Source: Catonia carolina
Taxonomy: Eukaryota > Arthropoda > Insecta > Hemiptera > Achilidae
Reading direction: 5' to 3'
Assembly (NCBI GenBank): GCA_035578175.1
Contig: JAQMRL010000001.1
Location: 430,107,545 to 430,171,544 of the forward strand
DNA: 64,000 nt
The notes beneath the pieces were generated by a model. The model had not been told where the DNA came from. It ran no database searches and saw nothing but the letters and a program-made list of their open reading frames with translations. Shown piece by piece: positions 1 to 64,000 of this stretch. Numbering within the stretch: the first letter of the stretch is position 1; every line of letters begins with the position of its first letter. Made by a program: the position numbers and the translations under genes.

Positions 1-139
1 CTTCTCTAAACCACTCTTGCTGCTGCACAACACTTTCAATATCTACTCAGAATATTTAAAAAAGCAGTACAGTACCTGAAAGGCAGGAGGGTATTATTGT
101 GCACGGGGAAGTCAAAAACAACAATAACGGTCCTGATAC

Positions 140-739
140 CTATAGTTCACGCCACGAAAGAAATTCGCTGTCTTTGAAGAGCTCTATCTCAAAAACAACC
201 AAATGGAAAATTTTAACGCTACAAATTTTAAAGCCTGTTCTTTTCTACATCATTCTTATTTCTATTTCCCTTTTTATTTTCCACTATAATTAGATAATGC
301 TATTCTAGACAGAATACTGTTGACATAATACATGGTTCAATCCAAAAATCATTTCCCTATCATTACGTGGAGCAAAATTAGCACTGTTTTTTTTAAAAAT
401 CGTCGGAATATTAAAACGGAACATCGTATTCCACTTTAAAAATATTCATATTATAGAGAAAACTGTAATCTTTAACATACTTAAACGCCGAATTTTTATG
501 TTAACCCTGAACGGAGTAACAGATGTTTAAAAACACATTAACGGAAAACCTGCTAAAAACTGGGTATTTTTATGCGTAAATTGCTGTATCTCCGACTAAT
601 TTCTAAACAAAATAATCTAAGTCAAACTAATCTACCCGGACAAGAACAAATTTGGTGTAGCGTTAAAAATTTTCCGTTTGGTTGTTTTTGAGATAGAGCT
701 CTTCAAACACAACAGATTCTTTCGTAGCGCGCACTATAG
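140..739. repeat. Fold-back repeat with ~100-bp inverted arms
   Basis: The stretch at about 140-245 recurs in reverse complement at about 640-739. Both arms contain the blocks GAAGAGCTCTATCTC and AAAACAACCAAA. The roughly 400 bp between them is AT-rich and has no recognisable coding potential. This looks like a MITE or fold-back element. I cannot define terminal bases or a target-site duplication, so the class is open. Confidence 0.6.
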
Positions 740-1131
740 ATCTATCTATAGTACCTGTTGATATCTACTCATAGTAAGGATTTGTAGGACATACTTGAAA
801 GTTTTATTAAGAGATGGGTTTTTCTAAAACATTGTTCTGATTGATAAGAAACAGTTTGTAGTGTCTATATTACAGTGAAGGTGTATGTGAAAAGATCTGT
901 GTTGTCTGTTAAAATAAAGAGAGGAATAGTTGAAAAGAGATCAGATCGAGAATAGAACAAACTCTTACAGCATCTAGGATAATGGACGATAATGGATAAT
1001 GGAGTTATGTACGAGGGTTAACTGGAAAGTAAAGTTACAAGATTTAAAAAAATACAAATAATGAATATATTTTAACTTATATTTTTACTTATATGGGTTG
1101 TATAGCATACATATTACATTATTTTTCCACA

Positions 1132-2076
1132 TACGAGGTGTGGCTATTAAATAACGGGACTGACGTTGTAAAAAATTTTATTTTTGTTTTATACATAATC
1201 ACTTATTTTCACCTTCAATATACACTCATTCTCTATCCCTACAACGCTCCATGCAAATTTTCCATTGTTGGAAACAGTGCTGGAAGTCATCTTCTGTCAG
1301 CTCCTTCAGGACACGTGCCGCTCAAAAATGTTTAAAATGAAGCTCGCAAAAATGTTTGTACTGAAACTTTGTACGCGATTGAAAATTACCCAAATTTTTT
1401 GGAAACGATAATAACATGTGATGAAACGTGGTTTTTACTTATGATCCTGAAACGAAGCGCCAATCCAATCACTGGAAGAGCCGAACTTCACCGAGAGCCA
1501 AAAAAAGCTCGAATGAGCAAGTCAAAATTTAAAGCAATGATGATAGTTTTTTTTTTAAATCAGTGGGATTGTGTACCTTCACTGGGTTTCTTACGGTCAA
1601 ACAATTAATGAAAATTACTACTTTCAAGTACTTTCTAAACTACGTCAAAACGTAAGAAAAAACGAGCCAAAATGTGGAAGGACAAATCATGGGTTCTCCA
1701 CCAAGACAATGCGCCAGCTTATTCCGCGTTATCTGTCAAGAGGTTGCTAGCCAAATACAGCATCTCAGTGTTAGAACATCCATCTTATTCACCAGATCTT
1801 GCACCATGAGACTTGTACCTGTTCCTTAAGGTGAAATCTGCATTAAAAGGGACAAGATTTGAGTCTGTTGAAGCTGTAAAAGAGAAAGCGGCACGTGTCC
1901 TGAAGGACCTGACAAAAGATGATTTCCAGCACTGTTTCCAACAATGGGAAATTCGCATGTTGCATTGTAGGGATAGAGAAGGAGTGTATATTGAAGGTGA
2001 CCATAAGTGATTATGTATAAAATAAAAATAAATATTTTTACAACGTCAGTCTCGTTATTTATAGCCACACCTCGTA
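1132..2076 (+). mobile_element. mariner element, copy M1, 5' half replaced by inverted 3' end
   Basis: The element starts TA-CGAGGTGTGG and ends CCACACCTCG-TA, so it has mariner-type ends with a TA duplication. Bases 1132-1322 are a reverse-complement copy of the 3' end at 1887-2076. They replace the normal 5' part, including the region that would encode the DNA-binding half of the transposase. Only the catalytic part and the 3' end remain between the arms. The element is non-autonomous, and the same design is present at 5,993 and 54,683. Confidence 0.85.
1369..2010 (+). pseudogene. mariner transposase catalytic remnant (M1)
   Basis: Broken DD34D mariner transposase. The first aspartate lies in a CDETW motif near 1420. 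The second lies in HQDNAPAY near 1700. The YSPDLAP block comes just before the third aspartate, where a TGA (1807-1809) interrupts the frame; the Asp codon follows at 1810. The C-terminal segment (KEKAARVLKDL, ending in EGDHK) is open to 2010. The N-terminal helix-turn-helix region is absent, and at least one frameshift separates the blocks. It cannot make an active enzyme. Confidence 0.85.
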
Positions 2077-2846
2077 ATCACAATTTAGTTCAATACATTT
2101 TATCATCCATGGGACGAGCTTTTTGATCCCTGTGTCATACAATTCCGTACAGTTTTTATATTTATTGATAAATTTAACAAGGAAACTTAAACAACTGCAA
2201 ATCAAAATTGATACAAAGTATCAGAAATCTTTCCTTGGAGGTAATGGATTTACACAGGAAAAATTGAATTTCATTTTATTTATTTTCGAAAGTATTAAAA
2301 GAACAAATAATAAATGAGACAACACATATACAAAAAAGGTAAGAGGACAGTAGCATAAACTGTTAACAAAATACTGCTTTTTATTTAAATTTCTGCAACA
2401 ATATCTTGTGTATTTTATTATAAAAATCTATTTTATAAAAAAATAAGTACTGGGTGTAGGTATATACAGATATTTCTATTTCGATAATGTAATATTGTAT
2501 ATATTATTTTAACTTCAAGTAAATCTCCGCTTTCGGCTAATCCTCTTGTCTTGAAGTTAAATATTATTGAAGTTATTTCTTGAGCTACGATAGATTTATT
2601 CTTCAACATGATAAATTGCGACACAATTATATGAGAAAGAAAACTAAAGCCTGGTATCTGCTGATATTGAAGTAAAAATACCAGGCTTAGCTGTTCCTCA
2701 CCTAGCTATCGTATGTTCCCAGCGGTCTGAAACAAATAATAAAAAAAAAGAAATCACATATAAAGTAATAAAATTACGCTTGCGCTGTGTGCGGGATTAT
2801 TATAACTTCAAAGGGGTGCATTAACTAAACTAGTTATTGCTTTTTT
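2077..2846. other. AT-rich spacer without recognisable gene
   Basis: I see no coding or repeat feature apart from a short perfect hairpin: AAGCCTGGTAT at 2647-2657 pairs with its complement at 2678-2688. Confidence 0.5.
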
Positions 2847-3014
2847 ACTTTCTCTTGCCTATATGAATATGTAGGAAGGAAAGTAATAAGGTAAGTAATA
2901 AGGAAGGTAAGTAATATTTATGTTTTCATGCCGATTTTTTGAAATCGAGTTTTTACCGGATCTACACGTTTTCAGACCCTCTGAACCCAAAAACATGTTT
3001 TTAGCGATTGGTCT

Positions 3015-3055
<41 letters not shown>

Positions 3056-3830
3056 CAGAATATCTCAAGAACGGAACAACGTTCGAACTTGAAACTTGAA
3101 ACGTAAGTTAGACACCACTACCACACGAACATTTTCATCAAAATCGGTCAACCGGAAGTAGTAGTTTATTTGTGTAATTTTTCAATTTTTTTAAATTTTC
3201 TCAAAAACTGGTCCTACGATTTTTTAAAAATCGCCTGGTTTACTAAATTTTTTATGTTTTACAAGATAGGGTAGGCGTCATGTCTGCTGAAATTCTTGGA
3301 GAGGCTGTTTTCACGTAAGAAAATAGTTCTTTTAAGATTACGGCTTTAATATGCATTTTAGCGCAAAAATGTATACAATAAAAGTTGTAGAGAATTTAAC
3401 ATTCTACAACTTTTATTTCAAACATTTCTTTATAACGCTTAGTTTAGCGGTAATTAGCAATTTTCTGTTTTTTCCTCACGATAACGTGTAAAAAAAAATC
3501 GATTTTTTAAAAGATTTCAGCCTTAGTAGACTATGCATTTTACGACAAAAATGTATATAATAAAATTTATAGGAAATTAAAAGATCTACAACTGGTATTT
3601 ATAGCATTTTTTTCTACAGAATCTAGTTTAGCGTGAAATAGTGATTTTCCGTATTTTTAAGCCAAACTGAGGTTTTGTTTTCATTTTGCGTCTTTTACTC
3701 ATGATTAAAATTATGTTATGTTTATTGACGTTAGTTTTTTTGTTTATTTATAAGGTTTTATTACTAATGTTTGGTTTATTGTTAATTATTTGCATTGGCA
3801 AGAGAAAGTTATGTAAGTGTTTCACACCAG
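2847..3830 (+). repeat. (TG)n-bearing dispersed repeat, copy 1
   Basis: Begins ACTTTCTCTTGCC and has GGCAAGAGAAAGT near its right end, so the two ends are inverted copies. A TG microsatellite lies at about 3017-3052, followed by a conserved block (ATCTCAAGAACGGAA). Two diverged tandem modules of about 170 bp follow, each beginning near AAGATT-CGGC/CAGCC-TTA. The right edge shared by all copies runs on to CACACCAGATTTTTT and forms a small hairpin. At least eight copies occur in the window. There is no coding potential; it is probably a non-autonomous DNA element. Confidence 0.7.
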
Positions 3831-3895
3831 ATTTTTTAGTTTCATTCCTCATTTTACAATTTTTAATTACCACTTTAGGAATACTTCTTTTTCTT
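3744..3895 (+). repeat. 152-bp exact direct repeat, unit 1
   Basis: Identical by eye to 4659-4810. The unit covers the right end of the (TG)n element plus about 70 bp of flanking DNA, so it is a segmental copy rather than an independent insertion of that family. Confidence 0.85.
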
Positions 3896-4194
3896 ATGGT
3901 GTCTACTCCATTACTGAAGATTTGTCACAACACTCGCAAATCGATCTCTATCATGAGCCACCCCTTAAAAGTGTGCGTACTCAAGTTAGTTCAGTCTCTA
4001 ATGTTCTTCAACCATGAGCGTTTTCTTCGTCCAGACCTGCACTTGCCCTCAATTTTACCCTCGATATTCAGTCTGAGAAATTCATAATTATCAACCCTGT
4101 ATAAATAATCAAGGTAACCAGTCTTTCTTCTTTTGATTATGCCCATCAAATCGCCGTACACAACATACGTCCCAAAACATCAACGTTAGAAACA

Positions 4195-5365
4195 TGACTG
4201 GTCTACGAAATGCAAAGCATTCTTCTACTATCAGTTTCATAATCATAGACACCCGAGTTTGAACTCTTGCACCTCCAAAACTATGAGTCGGATTTTAACA
4301 TATTTTACATCAGAATTTAGCTTATTTTATTCTGCGTTGACCCTTAATAAGCCTATATTTTTAATGTTGTTTAAAAATTGCCATATCGGGTTGGATGAGA
4401 AAAAGACCCGGTTTTTTGGCTACCGCAACAAATTACATGCGTTTAGAGGCGTGTAACTCGATAATTATTTGACCGAAATGTTTGAAATTTAAACACACTA
4501 TAGTCTATTCTTACAGCGTGTACAAAATTTCGCATTTGTACGTTATTTAAATTATGTTTTATTAACAATATTCTGAACCCTTGCTATCCCGGTAACCGCT
4601 CGATCGTTCGGGACGGGCAAACATCGTTCTATTCAGCGTAAAAAACTTAGTACAAATATTATTTATAAGGTTTTATTACTAATGTTTGGTTTATTGTTAA
4701 TTATTTGCATTGGCAAGAGAAAGTTATGTAAGTGTTTCACACCAGATTTTTTAGTTTCATTCCTCATTTTACAATTTTTAATTACCACTTTAGGAATACT
4801 TCTTTTTCTTGAAAGCATGAAATATTGATTGGCCAATGTTGTGGTAGAATTTTTAAATTTTTTTTAAATAGACTGGGTAATGCGGGGGGTGGGCACTACT
4901 ATCCATGTTGACAGTTTGTGTACGTGACATCCTGTCGAACTGACTACTTAAATTGACAGAATGCATTGTCAATTCAGGTTGGCAGTCAGATTCAGGCAAT
5001 ATGTTAATTTAGAATTTTGTTAATAAAACATAATTTAAATAACGTCCAAATTCGAAATTACTTACACGCTGTAAGAATATAAATTGACTATGGTGTGTTT
5101 AAATTTAAAACTTTTCGGTCAAATAATTATCGAGTTACACGCCTCTAAACGCATGAAATTTGTTGCGGTAGCAAAAAAACCGGGGCTTTTTGTTTTCTGA
5201 CCTCGATATGGCAATTTGTTAACAAAATTAAAAATATAGGTCATCACAGAATAAAATGAGCTAAATTTTGATGTAAAATATGTTGAAATCCGACTGATAG
5301 TTTTGGAGATGCAAGGGTTTAAACTCAGGTGTCTGTGATTGTGAAACCGATAGTAAACACCCACA
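4195..5365. repeat. Fold-back element with ~360-bp inverted arms
   Basis: About 4195-4560 recurs in reverse complement at about 5015-5365 with roughly 85% identity. Shared blocks include GTGTAACTCGATAATTA (inverted: TAATTATCGAGTTACAC) and a GTTGCGGTAGC block. The loop of about 450 bp holds the second copy of the 152-bp direct repeat. Short open frames in the arms mirror each other and do not look like genes. Class unknown. Confidence 0.7.
4659..4810 (+). repeat. 152-bp exact direct repeat, unit 2
   Basis: Exact copy of 3744-3895, placed 915 bp downstream inside the loop of the 4.2-5.4 kb inverted repeat. The identity stops sharply on both sides. Confidence 0.85.
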
Positions 5366-5516
5366 TTCCGAAAGCTTTTAAACGATGCATGGACTGCATA
5401 CTCAAAGTCCCGTTTCAAAATTGTAGTAAGCTTCTAAATCACGTCGTCGAATGCCCTCAATCTTACCCAAAGATTTGTACTTACCACTGTATTAAAATGT
5501 CTGAGGTACTCCAACA

Positions 5517-5911
5517 AGGCAGCCCATAACAGACAGGTGGAATGTCAATAATAAACATTCAATCTGTTCGTTGCAAAGGTAAAATAAATAGTTCTGTTTC
5601 TTATCACATGGTCAGCCAATTAAATGACTGAATCATTTAAGAACAGAAGAGGTAGAGGTGTAAAAGACACTAATAAGAATTATCGCCTCGGAAAGAAATG
5701 AATTTCATTATACAGCCAGACCCTGTGGTGAATGACGTGAAGGTGTCATTTGAAGGGTGGAAAGTATGTGCTTTTCAGAGAGCACGGCATGCTGATAAGG
5801 GTACTTTTAAATTCAGTGAGGAAGGCAATGGTACACCACCTCACTCCTTGTTTTACTTAGTAAAACCTCTACAGGTTCAAACCAGCCTTTCGGCTGATGA
5901 CCTAAACTACG
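5517..5911 (+). mobile_element. SINE with AAC-type tail, copy 1
   Basis: Full-length member of a family of about 390-400 bp that starts GCCCATAACRGGCAG and ends TTTCGGCTGATGACCTAAAC followed by an AAC-type tail. It is flanked by the 8-bp duplication CTCCAACA (5509-5516 and 5912-5919), as expected for retroposition. No tRNA-like head is visible; the only B-box-like stretch (GGTTCAAACC) lies near the 3' end. Other copies lie at 24.9, 25.8, 26.1, 32.0, 47.7, 54.2 and 58.4 kb. Confidence 0.75.
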
Positions 5912-5992
5912 CTCCAACATACATTGTGTAATCATCAACCATAGACCGACCACCTTAATTAGTGACAAAATCAACCTCAGAAATTTTCAAAA

Positions 5993-6930
5993 TACGAGGT
6001 GTGGCAATTAAATAAAGAGACTGACGTTATAAAAAATTAAATTTTAATTTTATACGTAATCACTTATTGTCACCTTCAATATACACTCCTTCTCTATCCC
6101 TACAACGCTCCATGCGAATTTTCCATTGTTGGAAACAGTGTTGGAAGTCCTCTTCTGTCAGCTCCTTCAGGACACATGCCGCTTTCTCTTTTACAGCTTC
6201 AACAGACTAAAATCTTGTCCCTTCTAATGCAGATTTCACCTTAGGGAACAGGTAGAAGTCACATGGTGCAAGATCTGGCGAATAAGGTGGATGTTCTAAC
6301 ACTGAGATGCTGTATTTGGCTAGAAACCTATTGACAGATAACGCGGAATGAGCTGGCACATTATCTTGGTGGAAAACTCATGATTAGTCTTTCCACATTT
6401 CGGGGCGTTTTTCCTTACTCTTTGACGTAGTTTAGAAAGTACCTCAAGGTAGTAATAGGCTATTGATTAATTGTTTGACCTTTAGGAACCCAGGGAAGGT
6501 ACACAATCCCATGGATATAAAAAAAACTATCATCATTGCTTTAAATTTTGACTTGCTCATTCAAGCGTTTTTGGCTTTTGGTGAAGTTCGGCTCTTCCAG
6601 TGCATGGATTGGCGCTTAGTTTCCGGATCATAAGTAAAAACCACGTTTCATCACATGTTATTATCTTCTATCTGTTCTTTAAGGTGAAATCTGCATTAAA
6701 AGGGACAAGATTTGAGTCTGTGGAAGCTGTAAAAGAGAAAGCGGCACGTGTCCTGTAGGAGCTGACAGAAGATGACTTCCAGCACTGTTTACAACAATGG
6801 AAAATTCGCATGGAGCGTTGTAGGGATAGAAAAGGAGTGTATATTGAAGGTGACAATAAGTTGTTATGTATAAAATAAAAATTAAATTGTTTACAACGTA
6901 AGTCTCGTTATTTAATAGCCACACCTCGTA
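5993..6930 (-). mobile_element. mariner element, copy M2, with 266-bp inverted ends
   Basis: Same family as M1 and M3, with TA-CGAGGTGTGGC ends. The left arm 5993-6258 and right arm 6665-6930 are inverted copies of the transposon 3' end and are both 266 bp long. The remaining transposase sequence (minus strand, about 6000-6660) is broken by stops and frameshifts and lacks its N-terminal half. The arm junction (6664/6665) differs from that of M1 and M3, so this copy reflects a separate rearrangement or a further deletion. Confidence 0.85.
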
Positions 6931-8207
6931 CATCGATACAATTACATAAGAAAGTTCTACAATTATAATACTGTTCATTAAAACTATATTACTTACTAGG
7001 TTTTTGAGCTGAAGAATTTTCGTAAAAATGACAAAGTGAAAGTCTGTCTGAGGAAGAATTCCCTGTTGCCACTGTAACCAATGCTTCACTACTGATCCCT
7101 GGAAAAAATTGATAAATACATCTTAATAAACAATTTATTAAAATAACTTTAAACACCTTTATTTAATAACCTTTATTCATTATCGTGTTAGACCTAAACT
7201 TTACTCTATTTCACGTTCAGAATGCAGTACAGCTCTTACGAGAACCCGCTGTGTTATCAGGCGTACGGAAAACATCAGGCTCAGACAATAAAATAACCCT
7301 CCTCCGCCACCATCCGAAGGTCACGGTCAAAATATTTGGAGTTTCGCTTACCACGCCCTAACAAGCTCATTCTCTATCAAAAAAATCTGAAATAAAATTA
7401 CTCTCGCTTCCTAATGAATTGTATTTTATTGCGCTATAAATGTTATTAATATACTCTGATATTTAGATAAGATACGCTCGTACAAAGTTGGACGTTTAAA
7501 TCTCGTCACATTTTTGCGTTTCACATCATATAACTTTTTTCTTTCAACGACAACATAATATGTGTTTTATTATTTTGTTATAAAATATAAAATTTTATCT
7601 GTAATTTGATATATGATAAGTCATATGTAGGAAGGAAACAGAAATAATAAACGAGTTGAAAAGATCGCTGATGTATTACACCTGATCGTATTACATTATT
7701 CAATAGGAGTTTGTAAATGAGAACGTGTTGTTGCGCGGAGTCGATATTTTTGCTTAGTGTAGTAGCGCTAAAACTCCTATATGAAATACATCGCTTATGG
7801 ACTTCCCGAACTGCATTCTGATTGTGAAATCAACTATAGTTTAAGATAATGTAGGCCTAATAATATAACAAGTTTCATCTTTCAGCTTTCAGGGATGTTG
7901 GGGTGATTTTTAAGTATGAAAACAGCTTTATATTGCGTAACTGAGACGTATTTGGCAAAAGAAGCTTATGCGGATCTGCATATTTTTAAAAATACAACTT
8001 TTTTTTTTGTTTTGAAATTTTTGTCCGCCATGTTGGATCCGCCATATTGGATTCAACTTTATTTTTTTAAATGGGATGTTGGTCGTGCGATACGTCATTT
8101 CAATGTGAAATTTTAAGAGAAAAACAATGGCTCAAACCGTTTTTCAGTAGATGCCTTCGTGTTTTAGTTATAAGCATTCAAAGTTGCAATTTTGGGAAAA
8201 TTGTTTT
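6931..8207. other. Unassigned intergenic DNA
   Basis: I see no gene. From about 7,930 to 8,200 the sequence has the look of an old repeat, with GTCCGCCATGTTGGATCCG followed by a near-repeat of itself, but I cannot assign a family. Confidence 0.4.
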
Positions 8208-8614
8208 AGCAATAAAAAAGGTAGAAAGCACTGCATAAACCATTTTATTGCATTTTTCAATCATAAAGTATCTAATAACTAAGTTTAAACGGTGGTAGCA
8301 CATGATAATAATGAGAAAAAAATAATTATAAATAAATAATACAACAAATAAATGGCTATGTTAATGTTTAACTACACAATTCGGCTACTAATAAGTAGCC
8401 TATGTTATGTTATGTTAAATAGGCTATGTTAATGTTTAACTATACAATTCAGCTACTAATAAATAGCCATTTATTTTTTGTATTATTTATTTATAATAAT
8501 TTTTTTCTCATTATTATCATGTCTTACCACCGTTTAAACTTAGTTTTTAGATACTTTATGATTGAAAAGTGCAATAAAATGGTTTATGCAGTGCGTTCTA
8601 CCTTTTTTATTGCT
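8208..8614. repeat. Near-perfect 150-bp hairpin (fold-back element)
   Basis: The left arm 8208-8357 and right arm 8464-8614 are inverted copies differing at only a few positions. The 106-bp loop starts with a direct repeat of the arm tip: GGCTATGTTAATGTTTAACT occurs twice, each copy followed by GCTACTAATAARTAGCC, itself a small hairpin. Such a transcript would fold into a long duplex. There is no coding potential. Confidence 0.8.
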
Positions 8615-9766
8615 CTTTCTCTTCTGCCGTTTAGATTCTTGTACCACTAGTAGTTATTTTTTTATAATTTCAGTTAATATGTAGTTTACGTTTTCTTATA
8701 AATTTAGTTAATTAATTAATTTATTTATTTAGGTATATTTAGATTTATTTATGTATTTAGTTAACTTTCTTATTAATTAGTTTTAGGTAATTAGTATTAT
8801 TAGTTATTAGTATTAATTAGTATTAGTAATATATTAGTTATTAGCATTACCTAAAAGTTTATAATTAATTTTCGGAAATTAGATTAATAATCCTACAACT
8901 CCCGTCCTTTCCATTTCTTAAGAAAATAAAATTAATAATAAGAGTAAAAATATAATTGTACCTGTATATGTATTAGGCAAACAAAAAATGTATATGAATT
9001 CGAAAATAAAATAAATAAAAACAGCAAAAATATAATTGTATCAAACGAAACAAAAATGCATAACAATAACAAAAGAAAAGTACGAGTTTAACATATTTGC
9101 GCATATGCGTGTGTGTGGTCTGTGGTGTGCGTATTGCTTCTTTTCAATTCTTGGAAATAGATAGAGCGAGAGAGCGCGGAGGAGGACGAAGAGCGGTGTA
9201 CGGAAGAAGTGTACATCGAGTTGCGATAAATGTTTTTGTTCATGGCAGTATAATAAAGCTATGACGTTGCACATCCCGGTTGTTACGTGGGCCTATCTAT
9301 ATTATCGCGAGTAAAGTAACTATAGAAGGGATTTTTGAGTAGCTGTTACAAATAAAGTTGATAAAATATTTATTACTGCAGAATATAATGACGTTATTAC
9401 TATGAACAGTTTACATCATAGATAATTAAATTCTCCCTTAAATTACACAGTTGAAGATTATAATTTAATTAAATAATGTAAACAGAAGTTACACGTTAAA
9501 TCGTTTAATCCTTAATTAAATATTTTATTGATTCTCTTTGACTGTGGTGTAGTTAATTCCATCGGGTCAATTAAGTAACGCACCAGTAAACTCAAACGTT
9601 TAAACGTCTTGCCAATAAACGAGAGAGCGCCACGTGTTTAATCTGCTATGTACAAATAAGAACAGTCTTACTAGATATTATTTACAGTTCTGCAATTTTA
9701 TTTCGTACAGTATTATTGTTTAAATAAACTAGTTTAAGTGTCTAGAAAAATTTGAAAGAATATCTT
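8615..9766. other. Low-complexity AT-rich spacer
   Basis: 8,690-8,880 is built of TTA/TTTA-type repeats. 9,100-9,250 has a short purine-rich, relatively GC-rich patch (GAGCGAGAGAGCGCGGAGG). I see no gene. Confidence 0.4.
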
Positions 9767-10075
9767 AATACATTTTTACTTTCTTTTACCCTAAAAGAAT
9801 GTATAGCGAAGGAAAGTATTGTTTTCATAATAATTTTTCGAAATCGAGTTTCAACCGAATATAGATTACATACTGATTATATAGATTACATTACCGAATA
9901 TAGATATAGAATAGATCTAAACGTTTTCAGGTCCCCTGAACCAACAAACATGTTTTTAGCGATTGGTGTGTGTGTGTAAAAAGTATCTCAAGAACGGAGT
10001 AACGTACGGAATTGAAACTTAAAACTGAAGTTAGATATCACTACGGAACCTGACACGAATATTTTCAGTTTAGTT
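9767..10075 (+). repeat. (TG)n-bearing repeat, 5' fragment
   Basis: Left part of the family described at 2,847: a CTTTCTTTTACCC start, the AACATGTTTTTAGCGATTGG block, a very short TG run (about 9966-9978) and the ATCTCAAGAACGGA block. A local duplication around ATATAGATTACAT enlarges it. The rest of the element is missing. Confidence 0.65.
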
Positions 10076-10470
10076 ATAGTAGATACGAACAAGTTTAGTT
10101 TAAGTTTACTTTTTGTAACTAATTTAATCGTAGTAATCTAATTATATTTGTTTGTAGTCTTAGGTTTTATAATTAATTGTCATTATTAATTTTTTCAATA
10201 AATAATTGTAATATTATTAATAATTATATAAAATTTTATAATAATTACATTAAATAATACCTGATTACCTATTAATTGTAATATGTATACATATAACTGT
10301 AATACAGTACAACTTGGCTTATTCGAACAGGGATATGGGAAAAAGGGGAATGGAAAAAGTTTGAATTATCCAAAATTCGAATTAACCAATATCATACGGA
10401 ATGGTATTGTAAAGTTAAAAAATTACGAAATTCGTACTTTTGTTATACTATAACAACAAAAATAACTTAC

Positions 10471-10523
<53 letters not shown>
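10471..10523. repeat. (AAT)n microsatellite
   Basis: About 17 uninterrupted ATA/AAT units. Simple repeat only. Confidence 0.9.
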
Positions 10524-10524
<1 letters not shown>

Positions 10525-11059
10525 TGTACTACAGAATACTAATACTACTAATAGTACAAAATACTAATACTACTATAATACTATTATAACAGAAATGAAG
10601 TAGAATGTCAATTTCACAGAAAACCCCAATTTTTTTCATTAATTAAGTAGGAGAGTATAAAAATGTAGGGCTACATACATTTAAGTTAGGTCTCGATAAT
10701 AATCGACACACTTTTTAAAAAGACAATTTTATTTCATTCCACATACATGCGAATCGAACTAAAGACTTACATATTCACTGTAAAAACATACATGTTCATT
10801 GTATGAGGTTGACTTACTGTTATATTAAAATAACGAAAAATGAAATAAAGAATTCCTAGAACTAAAGCATAAACTGTCAACTTACCACTAGTATCTTATT
10901 CTATAACTTTTATGTATAAATTAAAGTATTAAACATACGGTATGTCCAGTATGTATTACTGAAATATAGTAGGCCTACTGCAAGTTATTGAATCTGGTGA
11001 AGAAAACTACAAAACAAAATCGTCCACTGGAGAATATTCTGCTGTTTTTACCCGCTTTC

Positions 11060-11256
11060 GACTTTTCCGTTTTTTGATTCCAGTTTTTCATACTAATTGT
11101 GTTTTGTTTTAAGAAGGACGAAAAAGTGTTCGGTAAAATCCCGTATTCTTTAGCTATGACACACTTTCATTTTGTAGCCTATCCCGTTTCACATCTTAAA
11201 TCACTTAAACTTTATCGTCCAAAAGTTAAACTCTTGTACGGGCCACGCTTAGCCAT
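11060..11256 (-). pseudogene. pogo/Tigger transposase N-terminal HTH remnant
   Basis: Read from an ATG at 11256, the minus strand encodes MAKRGPYKSLTFG, then a broken stretch, then VIAKEYGILPNTFSSFLK. This matches the CENP-B N-terminal helix-turn-helix pattern found at the start of pogo-superfamily transposases. There are three in-frame stops, and nothing of the DDE domain is recognisable downstream before the left end at 10,303. The element is internally deleted and dead. Confidence 0.6.
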
Positions 11257-11347
11257 CGTTAAAATAAACTTAACCGTACTACTTTTAAACTCTTAACTGA
11301 AACGAAAAAATACGGTACTGAGACGTACTGCACCTAGTTTACAAAAA

Positions 11348-11690
11348 ATGTCTTCTTCTTCTTATTATTATCAAGGATTAGGCATAAGGCTATTCCGAAC
11401 TCACAAACCATTCTGTACGGCTACACAAACACGAGACATTTCAACTCGTACATCTCGACTACTGCCATCTTCTTCGAGGTCTTCCCACCTCCCTTCTTCC
11501 AACTGGAACGTATTCCGTCACTTTTAGAGGTATTCTCTCCTCTGGCATCCGTTCCAAATGTTGCCTCAATTGATTCCGGTACTCCTCCACTTTTTCATTC
11601 AAGCTAAATACACCTAACTCGGATCTAATTTCTTCGTTAAAAAAAAACGTACGTACAAAAAATGTACGTACGTAAATTGTACAACACAAA
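11348..11690 (-). pseudogene. LINE reverse transcriptase C-terminal end
   Basis: The minus strand encodes a stretch around RSELGVFSLNEKVEEYR and GRREVGRPRRRW, the C-terminal tail of RTE-like LINE reverse transcriptases. It ends in a GAA-rich tail (plus strand TCTTCTTCTTCTTATTATTA at 11348). The final sequence before the tail (GCCTAATCCTTGA on the minus strand) also occurs at the end of the LINE at 28,630, so both are 3' ends of one family. The copy is strongly 5'-truncated. Confidence 0.7.
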
Positions 11691-12841
11691 TTCCACGCAC
11701 TGTATCCACTCGTGTACTTTACAGTAGGTCTAATATACTGTGACTAAAAACGGTTTTAAAATGAGGGTGTCAATTTAACTGGGGAAATCCCAAACCGATC
11801 ATACAGCGCAAGTCTCTGTGAAAGTAAAACTCACTTTACAACAATAGAAGAGAAGGTAGGGGTCACGCGCATGACCGGCCGTTATGAGTACATACCGTCA
11901 CTAGCAAATGACGTCACCGGTGCTGAAGCTACATTTAAAAAAAATTTTCCTTCTACATTAAAGACTAATATTCGCTTCATCTTTATTTTTATTTACAACT
12001 GTACAATTTTTAAAGCACAACTAGTAAATGAGATGGAATGAATGATGAATGGCGGGAAAGTGACGTGAATGTGAATCGATCCAGTGACCGATTTCGGCGT
12101 GAAATTTTTCAAGGATGTGGTGCCAATTTTTAATGATAATGATTTAACTATGATGGATGATTTTATTTTTTATGAAATAAAACAGGCATGAAAAGTTAAA
12201 TTGAAATGTTTTTTTTGTTATTTTTATGGTGGTCGGAGAAGATCCCTATTCCACCTTCGTTTCAGTCGTCTGTTAACAGGGAGATCGTTAGTTGAAACAG
12301 GCTGGACATTTGGATTTATGTGATCAATTGTCTTTGTGTGTAATGAGTTGTATGTTGCGTTTACAATGTCTCGAACCGTTGATATTTTCAGGTCACATTA
12401 AAGACTAATATTGAAATATAATAATTATTTTTGTCTATTATAATAATAACAACAGCGAGAATAATACTGATAATAAAGAATTGTAATGAAATGTAAGTAA
12501 ACAGTTGTCTTTAGGTATTCACATTATGTTATACATTTTTTTAGACAAGTCTGTAATGGTAACGTAAATAATTACATAATATTCGGTAGCCTACTTGTAG
12601 GAAATAAAACGGTTGTGAATATTTAACAGTTAGGCTTACTGTTATTACAAATATTTATAGTTTGTATTCTGGAGAAATGAAAAAACGTATTTTACCGTAA
12701 AAACTTTATTGGACGAGTTTACTCAACTTTTTTGCATTTCTTTCCCGAATCACGTTCTCACTACCGTATGAATTTCTTTTCAAAGATTGTTGCTTATTGA
12801 TGTACTTAATTCTTGTTAAAGTACTAGTTCTCGCATAACAC

Positions 12842-13016
12842 TTTTTTTTCTTTTTTTGTTTAACGTCCGACTGTTCTGCAATTACTGCTAATGCAGACGG
12901 TGAAGGATGAAATGATTTTTTTGTAACGTATGAAAATATGCCGTGCCTGAATGGGATTCGAACCCAAGACCGCATGATGAGAGGCGAGCACGTTACCAAC
13001 TGCGCCAATACGGCCG
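12842..13016 (-). mobile_element. tRNA-derived SINE (family S1)
   Basis: The minus strand begins CGGCCGTATTGGCGCAGTTG, with an A box (TGGCGCAGTTGG) and a canonical B box (GGTTCGAATCC), and ends CAGTCGGACGTTAAAC plus an A-rich tail. It is flanked by the 9-bp duplication GCATAACAC (12833-12841 and 13017-13025). Related copies lie at 35,201 and 40,170. This is a SINE, not a functional tRNA gene: the body continues about 100 bp beyond the tRNA-like head. Confidence 0.88.
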
Positions 13017-13029
13017 GCATAACACGTTA

Positions 13030-14029
13030 TTGCGAATTCATCAACATCACATGTTAATTTTAGTCTCCCAACTAAGGTCTTCATTATATTACTACATTCA
13101 TTTACGCCACTCTCTCCACGAAATTTGACGATTCCTCTTCCATTTGGATTACAATTTTTAACCACTCATCTATAGGATTCATGTAAATTACATGAGAACT
13201 CACTAGAGTCTGTCTACGCTAAGAGAACTCCGACGTAGGCAACCAGCATTACAAGTGAGCATGCGTATTAATTAAAAATACGCACAACATGATCAAAAAC
13301 AAAATTCCATTCAACACTAATTCGCTCTAAGCTTAATATAATATAAACACGTTCAATTAATTTGTTAGAAAATGTTTCATAAATCGAATAATAATTTACC
13401 ATTAATAACCAAAACTTTTACTATTGTTACTCTTACATTGTTATTTTTCGTTACATTATTTACTAGTATTACATTATTATTTATGATTTGTAGGTTTTTA
13501 TTATAGACTCAGTTTTATTTTTGGTCACAAGTAATATAAGATTAATACGCTTGAATTATAACAAGAGAATAAACAATGCCAGTGATTCGTTGTTTATAAT
13601 TTCAGATTGTCTATTTCATATCATTAAAATTAATGTCTGTGACTAGTTTAATACAACTGTTTGCACTTTCCCGTGTTTAACTCATTTTTAATTTCATCAG
13701 TTATCTTTTGGTATTGTATCGGTTCGTTTCGATTTTCTTCGTAGAATGAAGTTGAAAAGTTTTGTAAACTGTGTTTTGTTAACATGCGTGATATTGAATG
13801 TGTTGAGTTTTTGAAACATAAAAGCGGTTAACATTAAAAAGTAGAAACAAATTGTTTTGTTAAATGTAATGGTTAAAATAATTAATTTTAAGAAGTTGCT
13901 TTATGAAACTACAATAATTACAAGCAATCTGAACGATATAATTGAAAACGCTTAAAGGATAATGTTTATTTTAGCTGGCTGTAGATATTTTTATGATGTC
14001 AGGCGGAGAGGTAGATACGCGCTAACTAG
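13030..14029. other. AT-rich spacer
   Basis: I see no gene or repeat boundary. Confidence 0.4.
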
Positions 14030-15396
14030 TACCGGGTGATTTTTTAGTCCTGTTACCCTATTGTAAGTGTGTGGTAATTTATTTCTAATAAAGGGAAATT
14101 TTGTTTTGTCGCACGAAGTTGGTAGCCCTACTCAATCGGTATACACACGGCAGTGCGAGTTGATTAACCTTGAGCTGTGTAACATTTTGTGTGGATTCCG
14201 GTCGTCTTATGAACAGAATGTCTTTTACCATAGAACAACGGGTTTTCATTATTGAACAATATTTTGCTACGTAATCGTACACGAGTGTAAATGATGCATT
14301 TAAAATTAAATTTGTTGGTGTACCTCCGCCAGAAAAAAATGTCAATTTCTAGGCTAGCAAACCGATTTCGAGAGACAGGTAGTGTTTACGACAGAAAACG
14401 TAGCGGTCGACCAACTGTCTTGACAGATGACGTTATAGAGAATGTGAAAACAAGATTACTCAATTCTCCACGGAAAAGTTTACGAAAACTTTCCTCGCAA
14501 GTTGGTTTATCATATTCGAGTGTTCAGAAAGCTGCTAAAAAATTGCATATGTATCCGTATCGCGTACGATTAGTCCAAGAGCTTCAACCTCCAGATTTAA
14601 ACAAGCGATTGCAATATTGCTGTTGGTTTAGGTCATTCGTAAATGATAACGGAATCGAATCTTTGAACACAGTGTTCTTTAGTGATGAAGCTTGGATCCA
14701 TCTAGACGGTTATGTGAACACTCAAAACACTCGAATTTGGGCGGCTGAAAATCCTCACGCCGTTCACGATAAATCTTTACATCCTGCAAAAATTGGTGTG
14801 TGGTGTGCGATATCTCGTTAGCGTATAGTCGGACCCATTTTCTTCGAACAGACTGTAAATGGTGAAGTGTACAGGAATATTGTGCACCAATTTGTGGCTC
14901 TACTGGAACCTCAAGAACGGTATTGCTGGTTTCAGCAAGACGGCGCTACCTGTCACACGTCTTGAGAAACCATGGATTTTCTGCAAGAGTTCTTTGGTGG
15001 TCGAATAATAAGCAAGGGTTTATGGCCTCCAAGGTCGCCAGACCTCACATCCCCTGATTACTTTTTGTGGGGCTACATAAAGTCCGAGGTCTTCAAAAAC
15101 AATCCTCACAATATTGATGAACTTAAAGCCAATATTACAGACTTAATCACAAATGTTTCCAGTGCAACTCTCAAAAAGGTTTCTGCTAATATGGTGAAAA
15201 GAGTCAAAGCGTGTATAACCTCAATGGGTGGACATTTTGAGCATATTCTTTAAAAATATTTAGTAACTAAGAAATGTGAGTAATAAAATATTAAATTTCT
15301 TTTGTATATAACAACTATACATTTTTATTACAACTAAATTTCCGTTTTATAAATTACATTAAAAATTGGGTAACAGGACTAAAAAATCAGCCTGTA
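14030..15396 (+). mobile_element. Tc1/mariner-superfamily element (D,D38D spacing)
   Basis: 29-bp inverted ends: the left reads TACCGGGTGATTTTTTAGTC and the inverted right end TACAGGCTGATTTTTTAGTC, both running on to CTGTTACCC. TA is duplicated on each side. At 1,367 bp it is close to full length for the family and holds one transposase frame in which I can see four lesions. It is not related to the CGAGGTGTGG mariners. Confidence 0.88.
14218..15253 (+). pseudogene. Tc1/mariner-type transposase, inactivated
   Basis: From the ATG at 14218 (MSFTIEQRVF) the frame covers a helix-turn-helix region (SISRLANRFRETGSV, then GRP) and a DDD catalytic core. The aspartates are in FSDEAW (about 14684), QQDGATCH (14939-14941) and SPDYFLWG (15056-15058), giving 38 residues between the last two. 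Lesions: TAA at 14272, a one-base insertion in the A run near 14335, TAG at 14819 and TGA at 14963. Otherwise the protein is nearly complete to FEHIL at 15253, so the insertion is fairly recent. Confidence 0.88.
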
Positions 15397-16040
15397 TAAA
15401 ACTTTCATTTACAACCTATATGCGCTTGTCTCACGCGGAGTACTCTTACAGTAGATAGACTATAGATATAAACGTACTAAATTAGAAATAACAAACATTA
15501 AAATAAAATACATAATAACTATTAGTAGGCCTAAATATTTACTAGTTCTTGTTATGTTCAATAATTCATTCGATTAAACTAAATGCACAAAGAATTCACA
15601 TAATACAGTTAGTTGCTAATTAGACGGACTGATAACATCACAAATACCGAAATAATATAAACCGCTGGCCGTGTAATTAAGCACCGGTGACGTCATTGGC
15701 TACTGCGCATCCTTTCTTGACCACTACCGTCTCTTCTAATTACCGTGCTTTACAATGTTCAAAGCGTATACGGCGTACAAGCTGGAATCCCTAGATTAGG
15801 CTACTCACGCGTTAATAACTGACTCTATCGCGTCTATTTTCAACCCAAACGCAGCAGGTAAATATTTCATTACCTGTCTACGAAAACCCTAGGACAAATA
15901 TTTAGTATTTTCTTTCTTTGAAAACCTTTGAATTAACCAAATAACATTTTTTAAATTTCGAATTAGGCATACCATTTTTAATAAGATTTTAATAAGCTCT
16001 TCAATGGGAATACAAGTTTATCGAATTATCCAAGTTCAAT

Positions 16041-17400
16041 AATAATTTTAATTGTGAAGAAGTTGTTCAGTCTACTATCTATTATACCCAGATCTCAAAC
16101 GAACCTAGGCTTCGATGTTACAATACATAACATTTTTGAATAGCTTCAGTAGTTTTATATATATGTGAAATTTAAATTAATAAAGAAACATATAAAAGAA
16201 TAAGCAAATAATTCTGTTGTTTTTCATTATGAATACACAAATTGGAAAGTAAGTATTTTACTGGTTTTCGTAATGTAATACCTAACTATATTTTTTCGAT
16301 TAAACTGTATATATATGAAAAATTATAAATAATGAATTTTTATCACAGTTTATTGCATTTCGTATTTATGTTTTAAGGTTAATTAACCCATCAGAAAATA
16401 TAGTATCATAAAATGTGGTTGGATAAAATAATAATAGTTTTTTTATGTACCAGTAATGTTAATAACGCCACTATGTATGCATTGTATACTCGTATTGTAT
16501 CTTTTGCTTGTTTATTTGTTTGTTAACATTTTTTCAGTTTTTGGTTTAGCATTGTGTAATTCTCAAGTTTTCCACTGGACTGAATATGTTTGCAATTACA
16601 CATAACACACAACAAAAATATTACGTTTGATATTATTAAAAACATAATAAATAAAAATAAAAAACTAGTTATTTAATTTCCATAAATTGATACAAATTTC
16701 TTTACAGATCCGGATAGCAAAATAAAATTGCAACTCCAAGTTTAGTTTCTATAATTATACACTGAAGTTATTCAGTAAAACATACTAAATTAAATTTTGA
16801 ACTTTTCTCCAACTGAAGTTTTTAATTACTAAGTTAAAATAAGTAATTAAAAAGTTTGAACGATGTTTAACTAAATTAAGTATAATTTGCAAAATAAATG
16901 TATTAAATAAAATATATATTGTCTTGAAAATGAAGATATCAAGAATAAAGAATACAAAATAAAATTTATTGTCTCGTAAAATAAATAAATTACGTAGTAA
17001 CAAGGTAAATAATTTTGGGTAGGAAATGAAAAGGCTATTGTACAAAGTAAAAAATATCATCGCATGTTTCTCCACGCAAGAGTGTAGAGGATCCAAGCGC
17101 CGAGTGTAGTATCTCAAGTTTCTAAAATTAAATAAACTTTTGTTAATTTTTTTAAAAATTTGTCCATCCATTTTATTTTGTAGATCGTCTAGTGTAATTT
17201 GAAGGTCTTACATACATTTTAACGTTTGTAACCCACCTAATGCTAGTTTTATCATTCCAAATTTTTTTTATTAACTCTATTTTCCGACGTTCTTTTTAAA
17301 TGTGCAAAGAAAGATATTTTTTCTTCATTAAGCTTAACTTATTTTATTGAATTTAATTATAATTATTATTACTTTTTCTTACACTATATAAAAATATATA
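16041..17400. other. AT-rich DNA without recognisable gene
   Basis: The 128-codon open frame on the minus strand (16,785-17,171) has a composition expected from random AT-rich DNA (Phe, Ile, Leu, Asn, Lys) and matches nothing I recognise, so I do not call it a gene. Confidence 0.5.
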
Positions 17401-18600
17401 GACTATAGGGAATGCATAGGGTATGTATATCATTTCATGTTGTTTCTCGAAATCGAATTTTCAACGGGAATACAAGTTTTCAGATCCTTGAACCCCAAAA
17501 ACATATTTTTTACCGATAGTTGTGTGCGTGCGTATGTGTGTATGTGTGAGAACAAAATATCTCAAGAACGGAATACTGTAGGCTACGAAGTTGAATTTTG
17601 GAACTTAAGTTAGGTATCATAAGGGAACCCAATACGTTTTCATAAAAATCGATCAACCGAAAGTAGTAGGCTAGTTTGTCTGTGCAATTTCCTCAGAAAC
17701 AGCATCTACGATTTTTTTTAACAAAATTAACTCTTTTACTACATTTTTTGTAGTCTACAAGATTAAGTAAGCGTTATGTCTGATGAAATATTTTGGAGTT
17801 GGGCTCTAGAAGTAAAAAATGTTTTTTTTTTAAGATTGTGGCCTTAATATGTACTTAAGGGCAAAAACGGAAGTACTAATCAAAGTTGTAGAAAATTACA
17901 AAAACTAAATTTTTTCAAATATTTTTCTACACTGCCAAGTTTAGTGTGAATTAGGTAGCGATTTTCTGAGTTTTGCTCAAAAAAGGTCGCTAAAAAATAA
18001 GATTTTTTTAAAGATTGCAGCCTTAGTATGCATTTTACTTTAAAAGTACACGCTTAGGCCTGTATTATCGAAGTTATAGAAAATTAAAAACCATACAACT
18101 TTTATTTCAAATTTTTTTTTCAACAGAGGCTAATTTAGTGACAATTAGTGATTTTTCCTATTTTCAAGTCATACAGAGGCTGATTTTTTTTAGCGTCATT
18201 CACTCCTGATTAAATTTAGTTGTTTTTCATATTGCATTGTTTATTCGTGATTAAAAATAGGTTCCGGAGATGAAGGTTCCTGGTTCAAGTCCTAGTAAAG
18301 GTAGTTAGATAATTTTATACGGATTTTAATACTAGACAGTGGTTACCGGTGTACTTTGATGGTTGGGGTTCAATTAACCATAGGAATGGTCGGCCTGGGT
18401 CTGTACAAGACTACACCTCATTTATACGTCATACACATCATCCTCATCTCATTGAGTCATGGGGTTGCTTATTATTCTGAATTGAACAGATTGCAACGTA
18501 CGCACATTAGGAATGAAAAAAAAAATAGGTTACATTGGTCATTATTTACATTGGCAAGAGAAATTCATGTGAGTGTTTAACAGCAGATTTATTGTTGTTC
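17400..18600 (+). repeat. (TG)n-bearing repeat, split by a SINE
   Basis: Carries the AAATCGAATTTTCA block, a short TG/CG run at about 17,520-17,548, the ATCTCAAGAACGGAA block, both tandem modules and the GGCAAGAGAAA right end at about 18,553. A SINE occupies 18,264-18,520 near the right end. Confidence 0.65.
18264..18520 (+). mobile_element. tRNA-derived SINE (family S2), 5'-truncated
   Basis: Same family as 22,172-22,494, but it starts just upstream of the B box (GGTTCAAGTCC), so the A box is missing. It ends in a poly-A run. The 11-bp duplication AAAAATAGGTT flanks it exactly (18253-18263 and 18521-18531), which proves insertion into the (TG)n element. Confidence 0.88.
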
Positions 18601-18698
18601 TTTATATCGATCAAATACTTTGATGAATTAAGGTAGCATTTATGGTGTCGCCGACCAGGGCCGACGACACGTGGCGAAACTTTGTCTGTAAAATTAGT

Positions 18699-18714
18699 GG
18701 CCCTGAAAAGGGCC
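18699..18714 (-). terminator. Histone-mRNA-type 3' stem-loop
   Basis: The minus strand reads CAACGGCCCTTTTCAGGGCC-ACT. The six-bp stem, the TTTC loop and the flanking A/C bases match the consensus recognised by stem-loop binding protein in metazoan replication-dependent histone mRNAs. No histone coding sequence lies upstream. Confidence 0.75.
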
Positions 18715-19083
18715 GTTGTTGGCGGTCGGAAGCGGCGAGATGGAAGTGGAGCCCGAAGAGTGACGGCTCGGCTACCGGGATCAGGCCTAGCCTTCCCTCA
18801 GCGGCAGTTGGGTCCCCACTGCAGCGTGGCAGTGGTGGCCCCCAGAGCCCCACAGTGTCGGGTCGGTGTAGGCCGTCTGCCGGTAGCGCGGGCTAGGCGG
18901 CTCTCTCCGAGCCGGCGAAGGCTGACCGGTGCGGGAATATAGCGTCCGCCACCGGTAGCGTAGACCAGGGGTGGTGCGTCTGGTCTCGGCTGGGCTCGTC
19001 CTCTTCAGTCGGGAGCTCTTCTTTCTTCTTCTTGTCCGGTTAAGAGTTCAGTGTAGAGTCAGTCTCGCGGACGAGGGCCCCAT

Positions 19084-19092
19084 CTTAAATAC
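19084..19092 (-). promoter_or_regulatory. TATA-like box of solo LTR A
   Basis: GTATTTAAG on the minus strand, 438 bp from the LTR 3' end. The TATA box of LTR B sits 436 bp from its end, which supports the assignment. Confidence 0.55.
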
Positions 19093-19624
19093 CTCTCCCT
19101 CGAGTCAACAGGATGGTGGAGAGAGGCTGTAGGCTCTGCGCGTCTGTAGCTCTCCGCGCGGCAGGCAGGTAGTGAGACTGTGTGTAGACGCTAATATTGG
19201 AAGGGCAGGCGGCGACAATGGATAAAATAGTAATATAAAAATGTCGAGCAAAGAAAATAAAGTTGACATGAAAATACCTGAAACTATTTTAACTACGAAC
19301 ACTTATGTTTGATACTATACAAGACTACACCTCATACGTCATACAAATCTCTCCTATTACCTATACTATCAGGGATTCCTATTAGGGATTTCTACTATTT
19401 ACCTTGAGTGTTGCTGTGGTTCTGTTGAACTGCTACTCCAGTCCGACGCGGTATCTTCGTGTGAACTGAATTATGTTTATCCATCACCAAAATTCCTCTG
19501 TAACAATAAATTTTCATCATTAGAAACACTGTGCTATCAAAAGAAATAATAAGCGAAAAAAGTTTATCTAAGGTATTTTTTTGGTTTTCCATCCGAGTCG
19601 TTTGCATATTAATACAAATACAAA

Positions 19625-19742
19625 CGATGAAGGGTGATAGATATAAACAAGTGAAAAGATATTGCCAGATCTGACCGGGGATCTAACCCGGTATCCCTAA
19701 CATAGAAGCCAGTTGCGCTGACTGTCACACCGCCGGCCGACC
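19625..19742 (-). mobile_element. tRNA-derived SINE head (family S3)
   Basis: The minus strand reads GGCCGGCGGTGTGACAGTCA, then a B-box-like CGGGTTAGATCCCCGG, then a TCACTTGTTTATAT body resembling that of the SINE at 53.6 kb. The 3' limit is unclear. Confidence 0.55.
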
Positions 19743-20384
19743 GAGTATCTAGTAGTGATGGTAAATAAAGCTATTTTTTGATAACGTGTTATTGAAAATA
19801 ACAGCCTGCTTGATAACAGGATTCTATAACCTGTTATTGAAATAACACTGTTGTCGTCAAGCGTACAATACACCACGGTAAACAGAAGAGATCTCAACTA
19901 TTTACCGAGCAATACACTATAGTAATACGTAATAGCACAACACAAGCGGAAAAGAAGTGAACTAAATTATTCACTGATAGGTAGATTTTTTGTACAAAGA
20001 TTATAAAATGGCTCCTTTCTTGGTACAAAAAATGGCAGTCAATACAAACCGTCCGGTGGCGACACCATGACTCGCTGGATGGTTTGATTATGAGTACTAA
20101 CTTGCTTTAATTCTGTCGTCGCAGGATGCATTATGTATGCATGGCCGCTGACTTCTCTGCTCGGTGTAGGCCTACAGTGTATGTAACTATAGTGCCTCGC
20201 TGTGTTTTCATGAAAGATTCAGTGCGATTGGCCACACTTGTGTTCACGGAAAATTGCGTTTGGTTTGCTGAAGTTGTATTTTTTGTTACAGGAAATAGTA
20301 CTATTCGTCTAAACTTTGTGTCCGTGAGAGATTCAGTGAGATTTGACACCCTTTAGTTTGTATTAATAACAGTATTATAACGTA
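19743..20384. other. Unassigned DNA, possible hAT-like end
   Basis: TAGTGATGGTAAATAAAG at about 19,750 resembles hAT-type ends, and the next 100 bp holds imperfect inverted GATAACAGG/CCTGTTATT blocks. I find no partner end and no 8-bp duplication. No gene is recognised. Confidence 0.3.
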
Positions 20385-21345
20385 GTTAAAATAATAATAA
20401 TAACAGGATAATAATTTATTTATTTCTCCATTGCATTACAATAAACCAGTACACACAAAAACAAGGCTTAGATATCAAATACGAACAAAATTCATTATAA
20501 AAGCATTACATAAATAATACAAGTTAAGAATAAAGATAAATTAGACATAAAATAAGATAAGCCCTATTTCTAAGAAATAATCAAAAACTGAAGAAATATA
20601 CACACCCACAGAAGAGAGGTAAAACCTATCTTATACGTGGGCGGAAGCAAGCAGCTATAAAAACTCTTAAAAAGAAAGAATTTATAATAATTAAAATACT
20701 ACAAGCGTTAAAAAACCAATTATATTTACGACATGATTGCAAACATATTTTCCACAACATGGGAGCAAGTGAAAGCAACCAACTTCTCAACAACAGCCTG
20801 AACCGCTTAGGCAAAACATTGCCAGGCCTAAGAGCACAGGTTAGCGTTATAAAATTTAAAACTAAGAAACACAAAACCCTTTCTGGAATAAGGCACAATT
20901 CGGCTTTGGCCATCGCAATTGATTATTTTGATGACCACCTCGTGGCTCGTGATAATTCATCGGTAGCGACTAAACGGCCCTCATTCCCACTTTTGCGATA
21001 CAATACTTCAAGAACTTTGTAGAAATATAGGTATCTTACCGGCAACATCTTATTTCTTATAAAAAGCGGGCGTGAGTTACTGAAACGTCCCACTTTACTC
21101 AGTATTCTCACAAAACTCTTCTGTAGTACGGCTACAGGCATCAGATTCGTCTTATAAGTGCTGCCCCACAATGTAATACCATACTCCAATTTAGGCTGAA
21201 CAAGTGCAAAATAGATTTGCCTTAACAATGTTGACGGACACACAGAACGAAGTTGATAAAATAGTCTCAACGATAAACGTAAGGAAACTTTAATATTAAA
21301 TATATGTTTTCTCCATGATAAATTTTCATCCATTAATAACGCAAG
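20385..21345 (-). pseudogene. Jockey-like LINE, RT C-terminal part and 3' end
   Basis: The minus strand encodes MDENLSWRKHI at 21,333, then LVQPKLEYGITLWGSTYK and VLQKSFVRILSK. This is the post-catalytic part of a non-LTR reverse transcriptase (the 'connection' region after YADD). The frame runs to about 20,923. A second frame below it continues the similarity, so there is a frameshift. The 3' end is a TTATTA-type tail (about 20,385-20,410). It is heavily 5'-truncated. Confidence 0.7.
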
Positions 21346-21374
21346 AACAACTCAACACAAGAACAACTTTTTGC

Positions 21375-22003
21375 TGGGCAAGACAGAATCGAACAAGTGG
21401 AAGCCTATAACTATCTGGGAACCCGAGTCAATTGCAGTGCAAGCCACCTGCCAGAAATAAAGATCAGAATTGGAAAAGCCAGGGTAGCATTCCTAAAAAT
21501 GAGACCTCTTCTATCGGCCCGCGACCTGAGCCTCGAAACCAGGACCCGCCTCTTGAAGTGCTACGTCTTTTCCATCCTCTTGTATGGGGTAGAGGCGTGG
21601 ACACTCAGCAAAGAATGTGAGATCCGACTACAAGGGTTTGAAATGTGGACCTACCTGAGAATACTTCGAATACTGTGAACGGACAGGGTCACGAATATGG
21701 AGGTCGTCAGAAGAATGGGGAAAGAGCTGGAAATCCTGCAGAGCATAAAGATAAGAAAACTGACATACCTTGGACACATCATGAGGGGGCCTAAATACGA
21801 GATTCTGCATCTCATAATTCAAGGGAAACTCGTTGGTAAACGCTCGGTGGGACGCAGACGAATATCCTGGTTAAGAAACCTGAGAAAAGCGTTTAACTGC
21901 TCGTCGCATGACCTTTTCAGAGCAGCAGTAGACAAGGTACGACTGACCATGATGATAGCCAACCTTCGTAATGGAGAAGGCATCTGAAGAAGAAGAAGAA
22001 GAT
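21375..22003 (+). pseudogene. RTE-like LINE 3' end, one nonsense mutation
   Basis: Encodes the C-terminal 200 residues of the same kind of reverse transcriptase as the LINE at 44.8 kb: EAYNYLGTRVN, LLYGVEAWTL, YLGHIMRG, GKRSVGRRRISWLRNLR. One in-frame TGA at 21,676-21,678 replaces the tryptophan present in the other copy, after which the same frame continues to 21,987. A (GAA)n tail follows directly, as in the other copy. 5'-truncated. Confidence 0.8.
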
Positions 22004-23012
22004 GTTTTTCAATAGTTTAGGCCTAGATCTACCAGAAAAACATTAAATTAGGTCAAAAAAAATAATTTTTTTAATGAAATAATTAAGTTTTTATCAAGTT
22101 TACAAAGAAAAATTATCATGTTACCAAGAAATAATATTTTTCACAATTTTATACTGCTTGTTTTAGTGCAACCCACCGGGTTGGTCTAGAGGTAAAGTCG
22201 TCGCCAAAATCAGCTGTTTAACAGCTGATTTTCGGAGACGAAGGTTCAAATCCTAGTAAAGGTAGTTACTTTTATACGGATTTGAATACTAGACAGTGGT
22301 TACCGGTGTACTTTGATGGTTAGGGTTCAATTAACCATACTCTCTCAGGAATGGTCGGCCTGGGTCGGTACAAGACTACACCTCATTTACACGTCATACA
22401 CATCATCCTCATCTCATTGGGTCATGGGGTTGCTTATTGTTCTAAATTGAACAGATTGCAACGTACACAAATTAGGAATAATAAAAAAAAAAGGTTTCAG
22501 TGCAAAGAGAATTAGGTTTTAAAATATATGCATTACTGTTTTTTGCATTCTCAGCTGTTGATTCAGCTTTCTAAACAACTGTTGATGGGAAATTTACTTG
22601 TTTTTGTACATTTTGTTTTTGATTTGTGCCTTCTTATTCTTACGTTTTCCCGTAAATTTATATTTTTAACACTAGGTACATTTTTTGAGAAACCAATAAA
22701 CCTACCAGGCTGAAATTTGTACCATTTAATTATCTCGTATTTATCGACATTTTTATGAATTCCTCAGACGCTCCAAAAATTAGCAATACGCAAAAAACGT
22801 AGAAACAATTTGTAAATATTTTATGTTATTCGTAATATTTTTAAAAAATGTTGTGGTCCAAAGGTTAAATTGAAAAAAATGTCTGTAGCTCGAGAAGAAA
22901 CCCGACATCTACGGAGTGTAAAGTTTAATTTCCCTATCTTTTACCAATCCTATCAAAATTTACCTAAAAATAAAAAATTTAACATTGGCGGAATACTAAG
23001 TACAGTCTCCCC
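22004..23012 (+). mobile_element. TTAA-flanked DNA element, copy 1, split by a SINE
   Basis: Homologous to 35,003-35,956 and, inverted, to 56,950-57,641. The right end reads CAGTCTCCCC-TTAA (TTAA at 23,013-23,016). The left end is missing where the LINE tail abuts. GGGGAGACTG-type ends next to TTAA suggest a TTAA-targeting (piggyBac-type) non-autonomous element. There is no coding sequence. Confidence 0.65.
22172..22494 (+). mobile_element. tRNA-derived SINE (family S2), full length
   Basis: A box TGGTCTAGAGG (22182-22192), B box GGTTCAAATCC (22243-22253), a 250-bp body and a poly-A tail. It is flanked by TTTTAGTGCAA (22161-22171) and TTTCAGTGCAA (22495-22505). The homologous site at about 35,415 is empty, reading straight from GTTTTAGTGCAA into AGAGAATT. 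The anticodon-loop region holds a palindrome centred on CAGCTGTT/AACAGCTG. Confidence 0.9.
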
Positions 23013-23998
23013 TTAAAGTAAAATTTTTTACCGCCCGTTAAATGAACTATCACATACGGAAATAATTGTGCAGCTCTTTGTAAAGTACCGTAATGTAAAT
23101 TAAAGACAAAAAAACTTTTTACTTTAAGGTAAGAATAGATCTTAACGTTATAAAGTTGTTAAAAGAATTCTATGAAATAATTTTAGCTCTGTGATTAATG
23201 TTATTAGTGTTCCATTTTTTACTTATTAAAGTAAAACTTTTCAACGCTTGATCATTAGTAACCTGAATAAAATTATGTTTCATTAAAAATGTTTTAATAA
23301 AAATTATGTTTCGATCATTGTTAACAAGTTATTGTTAAGTTACTTGCAAAATTAATGTATTGTTCTATACATTATTTTATTGATTTATATTTAGTATTAG
23401 CAATATTTCTCTTATTTCCCTTCACGGTAAACTAAACTAAAATCGTTTAACTTCTCACACAAGTCGAAAGCAAAATCATCAAATTCAGTTAGCGAAATTA
23501 TCCAAAAATTAAATTTTTTACTGTGAAACGAATATCAAATTTCATAAATATATTTTCAAAAAAATAATTTAAATTAGCATTTTAAAGTGTTTTTGTACAA
23601 ATAATAAGTTTTAAAGATTTATCAAAGGAAAACTTTAGTGGGATCCTGGAAAGTAGACCGGGAGGCCATCTTGTTTACTTGGCATCTCAACACGAGTCTG
23701 TACCAAACGATCGTTACCAGCCATTTATATTTTCTCTTTAAAAGCATTTATTAAATTTTATGAGTATTTTAAAATTACGATTCAGACACGAATTTCAGAG
23801 AATTTTTAATGAATAATAGTCGATGTATCAATTCCAAAGAGTTCAGTAATCTTAAGTTATTGTTAGGTCATGATTTGTCTACACCTACCGACACAAGGCA
23901 AACCCGAATATACTTTTGATATCATAATAATATTTTTTTTTTTGTAAAACAAATTTCACCGGATGGCGACATTAAGTGGCTAACCTTATTAGTTTGGT

Positions 23999-24014
23999 GG
24001 CCCTGAAAAGGGCC
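23999..24014 (-). terminator. Histone-mRNA-type 3' stem-loop
   Basis: The minus strand reads AAACGGCCCTTTTCAGGGCC-ACCA, a perfect match to the histone 3'-end consensus including the ACCA flank where cleavage occurs in histone mRNAs. No histone gene is nearby. Confidence 0.78.
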
Positions 24015-24389
24015 GTTTAAGCGGTGGTCGTCTTGGAGAGGGGTCGGTCGAGGAGCTGGGCGACACGGCGTGTCGTCATCCAGCGGAGACGTCATCTCCT
24101 TCCCTGGCAGTAGTGCGCCGATGGCTGCTTCGTCGGGTCCGTTGGGCGTAAGGCTCGGTCGAGAGACTGCTGTGGGCATCGCTTGCGTCAGCGGGCGATG
24201 ACGGTCCGGTCGACGGCTTACGATGACGGGTCGGCGAGCGGAAGCATCATCTTCTCTCTTGCGGGGTCGTCGATTAGTCTCGCTGGAGTCCAGCAGCCGT
24301 GTGCCGTGGTGGATGTCTTGTCGATGCTGTCAGGTGGAAGTGAATCCCTCGGTGTCTTGATCGGAATTGAAACTCTGCTCAGAGTAGCG

Positions 24390-24403
24390 CTATATATTTA
24401 TAG
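24390..24403 (-). promoter_or_regulatory. TATA box of solo LTR B
   Basis: CTATAAATATATAG on the minus strand, followed about 30 bp on by CTCTGAGCAGAG, a plausible start-site region. Confidence 0.6.
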
Positions 24404-24903
24404 CTGTGGTAGAGAGCGGCTACTGGCCTGGCCTTGATGACAAGGCCTTTGCGGTGCGCAGCCGAAAGGTTTGTCGCTATGCCGTCAAAGGCCGGGAGAA
24501 CTATTGAAGCCGGAAACACGTAAATGATTAATTAGAAGGGGTGGCGGTGACACAAAAATAGATTTTTAAAAATATACATTTATAATATAATTTAAAAATG
24601 TATTTTAAGAGATTTTGAAAATTTAAATATTACCTAATTTCTAAAGACTGATTGATAAGAATTTACCAGTGAGATCCCGGACTGGTGACCGCGAGGCCAT
24701 CTTGTTTACTCAGTATCTCATTACGAGACAATAAAGAATGTTCGGTACATACCAACCATAATATATATTGTTTTTCTACCGAATAAAAAGATTTTAATAA
24801 ATTTGTTTCAGTAGTATATTTAAACACGTATTACAAGAGATTCTTTAAAAATAAATCACTAATATAATTTTTAAGATTGTTCAAAAAAATTCAATGTTGA
24901 GAT

Positions 24904-25213
24904 CCCATTGCCTTCCTCGCTGAACGAAAAAGTACGCTTATCAGCATGCCGGGCTCTCAAAAAGCACATATTTTCCACTTTGAAAATGACACCTTCACTT
25001 CATTCACTACAGGGTTTTGCTGTATAATGACATTCATTACTTTCAGAGGAGATAACTCTGATTAGTGTCTTTTACACCTCTACCTCTTCTGTTCTTATAT
25101 GATTCAGTCATTTAATTGGCTGATCATGTGATAAGAAACAGAACTATTTATTTTAGCCCTGCAACGAACAGATTGAGTGTAAATAATTTAACACTCCATC
25201 TGTCTGTTATGGG
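24904..25213 (-). mobile_element. SINE with AAC-type tail, copy 2, 3'-truncated
   Basis: Matches the family at 5,517 from its 5' end (25,213) to the GAGGAAGGCAATGG block. The 3' quarter and tail are absent. Confidence 0.7.
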
Positions 25214-25219
25214 TGACGG

Positions 25220-25810
25220 GTTCAAGAAGCGGTAACCTCGTCTCAAAATTGACGATTGCCGGCTGTAGGGTTAACATGCAGAATATAGAACCATCTCGAG
25301 TCATCTCTATCCTTCTGTTTTGTTCGGGTGTTTTATCGTTATCTTCAAGTACTATTTATTGTACCTAAATACTGATACTTGCTAACTCTCAATTGCCGTA
25401 TTGTTGAGCAGCAATTGCCTTAATATAAATTTTGGTCTTTTACGAACCCCCATGTATTCGGTATTTTTTATATTTATTCTCAGGTAGCTTTCCTCACTAT
25501 ACGTATTGAGTCGCTCCAGCATCATTTGTGAGTCTACATTACTCACTAACGTTTAATCCATCCCATTGAATGGTTTTATAATCTATTTCAGTCATAATAG
25601 TTTAACGACTTGATATTCTGCAACTGTCTATATTTTTGACTTCTAATCACGGGTTCAAAGTACTCCGATTTCCTTTTTTTAAATGATACTAATAATTTCA
25701 ATGCTCTTATTCAAACGATGGAGTAGCTATCTCATAGTAGCACACTTATTTCTATTCAACAGTCCCTATTATACACCTATTAATAATTATGACAGTAATG
25801 GATAATTTGT
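25220..25810. other. Unassigned spacer
   Basis: I see no gene or clear repeat. Confidence 0.35.
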
Positions 25811-26064
25811 GCCCATAACGGGCAGGTGAAGTGTTAAATTATTTGCACTCAATCTGCTAGTTCCAAGGGTACAAAAATAGTTCTGTTTTTTATCACATGG
25901 TCAGCCATGTGACATGACATAGTCATGTTTTCTATGACTAAAGGATTTAAGTACAGAAAAGTTAAAGGTGTAAAATAAACCTGTCTGAATTTTCTCCTCT
26001 GTAAGTATTGAATTTGATTATACAGCTAGACCTTGTTGTGAATGATGAAGTGAAGGTGTCATTT

Positions 26065-26717
26065 CGAGGGGTTAATGTCAAACAACACTATCTACAAAAA
26101 CCTAATTTTGTAGGAGAGCCTTCACCATTTATTTACTATTTACCATTGTTGTTGTTGGTTTTTAGGTCAACAGCCGGAAGGCTGGTTTGAACCTCTAGAG
26201 GTTTTACCAAGTAAAAACGAGGAGTGAGGTGGTTTACCATTACCTTCCTCACCAAGTTGAAAGAGTATGATTATCAGCATGCCGGCCCTCCGAAAAGCAC
26301 CTACTTTCCACCCTGCAAATGACACCTTCACTTCATTCATCACAGGGTCTGGCTGTATAGTGAAATTCATTACTCTCAGGTGAGATAACTGTGAGTAGTG
26401 TGTTTTACACCTCTACCTCTTCTGTTCTTAAATAGTTCAGTTATAATATTGGCTGACTATATGATAAGAAACAGATCTATTTTTTGTAGCACTGGAACCA
26501 ACAGATCGAGTGCAATTAATTTAACACTCCATCTGCCCTTATGGGCACATTTACCATTAAGAAATAAATTAAATTACACTAAATTTATAGTTGACTACAA
26601 GTGTAAATAACTGAGATAATAGGAAGACAATCAGTTAAGAAGTAGTTTTTTCGCTGTCCTGAAAAATTTAAAAAAAATTGGTTTTTGTAGATAGTGTTGT
26701 TTGACATTAACCCCTCG
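26065..26717. mobile_element. Small TIR transposon (38-bp ends, ATTT duplication)
   Basis: Perfect 38-bp inverted ends (26065-26102 and 26680-26717) starting CGAGGGGTTAATGTC, flanked by ATTT (26061-26064 and 26718-26721). Without the nested SINE it is only about 240 bp, so it is a MITE. The 4-bp duplication is known in a few DNA transposon superfamilies, but the ends do not let me choose one. Confidence 0.8.
26148..26548 (-). mobile_element. SINE with AAC-type tail, copy 4, nested
   Basis: Full-length, about 401 bp, with its (AAC)n tail seen as GTTGTTGTTG at 26,148. A perfect 10-bp duplication ATTTACCATT flanks it (26138-26147 and 26549-26558). It is the youngest layer of this nest. Confidence 0.9.
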
Positions 26718-26888
26718 ATTTGTAGGTTGGAAAGTAGGTGCTTTACGGAGGGCCTGGAATACTGATAAGCATACTCTGTCAACTCAGTAAGGAAGGCACT
26801 AGTAAACCACCTCATTCCTTGTTTTTACTTAGTAAAACCTCTAGAGGTTCAAATCAGTCTTTCGGCTGTTGATCAAAACAACAATAAT

Positions 26889-27854
26889 TAAGATAGTGAT
26901 AGATAATTAGTAATTTGTTTGGATGTAACAAAATAAATGGAATAGGACATGAATTAAAGACAGCCGCCGGCATGATATAAAACCTTGGCGACACTGCGGA
27001 ACATCTTTTTTATGACTCATTTTGTTTACGACTGTAGATCCGATCTCTATCCGCACTAAAATCTGACAATTGTAATAGGGGTTAAGTTAATGTAAATAAT
27101 TATCATTTTAAAACAGAACTACTGTACTGGTTTTATTGTGTAATAAATGCAATTTTACTGAAATAAAATTTTCTTCATTGTAATTATTTGTATTTGTTGC
27201 CAAATAGGGTACTAGTAAATAATAAGTGAACTTTAAATATAAGTATTAAATCTGGGTCATCCCAATAAATATCGTCTAAATCTTGACCTCACACTCCTGT
27301 CTTAAAACCCTTTCACATTAATAATCGCACTATCCCGCATCTACCGGCAGTATACGTATACTACACTAAAGGTTTTGTTGCCAATAAGTCAACATATAAT
27401 ATTCGCAATAGATAACATATAGCGTGTTTAGAAGTAAGACCACTGTAAAAGGTATGAGTCTGTTCAAATATTACAATTGAAATAAAACGGGTATAAGAAC
27501 TGAATGCATTCTACTTAGTTAGCAAAGATGCTATATTTGAAAAGCGTTAAGGACTATAATAGACTGAAGGATATAGGCCTACGGCAAGAATTAGATGCCA
27601 GTTCTGTAAAGGGAACAGTTAAAGGATACCGTTGGAAGTGGACCGATCATCAAAATCAAAAATCGATCAACAAAGAATGTTTCCTAGTATCAAAATAAAA
27701 TTAGTTTTTGTTTTCTTATTGTTATACAATAATACAGATTTGTATAAAACAATCAAAATATTAGAAATAATTTGTAAATCAGTAAGTTTTAGTTTAATGT
27801 CTGGCTGTTCTGGACAAGATATAGTACATATTTCATATTGGGCGATTATTCGAA
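26889..27854. other. AT-rich spacer
   Basis: I see no gene. The open frame starting at 27,632 owes its N-terminal half to AT-rich non-coding DNA; only its C-terminal part (from about 27,855) is a transposase remnant. Confidence 0.4.
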
Positions 27855-28450
27855 AGTTCATGTGTTTTTGGCATCACTTACAACAAAGTTACGGCTCATT
27901 TTTCCTTCCTGAACAAACAATAACCGGATTAATTTTTTTGAATATTGTAACACAATGGCTTCTTTCACGGTTAGTACAATATTTTATAATGCAATTGAAC
28001 GTCATACTTCCTTATTACTGCTTGGATGTTAGGGCTGAACGTCAACATTTTCTACCAAACAGATGGATTGGTCGTGTGGGTCCCGATAATGATGCTTTCT
28101 TGAACTGACCTTCTTAACCCACCCGATGTCAACCTCAATGTTTTTTCTTTTGGAGATTTTCAAGGATAAAGTATGTACACCACTTTTGTCTGAAAGCATA
28201 CCTGAACAACTCCAGTAACATATCTTTGTAACTATTGAATCGATCGACTAAAACATTCTTATACAATTTTGTCAAGAGCTTGGTTACAGACTTGATGTTT
28301 ATCGTGTCACAAGGGGTACTCACACTGAAAATTTGTGATACTAAGCGTCGGAGATCAAATTTTTGAGTTTTTCTTTCATTGTAACCACAGTCAATATTGG
28401 TATGATAAATAAATTCAGAGTTATGTATATTTAAAATCGTGAACATCATT
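27855..28450 (+). pseudogene. mariner-like transposase C-terminal remnant
   Basis: Encodes PEQTITGLIFLNIVTQWLL and then PNRWIGRVGPDND, characteristic of a Tc1/mariner-type transposase near its catalytic core. Past a stop at 28,108 the similarity continues in other frames (a SPDLTP-like block is lost; a tail resembling DYRLDVCRVT is at about 28,290). The catalytic residues are not intact and no inverted ends are seen. Confidence 0.6.
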
Positions 28451-28629
28451 TACGGTAACTCTGTATATTATTTTATGTAGCAATAAAGCTTATTTAATTA
28501 TTTCCTTTTTGGAAGTCCATTGGTGTGGCTGCAATTACTCTTTTATTTTTATTATTCTCAATTTAAATATTTAATTATGCCAAAACATGGAAACTTTTGT
28601 TGTAATACTTATTTAGTTATACTATTATA

Positions 28630-29224
28630 CTTCTTTTTCTTCTGACTTTCAAGGATTAGGCTTCTCTGCCTTTTCCGAACCTCTCAAATCTGTCAATCTC
28701 TTTTTCAGGCGTCCTCGTTCTCTCTTTCCCTCCGGTTTATAGCTTAGTGTTTGTTTAGGTATCCTATCCTCCCTCATTCTGTTCACATGCTCCAACCACT
28801 GCATTCTGTTCTGAGATACCTTGTTGTTTATAGAGAAGATGTTGAGTCCTTTCCTTACCTCGGTATTCCTGTAACGATCTTCTCTACTACATCTATGCGT
28901 ATGTCGAAGAAATTTCATTTCAGATGCTTGTAATCTACTCTCCTCTCGCTTTGATAGCATCTAAGTTTCACTGCCATAGAATAGGATCGGCACTACTATT
29001 GTTTTATAAAATCTCACCCTCGTGTTTTTGCTGGTGCAATTTTTTAAGGTTCAGTGGATAGCTCCGCACATTTGCATCTTATTGTAAGTATGTTTATCCT
29101 GCTGGTTTGTAATGTTGCAACCTAGATACTGAAAGTGGGATATCTGTTCCAAAATATTATTATCTATAACAATTTTACTTCTGACTGGCTCCTTCCCCCT
29201 GAATACCATTACCTCTGTCTAATA
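28630..29224 (-). pseudogene. RTE-like LINE, RT C-terminal remnant
   Basis: The minus strand reads FQYLGCNIT, VPILFYGSET, a stop, EMKFLRHTHRCSREDR, NRMQWLEHVNRM, IPKQTLSYKPEGKRERGR and a GAA-rich tail at about 28,632. This is the C-terminal third of a non-LTR reverse transcriptase with in-frame stops, same family as the fragment at 11,348. The catalytic YADD region lies beyond the truncated 5' end. Confidence 0.72.
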
Positions 29225-30229
29225 TACTTAATATACTAATATAATAATAATAATAATAATAATAATATACTATATACTTAATAATATATTACAAATTCTT
29301 AATAATAATAGGCTAGTATACTAATATAATACTTGTGATGTTTGCGAATTGAAGGTAGATAGCAACTACTGTGAGTATTATTACAAGGAATAATACTTGG
29401 AAAATTGGGTGCGGAAAGAAAAATAATCTTGTGATTCATATAATCTTAGAAATTCTTAGTTCATGACTACAACACAGCTATTCAGGGCGGAAGCCAACAA
29501 AATAATAATAGCTAATATGGTTACCAACATACGAACGGAGAAGATTTATAAGAAAATAAGGTGATCACGATCTGCAATTCTAAGAATTAATTATGAGTAA
29601 GCAATTGAGTATTGGCATTTTATAGTTCTATACAGATTTAATTTCATGTTATCAGTATTAGGTAAACAAACTTCGTATAAGTTTGTCTAGCAAACAAACT
29701 TTGTTCCTGAAACATTTAAAAACAAAATATTCTTTATAAAGTAACTTTCTGTTCGTGGTTATGAATAACATAGACAAAAATACCGCATCCCAATTGCATA
29801 TATAAAATTTATTTACATATAGTATATTTTGAAATGTTAAAACTTTTAGTTCTATGTGTTTAAAATTCAAAATGTTCTCTTGTATGCTTACTCCATTACT
29901 AATCTTATGATACAATATAATGACTATTCTTGGTTTGTATTTCTCTTATATTTATTTCTATTCACATTTACTTTAATATAGGACATACAGAGGGTAAATT
30001 AAGAAAATTTAACATTATTGTAAAACAATTTCAACATTTTAGGGCTAAGGAAATGTCATCAATGTATTAAAATCCGTCCATATATAAAATTTTAATAACA
30101 AATTTTTAAATTTTGTTAAGGAAGAAGTTAAACTAAATGTTAATTTAGTAACTTACTTTAAAAATGTTGGCCATAATATTTCTATGTATTAACATGTGTG
30201 AATAAACTCAGTTTTATTATTATTATTTT
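29225..30229. other. AT-rich spacer with AAT microsatellite
   Basis: An (AAT)n tract lies at about 29,240-29,270. I recognise nothing else. Confidence 0.4.
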
Positions 30230-30949
30230 TCTACACTAATATAATAAAGAAGAAACGTTTGTTTGTTTGTATGAGGTAATCTCAGAAACTACTGAAGTGA
30301 TTTAAAAAAATCTTTCATTGTTGCACAGCTTAGAGCTTTCTGATCAATATAGGCTATTTTTCAACTTTAAGTAACTTTAATTAAGTGAGTTAAGCAACTT
30401 AAACTGTGAAGATGTCGCATGTTTTAGTTTATCGGTTGCATAGCACCTTTTATTTTTTCTAAGTCCTCTGGATGGTGTATTTTTTGAGCTAGAAACACGA
30501 TTCAACTTTTATATTTCATAGAAAAAACGTGAAGAATAACATTCTATTCCAAAAACATTAAAAATTCGGAAATTTTAAATTTTTTTATTTTTGTATTGTA
30601 TTTCATATATTTCCAATTACTCTGCGTACGCACCCACGTATTACTGTATTTTATCTCAGCCATCAACCGTCTCTTTCTTTTCCATTGGTTCTATGCATTC
30701 TATTCAATTCTATTAAGTTGCAGGGACAAACATTTAAAACGGTGGGCATCGATTTCAGATCCTTCCTTCATAGACAACTTTATGTCGGACTTTCTAGAGC
30801 TGGAAGTGGAGAAAACCAATTTATTTTGCTGCCACAGGGCAACGAAACTACAAATATTGTATACAGAGAGGTTTTATTGTATAAACAGGTTTTAAAATAA
30901 TTTAATGAGGCCTAAATTAGCTGCTGTAAAGCGAAGCGAGGGTTGCTAG
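30230..30949 (+). mobile_element. Short Helitron with helicase tail
   Basis: Starts TC-TACACTAATATAATAAAG, the usual form of insect Helitron 5' ends, and ends GCGAAGCGAGGGTTG-CTAG followed by T. There are no inverted ends and no target duplication, as expected. The 720-bp element keeps the last part of the RepHel helicase (30,719-30,900) but lacks the Rep domain and most helicase motifs, so it is non-autonomous. Confidence 0.78.
30719..30900 (+). pseudogene. Helitron helicase (PIF1-type) C-terminal fragment
   Basis: Reads GQTFKTVGID, RQLYVGLSRAGSGEN and NIVYREVLL. The QLYVGLSR block is motif VI of PIF1-like helicases, and VYREVLL is a usual Helitron C-terminus. The fragment has no start codon of its own and stops 46 bp before the Helitron 3' end. 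Confidence 0.75.
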
Positions 30950-31978
30950 TTTATCATAAAAACGGTGAAAACTTGTGATAAAATATTTAATGTAAATGAT
31001 ATTACTTACTTTACTTATTAAAATGTAGAGTGCAGGTTATTTACCTTGCACTGTTAAAAGTTGAAAAGATGGTGTTAAAGTGCTTGTTTTTTGCTTAACA
31101 GAAATTATTCTTTTTCCAAAGTCATTAGTCCTCGACAAAATTCTACTAGAAAGAACTATATAAAAAAACCTACAACGACCGGTGTTGTCAATTTCATTAA
31201 AAACGTATCCGCTTTAGCTTTGTCAGTTAAAATGAAAACTTAATAACAGCCAAGGGCGTATAGGACACTCGATAGTAAAAACAAAGCCTATTTAAGTTTT
31301 TATACGGACTCTGTCAAACATCAACCATCTGAAACACAAACACCGCGTGTAAAGTACTTGCTTGTGTGACCAGCACACAACAAATAAATATTCTATTTTT
31401 TGTGAAACATCATCTATCTGAACAGAAATGACTTTCCTGAATAAGGCAAAGCCTGTTCTCAGTATCATGGATTTATTTATTAAGGTAAGCAATGAATTTC
31501 ATAATTTCAACTAATTCAATAAAGTAACTATAAATGATACAAAAAATACAACTTTCATCTAGTACCGTGTCATGCTTAAACTAAATTGTTCAAAATCGAT
31601 ATTTTTCAAGCAATTAAAAATAATCACTTGAATAGTACTTTGACATAATAATAAAATTAAACAATGTTGTAATAAAATTATCTTAACATAACTGCATTAA
31701 CTATAAAACTACATTGTTCTTGATAGAATATAATTAAGTTCACCACAGAAGTGCACTAGCGTACCCACTGGCTATTTTTGTAATTATGGATGTGGATTGT
31801 TTTGAGAATAAGTTCAGAATTTCTTTGAGCATTTTTATTGAATATGGATCGTTTTGATGCATTTTTCTATTTACACTATGTTAATGTCATTGAAAACTTG
31901 TAAAAAAGAACAGAAACAAAAAAAGACATTTTTATTGGAAGTGGTTGCTTTTGATACAAGATCCCTCGTATAAAGTAT
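30950..31978. other. Unassigned AT-rich DNA
   Basis: I see no gene or repeat limit. Confidence 0.35.
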
Positions 31979-32366
31979 GCCCGTAACAGGCAGATGGATT
32001 GTTAAATTATTTGCACTCGATCTGCTAGTCCCAGGGCTACAAATAATAGTTCTGTCTCTTATCACATGGTCAGCCAATATATGACTGAAGCATTTAATAA
32101 CAGAAGAGGTAGAGCTGTTAAAGACACTAATCACAGTTATCTCCTCTGAAAGTAATAATTTTATTATACAGCCAGATCCTGTGGTGAATGAATTGAAGGT
32201 ATCATTTACAGAGTAGAAAGTAGATGCTTTTCGGAGGGCCTGACATGATGATAAGCATACTTTCCACTCAATGGGAAAGGGAATGGTAAACCATCTCACT
32301 CCTAATTTTCACTCAGTAAAGCCTCTAGAGGTTCAAACCAGCTTTTCGGCTGGATGCCTAAACAAC
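31979..32366 (+). mobile_element. SINE with AAC-type tail, copy 5
   Basis: Near full length, GCCCGTAACAGGCAG to GCCTAAACAACA. No clear flanking duplication. Confidence 0.72.
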
Positions 32367-32390
32367 ATAGGTACTATATGAAGTAACATA

Positions 32391-32480
32391 GTAAATACGG
32401 TTGTTCTTCCACAAACCCTATATGCAGAGGAGACGCTGACCCTGTGTAGGAAGGGACACTTAAGAACAATTAAATAAAAT
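32391..32480 (+). pseudogene. Possible LINE reverse transcriptase scrap
   Basis: Reads VLPQTLYAEETLTLCRKGHL, similar in pattern to the LYGSETW region after the RT core in RTE-like LINEs. The downstream 500 bp is broken. Weak. Confidence 0.35.
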
Positions 32481-33224
32481 ATACAGAAGATCCCAAGTAC
32501 AGAAGAAAATACACAGAAGATATACAAGTTATTCCTAGATCTGTCTTTGATCTAATAAGCAAAATCCATAAAAAGAGGTCGAATGAAATGATTGACGAAC
32601 TATTGGGAAACCTTGTTCGCCAAATTAAAGAAAAGAAAAGAAAAGGAGAAGGATTGTCATCTGATGAGATTGCGTGACAAAGAGAATGAGACTTATAAAC
32701 TAATTAAATACCAAGAGGAACTAAAACAAGAGAAAATGGATCAAAGAAATTGAAGCAGACTTAGAAGCTATGAATATTTCAAGGGAAAACAATGAGTATA
32801 AAGACTTTTATAGAAACAAATAAAAATCTTTTGCGAACGTTCCGGTTACAAAGTGTAAGAGTTGGGCAGGTCTGGACGGAAAAACGAAAACAGGCTTTTA
32901 GTATTAAAATGAAGGAATTTCATGCCCAAAGAAAGCAGCTCAGGAACCCAACTAAAAAGCGAAGAAATTGACTACGTAACAAGTGCGCTCTCAATGGGCT
33001 AGTCAAATTAAAAAAAGTAATATAGGTACTAAAAAATATTCCGTTAAAATATGACTAATAAGCTACTATGCTTTAAAAAATCCTACCATCTTTGCTTGTT
33101 CTAAATGTAACAGACTGTATAGGCCTACATAAATGAAGTCTTAAAAAATAATGGGTTTAAAACATGTTGTCCAATAATATAAGATTAAATTTTAGTAAGT
33201 GTAGGCGAAACGTGAAAGTGTAAC

Positions 33225-33799
33225 AATAATACGGAAAATCAGTATTGATACTAAACTAACCGATGTTGAAAATAAAAGTTGTAGGTTTTCTAATTTTCTT
33301 TTGTCGTTAAAGGCATATCTTAAAAATTTCAATTTCTTCATTTTTTTATTATAAAAATACAAAAATTCACTAATTGATGATAAACTTAGTGTTATAAAAA
33401 AAAATGTTTGAAATAAAAGTTGCAGGGTTTTTAATTTTCTAAAACTTAAATTATATACGCTTTTACACTAAAATGTACTCGTATATTAAGGCCACAATCT
33501 ATAAAAAATATAATTTTTTTACTACAATAGCTCAGGTACCCCAAGAATTTCAGCAGACATTGTGCTTACTCTATCATGTAGTGAACAAAAAAATGTAGTT
33601 AGTGAGGCAATTTAAAAAAAATCGTACGATCCATTTTTGAGGAAATTGTAAAAAAGTTAAAAATCGCTTGAATAAACTACTAATTCTGGGTGACCAATTT
33701 TGATGAAAATTTTTGCGTCAGGTTCCTTAATGTTACCTTAAGTTCAAAGTTTCAATTTTGTACAATATTCCGTTCTTAAGATATTTTATTCTCACAGTG

Positions 33800-33831
<32 letters not shown>

Positions 33832-33987
33832 GCACACGCACACACATACACACCAATCCTTAAAACATGTTTTATTTGTATCAGGGGGTGTGGAAATGTG
33901 TATTTACGGTGAAACTTTTGATTTCGAAAAATTGACACGAAAACAATTCTTTTTTCCCTTTAATATTCATACAGGGTAAGAGAAAGT
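33225..33987 (-). repeat. (TG)n-bearing repeat, minus-strand copy
   Basis: Inverted copy of the family at 2,847: the start end (ACTTTCTCTTACC) is at 33,987, a CA/TG microsatellite at about 33,799-33,851, and it is truncated at the other end. Confidence 0.65.
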
Positions 33988-34769
33988 AATAAAGTAGCCT
34001 AATACAAAAGAAATACGTGTAGAATTAACTAACAGTAGTTTTGTCGGTTGTTATTGATTCGTTATTTTAGTATTATGTTATATAAGGAAATAATTACTGC
34101 AGTACTAACCACATTTCATAAAATTGAAACTTTTAATTATTATTTTGTGTTGTTAACCTAAAAACAATACACTATTGCAAATAATAGATCGAAATGTGGT
34201 TAGGTGGTCTCATCATTTATTTGTATTTATTTGATTTTATTATTGTGCATTATTTTCTACGAGTAACATTAATATTTTTAGAAACAATAAACCGTTTAAA
34301 ATTCTTTGTTAGTACCCACTATTTTATAATTATTACCGTAATGTAATTTATGTTTCAGAATAATAATTGCTTTAATTAAATTTCATACAGATGGTAACAT
34401 TTATTATTAGTTTTTGTTCCTTGTAAACCTTAGGGACGAATAGATATGTTATAAAATATAAATCCAGTGAGATACGTTTAGCATTTTTTATAAATTATTG
34501 TTAATTTATGATAAAATATAAAATGTAATGTTGGCTATACAGTGTACTAAAAAGACAAATATATGGTGAGGAAGATAAATAAAATTAAATGGAGTTATGA
34601 ATAATAAAGAAAATAAAACGTTTCTTTCTTAGTTCTACGTTGAAAACAAAATGAAGCGTTGAAAATTTGAACGAACTGGAACCAAAGGCAGTTTGGATTT
34701 TCAAACGATCATTTAATAGCGATTTATTGCTGTTACGCATGATACTAAAAAAGGAGAGCAAATTCAAAC
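33988..34769. other. AT-rich spacer
   Basis: I see no gene. Confidence 0.35.
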
Positions 34770-35002
34770 AAATCTGGTGTGAAAACTCACACAACTTTAT
34801 CTTGCCATATTTAATCATCAATTAATGACGTAATATGAAAATCAACCTCTATTGAACTTAATACAGAAATTCACTAATTGACGGTAAAATAGGCTTTGTA
34901 GAAAAAATGGCTGAAATAAAAATTGCAGATTTTTTGTTTTCTATAACTTTGACTATATAATACACTTTAGTCGTGAAATTCATACTGAAGCCGCAATCTT
35001 AA

Positions 35003-35956
35003 GGGGAGATTGCACGATGGTTTTAACTCAAAATTTTGATTTTTGGTTTTTTACGTTTTTCAATAGTTCAGGCCTAGATCTAGTTTAAACCACAGAAACA
35101 TTAAATTACGTCAAAAAAATGTTTATGTAAAAATTAAATTTTTATCAGAATTACACAGAAAAATTATCATTTTACGTAGAACGAATATTTTTTCATAATT
35201 TTTTTTTTAATTCGTTTATTTAACGTCGCATGAAATACTGCGGTCATTATCGACGACGTTGGGTTGGAACTGTGAAGGATGAAATGATTATTTGTAACGC
35301 ATGAAAATATGATGTGCCTGAGTGGGATTCGAACCCAAGACCGCATGATGAGAGGCGAGCACGTTACCAACTACGCCAATGCGGCCGGCATTGGCGTAAT
35401 CATAATAATTTTATACTGCTCGTTTTAGTGCAAAGAGAATTTTTGTTTTTAAAATATCTGCACCACGGTTTTTAATTTTCTCAGCTGTTGGTTCAGCTTT
35501 CTAAACAACTGTTGATGAGAAATTTACTTGTTTGTGTACATATATTGTTTTTGATTTGTGCCTTCTTGTTTCTTACCTTTTCCCGTAAATTTAGATTTTT
35601 TAACACTAAGGTAAATTTTTATCAGAGAACAATAAACCTACCAGGCTGAAATTTTTACTAGTTAATTATCTTGTATAGCCACATATACCGACATTTTTAT
35701 GACTTCCTCAGGTGCTCCAAAAATTAGTAATACGTAAACACGTGGAAAACAATTTGTAAAAATTTTATGTTATACGTAAATTTTTAAAAGAAAAGGTATG
35801 GTCCAAAAATTAAATTGAAAAAATGTCAGTAGCTCGAGAAGAATCCCAACACCTATAGTGTGTAAGGTTTCATTTCCCTATCTTTTACCAATGCTATGAA
35901 AATGTACCTAAAAATAGCAAATTTATCATTAGTGGGATAAAAAGTAGAGTCTCCCC
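35003..35956 (+). mobile_element. TTAA-flanked DNA element, copy 2, split by a SINE
   Basis: Starts TTAA-GGGGAGATTGCACGATGG and ends GAGTCTCCCC followed by TTTTAA. About 750 bp without the SINE at 35,201. It is inserted in a (TG)n repeat. No open frame. Confidence 0.72.
35201..35399 (-). mobile_element. tRNA-derived SINE (family S1)
   Basis: Head like that of 12,842 (B box GGTTCGAATCC on the minus strand). The flanking duplication TCATAAT is at 35194-35200 and 35400-35406. The matching site in copy 1 of the host element (about 22,145) is empty. Confidence 0.85.
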
Positions 35957-36160
35957 TTTTAAACAATCCCATTTTTTTTTAAGGATTTCGATGAGCAAAA
36001 TACAGAAACACACTAATTGACACTAAACTAAGCGTTGTAGAAAAAAGTAAAATAAAATTTGCTGGTTTTTAATTTCATACAACTTTTATTTAATACAAGT
36101 TTGCTCTAAAAAGAATATTTAGGCCGCAATCTTATAAAAAAAAAAATTAACTAATTTGTT

Positions 36161-36949
36161 GTTGCGACCTTAAATAAATGTACATTTCAAAAATTGATTA
36201 TTTCTGGCTACCATACATTTGGATTTATTCAAACAATCCTGGATTTAGAATTGTCCGGGTTTGGAAAAGTAAATATCCGGGATTAAAAATATCTGCTAAA
36301 AAATATATCGTGAAATTACATTAGCATAAAATAATTATTTATACGAGAAGTTACACTATTTCGTCAGTTATAGCTCAAATGAGAAAAACTTCTACTGTCT
36401 GCGTTGCGTTATATTAGTTAAATACTGTACAGTGTTATCATAGATGACTGTCGAGGTACAGCGGATTCTTTACACTGCACGTACGTTTATTCCCTATCGT
36501 CTCATCGAACCCTTATAATAATATAGAGCAAGGGGGATAGCAATGCAAATAAATCAATTTCAGTCGTTAGGTTACGGAACCGGAAACGAAAGGAGAGAGA
36601 AGGTATTAAGAAAACAAACAATGAATTTAAATAAATTTAACCCACATATATTATGTGATAATATTACGGATGAGCAATTCAAATATTTCTACCGCTGCAC
36701 AATCCACCCCCATCTATACCACCCCCATCACACCTACAAACTTTTAAGTATTAAACGAGAAAATTCTAGTCATGAAAATAGTATTCTGATTATCAAGAAA
36801 ATTTTCAAGCAATAAAATTAGAATTAATTGCTACTTTTGTTTATTCACTATTTTATTTTAAAATAAATAATACTGTTTATAACTGTTTTATATATTTAAA
36901 GATTACTCGCGTATCTCTGGCTCTTAGGCAGTAAATCTCAACTCTTCCT
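36161..36949. other. AT-rich spacer
   Basis: The 90-codon open frame at 36,543-36,815 matches nothing I know and I leave it uncalled. Confidence 0.35.
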
Positions 36950-36956
36950 TTGAAAA

Positions 36957-37235
36957 TAAAGTACTCGTGTACAAAGTAATACTCAAACTAGTTTGGACGT
37001 ATGGGTTAGAGCTATGGGGAATAGAATATAGAAATAAAATTATAGAATTATATAGAATATAGAAATTTGCAGCGCTTCCAATCAAAATACCGGAGACTAA
37101 TCACTGCAGCCCCATGGTACGTAACCAATGAAATCCTACACAATGACCTAAACCTGCCCTTCATAAAAGAAGAAATTAAACAACAAAGCGAAAAGAAATT
37201 TACAAAACTAGAAGACCATCATATTTAATTTGTAT
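36957..37235 (+). pseudogene. Jockey-like LINE RT C-terminal scrap
   Basis: Reads VLVYKVILKLVWTYGLELWG, then RFQSKYRRLITAAPWYVTN and LNLPFIKEEI in a shifted frame. This is the region downstream of the RT core in Jockey-type LINEs, the same region as in the element at 59.1 kb. Confidence 0.65.
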
Positions 37236-37680
37236 AAAACCAAAAATAACGGAAGCTACTGCGAATAACGGATTGGTTTACGCAAAATATATGAACTAAA
37301 CTTGAGTAAACAGGACAGTAAAACTATATATAGATCAGTGCTGTATTTAAGACACAAAAAGAAAGGATAGGCCTATAGTAATCAAACTTCCGACACGAAC
37401 TACTGAAAATGCATGATGTGGCTAACGCTATTAAGAAGAAAACACTTTAAAACTCAAGGCCGTTGAATAATGGAGTAACACGCAGGCTCATACTGTTGAC
37501 AGACAACCGGCATAGTTAAAAATTTGAACATTTGTCACTAAAACCGATATGTGGTTTTAACCGATGTCACTAAAAACGATATTATTTTATATTGCACGTT
37601 ATAGCAAAACAACCTTTCCATGGAATATTGGTCACACTAACCGATAGGTTACTGTATGTGATAACTATTTTCTAAAATAT

Positions 37681-38303
37681 TGTGACGATATCGAAGAGGA
37701 GTGTGGTTCAAGAGAGTTCTGGAAATTCATAAAGTGTTGAATAGTAGATAATAGAGTGACAAAGTAACAATAGGGTTAGTTATAAAAGGATATTTAAAAA
37801 GGGCCGTGTATAATAAGGTAGGGTCATTGTCGTACAACTATTTGTGAAAGAGTCGGTTGGTTACCTGTAACACCTTTTATTCTATTGTGACTTGTTTACA
37901 TTAGTTAACCAATAAAAGGATTTTTGTATTTTATTATTTGCATCGAATCTTTCTGTCTTTCGAGAAATATCTTTTGATCTACCTATATAAAGAGAGCCCC
38001 GAGTGCGGTCAGGAGTTAGTATTCGTTTGATCTTTGACGAGTGTTTATGGTGTGTGCTATCGGTACGTTAGAACAGGTCAACGGTTTTGAGGCATTGTAT
38101 TGTATAATTTTTGTGTATGTGCATTCTGTATAATTGTTTGTAAGTAGTACTAAGTAAATTATTTAAGTTATTTATTGTACTATTACTTCATTATAATTAG
38201 TTTATTCTTTATTTTGTAAATCTTCTAGTTGTAATAAATACTTGTAATTTTAAACTTTAGTGTAATAATTGAAGAGCTTAGTGGATGAAGGTGTTATGTA
38301 ACA
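37681..38303 (+). mobile_element. Candidate solo LTR
   Basis: Begins TGTGACGATATCG and ends ATGTAACA (imperfect TGTGAC/TGTTAC inverted ends), flanked by AAAATAT on both sides (37674-37680 and 38304-38310). Inside are a TATA box (CTATATAAAG at about 37,982) followed by GAGCCCCGAGTGCGGTCAG, typical of Ty3-type LTRs, and an AATAAA-containing stretch near 38,234. A 7-bp duplication would be long for this class, so the limits are tentative. Confidence 0.5.
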
Positions 38304-39430
38304 AAAATATAGTTTAGTGGAAATAACTGTGAAAGAATTAAGGCCAATACCTTCATGAAAATTTTGTCTTATGCAATTAAAAGTTCTTAAAAGTTTACTT
38401 TTCATTGTCACTTTTTTATTAGATTTATCGAGCGTCGACTACCATTGTCATATGACACTTATTCTTACGCATACAACACTTTCATCAACTAAAAAGTCTT
38501 TATTGTACACTGTATCATCTATTAATGGATTAACGGATATTTAATAATATAAAGTACTTGTAAAGACTTTATAAGGGACATTTTAAAGGACCACAAAATG
38601 AATATTAATGACGATGATAGGTGTTCATTTCTACATTTAACCGTTATTACAGTAAAAAGATGTCTAATAGATTGAAGTGAATTCTGGTAGAAGAAGGTGT
38701 CAAATGATCTTAACATCTCAATCCTGTACAAACCTTAAAATTTAGCAGTGCATAATCCGTTCATCCTGTAGTATTTCCGTAAACTGTAGATGTACAACGT
38801 TCTATGTCATCTACGTAACTGAGTATCCACTTAACACCTTCAGCAATCACAAAAAATACATTTTTAGAAAATTGTTACATAGAACCTTCATCCACTCAGC
38901 TCTTCAATATTTAATTACCTAGATCCCGAAACGGACCTTACCGATAAGTGTCAGAATATCTTTATCAATAAGATTTAACATGCTGTTTACGGGAATATCA
39001 CTTATTTACTTTTATAAAACATTTTAAAATAATTAATTAATTAATTACTATATAATATTATCAATCGATTACCATATAAGGGTATAGTTTAATAATGATT
39101 ATACGTTATTATAAGATTATTACGTGGCTTTAATATCGTGACATTCTGACTTTAACTCTTAGATGCACGAGTAATTTGTAGAATGCAATGATATTAATAT
39201 TATACTGTCGTAAATTTCAAACATGTTGCACATAATTTCACTAATGGTATTGTTTCTTAATAAATTATAATTTATGTTCTCGATATTGTATAAATTAACA
39301 TTCGTACAATGAAAATAAAGTAATGTGTTATTAATTATTAATTTTTGTTTACGATAAATTACAAGTAACTATGAAAAAATTACTTAAACTTAACATGGCA
39401 AGAGAAGGGAACTTAGTGATTTTTCTCCTA
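38304..39430. other. AT-rich DNA with an inverted LTR-end match
   Basis: 38,874-38,917 is an inverted, about 85% identical copy of the last 40 bp of the candidate LTR (38,262-38,303), including ATGAAGG and TATGTAACA. No gene. Confidence 0.45.
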
Positions 39431-39435
39431 GCAAA

Positions 39436-39590
39436 ACATTGAGGGGATCCTTCCTTCAGGCATTCTCTCTATGTGGTCCATCCATCGATTTCGATATTAT
39501 AGAATCTTCCCATTCAGGTTATAAACATCCAGTTCCGTTCTTATGTCCTCATTTCTTAATTAGACCCTACAAGTGCAACCCTTTGTTCTT
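39436..39590 (-). pseudogene. LINE RT C-terminal scrap
   Basis: The minus strand reads LRNEDIRTELDVYNLNGK and, after a stop, MDHIERMPEGRIPS, matching the same C-terminal region as 11,348 and 28,630. Confidence 0.55.
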
Positions 39591-40169
39591 CGAAGAAATC
39601 GTATCTCTGTAGGCCTATTCTACTCTTGTGTGGTCTGGTATAGATACTGAAGTCACGAGATTGCCTTTTGTGAATGTATGGGCTGTGAGAAAGGGAATAG
39701 AAATATTTGCAGTGCTGACAACTTCAACAGTGAGACACTCGTCGTACATTTCACTACCGTGCAGTGTCTACATACATTTTTAGACCAATCAGAACGTTTG
39801 CAGCATTGTCAGATTGTATCAATGTATCGCCTGACAAACATTACGCGCGCATGCGTATAAGAGCCACAGTAGTTCACTCGTGTCTTGCATCTCGTACTGA
39901 ACACGTCCATTATAGAGCGTGTTAACATGCAATACTTTATAATATAATCAGCTGGTTGTATGGTTATATATGGTTCATAGGTGATAATTGTTATTGAAAG
40001 ATAAAAAAAATGGCTGACAAAATATATAACAGAGCTACAAGAGCAAGTATTGGTAAAATTGCTGGCAAGTCATTGGCTAGCTAAGAAGTGGGTAGGGGGC
40101 AATGCGTACGTTCAGGCTCATCAACTTTGAAAAATAGTATAGTGTTCCTAGGTATGAAAACGTTGAAAA

Positions 40170-40435
40170 TTACTGTTGTCGATAACCTAATCTATTAGGA
40201 CATCATTAGGTCTTGGGTTCGAATCCCATTCAGGCAAGGCATATTTTCATGCGTTACAAAATCATTTCATCCTTCACCGTTAGAATTATTAGTAATTATC
40301 AGAATTAACAGGCTCGTCCTATGCGGGAATTAGTATATATGTTAATGTAAATGTATTTTGTATTTAATAAAAAATTCATTCATTCATTCATTCAATTGCA
40401 GAACAGTCGGACGTTAAACCAAAAAACAAAACAAA
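40170..40435 (+). mobile_element. tRNA-derived SINE (family S1) with a nested ~110-bp insert
   Basis: B box region GGTCTTGGGTTCGAATCCC and tail GCAGAACAGTCGGACGTTAAA as in the other S1 copies. The tail is interrupted between AGTAATT and GCAGAAC by about 110 bp that ends in four ATTC units. The head upstream of the B box is decayed. Confidence 0.7.
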
Positions 40436-40956
40436 AATCAGATTTAAATTTAAATATTGCGAAATGAAGTAAATAAATAAAATTTATTTATTTAAATAAT
40501 AAATATTATATCTGATATTTTAAAAATTTGGTGTTGAGAATGGGAAGGTTATAATGCTGCACAGAACGCAAAAATGAGATTGTCCAGGCATCGCTTGGAG
40601 TGGCCAAGGGAACTGTGCAAAAACAGTTGACAATCAAACATTACACTAAAACTAAAATTAGTTACAATTAATTTTCAGTACTTTAAAGTGTTCATATTAA
40701 TAAATAAACTTATTAATTATCCACTGAAACGTTTACAGTAGTAATAAAAAACAAAAACAAAACAGATAGTACGAGATTAAAATTAAATTAAATTAATTAC
40801 TCGTAAGCTGATTAAAATTAATTTATGACACAATACAATTCATGATACAATACAAAATTCATGACAATACAAAAACACATTAACAGTTCATTAAAGAAAT
40901 TTAACCATAATTTGATATACCTAGAAAAGGTAACTACTTAAATTTTTATAGAAAAT
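40436..40956. other. AT-rich spacer
   Basis: I see no gene. Confidence 0.35.
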
Positions 40957-40960
40957 ATTT

Positions 40961-42136
40961 TGTAATGAGACAAATTTAGTGCACACCTGCTGTTGTTTAC
41001 ATTTGAATCTATTTAAATAAATCTGAATAATTCCAGCTGATTAAGATGAAATATTTAAAAATTATTTAATTCTAATAAACAAAAATATGGTTACTAGGCA
41101 ACTAAGAAAAAGCAAATAGAAATTGTAAATTATTTTAGTGGGGGACTGGAGGCCGAACCAAGCGAGTAGGTCCCTCATTCGTTCTTAAAAAATAGTAATA
41201 AATATATTGTAACGAACCAAACCAGCTACAGTAAAGTCTGTTTATGTTTGCTATAGTTGAAAGTATAAACAAACTCCAGCTGATTGGAAGGTAAACATTA
41301 TTTAAAACTATTTAATTTATATTATAAAAATATTGAAAAGAAAGTTATTTATATGGTTGCTAGGAAACTATAAGAAGAATAATTATGAATTTTGTGAGGA
41401 AGATGGCGACTGTGGTTCCAGACATCGAACATGATGGATGGTCCACACCTCAGTGAAAAAAGTTTAAGTTAAAATAAATTTAAAAGACTATACAATGTAA
41501 AAGTGAAACTATATTTAAAACGACGTATAATTTAAAAATGAACGGGACATATTAACATTAAAAAATATTAAATTAAATAAGTGAGAATTTAAAACATAAT
41601 AAAACATTTGATATAACGTACATGCTGAAAAAATGTGATAAATCATTAAATAGAATTTATACAAGATAATTGATTTCATTTATTTCATAGCTAATTCGGT
41701 ATTCAGCTTGTGTGTAGTATTAGTATACTACAATATAATAAATAGTAAATATAAATAAATAGTAATAAATATAACGTTCATGTTATTAAAAGAGACACAA
41801 ATTATTCAACCTTATAATAATAGTGATTATCTGGTAGCTTTTCAATGGCAGATGTATGAAAACCATAACAATAACCATTCGTTCAATTATGTAATTATGA
41901 AAATATATTAATTGAATAAAACTTATAATGATTTAATGTGAATAATGTTTTATTGAATGAAATAAGGGACAAGGTAAATGAAAATTAATAAGATCAAACT
42001 ATGAAAGCTGATACAACACCAATAAAGAATACAATATTAATGTAATTCATTATAAATTGGCATTCTCTTGTGAGGGATAATTTAATTATACTACAAATTT
42101 GGCATATCCTCGTGGGGATAAATTTAGTTCTCTTCA
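40961..42136 (+). repeat. 5' LTR (enlarged by a nested solo LTR)
   Basis: Starts TGTAATGAGAC and ends TTTAGTTCTCTTCA. Without the 529-bp insertion it is about 647 bp, against 671 bp for the 3' LTR. Confidence 0.82.
41208..41732 (+). mobile_element. Nested solo LTR inside the 5' LTR
   Basis: 525 bp starting TGTAACGAACC and ending ATACTACA, flanked by ATAT (41204-41207 and 41733-41736). The 3' LTR shows the empty site (AAATATATAATAAATAG at about 43,532). Blocks such as CCAGCTGATT and ATGGTTGCTAGG-AACTA are shared with the host LTR, so a sister subfamily inserted here and then lost its body by LTR-LTR recombination. Confidence 0.82.
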
Positions 42137-42287
42137 AATTTAGCAACCCGATTGTGGGGAAGGATTCATCGACTTTGGAGGAATCAAATGAAGTAATTGG
42201 GAATGAATAACAACAATAATAAAGAATACAAAATAATGAATACAATATTAATTTAATTATTTACTCACGATTTACAGGATCGAATTC

Positions 42288-42650
42288 ATGACTTTGGAAA
42301 CATCATATAACCCAGTGAGTATGAGTGAAAATAATAATGATAGTAATGATAGTCGGAACACTATGATTATAAATATGTTTCAACAACTTATGAGTTTGAT
42401 AACTCAACAAAAAAGTGAACTAAAAAGTGAACTAGGGGACAAAATAGATAAGCAGGCAGATAAAATAGGTGAGCAGACAGACAACATAACCCAACATAGA
42501 AAAGAATTTTTATTTCATAGAAAAGAATTAGCTGAGAAAATAAATGGTTTGGATTGTAGATTAGATAAACGAGAAAGGGCGATTAGAGAACTTAGAGAAG
42601 GGATCAAACAGGATAATGTAAAAATAATAGAGAATATAAGAAAAGTCTAG
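42288..42650 (+). CDS. Coiled-coil, Gag-like remnant of the LTR element
   Basis: 120 codons in the internal region, starting MTLETSYNPVSMSENN. From about residue 40 on it is rich in Lys, Glu, Gln and Asp with heptad-like spacing (QQKSELKSELGDKIDKQADK), suggesting a coiled coil. Position just after the 5' LTR and composition fit the N-terminal part of a Gag protein, but I see no zinc knuckle and no motif that proves it. The reading continues in another frame past the stop at 42,650, so it is probably decayed. Confidence 0.5.
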   Translation: MTLETSYNPVSMSENNNDSNDSRNTMIINMFQQLMSLITQQKSELKSELGDKIDKQADKIGEQTDNITQHRKEFLFHRKELAEKINGLDCRLDKRERAIRELREGIKQDNVKIIENIRKV

Positions 42651-43085
42651 AAGATATTAACAAAAATATTAAACCAATACAAAAAGGAGTACAAAATATT
42701 GTAACAGATAGTAATAACAATAAGAATAATGATAAAAATGTGAGAGAAAAACAAATATTTGAGGTTATATCAACAAAAAAATAATTTGGGTGATGGTTTG
42801 AAAGAATTAAGAAATCAAGAAATAATAGATGGTCAAGTAATCACGGATCTTTCATTGGAAAAAGAAATTCAATCTGATTTAACAGAAAATAGCAAGAAAT
42901 ATTTAAAAGTAATAAACAATGAAAAAGTGATTTCATAGGTTATGAACAAATTAATCTATGAAAGTATGAATGTTGTAAATAGATGTGTTAAATAAAGTAA
43001 CTGGAAACCGAATATAGGTATATATACAAATCACAATAAATGTGAAAAAGAAATTAATGTACATTATGTTGTTATTTGTGTTTTG

Positions 43086-43147
43086 TTGTGTTATGTTTAT
43101 AGTTTATAGTTTATGTTTATAGTTTATAGTTTATAGTTTATAGTTTA
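43086..43147 (+). repeat. TTTATAG heptamer tandem repeat
   Basis: About seven units of TTTATAG, some as TTTATG, just upstream of the 3' LTR. Confidence 0.8.
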
Positions 43148-43295
43148 TTTGGATAGTAAGTATTGTAAGGTTGCTTAGTAACACAATTTTAAAACATTTT
43201 GGCCATATTTTTTCTTTAAATTTATCAAACAAATTCAAAATTTAGATTATAATAAAAATTTTTCTTTGTTTTCAAAATTTAAAGGCGGGGATATT

Positions 43296-43966
43296 TGTAA
43301 TGAGACAAATTTAGTGCACACCTGGTGTTGTTTACATTTGAATCTATTTAAATAAATCTGAATAATTCCAGCTGATTAAGATGAAATATTTAAAAATTAT
43401 TTAATTCTAATAAACAAAAATATGGTTACTAGGCAACTAAGAAAAAGCAAATAGAAATTGTAAATTATTTTAGTGGGGGACTGGAGGCCGAACCAAGCGA
43501 GTAGGTCCCTCATTCGTTCTTAAAAAATAGTAATAAATATATAATAAATAGTAAATATAAATAAATAGTAATAAATATAACGTTCATGTTATTAAAAGAG
43601 ACACAAATTATTCAACCTTACAATAATAGTGATTATCTGGTAGCTTTTCAATGGCAGATGTATGAAAACCATAACAATAACCATTCGTTCAATTATGTAA
43701 TTATGAAAATATATTAATTGAATAAAACTTATAATGATTTAATGTGAATAATGTTTTATTGAATGAAATAAGGGACAAGGTAAAATGAAGAAATAATAAA
43801 ATCAAACGTGAAAGCTGAGGCAAAACAAATAAAGAAATCAATATCAATATTAATTTATTACATTAATACATTTAGTTTTCTTCAAATTGGCATATCCTTG
43901 TGGGGAGTAATAATAGTTCTCTTCAAATTTGGCATACCCTCGTGGGGATAAATTTAGTTCTCTTCA
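43296..43966 (+). repeat. 3' LTR
   Basis: 671 bp, TGTAATGAGAC to TCTCTTCA. It contains two GGCATAYCCTYGTGGGG repeats near its end. It serves as the empty-site reference for the nested solo LTR. Confidence 0.85.
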
Positions 43967-43970
43967 ATTT

Positions 43971-44626
43971 TAATAATGTACTTATAGCGAAATACGTAAT
44001 ACAAAATTTTATTTTCAAATAAACATTCAATTTGATATACACTCTACAATGTCGTATGGGTTTTCTTACGTTTCCAATTCGTTTTGGCAGACATACATGT
44101 GGGTCGTATTAGCATATTATAATGGAATATTCTGTTTCTATCTTATATTTTCTATTCACACATTTGTACTTACTATTTACTTAAAAAGAAATTTAACGAA
44201 AGCGTTTCAAATTCATCCTGTCCTTTATCAAGAATGATAAGGTACATTGTTATAACCGAATAGTCGATACTCCTTTATTTTCAGCAGATTTAAGTTACGA
44301 TTATGTTAAAAATTAAAATGGAATCTTTATTCCTGTATATATTTATTCAGGTCATTCTCGTTATGTGGTATATCTTTGTTATCAGACATAATGTAATAAA
44401 TTCTTACTTTTAATTATTATGGAGATCCTACTGATTTTTGCCACTTTCCGTATGTTTTAGCCCAGGGCTTCTGTCTTCCCAGTTACCCTCCGTGAGATTA
44501 ATTTTTTGTAACTTCATCCAAGAAACTTCAGATGGGTGTATAGATCATGTCAACTTAAAACTGATAAGGTTTTAGCGCTATGTTAAATTCATATATTACC
44601 ACTACTTGCTTGTTTAAATAAGATTG
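43971..44626. other. AT-rich spacer
   Basis: I see no gene; the 62-codon frame at 44,049 is unsupported. Confidence 0.35.
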
Positions 44627-44751
44627 TTAACCCTTTATAGGTCTTTGGTAAGTATACGTACTTACCACTGGCAATAAGGTCGAATTTTTTTAAGAATAAG
44701 CGTAGAGTTGAACTCTATTGGCATTTTATGGTTTTATAGATGTTCTCTGGT

Positions 44752-46289
44752 CTCTTCTTCTTTAGGTGCCGTCTTCGTTCCGAAGTTTGGCTATCATCAA
44801 AGCTATGCGTATTCTTGATACTGCAGATCTAAACAGTTGGCAGTTGTTGCAATTGAACCATTCTCTTAAGTTCTTCAACCATGAATTCCTTCTTCTGCCT
44901 ATGGATCTTGTGCCAATTATTTTTCCCTGGATAATAAGTTGCAACAACTGGTATTTATCTCCCCTCACAACATGTCCCAAATACTGCAATTTGCGCTTCT
45001 TAATCGTTAGTATCAATTCTTTCTCCTTTTGCATCCTTCTCAAAACCTCCACGTTAGTCACTCTCTCTGTCCACGATACTCTCAGTATCCTACGATACAT
45101 CCACATTTCGAATGCCTCCACCCTCTTGGTATCGATCTTTTTCAATGTCCACGCCTCCATTCCATAGAAAAGAACTGAGAGCACGTAGCATCTCACAAGG
45201 CGAATTTTAAGCTCAAGGCTTAGATCTCTTCCACAGAACACCTTTTTCATTTTAGTAAATGTGACTCTAGCTTTTTCCACTCTGATCCTGATTTCTTCAG
45301 AACTATCATTATGTTCGTTGATAACAGTTCCTAGGTAGTTATACTTTCTCACCCTTTCAACTTTTTGACCATGTATAGTTATGTCAGGAAAGGTTTGTGG
45401 TGATTTAGATACCACCATTATTTTTGTTTTGTTGATGTTAAGTGTTAGTCCGTATTCTTCACTGGATTCTACTATTCTGTTAATTAGTATCTGAAGATCT
45501 TCTGGAGTTTCTGCCATTATAACCGTGTCATCAGCATACCTTAAGTTGTTTATTGGAGTGCCATTTATTCTAATACCTATATCTTGCTCTGACAGTGCTC
45601 TGTTCATGATATCTTCTGAATATAGGTTGAACAGGATTGGTGAGAGTATACATCCCTGTCTTACGCCTCTCTTAATCTCGATTTCCTCCGTTGTCTCTTG
45701 CTCTATTCGAATATTCGCTCGTTGATTATAGTAAATCTTGGAAATAATCCTGATGTCCCTCCTATCCAATCCTTTCTCCACCAGCAGTCTCATTAGATGA
45801 TCATGACGTACTTTATCAAATGCCTTATTATAGTCAATAAAGCACATATATATATTTTGATTCACATCTAGACATCTCTGGCACATGACGTTAAGCGCAA
45901 ATAGTGCTTCCCTTGTTCCAAGTCCGTTCCGAAATCCGAACTGAGTAGCACCAATATCCACGTCTAGTTTTCTGTGAATTCTTGCGTGAATCACTTTGAG
46001 GAGTACTTTTAATGTGTGTCCCATTAGGCTTATTGTGCGATAGTCCGTGCATTGTTTTGCGTTTGCCTTCTTTGGTATAGGGACAAAGGTTGACAGGAGC
46101 CATTCCTTTGGTATTTCTCCTGTTTTGTCGATGTAATTACAAAGGTCAACCAGAGTGTTCACTGAATCACCTTCCACAAGCTTGAGAAGTTCCGATGTAA
46201 GCCAGTCCGGACCAGGTGCCTTACCATTCTTCATTGTTTTTATAGCGTATAGTACTTCTTCCTTAGTTATTTCTGGTCCTTCATCGCCT
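44752..46289 (-). mobile_element. Young 5'-truncated RTE-like LINE
   Basis: 1,538 bp with an 11-bp perfect duplication TGTTCTCTGGT (44741-44751 and 46290-46300). The coding frame runs from the truncated 5' end to a stop directly followed by a short GAA-type tail, with almost no 3' UTR. That layout fits the RTE clade. The long intact frame suggests recent insertion. Confidence 0.9.
44762..46289 (-). CDS. Non-LTR retrotransposon reverse transcriptase (5'-truncated)
   Basis: Open from the truncation to a stop at 44,762; the first Met (46,234) gives 490 residues but is not a real start. Counting from it: NGKAPGPD (3-10); FIDYNKAFD (132-140) with the first catalytic Asp; GVRQGCILSP (190-199); catalytic YADD (233-236); LFYGMEAWTL; and a C-terminal YLGHVVRG...GRRRNSWLKNLREWF tail. 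The protein copies LINE RNA at a nicked target. The N-terminal endonuclease domain is missing, so this copy cannot move alone. Two relatives lie at 21.4 and 51.7 kb. Confidence 0.9.
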
Positions 46290-46741
46290 TGTTCTCTGGT
46301 AAGTGTAGGCTATCCAAAATTTGAAATTAGTGCTCAGCGACCATTTGCTTTACGAGTTACACGATTGTGGTTAGGATTCATACTAGCATATATGCTACCA
46401 TGTTGTTTTGTTGTTACTTTTGTACAGTGCTTAGAAAGTTCGAGTTTTTTACGGGAAAGCAAGCATTCATGCTAATATAAAGTTAAGATAAGTTATTCTA
46501 CATATTTTTCTGCTATATAGGACTACAAGTTGTTTTAATAAGCATTCTTACCACTAAACATTATGTGATACCCATTTCAACAAACGTACCTTGGTAAGTA
46601 TACTTCCAGAGCTTAACATAAAAAAAGAAATATCTTTCTTTTCTGGCACCAGAAATACATTATTCAATTCCCTATAAAACAAAATTTATTATTTTACAAC
46701 ATGCATATTTTTCCCCGTAGTACTGCCCTATAAAGGGTTAA

Positions 46742-47179
46742 CCAGTGATTTTTATCTAATAATACACATTTTGCCTTAGCGTTTACTTAGAAGTCTATAT
46801 TTTTCAACCAAAATATTTTGAAAGGAATTCGTGTAGTACACTGTAAAATGTTTCATCAATCAAGTATTTTATTAGCTTTTTTTTAAACAAATTAAAGTAC
46901 CACAAACTTTAAAGGTTTCTAATTTATTGACGTATTTTCTACCTGCATAAGTAAGGTTTTGTTCAAACAATTTAATGATGTGATTAGCAATCATAGTAAT
47001 CAATTCCTTCCGACCATAGCGTTATGGATAAACTGTATTCATATTTTCCGAGGGGAATTGCTTCTCCATCTATTTTCTAGACGGAATAGAAACGCTCTTT
47101 AGGAACATCTATCTGCAGCCGCTATTTGGACCATACCAACTATTTTATCTCTATTTTGTCTAATGTAATATTAAAATAC
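46742..47179. other. AT-rich spacer
   Basis: I see no gene. Confidence 0.35.
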
Positions 47180-47345
47180 GATTTTGTCCCTTAGAACCGG
47201 TCTGTTGTCTGACATCTTTATTCCTGACATGTTCCACTCTGGAGACTCGGCAAGATCTTTGCAAACAGTTCATTTCTATAGCTTCCAGCCTTTGTTTATT
47301 CCTGCATCTTATTTGCCAGCAACCAGCACCGTAAGTAAAAATGTT
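47180..47345 (-). pseudogene. LINE RT C-terminal scrap
   Basis: The minus strand reads FTYGAGCWQIRCRNKQRLEA, then EMNCLQRSCRVSRVEHVRN, the post-YADD region of an RTE-like LINE of another family than the one at 44.8 kb. Confidence 0.6.
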
Positions 47346-47693
47346 GCTGAGTTCTGGTAGCCTAAACAAACATATAACTATCAAGAGTTAACAATTTTTA
47401 CTTTTTCTTATTTTCTCAGTGGAAACTTGGGAATTGTCACAGAAAAAATCAGTATGGCCAAGGACAATATTTAGAAAAAAATTTACAAAGATTTTACTTA
47501 AAATTTTCAATTTTATGATATTTTCTTTTTGTAAACATTATGGATTAGCCAGATTGTCTAATGTTTTGATTATTCATTTTTAAAGAAGCTGCTGGTCCTG
47601 CAATGACAATTTTTCTAAAGGCCCGACTACCCTTATATTCATAATGCAATTACTGACTTATATCACTACAAAGGCGCTCATAATCATATCATA

Positions 47694-48084
47694 CGCCCAT
47701 AACGGGCAGGTGGAGTATTAAATTATTTGCATTCTGCTAGTTTCAGGGCTACAAAAATAGTTCAGTTTCTTATCACGTGATCAGCCAATTATATATCTGA
47801 ACTATGTAACTACAGAAGAGGTACAGGTGTAAAAGAAACTAGTCAGAGTTATCTCCTCTGAAAGGAACGAATATCATTATACAGTTGGACCCTGTGGTGA
47901 ATGAAGTGAAGGTGTCATTTGCAGGATGCAAAGTAGATGATTTTCAGAGGACCTGGGATGCTGATAAGCATAGACTACTTTTGTACCCAGTTAGGAAGGC
48001 AATAGTAAACCACTCTTCGTTTTACTTAGTAAAACCTCTAGAGGATCAAACCAGCCTTTCGGCTAAATGTCCTAAACAACTATT
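47694..48084 (+). mobile_element. SINE with AAC-type tail, copy 6
   Basis: Full length, GCCCATAACGGGCAG to CCTAAACAACT, flanked by ATATCATA (47686-47693 and 48085-48092). Confidence 0.82.
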
Positions 48085-48130
48085 ATATCATAATAATAAC
48101 TATTAGTAAATTATAAGTATATAACACAAA

Positions 48131-48907
48131 TACGAGGGCTATTCAGAAAGTAGGGAACGTTTTGTAAATAAACAAAAACTATGTAAAAGAAAAATTTTTT
48201 ATTATATACATCTGAAAGAGTGACTAAAATACTACTATTTTACATAGTCACCAAGCAAATTGAGGCACTTGTCATAGCGGTGGACAAGCTTCAAAATTCC
48301 TTCGTCATAGAAATCCGCCGCCTGCGACCGCAGCCACTCAGTGACGCGCGCCCGGAGTTCCTCGTCGTCGTCGAAGCGCTATGTTGCTAGCCAGAGTAAT
48401 AGCCAGAATAATAAACTCTGATCGGTACTACCAAACATTGCGCAACCTTAGGAGAGCAGTTCAAAACAAGCGCCAAGGAAAGTTGTCGTCAAAAATTTTG
48501 TTTCTTCATGACAATGCCCGACCTCACACGGCAAACCGCACAAAAGAACTCCTTGATTCATTCAAATGGGAGGTTTTCCCTCATCCACCCTATAGTCCTG
48601 ATCTTGCACCGAGTGATTTTCACTTGTTTCCAAGAATGAAGAACTGGCTAGCAACACAGCTCTCCGACGACGACGAGGAACTCCGGGCGCGCGTCACTGA
48701 GTGGCAGCGGTCGCAGGCGGCGGATTTCTATGACGAAGGAATTTTGAAGCTTGTCCACCGCTATGACAAGTGCCTCAATTTGCTTGGTGACTATGAAGAA
48801 AAGTAGTATTTTAGTCACTCTTTCAGATGTATATAATAAAAATTTTTTCTTTTACATAGTTTTTGTTTATTTACAAAACGTTCCCTACTTTCTGAATAGC
48901 CCTCGTA
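48131..48907 (+). mobile_element. mariner element M4 (second family) with 243-bp inverted ends
   Basis: TA-CGAGGGCTATTCAGAAAGTA ends with TA duplication. The left arm 48131-48373 is a near-identical reverse-complement copy of the right arm 48665-48907, which includes the end of the transposase gene; both are 243 bp. Only about 290 bp of unique transposase sequence separates them. It is clearly a different family from M1-M3, yet has the same architecture. Confidence 0.9.
48381..48806 (+). CDS. Truncated mariner transposase, C-terminal half (M4)
   Basis: Uninterrupted from the arm junction to a stop at 48,806. It contains HDNARPHT with the second catalytic Asp and YSPDLAPSD with the third, 34 residues between them (DD34D). 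The first catalytic Asp and the whole N-terminal DNA-binding part are gone, and the Met at 48,381 is not a native start. The C-terminal 45 residues (from DDDEELRARV) are encoded a second time, in opposite orientation, by the left arm. Non-functional as a transposase, but recently active by its good conservation. Confidence 0.82.
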   Translation: MLLARVIARIINSDRYYQTLRNLRRAVQNKRQGKLSSKILFLHDNARPHTANRTKELLDSFKWEVFPHPPYSPDLAPSDFHLFPRMKNWLATQLSDDDEELRARVTEWQRSQAADFYDEGILKLVHRYDKCLNLLGDYEEK

Positions 48908-50584
48908 TATCATAATAATACATACGTAATAATTTATAATATTACATGCAATTTATATTATATATTGATGGAATTTAGGTACCTCAAAGGGTATCTCCCT
49001 GATAAGAGGTTACCATCAGATACTAGAAAATGAGTTAAAAAGCCATTATTTACATTTATGTATGACCTGCAGGCTATCTGACAATATTTTTTTATTACAC
49101 TACATGTTAATATACATTTTTTAAATTATATTTATTAAAAGTATTAATATTTTTTTAAATGTTTCTATTCAAATGATGCTCTATATGATAATCAGGTAAA
49201 ACCTTTTAAACAAAAGAAGGGAAATTAAATTTTTTATAATGTTACTTTTATTCTTTTGTTCAGGTACTATTTCCTTTTTCTGAACGTGATAATTTATCTT
49301 AAAAATAAATCTTCAATTTTAATAATACTGTAAAAACATTTCGAATGATACCATTGAATTCAATTATAAAAGGTGGTCAAGTTGTTTGTATACATCAATT
49401 ATTAAAACTTAAAAAAAGGAAATTAGTTAAAAAAGGTTATATAATAGAACACGTGAGCTTCACGTTACACTATTGTGCTTTGTCGTACAAACATGATTAC
49501 ATAAAAGTTTATTTTATAAAATGTTAAGCATTAATATTCATTACAAGCTATTTATTTTTTGGATTTATTTGAAAAGAATATACAACGCGTTTCGCATATT
49601 TGATGGTTTGCCATTGTATTGTTTTTGTTTCACTTAGTCATACTTCTTTCGAATAATAAGTCTGGGCAAAGAAAACCAGAGAAGTTTGGCTTAAAGATTC
49701 TAACGATATTTTGAAAACGAATGTAATAGAGAAAGAACAGATTTCGAGGAAAAGAAAATCTGTAAAAGGAAAATTAATTGTTAAAGAGGACATTTAGAAA
49801 ACTAAGTTTAAGTCTATACAGATATCTTTGTGAAATGCAAAAGATTAACAAAATAAATTTCAAGGCGAAAGAAAAAGCTTTCGTGATCGAGTATTGAGAA
49901 TGTGGGTTACTGAACACGCTTTCTGTAGTCTTTTATTGCCCTGAACAATAAAAAACCTGTATACGCGGTTTCGGTTTTCTATTCCGAGATTTTTTTCTTG
50001 GATTTTAAGTAAAACTTCAGAAGAATCCGTTTTAGTTTTTAAACTATTCCCTATGTTGATCTCAAGTACCATTAGGAGTAAAGCCATGGATGTCACAAGA
50101 GGACAGAGGGAAAAATATGAATAGAGTGGAATGGAAAATACACGGAACAAATAAACAATTACTGTATAAGCATATGGGGTTGTAAATTAGCTCTAATTAA
50201 CCACTGTACAACACATATGTTAATGATACTAAATATGCTATTCATTATGATATTAAGTTTATACAGACATCTTTGTAAAAATGCAAAAGATAAATATAAA
50301 TTTGGAATGTTGGTCTCTTTAGCAAGTTCTCTTATAGTCAAACGTCAATTCGCACGCACCAAAGAGTTGATTTTGGCCACATGGTCGTTGTCAGTCAACG
50401 TCGACGGCCTCCCAGAACGATCACCATCATCATACAATGTATCAACCATTTTTAAACGAGTGAGTTGGGAGGGCAACAAAAAAAATTTAATGTTGAGGAA
50501 ATAAACAACAGAATTCTAAAAGCTAGTGAGGCATGCTATCACTTTAACAGTAAAATGGCAGAGAGGAAAGAAGTAGCTTCACCT
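48908..50584. other. AT-rich DNA without recognised gene
   Basis: Two similar short stretches (TATACAGATATCTTTGTGAAA at about 49,816 without its last base, and a relative at about 50,258) hint at an old repeat. Nothing else is supported. Confidence 0.4.
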
Positions 50585-50587
50585 TTA

Positions 50588-51547
50588 CGCTGGTTTCACA
50601 CCGCCGCAGCAAAATCGCCGTGATATCGTGACAGCGGTTTCGCTGTTATTTTGCAGTGAAATGACTTTCACACCGGCGCGAAATTTCAAAGCGGAACCGC
50701 GTGATTCCTGGTGCTTTTGTATTAATTGTCGATTGGCTTCGGTAGTGTTTATACAAACTGTCAAGTATTTCTTCCTCTAAAGAAAAGGAAATATTGCTGT
50801 TGATTTGGGCTTCGCGTCAAAAAAGAAAGCGTAGCATTTAGATTCATGACATTAACACAAAAATAAAATATTTGGGAGAACATGTGTTGTGCAAAGAACT
50901 GTAGCTTCATGAAGATCGATTTCACAATTACTTTCGGATGAACCAAGAAAGCTTTGAAGAGCTTCATAATTTACTACAACCTCGTATCACTAAACAAGAT
51001 AATAATTATAGAGAAGCCGTCCCCAGCAAGCAAACACTGGCATTGTATTTAAGATAATTTATTTTTATTTCTGTTTAGGGGTTAATTTAAAATGAAATTG
51101 TTAAACTTGACTAATTATTCTTTTATTTCAATCCAGACTTTTTGCTTTTTTATGTAATTTTTATAATCCGGGTGACTCGTGAAATATATTTCAGGTCGTT
51201 GCCTGACTGACTGAATCAATAATTCTGTCGATGTGTTAATCATGATAATAGTAAAATTGCTAAATATTTGCTAAAGATAACAGAATGTAATATTCTGAAA
51301 TGGTTCGCTGGCGAAAATCTGTCGACTGCGACAGATTCCGTGCGGTACTGAAGCGATACTGTAGCAAACTGGCGTAAATATGGCGGTAGTGTAAAAGGAT
51401 TTCGCTGCTCTAGCCGTCTTAACCGATATCTCCGTAAGGGGGCAACATATTGTTTCGTCTGATTATCGCGTATTCAGATCGACAACTTGCTGCGGAACGA
51501 AAGCGAAACCGCTGTTACGATTTTGCGGCGTCGGTGTGAAAACGATG
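50588..51547 (+). mobile_element. PIF/Harbinger element, internally deleted
   Basis: Imperfect inverted ends (left CGCTGGTTTCACACCGCCGC; right, inverted, CATCGTTTTCACACCGACGC), both continuing with a CAAAATCG and CAGCGGTTTCGCT block. Flanked by the 3-bp duplication TTA (50585-50587 and 51548-51550), the target typical of PIF/Harbinger. It holds only the N-terminal part of a transposase. Confidence 0.85.
50840..51056 (+). pseudogene. Harbinger transposase N-terminal remnant
   Basis: Reads HDINTKIKYLGEHVLCKEL, stop, LHEDRFHNYFRMNQESFEEL and LLQPRITKQDNNYREAVPS, ending at TAA 51,054. The pattern 'F..YFRM....F..L' followed by 'I..QDT..R.AI' is the usual N-terminal region of Harbinger nuclease-type transposases. 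The DDE core is deleted, and the partner Myb-like gene is absent. Confidence 0.75.
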
Positions 51548-51699
51548 TTAGACTACATGCCGCTCCTCAAAGAAGGTTGGCAATCATTTTGTCAATAATG
51601 AATTAATCAGCTCTAAATCTATCAGTGGAGCTGCACTTGACCAAAGTTTTCAACTTGTTTAGCTAGGATATGCGTCTCCTATTACGACCTCTTTTGGTC

Positions 51700-51990
51700 A
51701 TAATTTTCCTTTGAATTATCACGTGGAGTACATAGTACTTTTTGTCTCTCATTACATGTCCCAATTATTGCAATTTTCGTATTTTAATGATTCTTACAAC
51801 CTGTTTCTCCTTTTTAATCATTCTGAGTACACTTTCGTTTCTGACACGATCCACCCAGATCAACCTCAAAATATTTCGGTATGATCATATTTTAAAAGTT
51901 TCTGATTTGTCTGTAATATTCTTCTTCAAAGTCCCGGCCTCCATCCCGAAAACATTACTGAGAACGCAGTTAAGAACACAAAGAAGTATC
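51700..51990 (-). pseudogene. RTE-like LINE fragment
   Basis: Nucleotide similarity to 44,965-45,200 (ACATGTCCCAA-TA-TGCAATTT, TTTCTCCTTTT, TGATACGATC-like blocks). This is the C-terminal coding part of the same LINE family, with many frame breaks. Confidence 0.6.
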
Positions 51991-53039
51991 CCCGAATACT
52001 AAAATAAGTAGGCCTATTGATAGAATCTGTATAAAATTCTACTAATATTAAATAATTATGCCAATAGCTGGGCAGTAAACACGAAAATTTCTACTAAGCT
52101 GACACTACTGAACGAAGATTCCTGAATTGGGTAGCAGGTAAAACCGAGCGTGATCGTTTTAAAAATATTAGCATCAGAAGAGATTAAAAACAAAACCAAT
52201 ACTAGAAGAAGGAGAAGAAAAAGAAGAAGAAGAATCTTTTCTAATATTAGGTATATATTATCAATTTTTTATAACTGTTTTTAAATTCCTGTAAGAATCA
52301 CAATAGTAATCATTGTTGTGTAATATTGTAACTACAGTTTGAACGAAGAATAAAAGTTTTAGAGCTTTATTAGGAATTGAGTCTATGATCTTTGGCTAAT
52401 ATTTTACAACCAATATCAGTTCTGTTTTTTAACACTCATTGTTATTTAAAAATCTGATTTTGTAGCATAATTACAAAAATATTCTAAAAAAAGAAACGAT
52501 GCTGTAATATTTAGGGCCTTGGAACTTTAACTCAGCAATTTTCTGTTGCATCTTTATTTATTGATCTCTTAGAATGTAGTATTAAGTATAATTACTTTTA
52601 CTACTCACTTTTGTGTTATTACATTTTTATTACAAACGTTTTATTACTCTAGTAATAAAGTATTTTAGTACTTGTACTTCAAACTTTTATTTTTTTTCCT
52701 GAAAGAAACAATATTTATTTAATTTGGTTATATATTTGTATTCACGTTTATAATCACACTTTACTTCTTCATTTTATTTATTATTATTCGGTAGATTAGG
52801 AGTAATATTTCTGTTCCCTACTATATAAATTAAACTACACTCGAGAAATATGAATGAAACGTACTACTTATTACTTTCATTGTATAATTTTATAATTAAA
52901 TAGCATATAAAAAAAGGTAAAAGCAAAATATTGCCTTAAATAACGATTCCATTAAAATTGAAAAGGGGTAAGGTCACAAAATTTAATACAACGGTATAAA
53001 CCACAATGAAAACTGAGGAAAACTTAAGTGTTAAAAATA
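51991..53039. other. AT-rich spacer
   Basis: I see no gene or repeat limits. Confidence 0.4.
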
Positions 53040-53275
53040 CTCAGTTCTCGAAAAGAAGGGGGAGGAGTAAAACAAGGATAGAAGAAGAAGAAGGAAAAGA
53101 AAAAACAGGAAGAGGAAAAGGAGAATAAAGAGGAGAAGGAGGAGGAGAAGGACCATGGAGAAGAAGGAGTAGCTAAAAAAGAAGAAGGAGAAGAAGGGGA
53201 AGCAAGAGTAGTACAAGGAGAAGAAGGAAGAGGACTAGGCGGAGGATGAGGAGGAGGAGAAGAAGAAGAAGCCTG
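53040..53275 (+). repeat. Polypurine GAA/GGA tract
   Basis: About 235 bp almost entirely of A and G (GAAGAAGGAGAAGAAGG type) on the plus strand. Could form triplex DNA; length probably varies between individuals. Confidence 0.85.
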
Positions 53276-53578
53276 TATGAACCTTGGCCACCATCACTAA
53301 TCTCCTCCAACGTCCTCATTATTCGTACCCATCCCCACATATCCTCTCATCGCCATACTTCTAAGGTTCTTCATAAGTCATTGTCATCTAATTTTTTAGG
53401 TCGATCACTTTTTCTCCTGATAACATAAATCGGAGCCTTCACCATTCCATATGTTGTTTGTTCAAGTGAGCCATCGCATTCGCTGAGACTTGTACGCATT
53501 TTACTACAGTATCCTGTTCTATCTCGTGTGTTTCTCGAATATTTTTGAATCGGCATGTATTAGTCTCCTTAATCGGTA

Positions 53579-53735
53579 TATATTTCTCTCTTTGTTTTAC
53601 ATCCGACTGTTTTGCTATTACCGCTAATTTAGTCGATGAGAAATGTAATAAATGAAGATGAGTGATGAAAAAATGCCAGACCTGAACGGGAACGGAAACC
53701 AGGATCTCGGTGTAGAAGCAAATTTTGCTGACCAC
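53579..53735 (-). mobile_element. tRNA-derived SINE (head S3-like, tail shared with S1)
   Basis: The minus strand starts GTGGTCAGCAAAATTTGC, has a B-box-like GGTTTCCGTTCCCG, then a TCATCACTCATCTTC body and the tail AACAGTCGGATGTAAAAC, which is the S1 tail. Flanked by AATCGGTA (53571-53578 and 53736-53743). Confidence 0.72.
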
Positions 53736-53743
53736 AATCGGTA

Positions 53744-54177
53744 CATAGATTGCCACACAATTTTATTTTCAAAATATTTGTAATGTTTGCTTTTATTTTT
53801 AAAATTTCTTAATGTTTGCTCTCCTTTTTTACACGTTTATTTCATTTATGTGATAAATTTTCTTATATAATAATCATAATTTCAATAACACTAACTAAAC
53901 TGTGCGAATTAATTCGCACAATAATACTAATTTATTCTTAAAACAAATTTCAAAATTACATTAACATTTTTAGTTTTATTTCGCGATATCTTATGTGTTA
54001 TTTATGTAATAAATTCATGTAATAAATTATACTTAAATACATAATTCCCATCACCATAACGACACATAAAAACAAACTGAAATTCGGATGTTTTGGAAAA
54101 TCCCGAAAGTGACTCTGTATTCAAGAACAAACCGAATCTTCATTCAATATACATAGAACCAGGTTTTAAGTTTAAAT
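53744..54177. other. AT-rich spacer
   Basis: I see nothing to annotate. Confidence 0.35.
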
Positions 54178-54567
54178 GTTGTTGTTTAGATTATCAGCCG
54201 AAAGGCTGGTTTGAAACTCTAGGGACTTTACTAAGTACAACGAGGAGTAATTTGGTTTACTATTGCTACCCTCACTGAACGGAAAAGTATGCTTATCAGC
54301 TTGGCAAACCCTCTGAAAAGTATCTACTTTTCACCTTGCAAATGACACCTTAACTTCATTCACCACAGGATCTGGCTGTATAATGAAATTCATTACTTTC
54401 AGAGGAGATAACTATGACTAAAGTCTTTCACACTTCTACCTCTTCTGTTCTTAAATATGTCAGTCATAATATTTGGCTGACTATGTGATAAGAAACAACT
54501 AATTTTTGTAGCCCTGGAACTAGCAGATCGAAAAAAATAGTTTAACACTCCATATTCTTGTTATGGG
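54178..54567 (-). mobile_element. SINE with AAC-type tail, copy 7
   Basis: Full-length inverted copy; the tail is seen as GTTGTTGTTTAG at 54,178. No convincing flanking duplication. Confidence 0.78.
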
Positions 54568-54682
54568 AAAAATTTTTTAACAAAATAATTTCAGCGCTAC
54601 TTCAAAAATATTTTAAACAGCATTGGTGACGTAGAATAGAGCTACAGAAAACCTTAAACCTTGCTATGACTCGCAACAAAAA

Positions 54683-55598
54683 TACAAGGTGTGGCTATTA
54701 AATAACGAGACTGACGTTGTGAAATTTTTTTTATACATAATCACTTATTGTCACCTTCAATAAACACTCCTTCTCTATCCCTACAACGCTCCATGCGAAT
54801 TATCCATTGTTGGAAACAGTGCTGGAAGTCATCTTCTGTCAGCTCCTTCAGGACACGAGCTGCTTTCTCTTTTACAGCTTCCACAGACTCAAATTTTGTC
54901 CATTTTAATGCAGACGTAACCTTATGGAACAGGTACAAGTCACATGATGCAAGATCTGGTGAATAAGGTGGATGTTCTAACACTGAGATGCTGTACTTGG
55001 CTAGGAACCTCTTGACAGATAACGCAGAATGAGCCGGCGCATTGTCTTGGTGGAGAAACCATGATTTGCCCTTCCACATTTCGGGGCGTTTTTTCCTTAC
55101 TCTTTGACGTACTTTAGAGAGTACCTCAAGGTAGTAATATTGATTAATTGTTTGACCTTCAGGAACCCAGTGAAGGTACAGAATCCCATGGATATAAAAA
55201 AAACAATCATCATTGCTTTAAATTTTGACTTGCTCATTCAAGCGTTTTTGGCTTTTGGTGAAGTTCGGCTCTTCCAGTGCATGGATTGGCGCTTCGTTTC
55301 CGGATTATAAGTAAAAGACTACGTTTCATCACATGTTATTATCGTTTCCAAAAAATTTAGGTCATTTTCAATCGCGTACAAAGTGTCGGTACAAATATTT
55401 TTGCGAGCTTCATTTCAAACATTTTTAAGCGGCACATGTATGACTTCCAGCACTGTTTTCAACAATGGAAAATTTGCATGGAGCGTTGTAGGGATAGAGA
55501 AAGAGGGTATATTGAAGGTGACAATAAGTTATTATGTATAAAATTAAAATAAAATGTTTTACAAAGTCAGTCTCGTTATTTAATAGTCACACTTCGTA
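54683..55598 (-). mobile_element. mariner element, copy M3, with inverted 3' ends
   Basis: Same family as M1 and M2. The left arm 54683-54864 and right arm 55428-55598 are inverted copies; the right arm lacks about 18 bp. The junction between arm and transposase (AAACATTTTTRAGCGGCAC, read on the plus strand here) is the same as in M1, so M1 and M3 descend from one rearranged ancestor that moved. Confidence 0.87.
54741..55079 (-). CDS. mariner transposase C-terminal third (M3), truncated
   Basis: 112 codons open from MWKGKSWFLHQDNAPAH, with the second catalytic Asp in QDNAPAH and the third in YSPDLASCD, 34 residues apart, ending EGDNK. Upstream the frame is broken; the first Asp motif is followed by a stop (near 55,320), and the DNA-binding domain is absent. 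It is the best-preserved reading frame of this family in the window but cannot encode a whole enzyme. Confidence 0.8.
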   Translation of the reverse strand: MWKGKSWFLHQDNAPAHSALSVKRFLAKYSISVLEHPPYSPDLASCDLYLFHKVTSALKWTKFESVEAVKEKAARVLKELTEDDFQHCFQQWIIRMERCRDREGVFIEGDNK

Positions 55599-56949
55599 TA
55601 ATATACCTAGTTAAATAAATATTTCTCTTTCATGTTAAACTGTTCGAAATTGTTGACGTTACAAAGTTATAACTGTTTTGAGTTCACCATAGTAGAAATA
55701 CCGTAGTGTTATAGAAATTTGTCAATGATAAAATGTAGTTTACTAAAGAATTAGCGAGGAAGTTAGTGCAGTTTGCCGCTCTTTTATTTGTAAATAAATT
55801 AATTGAAGTATTCGAATATAATACTCATTAATAATATTGTATATCTATGAACTGAAATAGATAACTCAATCTTCATAACCTGGTATAAATAAAATAATCT
55901 TTCTAGGTTATTAATTAAAAAAAAGAACACCATACTTTATGTGTCATTCATTAAAAATAAGAAATAATCTACAACAAATACGGCAGCATTGATCTCACCG
56001 CAAAAGTGATTATTTACGCTTTACAGACACGAACAATTTAGTCTACCGCAAATAGAGCAAGCAAAACTCATCTAATAACACTCGCTCATTTTATCAAACT
56101 AAAATAAATAAATCCTTTTTTAAAATTAATGACAATGAATATATAATAAAGTCATTTATAACTATTTGTAATGAATCAGTACCTAAAAATGATCATTAAT
56201 TCATTGAAATATAATTTCACAGTTAAATTTAAAAAATAAAAAAAAGAATTTATTTCTAAAAGTATTTCCGTAACAATTACTATTCCTAGTCATTAAGAAA
56301 TCATGGTGTCATAAATTTCAAGAGATTCTCATACTCCAAAGTTAAATTTATAATTGTTATTAAACTTTTTTGTAAAGAGGAAAAAATGATGTAAATTTTA
56401 AAGGTTCGGTACTAGGTTTTCTTCTATATTACTCAGTTTTAATTGGTAACCGTTATACTTTTGCGGTAGATTACTAAAATGTTAACTGGAAGTAAAGTTT
56501 CAATCGAATTCAAACTCTTTTGAGTTGAAGGTAGAATACAATTTTAATAATTACACAACAAATTTAAACAAAACTGTTTTCCCTTATTACTACATAAGAA
56601 GTGCTACATTCTTTATTTTTGGAAGTTGTATTTGAGGTGGCACTTAAGTTTCGCTAGTAATATATTTGTATTGGAGTTTTTATTTTTATTATCAATAGGA
56701 ACTTCGGGTTAGATCTGAAATTTCTCAGAAAATGGAACAAGCAATTTTTGACTCATCGATCATACTACTAGTAATGTCGTCCATTTAACCAATACTTCAT
56801 ATCCGCAATAGAAGTATGAATATAAATTTCAATATAATTTATTTCATATAAATAATATAATTTTTAATAAATATTGTAAAAATCCGTTGTTGTTAACTTC
56901 TTTAGAATTATGTCCGCTTACTTTTTATCAGTTGAAATGCAAACTTTAA
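55599..56949. other. AT-rich DNA without recognised gene
   Basis: I see no coding or repeat structure. Confidence 0.4.
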
Positions 56950-57641
56950 GGGAGACTGACTTAGAATCCCATCAATACTAAATTTGATATTTTTAGGTAC
57001 ATTTTTCAAAGGATTGGATAAAGATAGGAGAATAAAACTTTACACACGTATAGTTGTCGGGTGTCTTTAGCTACTGACATTTTTCAATTTCATCTGTCGA
57101 AAAAACAAAATAACGAATCACAGATTTTTACAAATTTGTTTTCAACGTTTTTTACATATTACTAATTGTTGGAGCATTTAAGGAAGTCATAAAAATTCCG
57201 GTATATGTGCGTGTACAAGTTAAATAACTGGTAAAAATTTCAGCCCGGTAGGTTTGATGGTTTCCGAGTAAAATGTACCTAAAATCTTAAAAATCTAAAT
57301 TTACGAGAACAGGCAAAAAACAAAAAACCAAAAAAACGTACACCCATAAGTAAATTTCCCATCAACAGTTGGGTAGAAAGATGAACCAACAGCTGAAAAT
57401 ATTAAAAATAGTGATGCAGATATTTTTAAAAACTAAAATTCCTTTTGTTTTAAAACGATCAGTATAAAATTATGAAAAATATTCGTTTCTGGATACATGA
57501 TAATTTTTCTGGGCAGACCTGGTAAAAACTTAATTTGTTCATTAAAATAATGTTTTTTCTGGTAGATCTAGGGCTGAACTATTGAAAAACATAAAAACCT
57601 AAAATCGAAATTTTCATTCAAAACCATCATACAGTCTTACC
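56950..57641 (-). mobile_element. TTAA-flanked DNA element, copy 3
   Basis: Inverted relative of copies 1 and 2. Ends GGGAGACTGACTTAG and ATACAGTCTTACC, with TTAA on both sides (56946-56949 and 57642-57645). 692 bp, no SINE inside, no open frame. Confidence 0.75.
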
Positions 57642-57989
57642 TTAACAACAACCCAGCAGCCAAGGGTGTACAGGGCTTTTAACAGCTTACAAACAAAATA
57701 TATTTAAATAAGAATTTCGGAGACTTTTCGTTGAGGGTGCTTTTCAAGCATGTCACTAATGTCACGTGGTTTATACGTTTATACTTCTTCATAGTCTAGT
57801 CACTGAACGTTTGATTTTCTTATGAGGCCGTTGGCCCCTATCTGGGTATAAGGCTACAAAATTAATTTTACAAGTAAAATTAACTTTATAAGTAAAATGC
57901 TCATAACAGTAGTGAATTTCACTAATAAAGTAAAAAGAAATTAACAAAAGTTTTTGTAATAAAAATTAGCATACTGTGTTAAAAAAAGA

Positions 57990-58202
57990 TTACCTGTGTT
58001 CTGGTTCGCTGTGATAATGTTTAGAAGAACCTTGTCTCAGTGGAAAACATCTAAAATGAGCATGATGTCGATTATTCACTCTTAAACTGCTAGGAACTCT
58101 AGCAAGGCTTTCCGGGCTTCCCCCCGCTAGATATTGTCTCAAAGATGATCTAAAATGCGGGTGGGATAATCCGTAGACGATAGGATTGTAAACAACGGAT
58201 GC
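57990..58202 (-). CDS. Opsin-family / rhodopsin-like GPCR, exon with TM7 end and C-tail
   Basis: After a good acceptor (TTTCTTGTTACAG, ending at 58,203) the exon reads ASVVYNPIVYGLSHPHFRSSLRQYL. NPIVY is the class A NPxxY motif at the end of helix 7, and GLSHPHFR matches the start of helix 8 in arthropod opsins (usually HPKYR). The retinal-binding Lys of opsins would be the residue just before the exon, so it must lie upstream and cannot be checked here. The C-tail is polar and His/Ser-rich to a TAA at 57,990. The stop overlaps a donor-like CACAG|GTAATC at 57,994/57,993, so the exon could also continue. The His-Phe-Arg form recalls arthropsins, a guess only. Confidence 0.72.
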   Translation of the reverse strand, partial: ASVVYNPIVYGLSHPHFRSSLRQYLAGGSPESLARVPSSLRVNNRHHAHFRCFPLRQGSSKHYHSEPEHR

Positions 58203-58376
58203 CTGTAACAAGAAATTTATTGTAATTTAATACGTTATTAATTTTATAGTCAATTAAAAGTTTATTTCATGAGTAAATTTCTGTTTGTCTTTGAATAGGA
58301 TAATAAATTAATATATAAAATTGCATCTCAGAGGAAATTGAAGTAATAAATTCTATTCTCACACAATCCGTTAATA

Positions 58377-58515
58377 AAATGACTGAACAATTTAAGAACT
58401 GGAGAGGTAGAGGTGGAAGCGGTACTAATCAGAGTTTTCTTCTCTGATATTACAAATTTTCATTTTAGTACAGCGAAATCCTGTGGGAAATGAAGTGAAG
58501 GTGTCATTTGGAGGT
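58377..58515 (+). mobile_element. SINE with AAC-type tail, internal fragment
   Basis: Covers AAAATGACTGAA to GTGTCATTTGGAGG of the family, truncated at both ends, about 180 bp upstream of the opsin exon in that gene's intron. Confidence 0.65.
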
Positions 58516-58968
58516 GTCGATTTTTGGCTTGACTACCCCTTAATACTTTATTTATGAATTTTATTGTTACGCTCGAGAAGGGGTTCAATGAATTACGATC
58601 TACTTTGATAGAAGGATCAATCAATTTTTATTATTGAATAATTAACAGATCAGGTTTACTTGAACTTGAGGTTAATCAATTGAAAATACATTGCCCCTAA
58701 ATCAATAACACTACAAAGAAATAATGAACACTCAAAAATTACCTTTTGTCAAGACCCCATTATTTATAAAACCCGTAGCAATCACAACTAAATAGGAAGA
58801 TGACAACCAAAAGGTTAGTTCACCGGCTCAGAATATTCTTTTTTCTATATTTACTACGAAAACGGCCGACGCGCTGGAGTTAACTTTATTAACTGACTTT
58901 TTTTTATGAAATTCACAATCTATTAGAAAAAATCAGTGAATGTGATAACACAAAATATGGAAAAAATT

Positions 58969-59067
58969 AACATGATAAATAAACGTGAGTGGAGACACAT
59001 CCAGTGACAGAACTCCGACGTGAACAGATAAGTGTAGCATTAAGTGCAGCATTTAGAACATTGTAAT
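58969..59067. repeat. 95-99-bp repeat, copy in the LINE 3' flank
   Basis: Starts AACATGATAAATAAACGTGAG (last base dropped in some comparisons) and ends AACATTGTAA. It repeats at 59,855-59,949 with a 12-bp extra (AAGTGCAGCATT). It lies just past the stop codon of the LINE at 59,093 and so is likely part of its 3' UTR. Confidence 0.7.
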
Positions 59068-59092
59068 GGGTAGTCTATTTTACAGTACTACA

Positions 59093-60055
59093 TCAATTGA
59101 GGAGATCCCGGGTCCATCGACGTTTAAGTCGTCTTATTGGATTGTTTGGGAGAGTCTGCGTAGCCAGATTTGAGATCAATGGGTTATGGTGGTTCACGGG
59201 TTTCTTCTTAAATTTTGTATAGAGTTTTAAGAAAACGTCATTTATGTAGGGTACGTTTAGGTCTGAGTGTAGCGTTTTATTTGTTACATAATAGGGGACG
59301 TTAACTATCCTCCGCAAAAGCTTTGATTGAAAAAGCTGCATTTTTGCTAATATCGATGGTTTTGCACAGCAGTAAAGCTGACTGGCATAGGTCCATATTG
59401 GTCGAACGTAGGGGCTGTATGTAATTAATTTAGATGTAGTTGGTTATTTGGATTTGCGTGAAAGAAGTCTGTACAACTGTTTGAATCTGTCCTGGAGTGC
59501 CTTTCTCGTTTTATCCACGTGTACATTCCACGTGAGCCTCTTATCTAGATATAAACCTAGATAACGGATAGATTCAGAAGTGTGAAGTTGAGTGTAATAA
59601 AGATACAAAAGAGGACAAACTCGTTTTCGCAGGGTAAATATAACGTGATACGGTTTTGTAGTATTAACTTTGATTCGCCATTTGGTAAGCCATGATTCTA
59701 GGCGAGAATTATGCTGTTGAAGGACATACGATACTTGAGCGGGATTATCAGCGGAGTACAATATTACAGTATCATCCGCGTACGAAGCAAGGAGTGTATG
59801 TGGATGGGACGGTCCATCGGAAGTGTAAATAGAATATAAAAGTGGTGCTAAGATAACATGATCAATAAACGTGAGAGGAATCACAGTCCAATGGCAGAAC
59901 TCCGACGTGAACAGATAAGTGTAGCATTTAGAACAATGTAACACTGTGTAGATCCCTGAGGTACACCAGCTAGTAGTGGGCAGTAATGAGAATCAGCATT
60001 TTTTTCAGAGACATAGATAAAACGTTCCATCAAAAAGGACTGAATTTTTAACTGA
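59093..60055 (-). pseudogene. Jockey-like LINE reverse transcriptase, split by a 95-bp insert
   Basis: The minus strand reads FLMERFIYVSEKNAD, LAGVPQGS, a 95-bp insertion, LAPLLYSIYTSD, catalytic YADDTVIL, YLGLYLDKRLTW, then one TAA at about 59,446, and in the same frame PIWTYASQL, KLLRRIVNVPYYV, TLHSDLNVP and RRLKRRWTRDLL to a TGA at 59,093. This is RT domain 4 through the C-terminus of a Jockey-clade element. The insert separates the GVPQGS and LAPLLY halves of one motif. 5'-truncated. Confidence 0.82.
59855..59949. repeat. 95-bp insert inside the LINE RT core
   Basis: Near-copy of 58,969-59,067 in the same orientation, flanked by AGAT on both sides (59851-59854 and 59950-59953). Confidence 0.75.
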
Positions 60056-61365
60056 CTGAATTATTTATTGCTTAAACGGTAGTCCAACGCTAGGGCTATT
60101 AATGGGCAGCAAATAGGCTTAGCAAAATGAATATACGGCCTTATGAACTATTCTATTTAACTGTGAGGTTCAACATTAACATTTTTTCTTCCTTCTAATA
60201 AATGCTCAGTTACGATGAAAAAATAATTAAAATTCAATACTATTTACATTATTTTTTAACGTTTTTACTGGAACGTTGTATAACGACGTTGATTAAAACA
60301 AATAGACAGAAAGCATGTATGTCATGGAAAAGTTTTGTTCGTTTTAAACAAAATTTTCTGGCTTGTGAGCACAGCTGTAGAGCTGGCTGGATCAATCAAT
60401 TAACTGGTTCAAAGTAGCATTTAATTTTTAAATAGCACCGTTTGGAAAAACGACTTTGTTTGGTGTTCAACTGACAGCCATGCATGAATAAACGCCACGT
60501 TTTGTGCCTGTTGAAATGTGTGTCAATTCTCATAAAATATTCAGTGTAATATAACCTCCAAAATGGATGGTTGTGTAAAATAAACAAAATGAAAACTAAA
60601 AAAAAAAAATTAAAGGGTATTTAGAAGCTGATGAAAATCATCTGATAATAACATCATTAAAATAGTTTGGTAGTTAAACCGCTGCGACGGAACTTAATAT
60701 GATATTGACCTAGTTAAAATATTCAGTTAGTTAATTTTAGAACGTATTACTAGCGTTAATCTAATGTTAATTACATTTTACTTACTCCGGATATTTTTGG
60801 CTTACTTTTAATCATATCGGATTGAATCTGTATTCAAATACAATTTAATAGTGCGAAAAATGTCTAGATTATAAGCGTACTTCCGATTCTTGAGGTAAAT
60901 AAAGTTCAAGGAAATTATATTTAAAGCAATCAACGTAAGGTAACATTTTAGTTTTTGCGTAGATAGTGAATTCGTGAAATAAAACATAAAAAAATATGTT
61001 GTTGGAAGAAAAATGAAAATGAAAAATATAGGTTAAGAAGTAATTAAGTTATACAAAATAAATAAACAAAGAAATAGAGAAGTGATTTGTTTTACGTAAT
61101 AATGGAGAAATAGAAAAAAATAGACAGCGAGAAATTTTTTGATAGGTGCAAAAATTACAAAAGTCAGGAGATCTTCCATTCATACAAACTGAAAAGTACG
61201 TGGAGATAAACGGGTAGGATAAAGAATCCTCTATCCCAAAGATAGGATGGAGAACAGAAGTAAGGGTGGAAAGGTTAACATTTTAAGTGGTCTTAAGAAA
61301 AAGATAATACGACAAATGACGACAACAACACATAATCAGAAGAAAGGAAAAGATTTTTCTAAAAA
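60056..61365. other. AT-rich spacer
   Basis: I see no gene. The 71-codon frame at 60,202-60,417 has no recognisable motif. Confidence 0.4.
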
Positions 61366-62080
61366 AAATTAGTGTAAAACACTCACACGACTTTCTCTTG
61401 ACAATGTAAATTATGAAAATACATTTCAATATAAATCGTGAGTGAATTATGCAAAATGAAAATCATGCTCTGTAGGACTTAAAAATCACTCTTTTACGCT
61501 AAACTAAGCGTTAAAATAAAAAAATGTTTGAATTGAAGGTTGTAGATTTTTTAATGTCATCCAACTTAATATACTTTTTCCCTAAAATGCGTAGGCACCA
61601 ATCTTAAAAGAACCATTTGTTACTATGAAAGCACAACCCCACAAATTTCGGCAGGCATAGCGCTTACTCTATCTTGTAGAGTAAAAAAAAGTTAGTAAAT
61701 GAAAGGAACTTTAAAAATATCCTAGAAGCCGTTTTTGAGAAAATCGCAAAAAATGAAAAACCGCAGGAATAAACTACTGCTTCCAGTTAACCGATTTTGA
61801 TAAAATTGTTTTTATCAGGTTCGCTCATGGTACCTAACTTAAATTTCAAGTTTCAATTTCGTACGATATTCCGTTTTTGAGATATTATCCATACACACAC
61901 ACACGCGCGAACGCGGGCGCGCTGTGTAAAAACACAAATGTTTTTACCAATCGGTAAATACATGTTTTTTGGGTTCAGTTATCATGAAAACGTGTATTTT
62001 CGGTGAAAACTCGATTCCGAAAAATTGATATGATAACAGCACTTCCCTTTCCTATAATATTCGTACAGGCAAAAGAAAGT
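61366..62080 (-). repeat. (TG)n-bearing repeat, minus-strand copy
   Basis: Right-end motif (inverted: TTAGTGTAAAACACTCACAC) at 61,370, one tandem module, the ATCTCAAAAACGGAA block, a short CA/CG run at about 61,893-61,922, and the start end at 62,080. It forms a head-to-head inverted pair with the next copy. Confidence 0.68.
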
Positions 62081-62311
62081 AAATATGAAAAAGGCTTGGG
62101 AAAGATAAAAAATGACAAAAATAACAGAAGCAGTAGTTGATTATTGAAATGTACGGTATGTAGTTAAGGACATCTTGTACGAATAATAGTCTACATTCAG
62201 GCGCTCCTGACTAAAGGAAGTACTACTGCTACTAAAGGAAGTACTATTAGAACTACTGCGCAATATCTTCTAATGTCTGGATTTTCACAAATCTCAATCT
62301 AATTTATTTTT

Positions 62312-63344
62312 ACTTTCTCTTGCCTATATGAATATACAGTATAGGTAGGTAAGAGAGTATTGTTATCATGTCAATTTTTCGAAATCGAATTTTCACCGGA
62401 TCTACACGTTTTCGGATCCTCTGAACCCAAAAACATGTTTTTAGCGATTGGTCTGTGTGTGTATGTGTGTGTGTGTGTGTATGTGTGTGTGTGTGCGCGC
62501 GTATATGTGTGTGTGTGCGTATGTGTGTGTGTGCGTGTGTGTGCGCGCGCGTGTGTGTGTATGTATGTGTGTGTGAACAGAATATCTCAAGAACGGAACA
62601 TTGTACGAACTTGAAACTTAAGTTAGACACCACTACCGAACCCGATACGAACATTTTCATCAAAATCGGTCTACTGGAAGTAGTATTTTATTCGTGTAAT
62701 TTTTCACTTTTTTGCGATTTTCTCAAAAACGGGTCGTACGATTTTTTTTAAATCGCTTCGTTTACTAAATTTTTATGCTTTACAAGAATTGGTAGACGTC
62801 ATGTCGGCTGACATTCTTGAAAGGGTGATTTCACGTAGTAATAAAATTGTTTTGTTTTAAGATTGCGGCTTTAATATGCATTTTACCGAAAAAATGTTTT
62901 TAATAAAAGTTGTAGAAAATTTAAAATCCTACAACTTTCATTCCAAACGTTTTTTGTTTAACGCTTAGTTTAGCGGTAATTAGCGATTTTCTGTTTTTTT
63001 TCTCACGAAATCTTGTAAAAAATCGATTTTTTTACGATTTCAGCCTTAGTATGCATTTTACGACAAAAGTGTATCATAAACATTAGGTAATTAAAAGATC
63101 TACAACTTTAATTAAAGCATTTTTTTCTACAGAGCCTAGTTTAGCGTGATTTTCCGTATTTTTAAGCCAAACTGAGGTTGATTTCCATTTTGCGTCTTTC
63201 ACTCACGATTAAAATTAGGTTATGTTTATTGAAGTTAGTGTCTTTGTTTATTTCTAATGTTTTATTACTAATGTTAAATTATATTGTTCATTATTTGCAA
63301 TAGCAAGAGAAAGTTGTGTGAGTGTTTCACACCAGATTTTTTTT
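62312..63344 (+). repeat. (TG)n-bearing repeat, most complete copy
   Basis: ACTTTCTCTTGCCTATATG start, a long imperfect (TG)n at about 62,453-62,575, the ATCTCAAGAACGGAAC block, both tandem modules (about 62,858 and 63,030), and the GCAAGAGAAAGTTGTGTGAG end with the GTGTGA/TCACAC hairpin before CAGATTTTTT. Confidence 0.75.
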
Positions 63345-63510
63345 AGCTTTATTTTAAAGTCGCATCGTCAGCTTGGTCTGACTGATTAGAGACTACTGTG
63401 GATTTCGGCATTAGTGGGTTTTAACGTGTTAAAAATTTTCAGACCCTAGCCGTGAATCGAACTCGGAAACTTCTGCTTGCGCAATAGTCACTACGCTACG
63501 AAGGCGGCCA
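63345..63510 (-). mobile_element. tRNA-derived SINE (family S4)
   Basis: The minus strand starts GGCCGCCTTCGTAGCGTAGT (A-box-like TAGCGTAGTGAC) and has GAGTTCGATTCACGG as B box, then an AT-rich tail. It is inserted at the very end of the (TG)n element; ATTTTTT occurs on both sides as a weak duplication. Confidence 0.7.
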
Positions 63511-63937
63511 ATCTATTTTTTGAAAATATATTTCATCTATAAAATTGATTATTGTAATTGGTTATAGAGATCTCTATTAATAAAAGATTGAAGAACTCTC
63601 ATTTCAGTAAAATGAAACACCAAAAATTCCAAATACTAATTAAATGAAGCACAATTAACTGTTCTAGAGTTCTAGAGATCTAGATGAGAACTTATTTTAA
63701 TCCAGAAATAGAACTAAAGATCCATATTAACTGGACAAACAAACGGCCTGGAATTGAAAGAGATTTCATACAGAAGAACCAATTATAATACTGACTAAAT
63801 AATATGAAAAAGTAACAATCAATATTTCCCCCCATATAAGTGCCTATTAGTTCTATATTTTTGCGGATACATAAAAAGAGGTAGCTTTGATGGAACTCAC
63901 CTATTGGTAAATATACGAAAACTTTATCTAAAAAAAA

Positions 63938-64000
63938 AAATCTGGTGTGAAACACTCGCACAACTTTCTCTTGCCAATGCAAATTATGAACAATATAGCC
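63938..64000 (-). repeat. (TG)n-family repeat, right end, running off the window
   Basis: AAATCTGGTGTGAAACACTC followed by ACTTTCTCTTGCCAATGC, the inverted right end of the family. Confidence 0.75.

What the first reader, a model, noticed from the sequence alone, without database searches (positions are those of the whole stretch)
18646..24552. Two LTRs that carry a histone-mRNA 3' stem-loop instead of a visible poly(A) signal
Solo LTRs at 18,646-19,217 and 23,954-24,552 (4-bp duplications ATGG and CAAA) differ in most of their sequence. Yet both keep, on the same strand, a TATA box 436-438 bp from the LTR 3' end and a perfect GGCCCTTTTCAGGGCC stem-loop 45-53 bp from that end, with A/C-rich flanks as in histone mRNAs. 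I see no AATAAA. In replication-dependent histone genes this element directs SLBP/U7-dependent cleavage without polyadenylation (established). I infer that this retroelement may form its R/U5 border by the histone pathway, which would tie its RNA to S phase. I do not recall a described case but could not search.
Basis: partly seen in the sequence, partly recalled or inferred. Interest (0 to 1): 0.88.

Follow-up and report, generated by a model that had tools for sequence, protein, structure and literature searches.

The report
Retrotransposon ending its RNA like histones
Retrotransposon end-repeats, likely thousands of them, in this probably sap-sucking insect carry the same RNA stem-loop and the same downstream motif as the insect's own histone genes, so these mobile elements likely finish their RNA by the histone route, without a poly(A) tail, which would tie them to the phase of DNA copying.

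Summary
Both window LTRs (18646-19217, 23954-24552, minus strand, TSDs ATGG and CAAA) carry a perfect GGCCCTTTTCAGGGCC stem-loop (SL). The 16-mer occurs 5784 times in the 1.47-Gb genome (reversed control 0). The native histone cluster uses the identical SL followed by [A/G]AGGTT, the candidate U7-binding element (HDE). LTRs share it: 52 of 73 non-histone SL sites, against 15 of 1298 control windows.

The window LTRs align to each other only at the SL. A 7.2-kb Ty3/gypsy element (L009) with identical 1.13-kb LTRs has a third, otherwise unalignable LTR with two SL-AAGGTT modules. Copies fetched with probes lacking the SL carry an SL in 39 of 39 cases in each window family.

I conclude that several LTR families likely form their R/U5 border by SLBP/U7/CPSF73 cleavage. 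This is inferred: no RNA data, and no U7 gene was identified. Covariation is modest in one family and absent in the other. ATTAAA occurs in 15 of 39 win1-type copies, and missing AATAAA is weak evidence in GC-rich LTRs. Nine paper searches found no such element in print.

The parts
18646..19217 (-). solo LTR, 'win1' type (TGTCGCC..GGCGACA, 4-bp TSD ATGG)
   Evidence: 2899 first-look candidates genome-wide for a probe from it
19085..19091 (-). TATA-like box TATTTAA
18699..18714 (-). histone-type stem-loop GGCCCTTTTCAGGGCC
   Evidence: (Rfam Histone3 37.6 bits)
18677..18683 (-). candidate histone downstream element AAAGTTT, 15 nt after the stem (variant of AAGGTTT)
   Evidence: AAGGTT 14-15 nt after the last SL in 30 of 39 relatives
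23954..24552 (-). solo LTR, 'win2' type (TGTCACC..GGTGAAA, 4-bp TSD CAAA)
   Evidence: 4249 first-look candidates genome-wide for a probe from it
24391..24402 (-). TATA box TATAAATATATA
23999..24014 (-). histone-type stem-loop GGCCCTTTTCAGGGCC
23982..23987 (-). candidate histone downstream element AAGGTT, 11 nt after the stem
   Evidence: AAGGTT in 36 of 39 relatives

Best explanation
These are solo LTRs of retrotransposon families whose LTRs carry the host's complete histone 3'-end signal, the stem-loop plus a downstream AAGGTT motif, and they likely use it in place of a poly(A) signal to end their genomic RNA. Anatomy (shown): TATA box, about 400 bp in the window families, SL with A/C flanks, 9-18 nt spacer, AAGGTT, LTR end. 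Mechanism (inferred): Pol II starts about 30 nt after the TATA box; in the 3' LTR, SLBP binds the SL, U7 snRNP pairs with AAGGTT, and CPSF73 cuts 4-5 nt after the stem. The RNA would then end in the SL, R would run from the start site to the SL, and U5 would be the remaining roughly 40-105 nt that hold the HDE. The RNA would be non-polyadenylated and histone-like in timing. The 5' LTR carries the same signals and must be read through or give a short RNA.
For: (1) The genome's own histone genes (H3, H1, H2B, H2A, H4 in L015) use the identical SL, then [A/G]AGGTT 14-17 nt later in 15 of 18 sites. (2) 52 of 73 exact SL sites in non-histone loci have AAGGTT 9-18 nt after the stem, against 15 of 1298 control windows for [A/G]AGGTT; the sites were chosen by the SL, not by AAGGTT. 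(3) win1, win2 and L009 LTRs align to one another only at the SL block, so the module is kept, or was gained, in LTRs that have otherwise lost similarity; spacer lengths differ (11, 15, 18 nt) while AAGGTT stays. (4) Probes without the SL bring back copies with an SL in 39 of 39 and 39 of 39 cases. (5) A full-length Ty3/gypsy element with 100% identical LTRs (L009) and two short elements with 99.8% identical LTRs, PBS and PPT (L011, L012) carry it, so it sits in recently moving elements, upstream of the LTR 3' end where an R/U5 border is expected. (6) Predicted folding keeps all six SL pairs at 0.83 or more in three whole LTRs. (7) Rfam Histone3 scores LTR copies (34.3-41.1 bits) like native histone genes (35.4-40.7).
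Against: No RNA evidence exists here. No U7 gene with an AACCTT-type 5' end was found, though the search was incomplete. AAGGTT was missing after 21 of 73 sites, 3 of 39 win2-type and 9 of 39 win1-type copies. Only 28 of 39 win1-type copies hold a fully paired SL. Covariation: in the win2 set the score beats 500 of 500 shuffles, but pairs changed on both sides do not stand out (78 of 500 shuffles reach it), and the win1 set shows no double change at pair 3. ATTAAA occurs in 15 of 39 win1-type copies; absence of AATAAA elsewhere is weak. 12 of 20 loci scanned gave no Rfam hit at gathering. An AATAAA lies 43 nt upstream of the 3' LTR in L009.
Confidence: 0.72

Rival explanations
1. The stem-loop binds SLBP but serves translation, stability, export or packaging of the element RNA, while the 3' end is made by ordinary cleavage and polyadenylation at a weak or non-canonical signal.
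For: ATTAAA lies in the A-rich flank of a second SL in 15 of 39 win1-type copies; AATAAA lies 43 nt before the 3' LTR in L009; AATAAA lies 8 nt before the SL in 5 of 18 native histone sites.
Against: It does not explain why the downstream AAGGTT, which would be absent from the mature RNA, is kept beside the SL as in histone genes; no AATAAA/ATTAAA in the L009 LTR or the two window LTRs, and in 1 of 39 win2-type copies; an AATAAA before the 3' LTR would leave no R at the RNA 3' end.
Confidence: 0.15
2. The SL-AAGGTT block is a passenger: a captured histone 3' end that spread between LTR families by recombination and has no role.
For: The SL is identical, letter for letter, to the native histone SL, which fits capture; tandem duplicates of the block occur.
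Against: Three LTR families keep it in the same place near the LTR 3' end with otherwise unalignable sequence and different spacers; it is present in recently inserted elements.
Confidence: 0.1
3. These are not LTRs but histone pseudogenes or another repeat with a chance resemblance.
For: Only 26 of 73 exact SL sites lie in a strictly delimited TGT..ACA-type unit with a 4-bp duplication, and some of those delimitations may be chance.
Against: Paired LTRs with PBS, PPT and gag-pol between them; the genome-wide motif count is 5784 against 0 for the reversed control; 0 of 101 chance hits in phage contigs have histone-like flanks.
Confidence: 0.03

Closest known systems
Ty3/gypsy (Metaviridae) LTR retrotransposons
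   Same: gag, PR-RT-RNaseH-IN order, PBS, PPT and 4-bp TSD in L009; closest named pols are insect K02A2.6-like and gypsy-type proteins
   Different: LTR carries histone 3'-end signals and no canonical poly(A) signal; known LTR elements use AATAAA-type polyadenylation at the R/U5 border (established knowledge, recalled)
Replication-dependent histone genes (SLBP/U7/CPSF73 3'-end processing)
   Same: identical SL, AAAC/ACCAA flanks and downstream [A/G]AGGTT motif as this genome's own histone genes
   Different: sits in an LTR, so it is present at both ends of the element and would define R/U5 instead of a simple mRNA end
TRIM/LARD-type short non-autonomous LTR elements
   Same: L011 and L012: two LTRs 832-896 bp apart, PBS and PPT, no coding region
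   Different: carry the histone 3'-end module

Membership tests
Replication-dependent histone 3'-end signal | 6-bp stem, 4-nt loop, A/C flanks (Rfam RF00032) | tested here: met
   37.6 bits for win1; 7 LTR loci among the 20 sources reach gathering; the win2 LTR itself does not reach gathering
Replication-dependent histone 3'-end signal | HDE shared with the host's histone genes | tested here: met
   [A/G]AGGTT in 15 of 18 native histone sites, AAGGTT in 52 of 73 non-histone sites, controls 15 of 1298
Replication-dependent histone 3'-end signal | HDE pairs with the 5' end of host U7 snRNA | tested here: inconclusive
   no U7 gene identified; only 65 of 514528 first-look candidates were scored, and its control genomes did not ring either
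Replication-dependent histone 3'-end signal | RNA ends 4-5 nt after the stem without poly(A) | not testable with these tools
   no RNA data
LTR retrotransposon | paired LTRs, PBS, PPT, target-site duplication | tested here: met
   L009, L011, L012; for the two window copies only the solo LTR and 4-bp TSD
Ty3/gypsy | gag and PR-RT-RH-IN domain order | tested here: met
   L009 only; coding partners of the win1 and win2 LTR families were not found, so their clade is untested
Standard poly(A)-dependent LTR element | AATAAA-type signal near the R/U5 border | tested here: inconclusive
   absent in the two window LTRs and L009; ATTAAA in 15 of 39 win1-type and 1 of 39 win2-type copies; shuffles show absence is expected in most cases

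The most novel reading that the evidence does not exclude
Several LTR retrotransposon families of one insect genome, at least one of them Ty3/gypsy, have replaced polyadenylation with the complete histone SL-HDE system, so their genomic RNA is non-polyadenylated, made in S phase and perhaps at the histone locus body, with R defined by the stem-loop; in L009 the 5' LTR would in addition make a short histone-like mRNA for an LTR-encoded 155-aa protein.
Probability: 0.55. Interest if true: 0.95.

Novelty: new variant of a known kind. Interest (0 to 1): 0.87.

Why it matters
If true, a retroelement lineage has left the poly(A) pathway and borrowed the only other metazoan mRNA 3'-end machinery. That would couple its RNA to DNA replication, hide it from poly(A)-selected RNA sequencing, and make every such LTR an SLBP/U7 substrate. 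Thousands of copies would be a natural library of histone 3'-end signals and might titrate SLBP/U7. It also poses a clean question: how the same signal is ignored in the 5' LTR.

Tried and rejected
Chance: rejected. Histone pseudogenes: rejected by paired LTRs, PBS, PPT and gag-pol. Phage/viral relatives: 101 IMG/VR stretches with GGCYCTTTTCAGRGCC, 0 of 101 with histone-like flanks by a strict rule (5 nt after the stem and 3 nt before it A or C). U7 snRNA: RF00066 gave nothing (65 of 514528 candidates scored, control genomes also silent). Pattern AACCTT..AATTTGTCTWG gave 12 matches (control 29), all 12 inspected. Pattern AAACCT..AATTTGTCTNG gave 29 (control 27), of which 25 were inspected, 5 of those already among the 12. 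None was convincing: 8 of them are one other repeat family, and Rfam at E up to 3 found no U7 in 20 of these 32 loci. LTR ORF of L009: no Pfam, no PDB, no homolog among proteins. The genome-wide count of the compensated variant and copies of the L009 LTR did not complete.

Papers: (9 searches; only open-licence PMC text is held) listed no LTR element with a histone 3' end. I saw listings only, except passages of PMC7026596.
Full report
OBSERVATION. Two solo LTRs on the minus strand, 18646-19217 and 23954-24552, have 4-bp duplications ATGG and CAAA, TATA-like boxes and a perfect GGCCCTTTTCAGGGCC 53 and 45 nt from the 3' end. Chance expectation for two such sites with up to 3 mismatches in the window is 0.04. 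Rfam Histone3 reaches gathering for the first (37.6 bits) and not for the second. With the SL masked the two LTRs have no blastn match above that of shuffled sequence (18.4 bits against a maximum of 26.5 in 60 shuffles).

GENOME. The window lies in a 1.47-Gb assembly in which the exact 16-mer occurs 2887 + 2897 times, against 0 for the reversed pattern. 26 of the roughly 100 listed places lie at C1:21.00-21.29 Mb. Loci from there hold the native histone cluster: L015 has open frames for H3, H1, H2B, H2A and H4. Its H1 is closest, among named proteins, to Macrosteles quadrilineatus (92% over 40% of the query) and Clastoptera arizonana (88% over 39%), so the host is likely an auchenorrhynchan bug.

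SHARED SIGNAL. In the four histone loci 15 of 18 SL sites have [A/G]AGGTT 14, 16 or 17 nt after the stem. In non-histone loci 52 of 73 exact SL sites have AAGGTT 9-18 nt after it; [A/G]AGGTT occurs in 15 of 1298 control windows upstream in the same loci and in 0 of 304 for the histone loci. The position and the established role of such an element (U7 pairs with the HDE; CPSF73 cuts between SL and HDE; fly U7 cuts 4 nt after the stem, mouse 5; passages of PMC7026596) make it the candidate HDE. The window copies read AAAGTTT (win1) and AAGGTT (win2).

UNBIASED COPIES. A probe from the win2 LTR that stops 47 nt before the SL gave 4249 first-look candidates, of which 40 were scored. I took 171 nt at the 3' side of all 39 matches other than the window's own. 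39 of 39 hold an SL-like 16-mer (at least 12 of 16 letters, a rule that favours the SL); 45 of 53 SLs have all six pairs; AAGGTT is in 36 of 39; pair 3 is C-G in 35 and T-A in 15 of 53. Counting pairs on 23 distinct rows: 94.2% of cells paired (5 of 500 shuffles reach it), covariation score 0.185 against 0.136 (0 of 500), but pairs changed on both sides 2 (78 of 500). The rows are related, so this is modest support. A win1 probe (2899 candidates, 40 scored) gave 39 further copies: 39 of 39 with an SL, 28 of 39 with a fully paired one, 33 of 58 SLs fully paired, AAGGTT after the last SL in 30 of 39. One of those 58 is probably a chance match (L266). The commonest fault is G to A at the first stem base, which lies in a CpG; there are no double changes at pair 3. 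ATTAAA occurs in 15 of 39, in the A-rich flank of a second SL.

ELEMENTS. Of 72 exact SL sites with enough upstream sequence, 44 are win2-type, 19 win1-type and 9 unassigned. L009 is a 7.2-kb element: LTRs 100% identical over 1130 bp, TSD ACCT (read), PBS TGGCGCCCAACGTGGGG 4 nt after the 5' LTR, G-rich PPT, gag (361-aa frame) and pol (1111-aa frame) with PR, RT, RNase H and integrase domains, and no room for env. Its LTR matches win1 and win2 only at the SL. It has two modules: an imperfect SL with AAGGTT 9 nt later and a perfect SL with AAGGTT 18 nt later. No AATAAA/ATTAAA is in this LTR, though 372 of 1000 shuffles contain one. L011 and L012 are short elements with 99.8% identical win2-type LTRs, PBS TGGCGCCCGAACGTGGGG and PPT. 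No coding element was found for win1 or win2.

START SITE. L007 is a copy of the L009-type LTR that begins exactly at LTR position 189, 36 nt after the TATA box, runs to the LTR 3' end and has a 4-bp duplication CTCT. It looks like an inserted R-U5 (strong-stop) piece and points to position 189 as the start of R (inference). R would then be about 840 nt in this family and about 400 nt in the window families.

MECHANISM. Shown: shared SL, flanks, AAGGTT and placement. Inferred: SLBP binding, U7 pairing, cleavage 4-5 nt after the stem, no poly(A), R/U5 border there, S-phase timing. Not found: the U7 gene. The 5' LTR problem (same signals at both ends) is unsolved; in L009 a short RNA ended at the 5' LTR could encode the 155-aa frame that stops 25 nt before the SL, as in a histone mRNA.

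VERDICT. In the open-licence text that I could search, nine searches listed no described case.

Noticed in passing
L007:703-1624 (G000:C1): Copy of the L009-type LTR from position 189 to the LTR 3' end with 4-bp duplication CTCT: looks like an integrated R-U5 strong-stop DNA inside another transposon-like sequence.
   Followed up: partly
L009:7350-7814 (minus) and L007:1023-1472: A 155-aa open frame inside the LTR stops 25 nt before the histone stem-loop; it stays open in L007 across a 15-nt in-frame deletion; no homologs found.
   Followed up: partly
L013, L014, L020, L028, L170, L175, L258: Tandem arrays of 2-4 stem-loops in one LTR, some as SL-AAGGTT-SL, some with the compensated stem GGTCC..GGACC or loop TCTC.
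   Followed up: partly
L009, 43 nt upstream of the 3' LTR: An AATAAA just before the polypurine tract of the full-length element.
   Followed up: no
window:44762-46309 (minus): 515-aa frame that reads like a non-LTR retrotransposon reverse transcriptase (read by eye).
   Followed up: no
window:14291-14821, 48345-48806, 54741-55217: Open frames that read like mariner/Tc1-type transposase pieces (by eye).
   Followed up: no
L015 H2B and H4 3' ends: 5 of 18 native histone SL sites have AATAAA 8 nt before the stem, so a poly(A) hexamer beside the SL need not mean polyadenylation.
   Followed up: no
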